From a virus: DNA of 21,690 nucleotides. The stretch spans positions 1 through 21,690 of the IMG/VR virus record IMGVR_UViG_3300021962_006369. One strand, written 5' to 3'. The notes under the pieces were generated by a model that was not told the DNA's origin, searched no databases, and saw only the letters and a list, made by a program, of their open reading frames with translations. A program made the position numbers and the translations under genes. Position 1 is the first letter of the stretch, and every line of letters begins with the position of its first letter. This document shows positions 1 to 21,690 of this stretch, one piece after another.

Positions 1-2
1 AG

Positions 3-35
3 GAGGATGGTGAATCATTATCAAACACAAATTAA
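3..35 (+). CDS. C-terminal tail of an upstream gene (partial)
   Basis: Reading from base 3, the frame gives an acidic, Ser/Asn-rich tail (EDGESLSNTN) that stops with TAA at 33-35, six bases before the next ATG. This spacing matches the tight packing elsewhere in the window. The frame starting at base 2 stops at once, and the frame starting at base 1 would run into the next gene. Only about ten residues are visible, so no function can be given. Confidence 0.35.
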   Translation, partial: EDGESLSNTN

Positions 36-41
36 TAAACT

Positions 42-872
42 ATGTCAGAAGAAGCAAACGTAAGCGTAGGTAACGACAACGCTGGAGCATCCGCAGGAGT
101 ATCTGCTGGAACCGAAGTAACAAACACATCAGTAAGTGCTGGTGTAGAGGCAGGAGCAGAAGTTCATGCTGGAGTAGAGAATACAAACCAAATTGGAGAT
201 GTAACCATTTCACAAGAAGCTCATGCTGAAGCAGAGGTTCACGCTGAAGCAACAACTGAAGCTGGTTGGGATGGTAGAAATGCATATGTAGACGCTCATG
301 CAGAAGTAGGAGCATCAACCGAAGTAGGAGCATCTAATTCAGTATCTTATGGTGGAGTAACTAACACAACCGAAGTTCATGCAGGAACAGAAGCAAAGGC
401 TTATGTTGGTGCAAGCGGACAAGTAGGAGCCGATGGTGCAGAAGGACATGCAGGAGCAATGGCTGGAGCATCAGTTGGTGTTGGAGCATCTAATAGTACT
501 TACGATGAAAATGGTAATGGAGCATCTGCCGGAGCTGGAGTATCAGCTGGAGTACAAGTAGGTGCTGAAGTTGGTGGTGGTGCTACAATGGATGATGGTG
601 TTGCAACTATCGGAGTTGAAGGTGAAGTTGCTCTATTAGTTGGAGTAGATGTAGACCTTTCAGTTAGTGTAGATACTAAACCAGCTCAAGAAGCAGTAGT
701 AGATACCGCAAACACAGTAGCTAAAGAAACTACTAAGGTAGTAGACAAAGTAGCAGAGCCTGTAAACAATGCTGGTAACGCTGTAGTAGGTGGGGCTAAA
801 GATGCTGGTAACGCTGTAGTAGGTGGAGCTAAAGATACAGGAAAGAAATTAAAAAAGGCTTTTAAGTTTTAA
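42..872 (+). CDS. Low-complexity Ala/Gly/Val/Glu-rich repeat protein
   Basis: This 276-residue protein has no recognised family. Residues 1 to about 210 alternate small residues with Val, Thr, Glu or His (recurring VGAS, EVHAG, VSAG units), are acidic, have no Cys and contain very few aromatics. The pattern suggests a beta-rich repetitive or solenoid-like structure, which is an inference. From about residue 215 the composition changes to a Lys-containing, probably amphipathic helical tail. That tail carries two copies of an 11-residue unit (AGNAVVGGAKD) and ends KKLKKAFKF. There is no signal peptide or clear membrane segment. It sits just upstream of the lysis genes, where phages often keep late structural or accessory genes, so a virion fibre or surface protein is possible. 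The ATG follows the upstream stop by six bases and has no Shine-Dalgarno sequence. Confidence 0.8.
   Translation: MSEEANVSVGNDNAGASAGVSAGTEVTNTSVSAGVEAGAEVHAGVENTNQIGDVTISQEAHAEAEVHAEATTEAGWDGRNAYVDAHAEVGASTEVGASNSVSYGGVTNTTEVHAGTEAKAYVGASGQVGADGAEGHAGAMAGASVGVGASNSTYDENGNGASAGAGVSAGVQVGAEVGGGATMDDGVATIGVEGEVALLVGVDVDLSVSVDTKPAQEAVVDTANTVAKETTKVVDKVAEPVNNAGNAVVGGAKDAGNAVVGGAKDTGKKLKKAFKF
771..836 (+). repeat. 33-base tandem duplication, two copies
   Basis: Bases 771-803 and 804-836 are adjacent copies of one 33-base unit and differ at a single position (tgggg versus tggag). Each copy encodes 11 residues, so the reading frame is preserved. The near identity suggests a recent duplication, or slippage, in the helical tail of the repeat protein. 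Confidence 0.9.
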
Positions 873-952
873 TTTAATAAGAGGTGATGTGCTAAACTGA
901 GCCTATTTATCTCAAAGGGTATTCACTAAAGTTTTATTTAATTTGTTGCGCT
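873..952 (+). other. 80-base intergenic leader before the lysis genes
   Basis: This is the longest stretch in the window without a supported gene. It is A/T-rich. It has no good copy of the TTG-N20-TATnTTTA promoter seen elsewhere and no GC-rich hairpin followed by a T run. TTAATTTG at 938-945 is one mismatch from the Bacteroidota -7 consensus TAnnTTTG, but I found no partner TTG at the expected distance. It could hold a late promoter of a different class. Confidence 0.3.
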
Positions 953-1225
953 ATGTTCAATTATATAAAAAGAAAATTTATGGCGTTCTCAGACATCTTT
1001 AAAGATGACAATAGCTACAACGAGAAGAACATCGTTGGCTTTGCATCATTCGCAGTGATGGCCTTATTTGCTGGAGCTGATATCGTTACTGGTATTATGG
1101 GAATTGATTTAGTTATCTCTGATACTATCTTCAATTCATTCGTAATCATCGTACTTGGTTCATTCGGTATCGATGGCGTAACGAAAATCTTCAATAAGAA
1201 TAAATCAGAAGAAGAAGAAGGATAA
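953..1225 (+). CDS. Small two-helix membrane protein, holin candidate
   Basis: This 90-residue protein has a basic amphipathic N-terminus, then hydrophobic segments at about residues 27-50 and 57-77, and a charged C-terminus (KNKSEEEEG). Two close membrane helices with a charged tail fit a class II holin or another small lysis protein. Its place two bases before the endolysin gene supports that role, but the sequence itself is not diagnostic. A second in-frame ATG at 980 (residue 10) is an alternative start. Dual starts occur in some holin genes, so both may be used. Confidence 0.75.
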   Translation: MFNYIKRKFMAFSDIFKDDNSYNEKNIVGFASFAVMALFAGADIVTGIMGIDLVISDTIFNSFVIIVLGSFGIDGVTKIFNKNKSEEEEG

Positions 1226-1227
1226 TT

Positions 1228-2052
1228 ATGGTACTTAAAAGAGGCGATAACAACGAGACCGTTAAGAAAGTTCAGAAGGTCTTAGGTGTAGAGCAGGTTG
1301 GTAACTTCGGTCCTAAGACCGAGACTGCAGTAAAGGAGTGGCAGAAGAAAAACGGCTTAGTAGCTGACGGCATTGTTGGCCCTGCTACTTTAGCTAAGAT
1401 GGGTATTGTAGTAGAGGCAGCTCCTAAAGCAGCTGTTAAAGCTCCTAACAACACTCCATCTGCTGATGCTAAATACTCTAAGGAGAAGATCGAAGCTACA
1501 GTTAAAGAGAAAGGTTACCAATGGTTTGAAGGAGACTACCATCTTAACATTGTAGGTGTACGTAACTCAGATACAGGTACTAAAGTAACAAATGCTTTTG
1601 ATGATAAGATTACTTTAACCTATCAGGTTGAAGGTAAGTGGATCTACAAAGAGTGGATGAACACAACCGACCCAGGTACTAAAGGAGTTAAAGAGTACCA
1701 CAATGCTGCTGGAGTAGCTAGATTAGTTCCAGGTCAGTATATTAACTCTCACTTCTTAGGTAAGCACCAAGGTAAGTATGAAGCTCTTAAGCAAGGCGGT
1801 AAGGTAAAAGTATACCGTGATGCTAACAGAGATATGAATTATGATGAAAAAGTTATTCAAGAAGGTGTGTTTGGAATTAACATTCACAAGGCTGGCGCTA
1901 ACTCTACTTATGTAGAGAACTGGTCAGAGGGCTGTCAAGTATTCAAAAGAGCTGCCGACTTCGAAGAATTTATGGAAATTGTTAGAGCGTCTGTAGCTAA
2001 AGGTCATAGTAAGTTTACTTACACATTGATCGAGTCTAAAGATATAGCTTAA
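1228..2052 (+). CDS. Endolysin: peptidoglycan-binding domain plus L,D-transpeptidase-like domain
   Basis: This 274-residue protein probably degrades host peptidoglycan at lysis. Residues 3-60 form a PG_binding_1 repeat (RGDNNETVKKVQ, then NFGPKTETAVKEWQK and VADGIVGPAT). An Ala/Pro-rich linker at about 61-82 follows, then a catalytic domain at about 85-270. That domain contains the pattern GINIHKAG (His220) and WSEGCQVF (Ser233, Cys236). The His and SxGC spacing is like that of L,D-transpeptidase (YkuD-type) enzymes, and similar domains are common in Bacteroidota phage lysins. There is no signal peptide, so export would depend on a holin. It lies between two small membrane-protein genes with gaps of two and five bases, consistent with one lysis operon. 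The exact bond cleaved is not known from sequence. Confidence 0.88.
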   Translation: MVLKRGDNNETVKKVQKVLGVEQVGNFGPKTETAVKEWQKKNGLVADGIVGPATLAKMGIVVEAAPKAAVKAPNNTPSADAKYSKEKIEATVKEKGYQWFEGDYHLNIVGVRNSDTGTKVTNAFDDKITLTYQVEGKWIYKEWMNTTDPGTKGVKEYHNAAGVARLVPGQYINSHFLGKHQGKYEALKQGGKVKVYRDANRDMNYDEKVIQEGVFGINIHKAGANSTYVENWSEGCQVFKRAADFEEFMEIVRASVAKGHSKFTYTLIESKDIA

Positions 2053-2057
2053 TAATT

Positions 2058-2474
2058 ATGAAAGCAAGTACCTTGTTCCTGTCGATAACTGCTACACTAA
2101 CCTTCATGTGCTCCTACTTTATGGAGCTTACAATGAGTAATGCCGAGCAATACTTAGCGTTGGTTGCTGTAGTATTTATCGATGGGTTCTTTGGTATTGC
2201 TGCTGGCATTAAAAGAGAAGGGTTTCAAACTAGAAAGGCCGTTAGAGTGCTTCAGAGAGCAATAACATGGATAGCTTTCTTAACAGTTATACTAATGGTA
2301 GAAAGAGGTTTTGCAGGCACAAGCTGGTTATCAGAAACAATCATCGTACCTTTCATACTACTTCAATTACTTAGCGCATTAAAGAATGCCTCAATGGTAG
2401 GTATTATTAAGAGCGCTGACCTCAAGAAGGTACTAGACAAAATCGATTTACATAAAGGAGAAAGAGCAGAATAA
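2058..2474 (+). CDS. Holin-like membrane protein (four helices)
   Basis: This 138-residue protein has hydrophobic segments at about residues 5-25, 32-51, 66-82 and 92-108. A basic loop (IKREGFQTRKAVR, about 51-63) lies between the second and third, and the C-terminal tail is charged. This layout resembles the phage holin families of the toxin-secretion/lysis type (holin_4 group), in which the protein forms inner-membrane lesions that release endolysin. It starts five bases after the endolysin stop. With the membrane protein at 953, the cassette has two holin candidates; one may act as an antiholin or spanin-like partner. The family call is by topology and overall pattern, with no catalytic signature to check. 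Confidence 0.75.
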   Translation: MKASTLFLSITATLTFMCSYFMELTMSNAEQYLALVAVVFIDGFFGIAAGIKREGFQTRKAVRVLQRAITWIAFLTVILMVERGFAGTSWLSETIIVPFILLQLLSALKNASMVGIIKSADLKKVLDKIDLHKGERAE

Positions 2475-2475
2475 G

Positions 2476-2506
2476 TTGCTCGTTTAAATTATTATTCTTA
2501 TCTTAT
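2476..2506 (+). promoter_or_regulatory. Promoter P1 (TTG-N20-TATCTTAT)
   Basis: TTG at 2476-2478 (within AGTTG) lies exactly 20 bases before TATCTTAT at 2499-2506, which is preceded by ATTCT. It lies in a 47-base gap and ends 15 bases before the ATG at 2522. It matches the other copies at 17320, 17818, 19768, 20635 and 21637 in the -33 element, the spacing and the TTC just upstream of the -7 element. It is the most divergent copy at the last two bases of the -7 element. Confidence 0.65.
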
Positions 2507-2521
2507 AGTAAAGATTATACT

Positions 2522-2881
2522 ATGAGTGAAGAACAAGCTAGTTATGGTCGTAAAGCAAGCGACATACTTAAAGAAGAATACCCTACCATTTATTCTGGCT
2601 ATATGGCTATCGTGGAAGAGCAACTGGAGCTATTCAGCAAGAAGCATCTTGACTACGGTATGCATAACATTACTGCTGGTACTAGCCTTAGCAATGAAGA
2701 GGAGAGGTCTTTTGCTCTTGCAGGGCTTTGGTATCGAATGAGCGATAAGATCAATCGCTGGAAGAATCTAATCATCAACAATAGAGGAGCTCAGAATGAA
2801 ACTCTATCAGATACCTTTCAGGATATCTGCAACTACGCAATCATCTGCCAGTTGGTAGAGAAAGGATTGTGGAAAAAATAA
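2522..2881 (+). CDS. Nmad1 / DUF1599 family protein
   Basis: This 119-residue, all-helical protein carries the Nmad1 (formerly DUF1599) pattern. It has FSKKHLDYG at about residues 38-46, then a GLWYRMSDKINRWKNL helix at 68-83 and DTFQDICNYAI at 97-107. The family is frequent in phages and has been linked by comparative genomics to nucleotide modification, although its biochemical activity is not well defined. The conserved Lys/Asp/Tyr/Gly and Arg/Asp/Lys positions are all present, so the protein looks intact. It is the first gene after promoter P1 and is followed three bases later by a nuclease gene, which suggests a shared role in DNA or nucleotide metabolism during infection. Confidence 0.78.
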   Translation: MSEEQASYGRKASDILKEEYPTIYSGYMAIVEEQLELFSKKHLDYGMHNITAGTSLSNEEERSFALAGLWYRMSDKINRWKNLIINNRGAQNETLSDTFQDICNYAIICQLVEKGLWKK

Positions 2882-2884
2882 ACT

Positions 2885-3820
2885 ATGGCTAAAAAACTCC
2901 CAAAGGAGGTTACAGTAATACAGGAGTACAAAGCACGAAAGGTTGACTACGATACAGAGAAGAACATCTCATTTAGTCAGCTACTACTTTATAACTCTTG
3001 TCAATACAAATGGTATCTAACTTACCCTAAGAAGTTAGCACCTTACAAGCCTTCCATTCATACAGTCTTCGGTACTGCTCTTCATGAGACAATACAGGAG
3101 TGGCTGGATGTACTCTACAATCAAACTGTTAAAGCAGCTAATGAAATGGATCTATCTGAATTACTTTTAGATAGAATGAGGAAGACTTATAAGAAGGAAC
3201 GTTATAATAACGGTAACGAAGACTTTACTACCTCTCAAGAGCTGCAACAGTTCCACGATGATGGAATGCAGATACTAAACTACCTTAAGAAGAAAAGAGC
3301 AACATACTTTAGTACAAAGAATAACTACCTAGCTGGAGTAGAGACTCCTATCCTTCAGGAGGTTAAACCTGGAGTAGTATTTAAAGGCTTTATTGATTTA
3401 GTCTTCTACAATAGTTTTACTGAGAAGTATCTTATCTTAGATATCAAAACATCTACTAGAGGATGGAGTGACTATGAGAAGAAAGATGAAACCAAAATAT
3501 CTCAGATACTTTTATATAAAGAGTTCTTTGCTCAACAATTCAATACTGATGTAGAGAATATTGACGTAGAGTATTTTATTGTACGTCGAAAGATCTTTGA
3601 AGGAGGAGACTTTGTACCCAAACGAGTACAGCAGTATAGACCTGCCTCAGGAAAGATTAAACGTAAGAAGGCTATCGAAAGCATTAACAAGTTTGTTAAT
3701 GAAGCTTTTGATGATAACGGTAACTATCTTGAAAGAGAGTATCCTAAGCAGCCTTCTAAGAGTAATTGTATGTTCTGTCCATTTAAAGAAAATCCTTTAT
3801 GTAATGTAGCCGTAAAGTAG
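2885..3820 (+). CDS. PD-(D/E)XK nuclease, RecB/Cas4-like with Fe-S cluster
   Basis: This 311-residue protein is probably an exonuclease acting on DNA ends. Near the N-terminus SFSQLLLYNSCQYKW gives Cys39, and FGTALHE gives His67 of motif I. GFIDLVF supplies Asp171, LILDIKTS supplies Asp186 and Lys188 (the D...DxK core), and QILLY gives Gln207. The C-terminus has CMFCPFKENPLC (Cys295, Cys298, Cys306). One early Cys plus three late Cys is the [4Fe-4S] arrangement of AddB, Cas4 and related RecB-family nucleases. No helicase domain is attached, so it is a stand-alone nuclease. Possible roles are host DNA degradation, recombination or genome processing. It is probably co-transcribed with the Nmad1 gene from P1. 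All catalytic residues appear to be present. Confidence 0.88.
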   Translation: MAKKLPKEVTVIQEYKARKVDYDTEKNISFSQLLLYNSCQYKWYLTYPKKLAPYKPSIHTVFGTALHETIQEWLDVLYNQTVKAANEMDLSELLLDRMRKTYKKERYNNGNEDFTTSQELQQFHDDGMQILNYLKKKRATYFSTKNNYLAGVETPILQEVKPGVVFKGFIDLVFYNSFTEKYLILDIKTSTRGWSDYEKKDETKISQILLYKEFFAQQFNTDVENIDVEYFIVRRKIFEGGDFVPKRVQQYRPASGKIKRKKAIESINKFVNEAFDDNGNYLEREYPKQPSKSNCMFCPFKENPLCNVAVK

Positions 3821-3827
3821 ATCTCTG

Positions 3828-3835
3828 TATATTTA
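3828..3835 (+). promoter_or_regulatory. Possible -7 promoter element for the RHH/glycan operon
   Basis: TATATTTA at 3828-3835 matches the -7 element of the other promoters and ends 26 bases before the ATG at 3862. Unlike the others, it has no TTG 20 bases upstream (3805-3807 reads TGT). The upstream pentamer TCTCTG-like context also differs. It may be a different or activator-dependent class of promoter, or chance in AT-rich DNA. Confidence 0.35.
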
Positions 3836-3849
3836 TATATACATATATA
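3834..3849. repeat. AT-rich inverted repeat, possible operator
   Basis: TATATAT at 3834-3840 and ATATATA at 3843-3849 form a perfect 7-base inverted repeat around AC. It overlaps the expected transcription start of the 3828 element and sits just before a ribbon-helix-helix regulator gene, so autoregulation is plausible. The simple composition makes chance a real alternative. Confidence 0.35.
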
Positions 3850-3861
3850 ATACTAAAGGCT

Positions 3862-4044
3862 ATGAGTGAAAAAAAGCTAACCAGCGTAAGGGTTGAGCAA
3901 GAGTTATTTGAGCAGTTTAAAATTCAATGCGTAAGGCATAAATTTTCTTTCCAAAAGCTTGCCGACCGAGCAATTTTTCTTTATCTTACAGATGATAGAT
4001 TTAGAGAGAAGTTACATAAACAAACTGATATTAATATCAAATAA
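3862..4044 (+). CDS. Ribbon-helix-helix (CopG/Arc-like) transcription regulator
   Basis: This 60-residue protein fits the ribbon-helix-helix fold: a short strand (KLTSVRVEQ, about residues 5-13), a first helix (ELFEQFKIQCVRHK) and a second helix (SFQKLADRAIFLYLTD), then a charged tail. Proteins of this fold bind DNA as dimers through the N-terminal strand and often repress their own operons. The gene is first in a run that continues directly into the glycan cluster: the next ATG follows its stop with no gap. An AT-rich palindrome lies just upstream. It could regulate the whole 13-kb operon, which is inferred from position only. Confidence 0.75.
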   Translation: MSEKKLTSVRVEQELFEQFKIQCVRHKFSFQKLADRAIFLYLTDDRFREKLHKQTDINIK

Positions 4045-5490
4045 ATGAACGACAAGTTAAGTTATATTAAAAAGGATGATCGAAAGAAGATCTTTTTATT
4101 ATCAGATGACATTAGGTTACACTCCGGAATTGCTACTATGGCAAGAGAGATAGTCATTCAGACAGCTCATCATTACAATTGGGTCAATCTAGGAGGCGCT
4201 ATGAACCATCCTGATGATAAGAAAGCATTTGACCTATCAGCAGATATAAATAAACAAGTAGGTATCGAAGACGGATACGTTAAGCTATATGCTACATCAG
4301 GATATGGTACTGCTGATATTGTTAGAGAGCTGATTAAGGTAGAGCAGCCTGATGCTATTTTACACTTTACCGATCCTAGATACTGGACCTGGCTGTATGA
4401 TATTGAGCGTGAAATCAGACAAGAAGTGCCTCTCTTCTATCTGAATATCTGGGATGACTATCCTACTCCTCTTTATAATAAAAGTTTTTACGAGTGTTGT
4501 GATTTATTAATGGGCATCTCTAAGCAGACTGTTAATATTAATAAGATGGTCTTAGATGAGAAGGTTAAAGGTAAAGTAATGAAGTATGTACCTCATGGCA
4601 TTAATACAGACTTCTTCTTTCCTATCAATAAAGACTATAAGAACTACGATAAGTATTTAGAGTTTAGAAATAGTATCTTTGAAGGAAAAGATATTGAGTT
4701 CGTTGTCTTCTGGAATTCTAGGAACATTCGACGTAAGTCACCAGGTGATGTTATTTTGTCTTACAGACAGTTCTGTGATTTAATCGGACCGGAGAAAGCT
4801 AAGAAGTGTGCTTTAGTAATGCATACCCAAGCAGTAGACCAGAACGGTACAGACTTATATGCTGTTAGGGAAGCTGTATGTGACCCAAGCTATGTAAATG
4901 TATTCTTTTCTCAGAGTAAGTTATCAGCCGAGCAGATGAACTGGCTTTATAATATGGCTGATGTAACAACTCTTATCTCTTCTAACGAAGGATGGGGCTT
5001 AAGCTTAACAGAAGCTATGACTGCTGGCACTATGATCATTGCAAACGTTACCGGAGGTATGCAAGACCAGATGAGGTTTGTAGATGAGAATGGGGAGTGG
5101 TATACTCCTAATCCAAAGGTACCTTCTAACCATATGGGTACGTATAAGGAGCATGGTGAATGGGCTGTGCCTGTATTCCCTTCCAACATCTCATTAGTAG
5201 GTTCAGTCCCTACTCCTTACATTCATGATGACAGATGTGACTTTAGAGATGTAGCTCAAGCTATTAAAGAAGTATATGAACTATCTAAAGAAGAGAGAGA
5301 TCGTAGAGGTATGGCTGGACACGATTGGGTTCGCTCTAATGAAGCTAAGATGACAGCTGAGGCTATGGGAGCTAATATAGCTGAATGTATGGAAGAAGCT
5401 TTTAAAGCTTTCGTACCTAGAACTAGATACGATCTAACCAAAATAGAAACTCTTCCCAGTAAGTATGTTAAACACGCAATGGTATATTAA
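4045..5490 (+). CDS. GT4-like glycosyltransferase (GT-B fold)
   Basis: This 481-residue protein probably transfers a sugar from a nucleotide donor. The N-terminal Rossmann-like half begins KIFLLSDDIRLHSGIATMAREI, where GIA takes the place of the Gly-rich acceptor-side loop. The middle has KYVPHGINTDFF, typical of the GT4 hinge. The C-terminal half contains EGWGLSLTEAM with Glu315 and Glu323, the EX7E motif that binds the donor nucleotide sugar in GT4 enzymes, followed by the Gly-rich NVTGGMQDQ. The length is slightly above the usual 350-420, with an insertion after the EX7E region (about 350-390). It opens the glycan operon, immediately after the RHH gene, and shares one base with the next start. 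Donor and acceptor are unknown. Confidence 0.85.
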   Translation: MNDKLSYIKKDDRKKIFLLSDDIRLHSGIATMAREIVIQTAHHYNWVNLGGAMNHPDDKKAFDLSADINKQVGIEDGYVKLYATSGYGTADIVRELIKVEQPDAILHFTDPRYWTWLYDIEREIRQEVPLFYLNIWDDYPTPLYNKSFYECCDLLMGISKQTVNINKMVLDEKVKGKVMKYVPHGINTDFFFPINKDYKNYDKYLEFRNSIFEGKDIEFVVFWNSRNIRRKSPGDVILSYRQFCDLIGPEKAKKCALVMHTQAVDQNGTDLYAVREAVCDPSYVNVFFSQSKLSAEQMNWLYNMADVTTLISSNEGWGLSLTEAMTAGTMIIANVTGGMQDQMRFVDENGEWYTPNPKVPSNHMGTYKEHGEWAVPVFPSNISLVGSVPTPYIHDDRCDFRDVAQAIKEVYELSKEERDRRGMAGHDWVRSNEAKMTAEAMGANIAECMEEAFKAFVPRTRYDLTKIETLPSKYVKHAMVY

Positions 5491-6773
5491 TGAGCAAGAT
5501 TAAAGTTGTAATAAGCTGTCCGATTGATACGTACAGCGGTTATGGAGCAAGAAGTAGAGATTTAGTCAAAGCTCTTCTTAAGACAGGAAAGTACGATGTT
5601 AAGATTCTATCTCAACGTTGGGGCAATACCCGCTTTGGTTACTTAAATGATCATAGCGAGAGCGAACTAGCCTCTCTTATTATTCCTCAGCTAACAGCCA
5701 AACCTCAAGTATGGATGCAGGTAACTGTACCTAATGAGTTCCAACCTGTAGGTGACTACAACATTGGTGTTACTGCCGGCATTGAGACTACTATCTGTGA
5801 CCCTAGCTGGATTGAAGGCTTGAATAGAATGAATCTTAATCTAGTATCTTCTAATCACGCAAAGGAAACATTTGAACGTTCTAAATTTAATATAGAGAAG
5901 GACGGTAAGGCACAAGGTCAAATTGAATTGCAGAAGCCTGTAGAGGTCTTATTTGAAGGAGCTGATCTAGAGAAGTACTTTAAGACCGGTACGATGGCTA
6001 ATATGGAGATCAATTTAGATCTAAACAGTATTAAAGAGTCATTCTGTTTCTTGTTTGTAGGTCATTGGCTACAAGGAGACTTCGGACAAGATAGAAAGAA
6101 TGTTGGTTATATGATCAAAGCTTTCCTAGAAGTGTTTAAGAATAAGAAGAACCAGCCAGCTCTTATTCTAAAGACTCAATCAGCTAATGCTTCTATTTTA
6201 GATAGAGATAACATCTTAAGAAAGATAGATGACATTAGAAAGACAGTTAAGGGCACTCTTCCTAACATCTACCTTCTACATGGTGAGATGGACGACTCAG
6301 AGATAAACGAGCTATACAACCACAGTAAGGTAAAAGCTATGGTTAGCTTTACTAAAGGAGAAGGCTTTGGAAGACCTCTGTTAGAGTTTAGCTTAGTTAA
6401 TAAACCTGTTATTGCTTCAGCCTGGTCAGGACATGTAGACTTTTTAGATCCAGAGTTCAGCATACTTGTAGGAGGATCGCTAACAAACGTACATCAGAGC
6501 GCTGTAGTTAAGAATATGATCTTAGCTGAGTCACAATGGTTTAGTACTAATGATAGTCAAGCCGGACTAGCTCTTAAAGACGTGTTTGATAACTATAAGA
6601 AATATGCAGAGCAAGCTAAACGTCAAGGATATAAGTCTCGTACTAACTTTAGCTTTGATAAGATGGTAGAGCGTTTAGAAGAGATCTTTACAACTAACCT
6701 ACCTAAGTTTGCTCAAGAAGTAAAACTAGAGTTACCTAAACTATCTCTACCTAAACTACAAAAAATCGAATAA
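5490..6773 (+). CDS. GT4-like glycosyltransferase (GT-B fold)
   Basis: This 427-residue protein has the two-domain GT-B layout. The first strand and loop read KVVISCPIDTYSGYGARSRDL. A linker region near LFEGADLEKYF precedes a second Rossmann domain (FCFLFVGHWLQGDFGQDRKN), and KGEGFGRPLLEFS carries Glu291 and Glu299, the EX7E donor-binding motif. ASAWSGHVDFL follows, as in GT4 enzymes. The C-terminus is Leu/Lys/Pro-rich with repeated LPKL units and may be a flexible tail. The A of the preceding TAA is the first base of this ATG, so translation is probably coupled. It shares fold and motifs with its upstream neighbour but is not a close duplicate by eye. Confidence 0.85.
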   Translation: MSKIKVVISCPIDTYSGYGARSRDLVKALLKTGKYDVKILSQRWGNTRFGYLNDHSESELASLIIPQLTAKPQVWMQVTVPNEFQPVGDYNIGVTAGIETTICDPSWIEGLNRMNLNLVSSNHAKETFERSKFNIEKDGKAQGQIELQKPVEVLFEGADLEKYFKTGTMANMEINLDLNSIKESFCFLFVGHWLQGDFGQDRKNVGYMIKAFLEVFKNKKNQPALILKTQSANASILDRDNILRKIDDIRKTVKGTLPNIYLLHGEMDDSEINELYNHSKVKAMVSFTKGEGFGRPLLEFSLVNKPVIASAWSGHVDFLDPEFSILVGGSLTNVHQSAVVKNMILAESQWFSTNDSQAGLALKDVFDNYKKYAEQAKRQGYKSRTNFSFDKMVERLEEIFTTNLPKFAQEVKLELPKLSLPKLQKIE

Positions 6774-7399
6774 TGTTTACCTACCCCGAACAGTATAAGT
6801 TTACAGAGAAATGGTTTGATCCAATGATTCCAAATTGGAATGAACTGTTTAATTACTACTTAAAAGAGAGTACAGTTAAGAATGTTTTAGAGGTAGGATG
6901 CTACGAAGGTAGAGCTACCGTCTATCTTTTACTGCAGCATTTAGATAAAGATGTAACCTACGAAGTTGTAGATACTTTTGGAGGTACTTTAGAAGAGTCT
7001 GGTATGACTGGAACAGTTAGTCGACTATCTGAGAGTGATTTTATATATGAAAACTTTATGCATAATATGTCTCAACATACAGACATAGATTTAAAAGTAC
7101 ATAGAGAGTACAGTCAATTAAAACTACCTCAGCTTTATCAGGAAGGTAATAAGTACGACTTCATTTACATTGATGCATCTCATAGAGCAGATGATACTTT
7201 TGTAGATGCGTACTATGCTCATAAGATGTTAAACCCTGGAGGGTTATTAATATTTGACGACTTCGGCTGGAAAGACCCAGCACAGCCACACCCAGTTCAT
7301 TCTCCAGAGCTTGGTGTACGTAGCTTCTTTACAATGTATAGTGAAGACTACAGGCTGGTATTAAATGGATATCAAATAGGAGCAATAAAGAATAAGTAA
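6773..7399 (+). CDS. Class I SAM methyltransferase (Methyltransf_24-like)
   Basis: This 208-residue protein has a SAM-binding motif I, NVLEVGCYEGRATVY (Glu40, Gly42, Gly46). A later strand YDFIYIDASHRADD is at about residues 128-141, then MLNPGGLLIFDDFGW. The ID-SH-DD pattern followed by PGG and DD is typical of Methyltransf_24 enzymes, which include sugar and small-molecule O-methyltransferases. The final DD may bind a divalent metal, as in related catechol-type enzymes. It overlaps the previous stop by one base and abuts the next gene, so it is embedded in the glycosyltransferase operon. Methylation of a sugar in the glycan is the simplest role, but the acceptor is unknown. Confidence 0.83.
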   Translation: MFTYPEQYKFTEKWFDPMIPNWNELFNYYLKESTVKNVLEVGCYEGRATVYLLLQHLDKDVTYEVVDTFGGTLEESGMTGTVSRLSESDFIYENFMHNMSQHTDIDLKVHREYSQLKLPQLYQEGNKYDFIYIDASHRADDTFVDAYYAHKMLNPGGLLIFDDFGWKDPAQPHPVHSPELGVRSFFTMYSEDYRLVLNGYQIGAIKNK

Positions 7400-7837
7400 A
7401 TGGAACAGTTAACTACCTGTAAGAGATGCGGAAGCAATGCTTGCTATGAACAGCAAGTAAACGAAGAGGTCAAGACTTGGCTATGTATGGGATGTGGCTT
7501 TACTACATCTACCGTAATGACAGAAGGATCAGAACCGATTAAGAACATCCTAGAGACATCTCCTGAGCTGTATAAAGATCTTATGCATACAGACGATGAA
7601 GGACATATCTGGGTACCTTCTACAATCACTCTACCTAACAGAGGTATGGTCTTCTTAGACGGAACATCAGCTACTGATTGGAAATGGGCTGCTGTTAAAG
7701 CAGTACCGCTAACAGAAGGTGATAAAAAGATGTCTAAAGACCAGACTCATAAAATGGATATGAAGAACGTCCAACACTTCCAAGAGCGAGACTTTATGGA
7801 CGCTCTAGAGGTAATTGGCTTTTACGAAATGTTATGA
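7400..7837 (+). CDS. Zinc-ribbon protein of unknown function
   Basis: The N-terminus of this 145-residue protein holds four cysteines as two CxxC pairs (Cys7/Cys10 and Cys29/Cys32), a zinc-ribbon arrangement. The rest, about residues 35-145, has no recognised fold. It includes the segments HIWVPSTITLPNRGMVFLDG and WKWAAVKAVPL and a C-terminal acidic helix (FMDALEVIGFYEML). No nuclease or transferase motif is visible. It starts directly after a methyltransferase stop and overlaps the next glycosyltransferase by four bases (ATGA), so it is translated with the glycan genes. It might be a regulator, an adaptor or an assembly factor, but none of these can be supported over the others. Confidence 0.75.
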   Translation: MEQLTTCKRCGSNACYEQQVNEEVKTWLCMGCGFTTSTVMTEGSEPIKNILETSPELYKDLMHTDDEGHIWVPSTITLPNRGMVFLDGTSATDWKWAAVKAVPLTEGDKKMSKDQTHKMDMKNVQHFQERDFMDALEVIGFYEML

Positions 7838-8457
7838 AGTTAAGCTACGCCATTACAGTTTGTAATGAACTAGAAGAAATAAAAAGGTTAGTACCTTTCC
7901 TGAAAGAACATAAACGTCCTCAGGATGAAGTAGTTGTACTCTTTGATCAGAAGAATGGCGATAAGGAAGTTATTGACTACCTAATAAAGTTTAATAAGTA
8001 TCCTAACATTCAGACCTGGAGAGGTTACTTTGAGAATGACTTTGCTGAATGGAAGAATGCTCTCAATAGATACTGTACAGGTGATTACATCTTTCAGATA
8101 GATGCTGATGAGATGCCTACAGAGTATATGATGAAACTTATCCCTCAGATCATTGAAGCCAATCCTGTAGACCTAATCAGAGTTGCTAGAGTTAATACTG
8201 TAGAAGGTCTAACAGAGGAACATATCCGCAAATGGGGCTGGCAGGTAAATGAAAAGGGATGGGTTAACTATCCTGACTACCAATGGCGCATCTATAAGAA
8301 CGATCCTAGAATTAGATGGTGGGGTAATGTACATGAGAAGATTATAGGTCATGGTACCTTCGCTCACCTACCAATGGAAGAGACAGAGCTAGCATTAAGA
8401 CATGCTAAGACAATCGAAAGACAAGAGAGACAGAATAACTATTACGATACATTATAA
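7834..8457 (+). CDS. GT2-like glycosyltransferase (GT-A fold)
   Basis: This 207-residue protein begins with the GT2 strand-loop SYAITVCNELEEIKRL. DEVVVLFDQKNGD follows at about 31-43, and YIFQIDADEMP places the DxD metal/nucleotide-binding motif at Asp90-Ala-Asp92. Downstream, YQWRIYKNDPRIRWWGNVHEKI resembles the acceptor-side segment of WaaE/SunS-type GT2 enzymes, which add sugars to lipopolysaccharide core or peptides. It is shorter than most GT2 proteins (about 250-300) and consists essentially of the catalytic core. It overlaps both neighbours (four bases upstream, one downstream). Confidence 0.83.
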   Translation: MKLSYAITVCNELEEIKRLVPFLKEHKRPQDEVVVLFDQKNGDKEVIDYLIKFNKYPNIQTWRGYFENDFAEWKNALNRYCTGDYIFQIDADEMPTEYMMKLIPQIIEANPVDLIRVARVNTVEGLTEEHIRKWGWQVNEKGWVNYPDYQWRIYKNDPRIRWWGNVHEKIIGHGTFAHLPMEETELALRHAKTIERQERQNNYYDTL

Positions 8458-8876
8458 TGGAACAGATCTATTCAAAAGTAGACCCTGAAAAGCTTCTACA
8501 TATTATCGTTCGTAAGGAAGACCTAACACCAGGACGTGTAGAGGTTGTACCTGAGAATCATTTCATACAATGTGCTCTTCTTAATATGGAAGAAGGTAAA
8601 ACATTTAGACCTCATAAGCATATTTGGAAAGAAAGAACTAGAAACGTTATTGCTCAAGAGAGTTGGATTGTTATTCAGGGCAGTGTGCGTTGTACATTCT
8701 TTGATACAGATGATCAGATTATTGCTGAACCTATTCTACAGCCAGGAGATGCTTCCTTTACTTTAGAAGGAGGACATACTTATACAATCTTAGAAGATAA
8801 TACTCTTGTGTACGAATATAAGACAGGTCCTTATGAAGGACAGGCATTAGATAAAACCTTCTTAGATGGACAATAG
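8457..8876 (+). CDS. Cupin-fold protein
   Basis: This 139-residue single-domain cupin has RPHKH giving His53 and His55, then QESWIVIQGSV in which Glu68 and Gly75 fit the E(x)6G part of cupin motif 1. The His-Glu interval is longer than usual (a Trp/Lys/Arg-rich insertion at about 56-67). Motif 2 is LQPGDASFTLEGGHTYTILED with His107. The likely metal ligands are thus all present. Cupins in sugar operons include epimerases and isomerases such as the RmlC and FdtA/WxcM groups as well as proteins of unknown role. Its place between two GT2 genes suggests it acts on a nucleotide sugar or regulates the pathway. The specific reaction cannot be read from sequence. Confidence 0.78.
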   Translation: MEQIYSKVDPEKLLHIIVRKEDLTPGRVEVVPENHFIQCALLNMEEGKTFRPHKHIWKERTRNVIAQESWIVIQGSVRCTFFDTDDQIIAEPILQPGDASFTLEGGHTYTILEDNTLVYEYKTGPYEGQALDKTFLDGQ

Positions 8877-9627
8877 GTTTGTTATCATCACTACATGTTA
8901 CAATGTAGAACCTTATATCAGGATGAACATTCATATGAATCGATTCCAATCATATAAGAATGCTCTCTTTGTATATGTAGATGACAATTCAAAAGATACC
9001 ACTTACAGTACTTTAACTCATTTAGGTTTTGCTGATGATCGTTTTCTTATTCTAAAGAATACAGACAATGGCAGTCAAGGTAAGGCATTTATGTATGCAG
9101 TGAACTACCTAAAGAGTAATAATCTAATTAGTGAGGAAGATATAGTTGTAGAGGTAGATGGTGATGATTGGCTATCAAGCACGTTTGTATTACAGTACCT
9201 CAATGAAGTATATCAGAACAAAGACGTCTGGATGACCTTCGGACAATACCAGATGTGGCCTACAGCACAGCTAGGAGGACATCTTGAAATGGATATTCAT
9301 CCAGAAGTAGATAAAGCAAACACTCATCGTCAATATGCTTTTCCATATTCACATCTTAAGACATATAAGTTTTGGTTGCTGGATAAGATAGAGCGAGAAG
9401 ATTTAATTGATCCTGCTACAGGAGAGATCTTTGCTGCAGCTTGGGATCATGCTCTTTGTTTACCGATGGTAGAGATGGCAGGTAAAGATCACATCTACAG
9501 ATGCCCAGACGTGCTCTATATACTCAACCGAGATCAAGAGCTACAGAACGAAGGAAAGCTCAGAACGACTGAGCAAAAAGAAACAGAACAGAGAATTAGA
9601 GAGGGTAAAGTCTACCAGAGGTTATGA
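8866..9627 (+). CDS. GT2 family glycosyltransferase (GT-A fold)
   Basis: This 253-residue protein has the classic GT2 signature: FVIITTCYNVEPYI at the first strand, YVDDNSKDTT at about 37-46 (nucleotide-binding Asp pair), and VVEVDGDDWL with the DxD motif at about 98-101. The C-terminal part (AAAWDHALCLPMVEMAG, about 190-206) corresponds to the GT2 region that usually carries the catalytic base. The ATG lies 11 bases inside the preceding cupin gene, and the hydrophobic first strand begins within a few residues, which supports this start. It overlaps the next gene by four bases. Donor and acceptor are unknown. Confidence 0.87.
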   Translation: MDNRFVIITTCYNVEPYIRMNIHMNRFQSYKNALFVYVDDNSKDTTYSTLTHLGFADDRFLILKNTDNGSQGKAFMYAVNYLKSNNLISEEDIVVEVDGDDWLSSTFVLQYLNEVYQNKDVWMTFGQYQMWPTAQLGGHLEMDIHPEVDKANTHRQYAFPYSHLKTYKFWLLDKIEREDLIDPATGEIFAAAWDHALCLPMVEMAGKDHIYRCPDVLYILNRDQELQNEGKLRTTEQKETEQRIREGKVYQRL

Positions 9628-11063
9628 TAGTATTTGTTGTTGGGTTATATAAATCAGGAACTTCTCTGATAGCCTCTATGCTGGAAGAGATAGGATGTGA
9701 GACTATTGTCGATAGGTTAGCTACAACTAAAGGACTAACCAGAGAGTATGACATTAAAGAAGCATACTTTGTTAACCAGCTTAATAATAAAATACTCTCC
9801 ACATACTCTAATGCTGAGATTTATTTTAAGAATGAAGACTTACCAGAAGTTATTGATGAGTCATTCACAAACCTTATTAAAGATTATCTAGCACAGCTTA
9901 AAGGTAGAACTGTCTTCATTAAAGACCCTCGCTTTATCGGTACACTAAAGTACTGGGTGGCAAACATACCAGAGGGTGAGGAGTATAAAGTCGTATACGT
10001 TGACCGTACTGAAGGACTAGAAGACTCTTTTAGGATCGATAAGTGGTTTAGTGATAAGATAACAGATGGTGACTATACAAGAGCAATTAGCTCTTTAAAG
10101 AGTAACTACTATAAGACTAGAGGACAGTTCAAAGGTATTGAGATTGATTTTGATACTCAAAGAAAAGATCAAGTTAAGTTAGGTCATCTACTTTACAACT
10201 TTGTTACTCAAGACTTTGATAAGACTTACAGAGTATACTTCCATAACTACTTTCTACCTTCTAAAGAACTTACAGAGCTGTTCAGTAAACAGACCCCAGG
10301 TAGTAGCGGTGTATGGAAGAACCTAGTAGCTGTTGACAATATTAATCAGGCTGACTATGAAGTAGCTCAAGATAAGACAGATGGAAAGTATAATGCTAGT
10401 AAGTTAATCTTCTTTGGAAGAGAGCCTAAACACATCTTCTATCATGACATACCTCAAGCGGCATATAACTTTCATCATGAGAAAGGGAATAGCCATATGC
10501 CTCAAACCTGGTGGGTGAGTCAAACATATGATGAGTTAGTAGCTAATACTTCTACAGATAAGCAACACCTACTTAGTATTATTGACTCAGGTAAGAGCGG
10601 AGTAATCGGACATACCAGAAGAGTAGAAGCAATTGATAAGTTACATAGTTCAGATATCGATCTACACATCTACGGAAAGACTAAACGTTATACTGGTCAG
10701 AAGTATTTAGGAGAGCTTCCTCCTAGAGATAAATCTAACGGACTGTTAAACTATCGCTTTAACTTAGCAATTGAGAATGGACAGACAGATTTATATTTCT
10801 CTGAGAAGTTCTGCGATCCTATCCTCTGTAACACCTTCCCAATCTATGTAGGATGTAAGCAGATTGATAAGTTCTTTCCTGAAGGTAGTTACTTTACTAT
10901 TGACTTAAATAAAGATGTAGTAGCTCAAGTTAAAGATATTATAAGCATTCCAGTAGAAGAGCTAAACTACTCTGCTTTGTTTGAAGCTAAGGACCTAATA
11001 CTAAACAAATATAATATCTGGGATACTATCCACAGAGTCATTCATACAGGTAAGACGTTATGA
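9624..11063 (+). CDS. Sulfotransferase-like / GT10 fucosyltransferase fusion
   Basis: This 479-residue protein has two apparent domains. Residues 1 to about 190 look like a sulfotransferase P-loop fold. VVGLYKSGTSLIASML matches the 5'-phosphosulfate-binding loop, and VDRTEGLEDS (Arg128, Ser135) resembles the 3'-phosphate-binding motif for PAPS. Residues about 200-440 match family GT10 alpha-1,3/4-fucosyltransferases, most clearly in YRFNLAIENGQ (377-387), SEKFCDPILCNTFPIYVG (393-410) and FFPEGSYFTI (417-426), the GDP-fucose-binding region. A single chain may thus sulfate and fucosylate, or the N-terminal domain may only bind an acceptor. I see no frameshift; the fusion is continuous in frame. 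The nearby GDP-mannose dehydratase gene fits with use of a GDP-deoxysugar. The donor could also be a related GDP-sugar. Confidence 0.85.
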   Translation: MIVFVVGLYKSGTSLIASMLEEIGCETIVDRLATTKGLTREYDIKEAYFVNQLNNKILSTYSNAEIYFKNEDLPEVIDESFTNLIKDYLAQLKGRTVFIKDPRFIGTLKYWVANIPEGEEYKVVYVDRTEGLEDSFRIDKWFSDKITDGDYTRAISSLKSNYYKTRGQFKGIEIDFDTQRKDQVKLGHLLYNFVTQDFDKTYRVYFHNYFLPSKELTELFSKQTPGSSGVWKNLVAVDNINQADYEVAQDKTDGKYNASKLIFFGREPKHIFYHDIPQAAYNFHHEKGNSHMPQTWWVSQTYDELVANTSTDKQHLLSIIDSGKSGVIGHTRRVEAIDKLHSSDIDLHIYGKTKRYTGQKYLGELPPRDKSNGLLNYRFNLAIENGQTDLYFSEKFCDPILCNTFPIYVGCKQIDKFFPEGSYFTIDLNKDVVAQVKDIISIPVEELNYSALFEAKDLILNKYNIWDTIHRVIHTGKTL

Positions 11064-11938
11064 GGTATATACAATCAGCTCCTATAGACTTTACAGACCC
11101 TGATATAGGACGTAGCAGCTCAGGCCATAAGTTCCATAATTGGATTACTGGATTGTACTTAAGTAAGTTATTTGATCTCGAATACATCTACAGTCCTTTC
11201 ACAGGAGATGCTGAAAGGTATGAAGCTTTTCTAAACCTGCATACTGCCTACCGTAACATCACTCAAGTAACACCTACATTGATTATTAACGTAGGTACTC
11301 CTGAGTTCTGTCATAACGATGAATTAGACCATGCCCTATACACTAACAGTATTACTTCGTTAGAGACTGTGATTGAGAATAGTCCCGATGGTACATTATT
11401 CCGATTAGGACATAATCCATTCCCAGGGCTATTAACACAGTACTACTCTCAAGTTGTAGAGGAGCTTCAACAAGCTTACTGGTCGTTGGATAGAGGTATT
11501 GAACTTAAGTATAGTAGAGATAAAGTATCTGTTGCTATTCATATACGTAGAGGAGATATTAATGCTAGTAAGAATCCTGATCGCTGGTTAGATCTAAACT
11601 ACTATGCAGACATTATAGATAAGGTCAACTCAGAGCTGAGCTCTTTAGACATTCATATCTTCTCAGAAGGACATCCAGAAGACTTTAAAGTTCTTATGAG
11701 AGAGAATGTAACCTTACAATTAGGAGGTTCAGATTTAGAAGCACTTCATCATATGAGTGCAGCAGATATACTTGTGACAGGACAGAGTAGCTTCTCTATT
11801 ATGGCTAGTTACTTTAACAGAGGAGTAATCATCTACACTCCTTTAAAGAACCTAATGTACAATTGGAATGATGAGCACAGAATGCACATCGATAAAATAG
11901 ATTTTAAATCTTTAAAGAAAAGATTCGATGGTAGATAA
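11060..11938 (+). CDS. Fucosyltransferase-like protein with HxRRGD motif (GT11/GT23-like)
   Basis: This 292-residue protein contains VSVAIHIRRGDI with His161 to Asp166. This is the HxRRGD motif shared by alpha-1,2-, alpha-1,6- and protein O-fucosyltransferases (families GT11, GT23, GT65 and relatives), where the second Arg contacts the GDP-fucose phosphate. Downstream, HHMSAADILVTGQSSFSIMAS (about 230-250) matches the second conserved region with its SSFS. The N-terminal segment SSGHKFHNWITGLYLSKLF looks like the Gly/His/Asn start of the GT11 fold. Four-base overlap with the GT10 fusion gene places two different fucosyltransferase-like folds side by side. The exact CAZy family would need a profile search. 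Confidence 0.8.
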   Translation: MRYIQSAPIDFTDPDIGRSSSGHKFHNWITGLYLSKLFDLEYIYSPFTGDAERYEAFLNLHTAYRNITQVTPTLIINVGTPEFCHNDELDHALYTNSITSLETVIENSPDGTLFRLGHNPFPGLLTQYYSQVVEELQQAYWSLDRGIELKYSRDKVSVAIHIRRGDINASKNPDRWLDLNYYADIIDKVNSELSSLDIHIFSEGHPEDFKVLMRENVTLQLGGSDLEALHHMSAADILVTGQSSFSIMASYFNRGVIIYTPLKNLMYNWNDEHRMHIDKIDFKSLKKRFDGR

Positions 11939-12464
11939 AAGTTTTGTACTAAATAACTTTCCTGCTCAAAGCAGAGGAGTAGAGATAGGAGTATGGAAAG
12001 GAGAGTACTCTAAAGTAATTGCCGATAGAATATCACCAGCAGCATTGTATTTGTGCGACCCTTGGCTGTTTACTCCTCAACATCCAGATAGATGGTACGG
12101 AGGTACTCAAGCAACATCTCAGCAAGACATGGATAACATTTACGGTAACGTAGTAGATATGTTTGCTGATAATCCTAATGTACATGTCATAAGAGATGTA
12201 GGAGCAAACCTATTAAACTATATTCAAGCCGGTACATTAGATTGGACGTACATTGATGGTGACCATAGCTATGAAGCTGTACTTCAAGATCTAATTATCA
12301 GTTATGAATTAATTAAACCAAAAGGATTTATAACAGGTGATGACTTTGATAACGGTAACGATATTCATAAAGCTGTGGAAGAGTTTGTAAATAAGTACAC
12401 AGACCAAATCGAAAGTGCAATAGTACAAAGTAGACAATTTATTATAAAACTTAACAAGTTATGA
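11928..12464 (+). CDS. Class I SAM methyltransferase (Methyltransf_24-like)
   Basis: This 178-residue protein has motif I at GVEIGVWKGEYSKV (Glu19, Gly21, Gly25). The strand LDWTYIDGDHSYEAVLQDL (about 103-121) follows, with the IDGxHxYE pattern of Methyltransf_24 enzymes, then IKPKGFITGDDF. The Asp pair in GDDF may bind metal, as in related O-methyltransferases. It is a compact enzyme with no extra domain. The ATG lies 11 bases inside the previous gene and the last four bases overlap the next one. It is the same family type as the protein at 6773 but clearly divergent, so the two probably methylate different positions or sugars. Confidence 0.82.
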   Translation: MVDKSFVLNNFPAQSRGVEIGVWKGEYSKVIADRISPAALYLCDPWLFTPQHPDRWYGGTQATSQQDMDNIYGNVVDMFADNPNVHVIRDVGANLLNYIQAGTLDWTYIDGDHSYEAVLQDLIISYELIKPKGFITGDDFDNGNDIHKAVEEFVNKYTDQIESAIVQSRQFIIKLNKL

Positions 12465-13000
12465 TTAAATTAAATCTAGGCTGCGGCTGGAGAGACTTTG
12501 GACCTGAGTGGGTTCATATCGACGGAGGTGATTATCCTCATCTAGACTCTAAAGACATTATTAATCTTCCTTACGAAGATAATTCTGTGGACCTTATCTA
12601 TGCCAGTCACGTACTGGAATACTTTGATAGAGATCAAGCTAAAGAAGTTCTAACTAAATGGCATAGCAAACTAAGACCAGGAGGTATTATTAGATTAGCT
12701 GTACCTGACTTTCAAGCTATGGCTAAGTTGTATATTGAGCAAGGATATCCTCTCTCAAAGTTCTTAGGACCTCTCTACGGAAAGATGCCTATGGGCAACC
12801 AGACCATCTATCATAAGACAACTTATGACTTTACGGAGTTGGAATCCTTATTAAAAGTTCTTACATTTAGTAATATAGAGACGTATGACTGGCAGCAGAC
12901 TGAACATGCATCATTCGATGATCACTCTCAGGCATACATCCCTCATATGGATAAAGAGAACGGAACACTAATTAGTTTAAACGTACAAGCTACAAAATGA
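12461..13000 (+). CDS. Class I SAM methyltransferase (Methyltransf_11/COG4627-like)
   Basis: This 179-residue protein starts directly with motif I, KLNLGCGWRDFGPEWVHID (Gly7, Gly9). INLPYEDNSVDLIYASHVLEYF (about 34-55) follows, then LRPGGIIRLAVPDF (about 72-85). This is the pattern of predicted SAM-dependent methyltransferases often found in polysaccharide clusters. The later insertion (LYGKMPMGNQTIYHKTTYDF) resembles the substrate-covering region of that group. It has no lid domain before motif I. It overlaps both neighbours by four bases. Acceptor unknown. Confidence 0.82.
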   Translation: MIKLNLGCGWRDFGPEWVHIDGGDYPHLDSKDIINLPYEDNSVDLIYASHVLEYFDRDQAKEVLTKWHSKLRPGGIIRLAVPDFQAMAKLYIEQGYPLSKFLGPLYGKMPMGNQTIYHKTTYDFTELESLLKVLTFSNIETYDWQQTEHASFDDHSQAYIPHMDKENGTLISLNVQATK

Positions 13001-13587
13001 GCTTTGAAGTAGTTACACAATTTGAAAATAAGATAGCAGAGTTCTTCGGAGCACCTCACGCTATTGCTGTCGATAGTTGTACACACGGCATTGAACTAGC
13101 TCTGAGATATACTCAAGCAGATCATATCGTAGTACCTAAACGTACATATCTATCTATTCCTTTCCTGGCTAATAAGCTCTGGATTGATCTCTTTTGGAAA
13201 GATGAAGAGTGGAAAGATTATTACTACCTGTCAGAAAGTATCATTGATGCTGCTGTACTATGGGAACCTAATAGCTACATCCCAGGAACGTTTATGGGCA
13301 TTAGCTTTCAATACCAGAAGCATCTCTCATTAGGTAGAGGAGGAGTATTGTTGACTGATAATATTGAAGCAGCTACTCAGATAAAGAAGATGTCTTACGA
13401 TGGACGTCTACCAAACATTCCTTGGAGAGATCAAAACATCGATACAGCTGGCTATCATTACTATATGACACCTGAAGTAGCTCAGAAAGGATTAGACAAA
13501 CTACCAGAAGCTATCGCTACACCTCCGCGTAAGTGGGCTGTAACAGACTGGCCTGATTTAACACAAATGGATATTTTTAAAAAGTAA
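12997..13587 (+). CDS. Shortened DegT/DnrJ/EryC1-type sugar aminotransferase
   Basis: Members of this family transfer an amino group to keto-sugar nucleotides using PLP. In this 196-residue protein FENKIAEFFGAPHAIAVDSCTHGIELAL is the family N-terminus, IIDAAVL supplies Asp84, and ISFQYQKHLSLGRGG supplies the PLP Lys108. GYHYYMTPEVAQKGLDKL matches the usual GYNYRM...A..GL segment. The usual length is about 360-400, so the C-terminal small domain is missing and a short PLEP-free tail (ATPPRKWAVTDWPDL) ends the chain. The stretch between the N-terminal part and Asp84 is also short. No frameshift is apparent and the stop is followed two bases later by the dehydratase gene, so this looks like a natural compact form. 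It may make an amino-deoxysugar such as GDP-perosamine, or have lost activity. Confidence 0.8.
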   Translation: MSFEVVTQFENKIAEFFGAPHAIAVDSCTHGIELALRYTQADHIVVPKRTYLSIPFLANKLWIDLFWKDEEWKDYYYLSESIIDAAVLWEPNSYIPGTFMGISFQYQKHLSLGRGGVLLTDNIEAATQIKKMSYDGRLPNIPWRDQNIDTAGYHYYMTPEVAQKGLDKLPEAIATPPRKWAVTDWPDLTQMDIFKK

Positions 13588-13589
13588 TT

Positions 13590-14558
13590 ATGAAGAAAGC
13601 TTTTATCACAGGCATTGCCGGACAAGATGGCTCTTATCTTGCAGAGTACTTAGTAAGCTTAGGTTACGAAGTGCACGGCATCATTCGCCGTAACTCTACT
13701 CCTGAACATCAGGAATCTAGAATCAACCACCTTGAAGGAAAGGTAACAACCTATTACGGAGACCTTCTAGATCAGAGCAGCTTAGAGAAGCTTCTGAGAG
13801 ATATCCAACCTGATGAGGTTTATAATATCGCAGCACAATCACACGTTCGTATCTCATTTGAGATTCCTCAGTTCACTGTTATGACAAACGCCTTAGGTGT
13901 AGTTAATATACTAGAAGCAGTTCGCAATAACTGTCCTAATGCTAAGTTCTATCAAGCTTCCTCATCAGAGATGTTTGGTAGCTCAGTAGATGAGGATGGC
14001 TATCAGAGAGAGACAACTAAGATGACTCCTGTATCACCTTACGGATGTACTAAAGTGTTTGGCTATAACATCGTACGCAACTACCGCAATGCATATAAGA
14101 TGCATGCATCAAATGGAATCTTATTCAATCACGAATCACCTCGTAGAGGTTCTAACTTCGTTACTAACAAAGTAGTTAAAGCAGCTGTTCGTATTAAGTT
14201 AGGCCTGCAAGAGAAGTTAGAGTTGGGTAACATGGATGCTTATCGTGATTGGGGACACTCTAAAGATTATGTCCGTGCTATGCATTTAATCATGCAACAA
14301 GACGAACCAGGTGACTGGGTAGTGGCTACAGGAGTTACTCATTCAGTTAGAGAGATGTGTGAGTATGTCTTTGGTAAGCTTGGACTAGACTATAACGAGT
14401 ATGTTATACAGAATCAAAAGTTCCTACGTCCGGAAGAGCTTAAGTACCTAAAAGGAGACTCTAGCCGTATTCGTTCACTAGGATGGGAGCCTGAATACAC
14501 TTTCGAGACTCTGATGGATGAAATGATTGAGCACTGGCTAGAAGTATATAACAAGTGA
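13590..14558 (+). CDS. gmd: GDP-mannose 4,6-dehydratase
   Basis: It converts GDP-D-mannose to GDP-4-keto-6-deoxy-D-mannose, the branch point for GDP-fucose, GDP-rhamnose, GDP-colitose and GDP-perosamine. The 322-residue protein is an extended short-chain dehydrogenase. FITGIAGQDGSYLAEYL gives the GxxGxxG NADP-binding loop (Gly8, 11, 14), IIRRNST follows at 31-37, ASSSEMFG carries Ser126 and Glu127, and SPYGCTKVFG carries the YxxxK pair Tyr151/Lys155. FNHESPRRGSNFVTNK and AYRDWGHSKDYV are GMD-specific signatures. The length is a little below the usual 345-375. The ATG follows the aminotransferase stop by two bases. No GDP-fucose synthase (GMER/Fcl) gene is visible in the window. Confidence 0.95.
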   Translation: MKKAFITGIAGQDGSYLAEYLVSLGYEVHGIIRRNSTPEHQESRINHLEGKVTTYYGDLLDQSSLEKLLRDIQPDEVYNIAAQSHVRISFEIPQFTVMTNALGVVNILEAVRNNCPNAKFYQASSSEMFGSSVDEDGYQRETTKMTPVSPYGCTKVFGYNIVRNYRNAYKMHASNGILFNHESPRRGSNFVTNKVVKAAVRIKLGLQEKLELGNMDAYRDWGHSKDYVRAMHLIMQQDEPGDWVVATGVTHSVREMCEYVFGKLGLDYNEYVIQNQKFLRPEELKYLKGDSSRIRSLGWEPEYTFETLMDEMIEHWLEVYNK

Positions 14559-15466
14559 GAGTAGCATTCTTTACAGAGATGGGCTTTGCTGGAAAGGTAC
14601 CTCGTACGCATACAAACATGCGTACAGAGTTTGCCTGGATGGTGGCTATGGATGCAGATCATTACAACCTCAAGCAGTTACCTGAGCAGGAATATGATCT
14701 AGGAATTGTTATCAATTCTAAGAACCATCCTGACTGGGTTAATGTAGAAGGATTGAAAGCTAAATGTAAGCAAGTAGGTATTATGCAAGAAGGACCCTTC
14801 TGGTACTTTCAGGACTATCCTCTAGCAAACCAGGTACACTACTTCAATAACCTAATGGCTGCAGACATCATCTTTGTACATAATGAAGTCGATAAAGATT
14901 ACTACAAAGGTTTAACCAATCATCCTGATGTAAGAGTATTACGTTCGTTGATGATAGAAGATCCTATCGGCGATATTACTCCTGCAGAAGAAAGAACCGG
15001 AGTAATGATAGGCGGTAACTTTAAGAGCTGGTACGGAGGTTTTGACTCCTTTATGCTAGCTAGAAGTATCACAGATGAGATATACTCTCCACAGATGGGC
15101 AGACGTCAAGAAGGAGAAGAGCAGCTAGGTATCACTCAACTACCTTACCTAGAATGGAACCAATGGATAACTGAACTAAGTAAAAGAAGGATTGGCATTC
15201 ATATGATGAGGACTCATGCTGCTGGAACCTTTGCACTTAACTGTGCCTACTTAGGCATCCCTTGCATAGGGTATGAAGGCTTAGACACCCAACGCATACT
15301 CCATTCAGAGTTAACTGTCAAGGATGGAGACTTAGCTACAGCAAGAGAGTTATTGCAACAGTTGCATAACGATGAAGAGTTTCGTAACTTATGTAGCAAA
15401 CAAGCCAGAGAAGCCTACCAACAGTACTACACAGAAGATAACTTCAAAAAAGAATACCTATCATGA
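14555..15466 (+). CDS. GT-B-like glycosyltransferase, GTG start
   Basis: This 303-residue protein begins RVAFFTEMGF, a first Rossmann strand and loop. That supports the GTG at 14555 as the start, since the first in-frame ATG (14579) would cut off this strand. The GTGA overlaps the stop of gmd. ADIIFVHNEVDKDYY (about 103-117) ends the N-terminal half. The second half has GVMIGGNFKSWYGGF and, near the donor site, RTHAAGTFALNCAYLGIPCIGYEG (about 219-242), which corresponds to the conserved C-terminal region of GT4-like enzymes. A classical EX7E motif is not evident, so the family is uncertain. A nucleotide-sugar transferase role is inferred from fold and context. Confidence 0.75.
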   Translation: MRVAFFTEMGFAGKVPRTHTNMRTEFAWMVAMDADHYNLKQLPEQEYDLGIVINSKNHPDWVNVEGLKAKCKQVGIMQEGPFWYFQDYPLANQVHYFNNLMAADIIFVHNEVDKDYYKGLTNHPDVRVLRSLMIEDPIGDITPAEERTGVMIGGNFKSWYGGFDSFMLARSITDEIYSPQMGRRQEGEEQLGITQLPYLEWNQWITELSKRRIGIHMMRTHAAGTFALNCAYLGIPCIGYEGLDTQRILHSELTVKDGDLATARELLQQLHNDEEFRNLCSKQAREAYQQYYTEDNFKKEYLS

Positions 15467-16026
15467 ATGGAGCATGGATGCATGATAAAGAGAGAGCTGT
15501 AATAGAAAAACACCTTACACCAGACTCAATAATGTTTGAATGGGGTTCAGGAGGAAGCACTCAGCACTTCGCACAACTCGTTAAAAGAATATACTCAGTA
15601 GAGAATAATCAAGGCTGGTACGATAAAGTAACTGAGATGCTGGAAGGTGTTGATAACGCTACATTATACTATAAGTCAGGTGAACCTAGCTCTACATTCT
15701 ACCATCAATCTACATACGAAGACTATGCAGAGTATATTGATGCAATTGAGCTGCCAAAGGAACAATTTGATTTAGTACTAGTAGACGGACGAGCAAGAAG
15801 GCTCTGTGCATACAAAGCTCTGGAGTACCTAAAAGAGGACGGAGTGTTGGTTATTCACGATTGGTGTGAACGTTCACCTTACTGGTGTGTACAGGACTAC
15901 TATGACTTAATTGAGAAGGTAGATGATACTCCTCAGACTATAGCAGCATTTAAACCTAAAGCTAATTGGAGAGAGATAGAAGGATATGATCTCACTCTAG
16001 ATACATTTGAAAGAATAGAAGGATGA
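15463..16026 (+). CDS. Class I SAM methyltransferase-like protein
   Basis: In this 187-residue protein motif I is SIMFEWGSGGSTQHFA (Glu26, Gly28, Gly30), followed by RIYSVENNQGWYDKV with the acidic residue that usually contacts the SAM ribose. FDLVLVDGRARRLCAYKAL (about 106-124) and LKEDGVLVIHDWCE (about 129-142) complete the Rossmann core. The VDGxxR pattern and HDW end are seen in predicted methyltransferases near polysaccharide genes. It is the fourth methyltransferase of the operon and the only one of this subtype. It overlaps both neighbours by four bases. Substrate unknown. Confidence 0.78.
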   Translation: MNGAWMHDKERAVIEKHLTPDSIMFEWGSGGSTQHFAQLVKRIYSVENNQGWYDKVTEMLEGVDNATLYYKSGEPSSTFYHQSTYEDYAEYIDAIELPKEQFDLVLVDGRARRLCAYKALEYLKEDGVLVIHDWCERSPYWCVQDYYDLIEKVDDTPQTIAAFKPKANWREIEGYDLTLDTFERIEG

Positions 16027-17195
16027 AAATAAGTCTTATACAGCCGTCCAGAAATAATCTTAAGTACCTTAAATGGTCTTACGACGCCATTAGAAAGAAT
16101 CAGGAAGGTCATGAGGTAGAGGTCTGTGTAGCAGATGATGCATCAACAGACGGTACCTGGGAGTGGTGTCAGGAGATGATGGAGAAAGATCCTCACTTCA
16201 AAGCTATCTTAAATGATACTGGAAAGAGATTGGGACATACTATTTTGTATGACCGTTTGATTAACGAGGTAGCTACCAACGACATCGCTATGATCTATCA
16301 TGCCGATATGTATCTATGCCCAGGAGCATTAGATGCTATTGAGCAAGAGATTAAACCTCGTACAATTGTTTCTCTTACTAGGATTGAACCTCCTCTACAT
16401 CCAGATGGACCTGAGAAGATTCTAAGAGACTTTGGAGTAGAGCCAGAAGAGTTTAAAGAAGAAGCTCTGTTAGCATTTATTAACAGCCGAGTACCTAATC
16501 AGGATATAACAGAAGGTATCTTTGCTCCTTGGGCATTCTATAGAGAAGACTTCCAGAAGATCGGAGGACATGATCCGTTATATGCTCCTCAGTCAAAAGA
16601 AGACTCAGACATCTTCAACCGTTTTATGTTAGACGGAGTAAGCTTTGTACAGACCTGGCACGGTTGTGTTTACCATATGACCTGTAGAGGTAGCAGACGT
16701 AATACAGTTGATAAGGCTAAGAACATCTATGAAGATAGTCCAGAATGGTTAGCACAGAATGAAAGAAGCACTCGTAACTTTATTCGTAAATGGGGTCACT
16801 TTGTTAGGCATGATGCGTTAATGAAGCCAATCGTACCTCCTAAATACAATATAGCTATTAGAGTATTCAATGCTACTGAAGCATTACTAAGAGTATTAGA
16901 GCCTTGGTGTGATACAATTTATGTTGACCTGTTACAGGAAAAGATTGATAGTTATATTCAACAAGAGCAACCAAACACTGCTTACGATTTGAGAGAAAGA
17001 ATTGTAGATAAAGCTGGAGCGGATACTACTGTACGTATCGATGGTAAGACATTCGGTGCACAGGACTTCCAATACATTCAAATGCTTCCAGACATCCTAA
17101 AAGAAAATCAGGCCATAGGTAAATTTAAGCTAGGTAATATCGAGCTTGCTGTTGAACGTCTGACTGAATACCAAGATCAATTAATTAATTTATAA
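16023..17195 (+). CDS. GT2 family glycosyltransferase with C-terminal extension
   Basis: In this 390-residue protein the GT-A domain runs from SLIQPSRNNLKYLKWSY through CVADDASTDGT (about 35-45) to AMIYHADMYLCPGA (about 89-102), where HADMY replaces the usual DxD. GIFAPWAFYREDFQKIGGHD and KEDSDIFNRFMLDG (about 192-205) match the GT2 acceptor-side and catalytic-base regions. After about residue 250 comes a roughly 140-residue extension of unknown fold (PKYNIAIRVFNATEALLRVLEPWCD onward). It is the last gene of the overlapping run. The next small gene starts one base after its stop. Confidence 0.83.
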   Translation: MKISLIQPSRNNLKYLKWSYDAIRKNQEGHEVEVCVADDASTDGTWEWCQEMMEKDPHFKAILNDTGKRLGHTILYDRLINEVATNDIAMIYHADMYLCPGALDAIEQEIKPRTIVSLTRIEPPLHPDGPEKILRDFGVEPEEFKEEALLAFINSRVPNQDITEGIFAPWAFYREDFQKIGGHDPLYAPQSKEDSDIFNRFMLDGVSFVQTWHGCVYHMTCRGSRRNTVDKAKNIYEDSPEWLAQNERSTRNFIRKWGHFVRHDALMKPIVPPKYNIAIRVFNATEALLRVLEPWCDTIYVDLLQEKIDSYIQQEQPNTAYDLRERIVDKAGADTTVRIDGKTFGAQDFQYIQMLPDILKENQAIGKFKLGNIELAVERLTEYQDQLINL

Positions 17196-17196
17196 C

Positions 17197-17331
17197 ATGG
17201 GTAAAGTTCATCTCCAGGATTTGGACAAGTACGAAGATGAGGTTGAGCATTATAAGCCAATCAAAACTAACAAAAAGAAAAAACCAACTCCTATTTATAA
17301 TAAAGACTTTCCGGACGAGTTGGGGAGTTAA
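17197..17331 (+). CDS. Small basic hypothetical protein (44 residues)
   Basis: ATG at 17197 follows the glycosyltransferase stop by one base and opens a 44-residue frame ending TAA at 17329-17331. The product starts MGKVHLQDLDKYEDEVEHYK, has a Lys-rich middle (TNKKKKP) and ends FPDELGS. It fills a gap that would otherwise be empty and shares the tight spacing of its neighbours, which supports a real gene. The -33 element of promoter P2 lies inside its last codons. No function is recognised. Confidence 0.6.
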   Translation: MGKVHLQDLDKYEDEVEHYKPIKTNKKKKPTPIYNKDFPDELGS

Positions 17332-17350
17332 GAGTGAGTTCGTATATTTA
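17320..17350 (+). promoter_or_regulatory. Promoter P2 (TTG-N20-TATATTTA)
   Basis: TTG at 17320-17322 (within GAGTTG) is exactly 20 bases before TATATTTA at 17343-17350, which is preceded by GTTCG. It ends seven bases before the ATG at 17358, so the transcript may be leaderless or nearly so. It resembles the Bacteroidota -33/-7 consensus and the other five copies in the window. Confidence 0.75.
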
Positions 17351-17357
17351 GATCAAT

Positions 17358-17693
17358 ATGAAAGAGCAATTATTACAAGAGGTTAAGAGCGTTATCGCTG
17401 AGGCTACCAAAGTTAACTACAAAGGACATACGTTTGTTCTTCGAGTAGATGTTAACGAGGACCCTAATAAGAAAGGCGTTAAGGTTCAATTCCTTCCTAC
17501 TACCTTTGGAGGCATCTCTCCTACAGAGCAGAATGACATTGCTATGGCTCTGGGTGAGAAGCTTGATGCCGGATTAGGACATCTTGGCATGAGAGTAGAA
17601 AGAGATCGTAACCTAAAAGATAGGAGCATCATTGGATTCTTCATCTACATTGAATACTTAGATAAGATTATCAGACAAGCACTTCAATCCTAA
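17358..17693 (+). CDS. Hypothetical phage protein (111 residues)
   Basis: No family is recognised. The protein has an N-terminal helix (KEQLLQEVKSVIAEATKVNY), an alternating strand region (GHTFVLRVDVNED, then KGVKVQFLPTTFG) and a middle helix (SPTEQNDIAMALGEKLDAGL). It ends with a strand-rich segment (SIIGFFIYIEYLD) and a short helix. The mixed alpha/beta order suggests a compact single domain, with no catalytic motif visible. It is the first gene behind promoter P2 and probably begins a new transcript separate from the glycan operon. The start is well supported because the -7 element lies only seven bases upstream. Confidence 0.72.
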   Translation: MKEQLLQEVKSVIAEATKVNYKGHTFVLRVDVNEDPNKKGVKVQFLPTTFGGISPTEQNDIAMALGEKLDAGLGHLGMRVERDRNLKDRSIIGFFIYIEYLDKIIRQALQS

Positions 17694-17706
17694 AACTCAC
17701 AGACAT

Positions 17707-17862
17707 ATGAAAAGGTTCTCGTTTTACAGCCGGGTAGATAAAAGCCAGGAGGCTATTGCTACGGTCGTTGCTACCAGCCGCCTTAGTGCTGCTAAAAAGT
17801 TTGCTCAAACAAAACAGTTGCCTCTTAAAGATTTTCTTCGTATATTTGGCGTCAGTAAATGA
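17707..17862 (+). CDS. Small basic hypothetical protein (51 residues)
   Basis: ATG at 17707 opens a 51-residue frame that ends TGA at 17860-17862, overlapping the next ATG by four bases. The product begins MKRFSFYSRVDKSQEAIATV, a strand-like stretch, then has a helix with many Ala and Lys residues (SRLSAAKKFAQTKQLPL), and ends with DFLRIFGVSK. Small proteins with this strand-helix-LPLK layout occur in large phages, but I cannot assign a function. Promoter P3 lies inside its 3' end. Confidence 0.65.
   Translation: MKRFSFYSRVDKSQEAIATVVATSRLSAAKKFAQTKQLPLKDFLRIFGVSK
17818..17848 (+). promoter_or_regulatory. Promoter P3 (TTG-N20-TATATTTG), inside a gene
   Basis: TTG at 17818-17820 (within CAGTTG) is exactly 20 bases before TATATTTG at 17841-17848, preceded by CTTCG. 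Its -7 element is a perfect TAnnTTTG. It lies in the last codons of the 17707 gene and ends ten bases before the ATG at 17859, so it would give the next gene its own short-leader transcript. Confidence 0.65.
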
Positions 17863-18260
17863 ATGAGAAAGATTTAATACGAGCACAGATAAAGAAGTAT
17901 CTGAAACTAAAGTATCGGATACGAGAAAAGCCTATAGCAGAAGAGCAAGTGAACAAACAGCTATTCATAGAATCAATTACTATCTTAAAAGAGATAAACG
18001 ATCGTACGGACTTCCTTATTGGAGAGATCGGAATCGATACCTCTCCCTATGAAGATAAATTCTTTAGAGTAATTGAAAACCTAATGAGGATGGCTTTCAA
18101 TAAGCATCAGATCTTTTTAGTGCAGATGTATCTAAATGATATTCCTGAAGCAGGAGACGATTGGGACGGAACAATAACCGTACAGGTAGGAAAGAAAGAA
18201 GAGAAAGTTAACTTTAAGACTCCAGAAGATGTCTGGAATGCTATTCAAAAATTCAACTAA
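17859..18260 (+). CDS. Hypothetical protein (133 residues)
   Basis: No family is recognised. Mostly helical: a charged N-terminus (MNEKDLIRAQIKKYLKLKYRIREK), a helix with the acidic pair LKEINDRTDFLIGEIG, a third helix (DKFFRVIENLMRMAFNKHQIFLVQMYLND), and an acidic turn (PEAGDDWDG). It ends with a short strand pair (TITVQVGKKEEKVNF) before a final helix. There is no membrane segment or enzyme motif. It overlaps the upstream small gene by four bases (ATGA) and is probably also transcribed from promoter P3 just upstream. Confidence 0.72.
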   Translation: MNEKDLIRAQIKKYLKLKYRIREKPIAEEQVNKQLFIESITILKEINDRTDFLIGEIGIDTSPYEDKFFRVIENLMRMAFNKHQIFLVQMYLNDIPEAGDDWDGTITVQVGKKEEKVNFKTPEDVWNAIQKFN

Positions 18261-18265
18261 CAAAT

Positions 18266-18637
18266 ATGGAAAAAAGGTTTTGTAAAGTATGTGGGGAAGA
18301 AATTAACCCGCTACGAGTTAAGGCTCTGCCTTCAGCAGTGACGTGTGTAGAACATTCTAATACTTCCCCTAAGCGTGGACGCATCCTCACTTTAGGAGAA
18401 GGAGATCATACCTACAATGAGATTGAGATCTTAGACGAAGAGACATACCGTTACGTAACTGCTATTGAATTTGGAGAGCGATCACCGTTAGATGAGATGC
18501 CAGAACTTCAAGACTATTCAGCAACATCGCTAGCAGACTACACAGGTAGCTTGAAGAATAGAGCAGCTAAGATTATTGAAGAAGACGAAGAGGAAGGCTT
18601 TGTACTTCCAGATGATTACGATGAGCGAGAAGACTAG
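18266..18637 (+). CDS. DksA/TraR-like zinc-finger protein
   Basis: This 123-residue protein starts with RFCKVCGEEINPLRVKALPS, which matches the DksA/TraR zinc finger (CxxCGxxI...RLxAxP). The pattern continues with TCVEH, giving Cys6, Cys9, Cys27 and His30; the last ligand is His rather than the usual Cys. In DksA this finger is linked to a coiled coil that enters the RNA polymerase secondary channel. Here no long coiled coil precedes it; an acidic tail of about 90 residues follows instead (EILDEETYRYV, then EEDEEEGFVLPDDYDERED). It may bind host RNA polymerase or simply be a structural zinc finger. Its last 17 bases overlap the next gene. Confidence 0.7.
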   Translation: MEKRFCKVCGEEINPLRVKALPSAVTCVEHSNTSPKRGRILTLGEGDHTYNEIEILDEETYRYVTAIEFGERSPLDEMPELQDYSATSLADYTGSLKNRAAKIIEEDEEEGFVLPDDYDERED

Positions 18638-19274
18638 AGGACGTCCTAGAAAGATTCTCACCAGAGAGGATATTGAACGAGCAATCAAAATGACAAAGTC
18701 AAATAAGGCTGCCGCTCGATACCTTCATGTCTCATTCCCGCACTACAAAGAGTATGCTAAGATGTATAAGAATGAAGATGGAGTAACTCTCTATGCTTCT
18801 CATCTTAATCAATCAGGAAAAGGTATACCAAAGTTTCTTTCCGGCAAAGGTAAAGAACCATCCATTCAAGGACTGGTTGAAGGTACCGTTCCAGTTGAGC
18901 ATTTCAAGCCTGAAAAGATTAAGCAGAAGTTATTCGCTGAAGGATACATTCAGGAGGAGTGTAAGCGCTGTGGCTTTAACGAGGCTAGATTATTTGACAA
19001 CAAAGTACCTTTGATATTAAATTTCAAAGATAAAAATCGTCACAATTATAATTTAGATAACATTGAGATGTTATGCTACAATTGCTCATTCCTTTATGGA
19101 GCAGCTCCTATGACTGAAGAGCAAGTAGCACAGATGGAAAGTTTCATAGAGAAGAATGGAGTAAAGGAACACGATTGGGAATTAGACCAAGCACACATCG
19201 AGCATCTGAAAGAGTTAGGACTGTGGGAGGATGAGAACCAACGCCCAGGAGATGAATTCATTGCCAGGATATGA
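18621..19274 (+). CDS. AT-hook and degenerate HNH-fold DNA-binding protein
   Basis: The likely start is ATG 18621, not the upstream 18576, because the protein then begins MSEKTRGRPRKI with an AT-hook-like GRPRK and overlaps the previous gene by only 17 bases. Of 217 residues, about 13-50 form helices that look like a helix-turn-helix (NKAAARYLHVSFPHYKEYAKMY). Residues 114-155 form an HNH-like zinc finger with CKRCGF (Cys114, Cys117) and LDNIEMLCYNCS (Cys152, Cys155). The usual catalytic HH of LxxHHxDG reads LILNFKDKN, and the final CH is CS, so nuclease activity is probably lost while the fold and zinc are kept. It probably binds DNA. It is followed by DUF2452 with a four-base overlap. Confidence 0.72.
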   Translation: MSEKTRGRPRKILTREDIERAIKMTKSNKAAARYLHVSFPHYKEYAKMYKNEDGVTLYASHLNQSGKGIPKFLSGKGKEPSIQGLVEGTVPVEHFKPEKIKQKLFAEGYIQEECKRCGFNEARLFDNKVPLILNFKDKNRHNYNLDNIEMLCYNCSFLYGAAPMTEEQVAQMESFIEKNGVKEHDWELDQAHIEHLKELGLWEDENQRPGDEFIARI

Positions 19275-19642
19275 AGAAACCAGACAACGTAGCAGACAAT
19301 CCTGGACTCCTTCCCTACGGCAGTAACGTTAGTGCTCCAGCAATCCGGACAGAAGATATAGATGCCTGGAAGCAGAGAGGCGTTAATAAAGTTAATAAGC
19401 AACTCAGTACAAAGTTTGAGGAACTCAAAGAGGAGTACAGAAGACTTGTGCAAGAGTTTCAATGGAATGAATTAGTTTATACTGCTAAGTTTGCATACGA
19501 GCCTGTGATAGGAGAAACCTATCACCTGTATGTTGGTAATAATGGAGCACCGTTCCTATCTTTAATTGGCCCGAATGAATGGAATAGAGAGCACATTGGT
19601 TCTTTTAGATTAGATAGTAATCAAAAATGGATTAAGATATGA
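19271..19642 (+). CDS. DUF2452 family protein
   Basis: This 123-residue protein matches DUF2452. The N-terminus has NPGLLPYGSNVSAPAIRTED, a central coiled-coil-like helix follows (KVNKQLSTKFEELKEEYRRLVQEFQ), and the C-terminus has YEPVIGETYHLYVGNNGAPFLSLIGPNEW with a final strand GSFRLDSNQKWIKI. The family is found in Bacteroidota genomes and their phages and has no established function. Its presence adds weight to the host assignment. It overlaps the preceding DNA-binding protein gene and the following small gene by four bases each, so it is part of the same translational run. Confidence 0.8.
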   Translation: MKKPDNVADNPGLLPYGSNVSAPAIRTEDIDAWKQRGVNKVNKQLSTKFEELKEEYRRLVQEFQWNELVYTAKFAYEPVIGETYHLYVGNNGAPFLSLIGPNEWNREHIGSFRLDSNQKWIKI

Positions 19643-19821
19643 AACCAGTACCTCGAAAGCGTCAACGTCCTCAATTAGATCAGGAAAAGAATAAGCAATA
19701 CCTCTTAAAGAAGCATGCTGACAAACTTCTTGAGCAAGATAAACAAAATGATAAACTTCGGGAAAAGTTGCTAGACCGAGATATTTTTTCTATCTTTAAC
19801 GACGAAGAAGAAAAAGAATAA
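19639..19821 (+). CDS. Small charged coiled-coil hypothetical protein
   Basis: This 60-residue, highly charged protein has a basic N-terminus (MKPVPRKRQRP) and a long probable helix rich in Lys, Glu, Asp and Leu (EKNKQYLLKKHADKLLEQDK onward). It ends in an acidic tail (FNDEEEKE). Leu spacing suggests a short coiled coil. No function is recognised. It overlaps the DUF2452 gene by four bases, and promoter P4 lies within its last third. Confidence 0.65.
   Translation: MKPVPRKRQRPQLDQEKNKQYLLKKHADKLLEQDKQNDKLREKLLDRDIFSIFNDEEEKE
19768..19798 (+). promoter_or_regulatory. Promoter P4 (TTG-N20-TATCTTTA), inside a gene
   Basis: TTG at 19768-19770 (within AAGTTG) is exactly 20 bases before TATCTTTA at 19791-19798. 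The preceding bases are TTTTC rather than the usual nTTCn. It ends 28 bases before the ATG at 19827 and overlaps the coding sequence of the 19639 gene. Confidence 0.6.
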
Positions 19822-19826
19822 AGGTT

Positions 19827-20117
19827 ATGGCTGAAAAGACTGGTGACTTAGAGAAGTTACTTTATGACTTTAACACTGCAGGAGTGTTAGAGATTCAAAT
19901 GGCAGATGAGAAATGGTACCGAGTTATCGCTCCTCGTTTCCGGAGCTGGGATGGTCCTAGACGTATTACTGAACCACAGTATACTGAAAGAGCTAACCCA
20001 TACGTTCCTATGCGAACCTATTTATATGAAGGTCCTCTATACCTCTTTAAGACTAATAAGAAGGTCAAAGGTAGTAACTCGTTGCAATTTATTGAAACTT
20101 TAAACAATAAGAAATGA
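19827..20117 (+). CDS. Hypothetical protein (96 residues)
   Basis: No family is recognised. An N-terminal helix (GDLEKLLYDFNTAG) is followed by a strand region (VLEIQMADEKWYRVIAPRF), a Pro/Arg-rich loop (SWDGPRRITEPQY) and more strands (MRTYLYEGPLYLFKTNKKV). The mix fits a small alpha/beta domain. It starts five bases after the previous stop, is preceded by promoter P4, and overlaps the next gene by four bases. No enzymatic residues stand out. Confidence 0.7.
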   Translation: MAEKTGDLEKLLYDFNTAGVLEIQMADEKWYRVIAPRFRSWDGPRRITEPQYTERANPYVPMRTYLYEGPLYLFKTNKKVKGSNSLQFIETLNNKK

Positions 20118-20413
20118 AACAGTTTAACTTCGATACCCCAGAAGACTTTGAGAACTTCTTTTCCGGACGTAACCTAGAGGTTGCTGATGCTATTACAGAA
20201 GGTATTAGGGTAGCTGTTAAGGCTAAGAAAAAGACTGCTGATCTATTTGAAGTAGCCTTTGATGGAGATGATAACTACTTTGAGGTTGCATTACCGGTAG
20301 GTGAATGGCCTGTAGCATTAGATAACTGTCTAAGGCATTATGAAGAAGCAGAGCGTTTTGACGACGCTATTGATACCTTCCAGCTTTTAAAAGAAGTTAC
20401 AGATGCAATCTAG
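20114..20413 (+). CDS. Acidic hypothetical protein (99 residues)
   Basis: No family is recognised. It is acidic and probably alpha/beta: FDTPEDFENFFSGRNLEVADAITEGIRVAV at the N-terminus, a strand pair (LFEVAFDGDDNYFEVALPV) and a helical C-terminus (ALDNCLRHYEEAERFDDAIDTFQLLKEV). There is no membrane or signal sequence. The ATG overlaps the preceding stop by four bases, and its own 3' end overlaps the next gene by 11 bases. Confidence 0.7.
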   Translation: MKQFNFDTPEDFENFFSGRNLEVADAITEGIRVAVKAKKKTADLFEVAFDGDDNYFEVALPVGEWPVALDNCLRHYEEAERFDDAIDTFQLLKEVTDAI

Positions 20414-20642
20414 AGAACTGTTTAGCCGGACGGATAAAGACGGAGTAACAATTACATACTACACCAATCAAAACAATTCTGTAATCTGGACTGACTCATC
20501 TTATCCTCGAAACTTTAAGAGTTTAGAAGAGCAGTTAGAGGAAGAAAATGAAAAGCTTCCAAAGCATAAGAGAAAGTACCTAGATGATTCCGGAAAAATA
20601 ATTAGTTACTTAACTGCAAAAAAGCAAGGAATAGTTGCCTAA
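20403..20642 (+). CDS. Hypothetical protein (79 residues)
   Basis: No family is recognised. The N-terminal half is strand-like (GVTITYYTNQNNSVIWTD), and the rest is a charged helix (SLEEQLEEENEKLPKHKRKY) with a short end (ISYLTAKKQGIVA). The start lies 11 bases inside the previous gene. The -33 TTG of promoter P5 lies within its last codons, which places the end of this gene and the start of the next transcript close together. Confidence 0.65.
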   Translation: MQSRELFSRTDKDGVTITYYTNQNNSVIWTDSSYPRNFKSLEEQLEEENEKLPKHKRKYLDDSGKIISYLTAKKQGIVA

Positions 20643-20665
20643 CTGAAATTTAGTTCCTATATTTA
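20635..20665 (+). promoter_or_regulatory. Promoter P5 (TTG-N20-TATATTTA)
   Basis: TTG at 20635-20637 (within TAGTTG) is exactly 20 bases before TATATTTA at 20658-20665, preceded by GTTCC. It ends 25 bases before the ATG at 20691. Its -7 element is identical to that of P2, in an otherwise different sequence context. Confidence 0.75.
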
Positions 20666-20690
20666 AGTATCATTAAAAGTTAAAAGTGTT

Positions 20691-21533
20691 ATGAGTGATA
20701 TGATGATTTCAAACAGTAAGGCTGATCAAGTGATGACTATCGATCAGTTAAAGAAGGAAGTACCATTTGCCTTCTTAGATGCACCAACCCGTCCAGTATC
20801 TGACAAGTACGTCCACGTTCCTACGAGCCGTGTGATTGAAGACTTAATGTCGATGGGATGGCAACCCGTCCAGGCAGCACAGCGTCGAGGACGTGCCGGA
20901 AAGACTTCCATGTTTTCTAAGCATATGATTAAGTTTCAGAACCCTAGCTTGATTATCAAAGGCAACGAAGGTGATGATGTCTTCCCGCAAATCATCTTAA
21001 CTAACTCTCACGACGGTACTCAGTCGTTTAAGTTCATGATGGGCTTGTACCGATTGGTATGTAGCAATGGATTGGTAATCGCCGATGAGGAGTTTGCTAG
21101 CTTCAAGATCCGTCACATGGGTTACTCATTCGAAGATCTCCAGCAATTGATTACTAATGCTGTTGAGGAGCTACCTAAGAAGGTAGAGGTTATCAATACT
21201 ATGAAGAGTGTTGAGTTGACTGAGAAGCAGCAGAAGGATCTCGCTTTCAAAGCATTCCTACTCCGTCAAGGTATTGCTCTAGAATCTGAGCAGGCTAAGG
21301 AGGTTAAGATCTCTGATGAGGTACTTGAGAACATTCTTGAGACTCAACGAGCAGAAGATGCCGGAAGTGACCTCTGGGTAACCTTCAATCGAGTTCAAGA
21401 AGCTATCACTCAAGGAGGCTTCCAGGGTGCACTTCAAGGTGCTAAGATTCGTAAGGTGCGTAAGATTAAATCCTTCGAGAAAGATCTCAAGCTTAACCAA
21501 CAGCTCTTCGATCTTGCTCTCCAATATGTCTAA
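20691..21533 (+). CDS. DUF932 phage/plasmid-like protein
   Basis: This 280-residue protein belongs to DUF932, a family widespread in phages and plasmids with no settled function. The diagnostic core is TNSHDGTQSFKFMMGLYRLVCSNGLV at about residues 104-129, followed by FKIRHMGYSFEDL and a long helical region with KKVEVINTMKSVELTEKQQ. Upstream, AAQRRGRAGKTSMFSKHMIKF is also typical. The gene has its own promoter (P5) and the longest leader of this group. The first ATG is used here; a second ATG three codons on is an alternative. The gene's 3' end overlaps the small frame at 21526 by eight bases. Confidence 0.87.
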   Translation: MSDMMISNSKADQVMTIDQLKKEVPFAFLDAPTRPVSDKYVHVPTSRVIEDLMSMGWQPVQAAQRRGRAGKTSMFSKHMIKFQNPSLIIKGNEGDDVFPQIILTNSHDGTQSFKFMMGLYRLVCSNGLVIADEEFASFKIRHMGYSFEDLQQLITNAVEELPKKVEVINTMKSVELTEKQQKDLAFKAFLLRQGIALESEQAKEVKISDEVLENILETQRAEDAGSDLWVTFNRVQEAITQGGFQGALQGAKIRKVRKIKSFEKDLKLNQQLFDLALQYV

Positions 21534-21642
21534 AGAGGAATTGGATGTGTGGGCTGCCATTCAGTTGATGGCCCGCACTCCTACCTTTATAGAGCTAGAA
21601 GAAAGAAACGAAGGAGAAAAAACTTTTCCGGAAAGGTTGTAG
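21526..21642 (+). CDS. Small hypothetical protein (38 residues)
   Basis: ATG at 21526, eight bases inside the end of the DUF932 gene, opens a 38-residue frame ending TAG at 21640-21642. The product starts MSKEELDVWAAIQLMARTPT and ends EKTFPERL. The frame is open further upstream to an ATG at 21427, but that would overlap DUF932 by more than 100 bases, so 21526 is preferred. An amphipathic helix is likely. No function is recognised. Confidence 0.6.
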   Translation: MSKEELDVWAAIQLMARTPTFIELEERNEGEKTFPERL

Positions 21643-21667
21643 GTACGGGCTTTTGTTCGTATCTTTA
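21637..21667 (+). promoter_or_regulatory. Promoter P6 (TTG-N20-TATCTTTA), drives a gene beyond the window
   Basis: TTG at 21637-21639 (within GGTTG) is exactly 20 bases before TATCTTTA at 21660-21667, preceded by GTTCG. The remaining 23 bases of the window hold no ATG, so the regulated gene starts outside it. Confidence 0.7.
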
Positions 21668-21677
21668 ACTTGTTAAA
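21664..21677. repeat. Small inverted repeat overlapping promoter P6
   Basis: TTTAAC at 21664-21669 and GTTAAA at 21672-21677 form a perfect 6-base inverted repeat around TT. It begins in the -7 element of P6 and covers the expected transcription start, a typical place for an operator. The other five promoters do not show it, so it may be chance. Confidence 0.3.
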
Positions 21678-21690
21678 AAAGATAAAGGTT

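Follow-up and report, generated by a model that had tools for sequence, protein, structure and literature searches.

PAPS-dependent sulfotransferases are recognized by a lysine or arginine in the 5'-phosphosulfate-binding (PSB) loop, a 3'-phosphate-binding (PB) motif of the form RXXXDXXXS and a histidine or glutamate as the catalytic base, and the Sulfotransfer_3 family (PF13469) of these enzymes includes NodH (PMC11625862). In bacteria, sulfotransferases and glycosyltransferases may be encoded together for the production of a sulfated polysaccharide, as in the cellular Synechan xss cluster, in which xssA and xssE are listed apart from eight glycosyltransferase genes (PMC8205485). Glycan sulfation by phages has been little described. 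Here we analyze a viral record of 21,690 bases (the window), in which, as in the xss cluster, the two activities are predicted to be encoded together, with the difference that a Sulfotransfer_3-like domain and a GT10 domain share one polypeptide.

The fused gene (9624..11063, plus strand, like the domains, motifs and junction within it) codes for a protein of 479 aa with an N-terminal Sulfotransfer_3-like domain and a C-terminal GT10 domain. A sequence-only reading of this DNA had claimed one continuous frame, and the frame indeed runs uninterrupted from the ATG at 9624 to the stop at 11063. Both flanking genes (8866-9627 and 11060-11938) share a 4-bp ATGA overlap with it, typical of a tightly packed operon. 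Five further IMG/VR contigs carry a full copy, and a sixth stops inside the gene; these independent viral contigs hold two alleles besides that of the window, with 84–87% identity, and every intact copy is 479 aa long. An assembly or frame artefact is ruled out because further contigs encode the same fused protein, and the separate genes for the two halves that were looked for in close relatives proved to be fused there as well. The motifs quoted in the sequence-only reading are all found at their residues (GLYKSGTSL, 7-15; Arg128; Ser135; LAIENGQ, 381-387; SEKFCDP, 393-399), and both halves fall in the families that it had named. Searches of the complete protein against genome contigs gave no match, and NCBIfam, PHROGs and PADLOC yielded nothing relevant.

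Profile searches and structure prediction of the separate halves gave the clearest result for residues 202-479 (10227..11060), which Pfam, PDB profile search and fold matching all identify as a GT10 (fucosyltransferase-family) domain. Residues 329–454 match PF00852 (Glyco_transf_10) with an E value of 2.4e-10 and 40.8 bits against a curated cutoff of 23.9, a sequence match far beyond chance, and a profile of this half with eight stand-alone viral relatives retrieved the Helicobacter pylori alpha-1,3-fucosyltransferase from the PDB (E = 5e-11). From residue 201 onward, the predicted fold (pLDDT of 70-98 in 10-residue blocks) is GT-B-like and resembles known fucosyltransferases, FucT and FUT9 being the best Foldseek matches (5zoi, 2nzw, 8d0w). 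The donor-binding signature YRFNLAIENGQTDLYFSEKFCDP (residues 377-399; 10752..10820) aligns with that of H. pylori FucT, and N385, Y391, E394 and K395 of its EN...Y.[ST]EK pattern are invariant in 11 relatives. The same is true of the E267-P268 pair, which makes Glu267 (10422..10424) a candidate catalytic base. The nearest other GT10s are stand-alone viral proteins (L135–L142, n = 8), which are 280–301 aa long and 37–44% identical over the entire half and start at window residue ~202, placing the domain junction at about residues 199-201 (10218..10226). These genes belong to more distant phages; they show how the fusion arose and do not refute it.

The N-terminal half (residues 1-198; 9624..10217; AlphaFold2 pLDDT of 80.7 and pTM of 0.81) gives a weak match when scanned alone, to PF13469 with an E value of 0.008 and 16.8 bits, under the curated cutoff of 27; with its homology supported indirectly via relatives, we call it Sulfotransfer_3-like. 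Direct searches retrieved no match in phage records and only weak matches in the PDB, with no sulfotransferase among them, and became informative only once the profile was enlarged. A profile of the three phage alleles recruited three cellular proteins, one from Bacteroidota and two from cyanobacteria, all of which exceed the Pfam Sulfotransfer_3 cutoff. In an hhalign comparison with an independent profile of eight other sulfotransferases, from which the window's own family was left out, the N-terminal half aligned over residues 1–137 with 98.2% probability. With profiles enlarged by the recruited sulfotransferases, the tyrosylprotein sulfotransferases TPST1 and TPST2 rank first in the PDB (E = 1e-4), a result partly carried by the added sequences. 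These profile comparisons make the assignment to the sulfotransferases firm, and it is only through the relatives that it becomes solid.

The structural model of this domain adopts a P-loop kinase/sulfotransferase fold. Its best match in BFVD is a cyanophage sulfotransferase, but kinases do at least equally well in the PDB, where Foldseek places adenylate kinase and dephospho-CoA kinase first (E of about 2e-3). Foldseek by itself cannot tell P-loop kinases from sulfotransferases for this model. That the half is instead a P-loop domain akin to nucleotide or sugar kinases, as these matches would suggest, is very improbable: Pfam shows no kinase family match, there is no Walker A G-K-[ST] in GLYKSGTSL and the profile searches return sulfotransferases. 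The match to a non-sulfotransferase P-loop family that would have contradicted the sequence-only reading was sought by sequence profile and did not appear.

The sulfotransferase assignment is further reflected in individual residues. The loop GLYKSGTSL (residues 7-15; 9642..9668), predicted to bind the 5'-phosphosulfate of PAPS, supplies the expected PSB lysine as Lys10, and its G7, S11, G12, T13 and L15 are invariant among viral relatives. Glu46 (9759..9761), invariant across nine viral sulfotransferase domains, is a plausible catalytic base of the His/Glu type. A KDPR motif (residues 100-103; 9921..9932) is common to the cellular and most viral Sulfotransfer_3 proteins, and its KDP portion also occurs in TPST1/2. 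Comparison with cellular and viral relatives shows the positions of Lys10, Glu46, Lys100 and Arg128 to be conserved; a joint MAFFT alignment, which mixed two domain sets, was left out for this half. Arg128 and Ser135, listed in the sequence-only reading along with the PAPS-type P-loop, are both present and form a candidate 3'-phosphate-binding motif (10005..10028), but the canonical spacing does not hold: Ser135 lies 7 residues from Arg128, as against 8 in RXXXDXXXS, and there is no aspartate at +4.

Both halves are under strong purifying selection, with a dN/dS of 0.04–0.09 overall and of 0.04–0.07 between the window and its relatives, at a dS of about 1 to 2.5. Against the sulfotransferase reading stand the sub-cutoff Pfam score, the kinase-like structure matches, the noncanonical PB spacing and the lack of an APS kinase in the related 124-kb contig. 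The domain might have kept a sulfotransferase fold, lost catalysis and now serve GT10 as an acceptor-binding or oligomerization domain, as the shortened Arg-Ser motif, the sub-threshold Pfam score and the related contigs devoid of an APS kinase would allow. We regard such a loss as improbable in view of the strength of the selection, the retention of the PAPS-loop lysine, KDPR and Glu46 in all alleles and the presence of sulfation genes alongside GT10 in other phages (see below). In the full-length AlphaFold model, residues 1–198 have a pLDDT of <50 from a shallow alignment and are unreliable, as is any packing of the two domains read from it. The clusters that carry the two other alleles (L005 and L007) match at ~98% identity along most of their 12 kb and diverge chiefly in two places, a GT2 gene (window 7834–8450) and the sulfotransferase half of the fusion gene (about 9650–10400). 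From this pattern, the sulfotransferase half appears to travel from phage to phage as a module, accompanied by the GT2 gene.

The first kilobase of the window matches Flavobacterium phage immuto at 82.6%. The gene order in immuto is holin, PD-(D/E)XK nuclease, glycan gene cluster, HNH gene and DUF932 gene, and the window likewise has a PD-(D/E)XK gene followed by a cluster of glycan genes that are unlike those of immuto. The match and this shared layout with different glycan genes identify the window as an Immutovirus-like phage, a relative of the Flavobacterium phage, with a variable glycan cluster. The only stretch with a megablast match in the immuto records, 42-872, codes for a repetitive 276-aa protein rich in Ala, Gly, Val and Glu. 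The glycan assembly and modification cluster (4045..17195, plus strand), which occupies the same genomic place as in immuto, comprises two GT1/GT4-like, three GT2, GT10 and GT11 glycosyltransferases, methyltransferases, an aminotransferase and GDP-mannose 4,6-dehydratase (GMD). One methyltransferase gene (window 6773-7399) is missing from the two closest related clusters.

The GT11 gene (alpha-1,2-fucosyltransferase family; 11060..11938, plus strand; PF01531, E = 7e-7), which adjoins the fusion gene through one of the above 4-bp overlaps, and the GMD gene (13590..14558, plus strand; PF16363, E = 1.6e-115) fit a fucose theme. Between them lies a half-length DegT-type aminotransferase gene (12997..13587, plus strand; PF01041, E = 3e-16) that is conserved with the cluster. 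Half-length DegT proteins of about 200 aa with an SFQ..K lysine region are encoded in the window, L137, L140, L141 and L031, and may be minimal aminotransferases or noncatalytic proteins. GMD gives the only Epimerase match in the records examined. Neither a GDP-fucose synthase nor an APS kinase was found in the related contigs (largest, 124 kb), so the donors are presumed to be made by the host or by unseen genes. With no epimerase/dehydratase gene other than GMD in these records, the GT10 half may take its sugar from GDP-fucose or from a different GDP-6-deoxy sugar. It is unlikely, but deserves serious attention, that both domains are active and the label fucosyltransferase is mistaken, with a donor such as the GDP-6-deoxy or amino sugar that GMD and the short DegT-type aminotransferase might produce. 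This alternative overlaps with the explanation we prefer, from which it differs solely in the donor. In its favor, GT10 is syntenic in several phages with both GMD and the half-length DegT gene, and no GDP-fucose synthase was detected in the related contigs, whereas the alignment of the GT10 donor signature with H. pylori FucT, the adjoining GT11 gene and a possible host supply of GDP-fucose speak for fucose.

Sulfotransferase genes recur near GT10 in other phages. A separate Sulfotransfer_2 gene stops 3 bp upstream of the GT10 gene in L136, overlaps it in L140 and lies one gene away in L139, and a Sulfotransfer_2 gene (read in the L137 contig) and an APS kinase gene are found a few kilobases upstream of GT10 in the L137/L138 contigs, whose clusters have cupin-like, methyltransferase, short DegT and GMD genes in common with the window. 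Profile comparison of the N-terminal half with the Sulfotransfer_2 genes adjoining other phages' GT10s gave no match, which rules out that the fused domain is such a neighboring gene simply joined on. Because the neighboring sulfotransferases belong to families other than the fused one, the pairing of sulfation with GT10 arose more than once. These neighborhoods support the view that the glycan acted on by GT10 is also sulfated; they are no proof of activity in the fused domain. In the glycan cluster of L238 (895-2691), a Sulfotransfer_2 gene and an APS kinase gene are adjacent to a cytidylyltransferase-like gene that weakly matches ATP sulfurylase, making a phage-borne supply of PAPS possible.

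On balance, we consider the protein likely to be a phage glycan-tailoring enzyme, the N-terminal domain of which sulfates a glycan with PAPS from the host and the GT10 domain of which adds fucose or a related sugar to the same glycan. Catalysis, the order of steps, the donor and the destination of the glycan are inferred, with the roles of single residues taken from the families. The acceptor glycan would be built by the surrounding cluster of GMD, GT1/GT4-like, GT2, GT10, GT11 and methyltransferase proteins. The N-terminal domain would hold host-supplied PAPS via Lys10 and the SGTS loop and sulfate a glycan hydroxyl, and the C-terminal domain would hold the GDP-sugar via Asn385, Tyr391, Glu394 and Lys395 and transfer fucose. 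Having both domains in one protein would tie the two reactions together on a single acceptor, for instance by sulfating the fucose or the sugar to which it is joined, and the finished glycan would probably decorate the virion or the surface of the infected host.

Flavobacterial hosts live among algal polysaccharides that are sulfated and contain fucose. With this cluster, the phage may produce a glycan that is both fucosylated and sulfated; if active, the fusion enzyme would offer a compact means of producing sulfated fucose glycans and would suggest that flavobacterial phages build their own sulfated coats. As a tentative yet credible wider picture, a single phage enzyme, formed when a Sulfotransfer_3-like domain became joined to a phage GT10, might both fucosylate and sulfate a glycan, thereby masking or marking virions or the infected cell, with its sulfotransferase half exchanged among phages together with the GT2 gene.

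We found no other sulfotransferase–GT10 fusion among 78 other viral GT10 loci or among the GT10 matches from about 1,040 genomes of cellular organisms (395 from Bacteroidota, 244 from the phylum of Prochlorococcus and 398 from a third phylum), with one frame of 2,454 aa read in part. The cellular GT10 frames are mostly 280–390 aa long; among the longer frames, the three inspected (414, 441 and 639 aa, the last with a long N-terminal extension) have no sulfotransferase loop. A search of limited open-access literature brought up no paper describing an enzyme in which a sulfotransferase is joined to a fucosyltransferase. The cellular Sulfotransfer_3 proteins of Bacteroidota and cyanobacteria share with the N-terminal half GxxxSGTxL, KDPR, the following tryptophan and the domain length; however, their PB motif is one residue longer, and those found here are single-domain proteins or have other parts, such as long C-terminal extensions, and never GT10. 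The stand-alone phage GT10s (cyanophages; L135-L142) also lie within phage glycan clusters but lack the sulfotransferase domain, any sulfotransferase present being encoded separately and belonging to a different Pfam family. In phage proteins of about 550 aa that fuse GT2 with GT10 (L147, L149, L185, L204 and L211; Pfam run on L147), GT10 is likewise C terminal but the partner is a GT2 glycosyltransferase instead of a sulfotransferase. In two other phage proteins (L125 and L131), a Sulfotransfer_3-like domain is, as here, part of a longer polypeptide, but the remainder of each protein shows no Pfam hit above the cutoff and no sign of GT10; the L131 protein (4116-6515; 800 aa) has its sulfotransferase-like middle between two long regions devoid of Pfam matches. 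Both families, and phage fusions of each to other partners, occur among these records, and the pairing of a sulfotransferase with GT10 is what sets the present protein apart from them.
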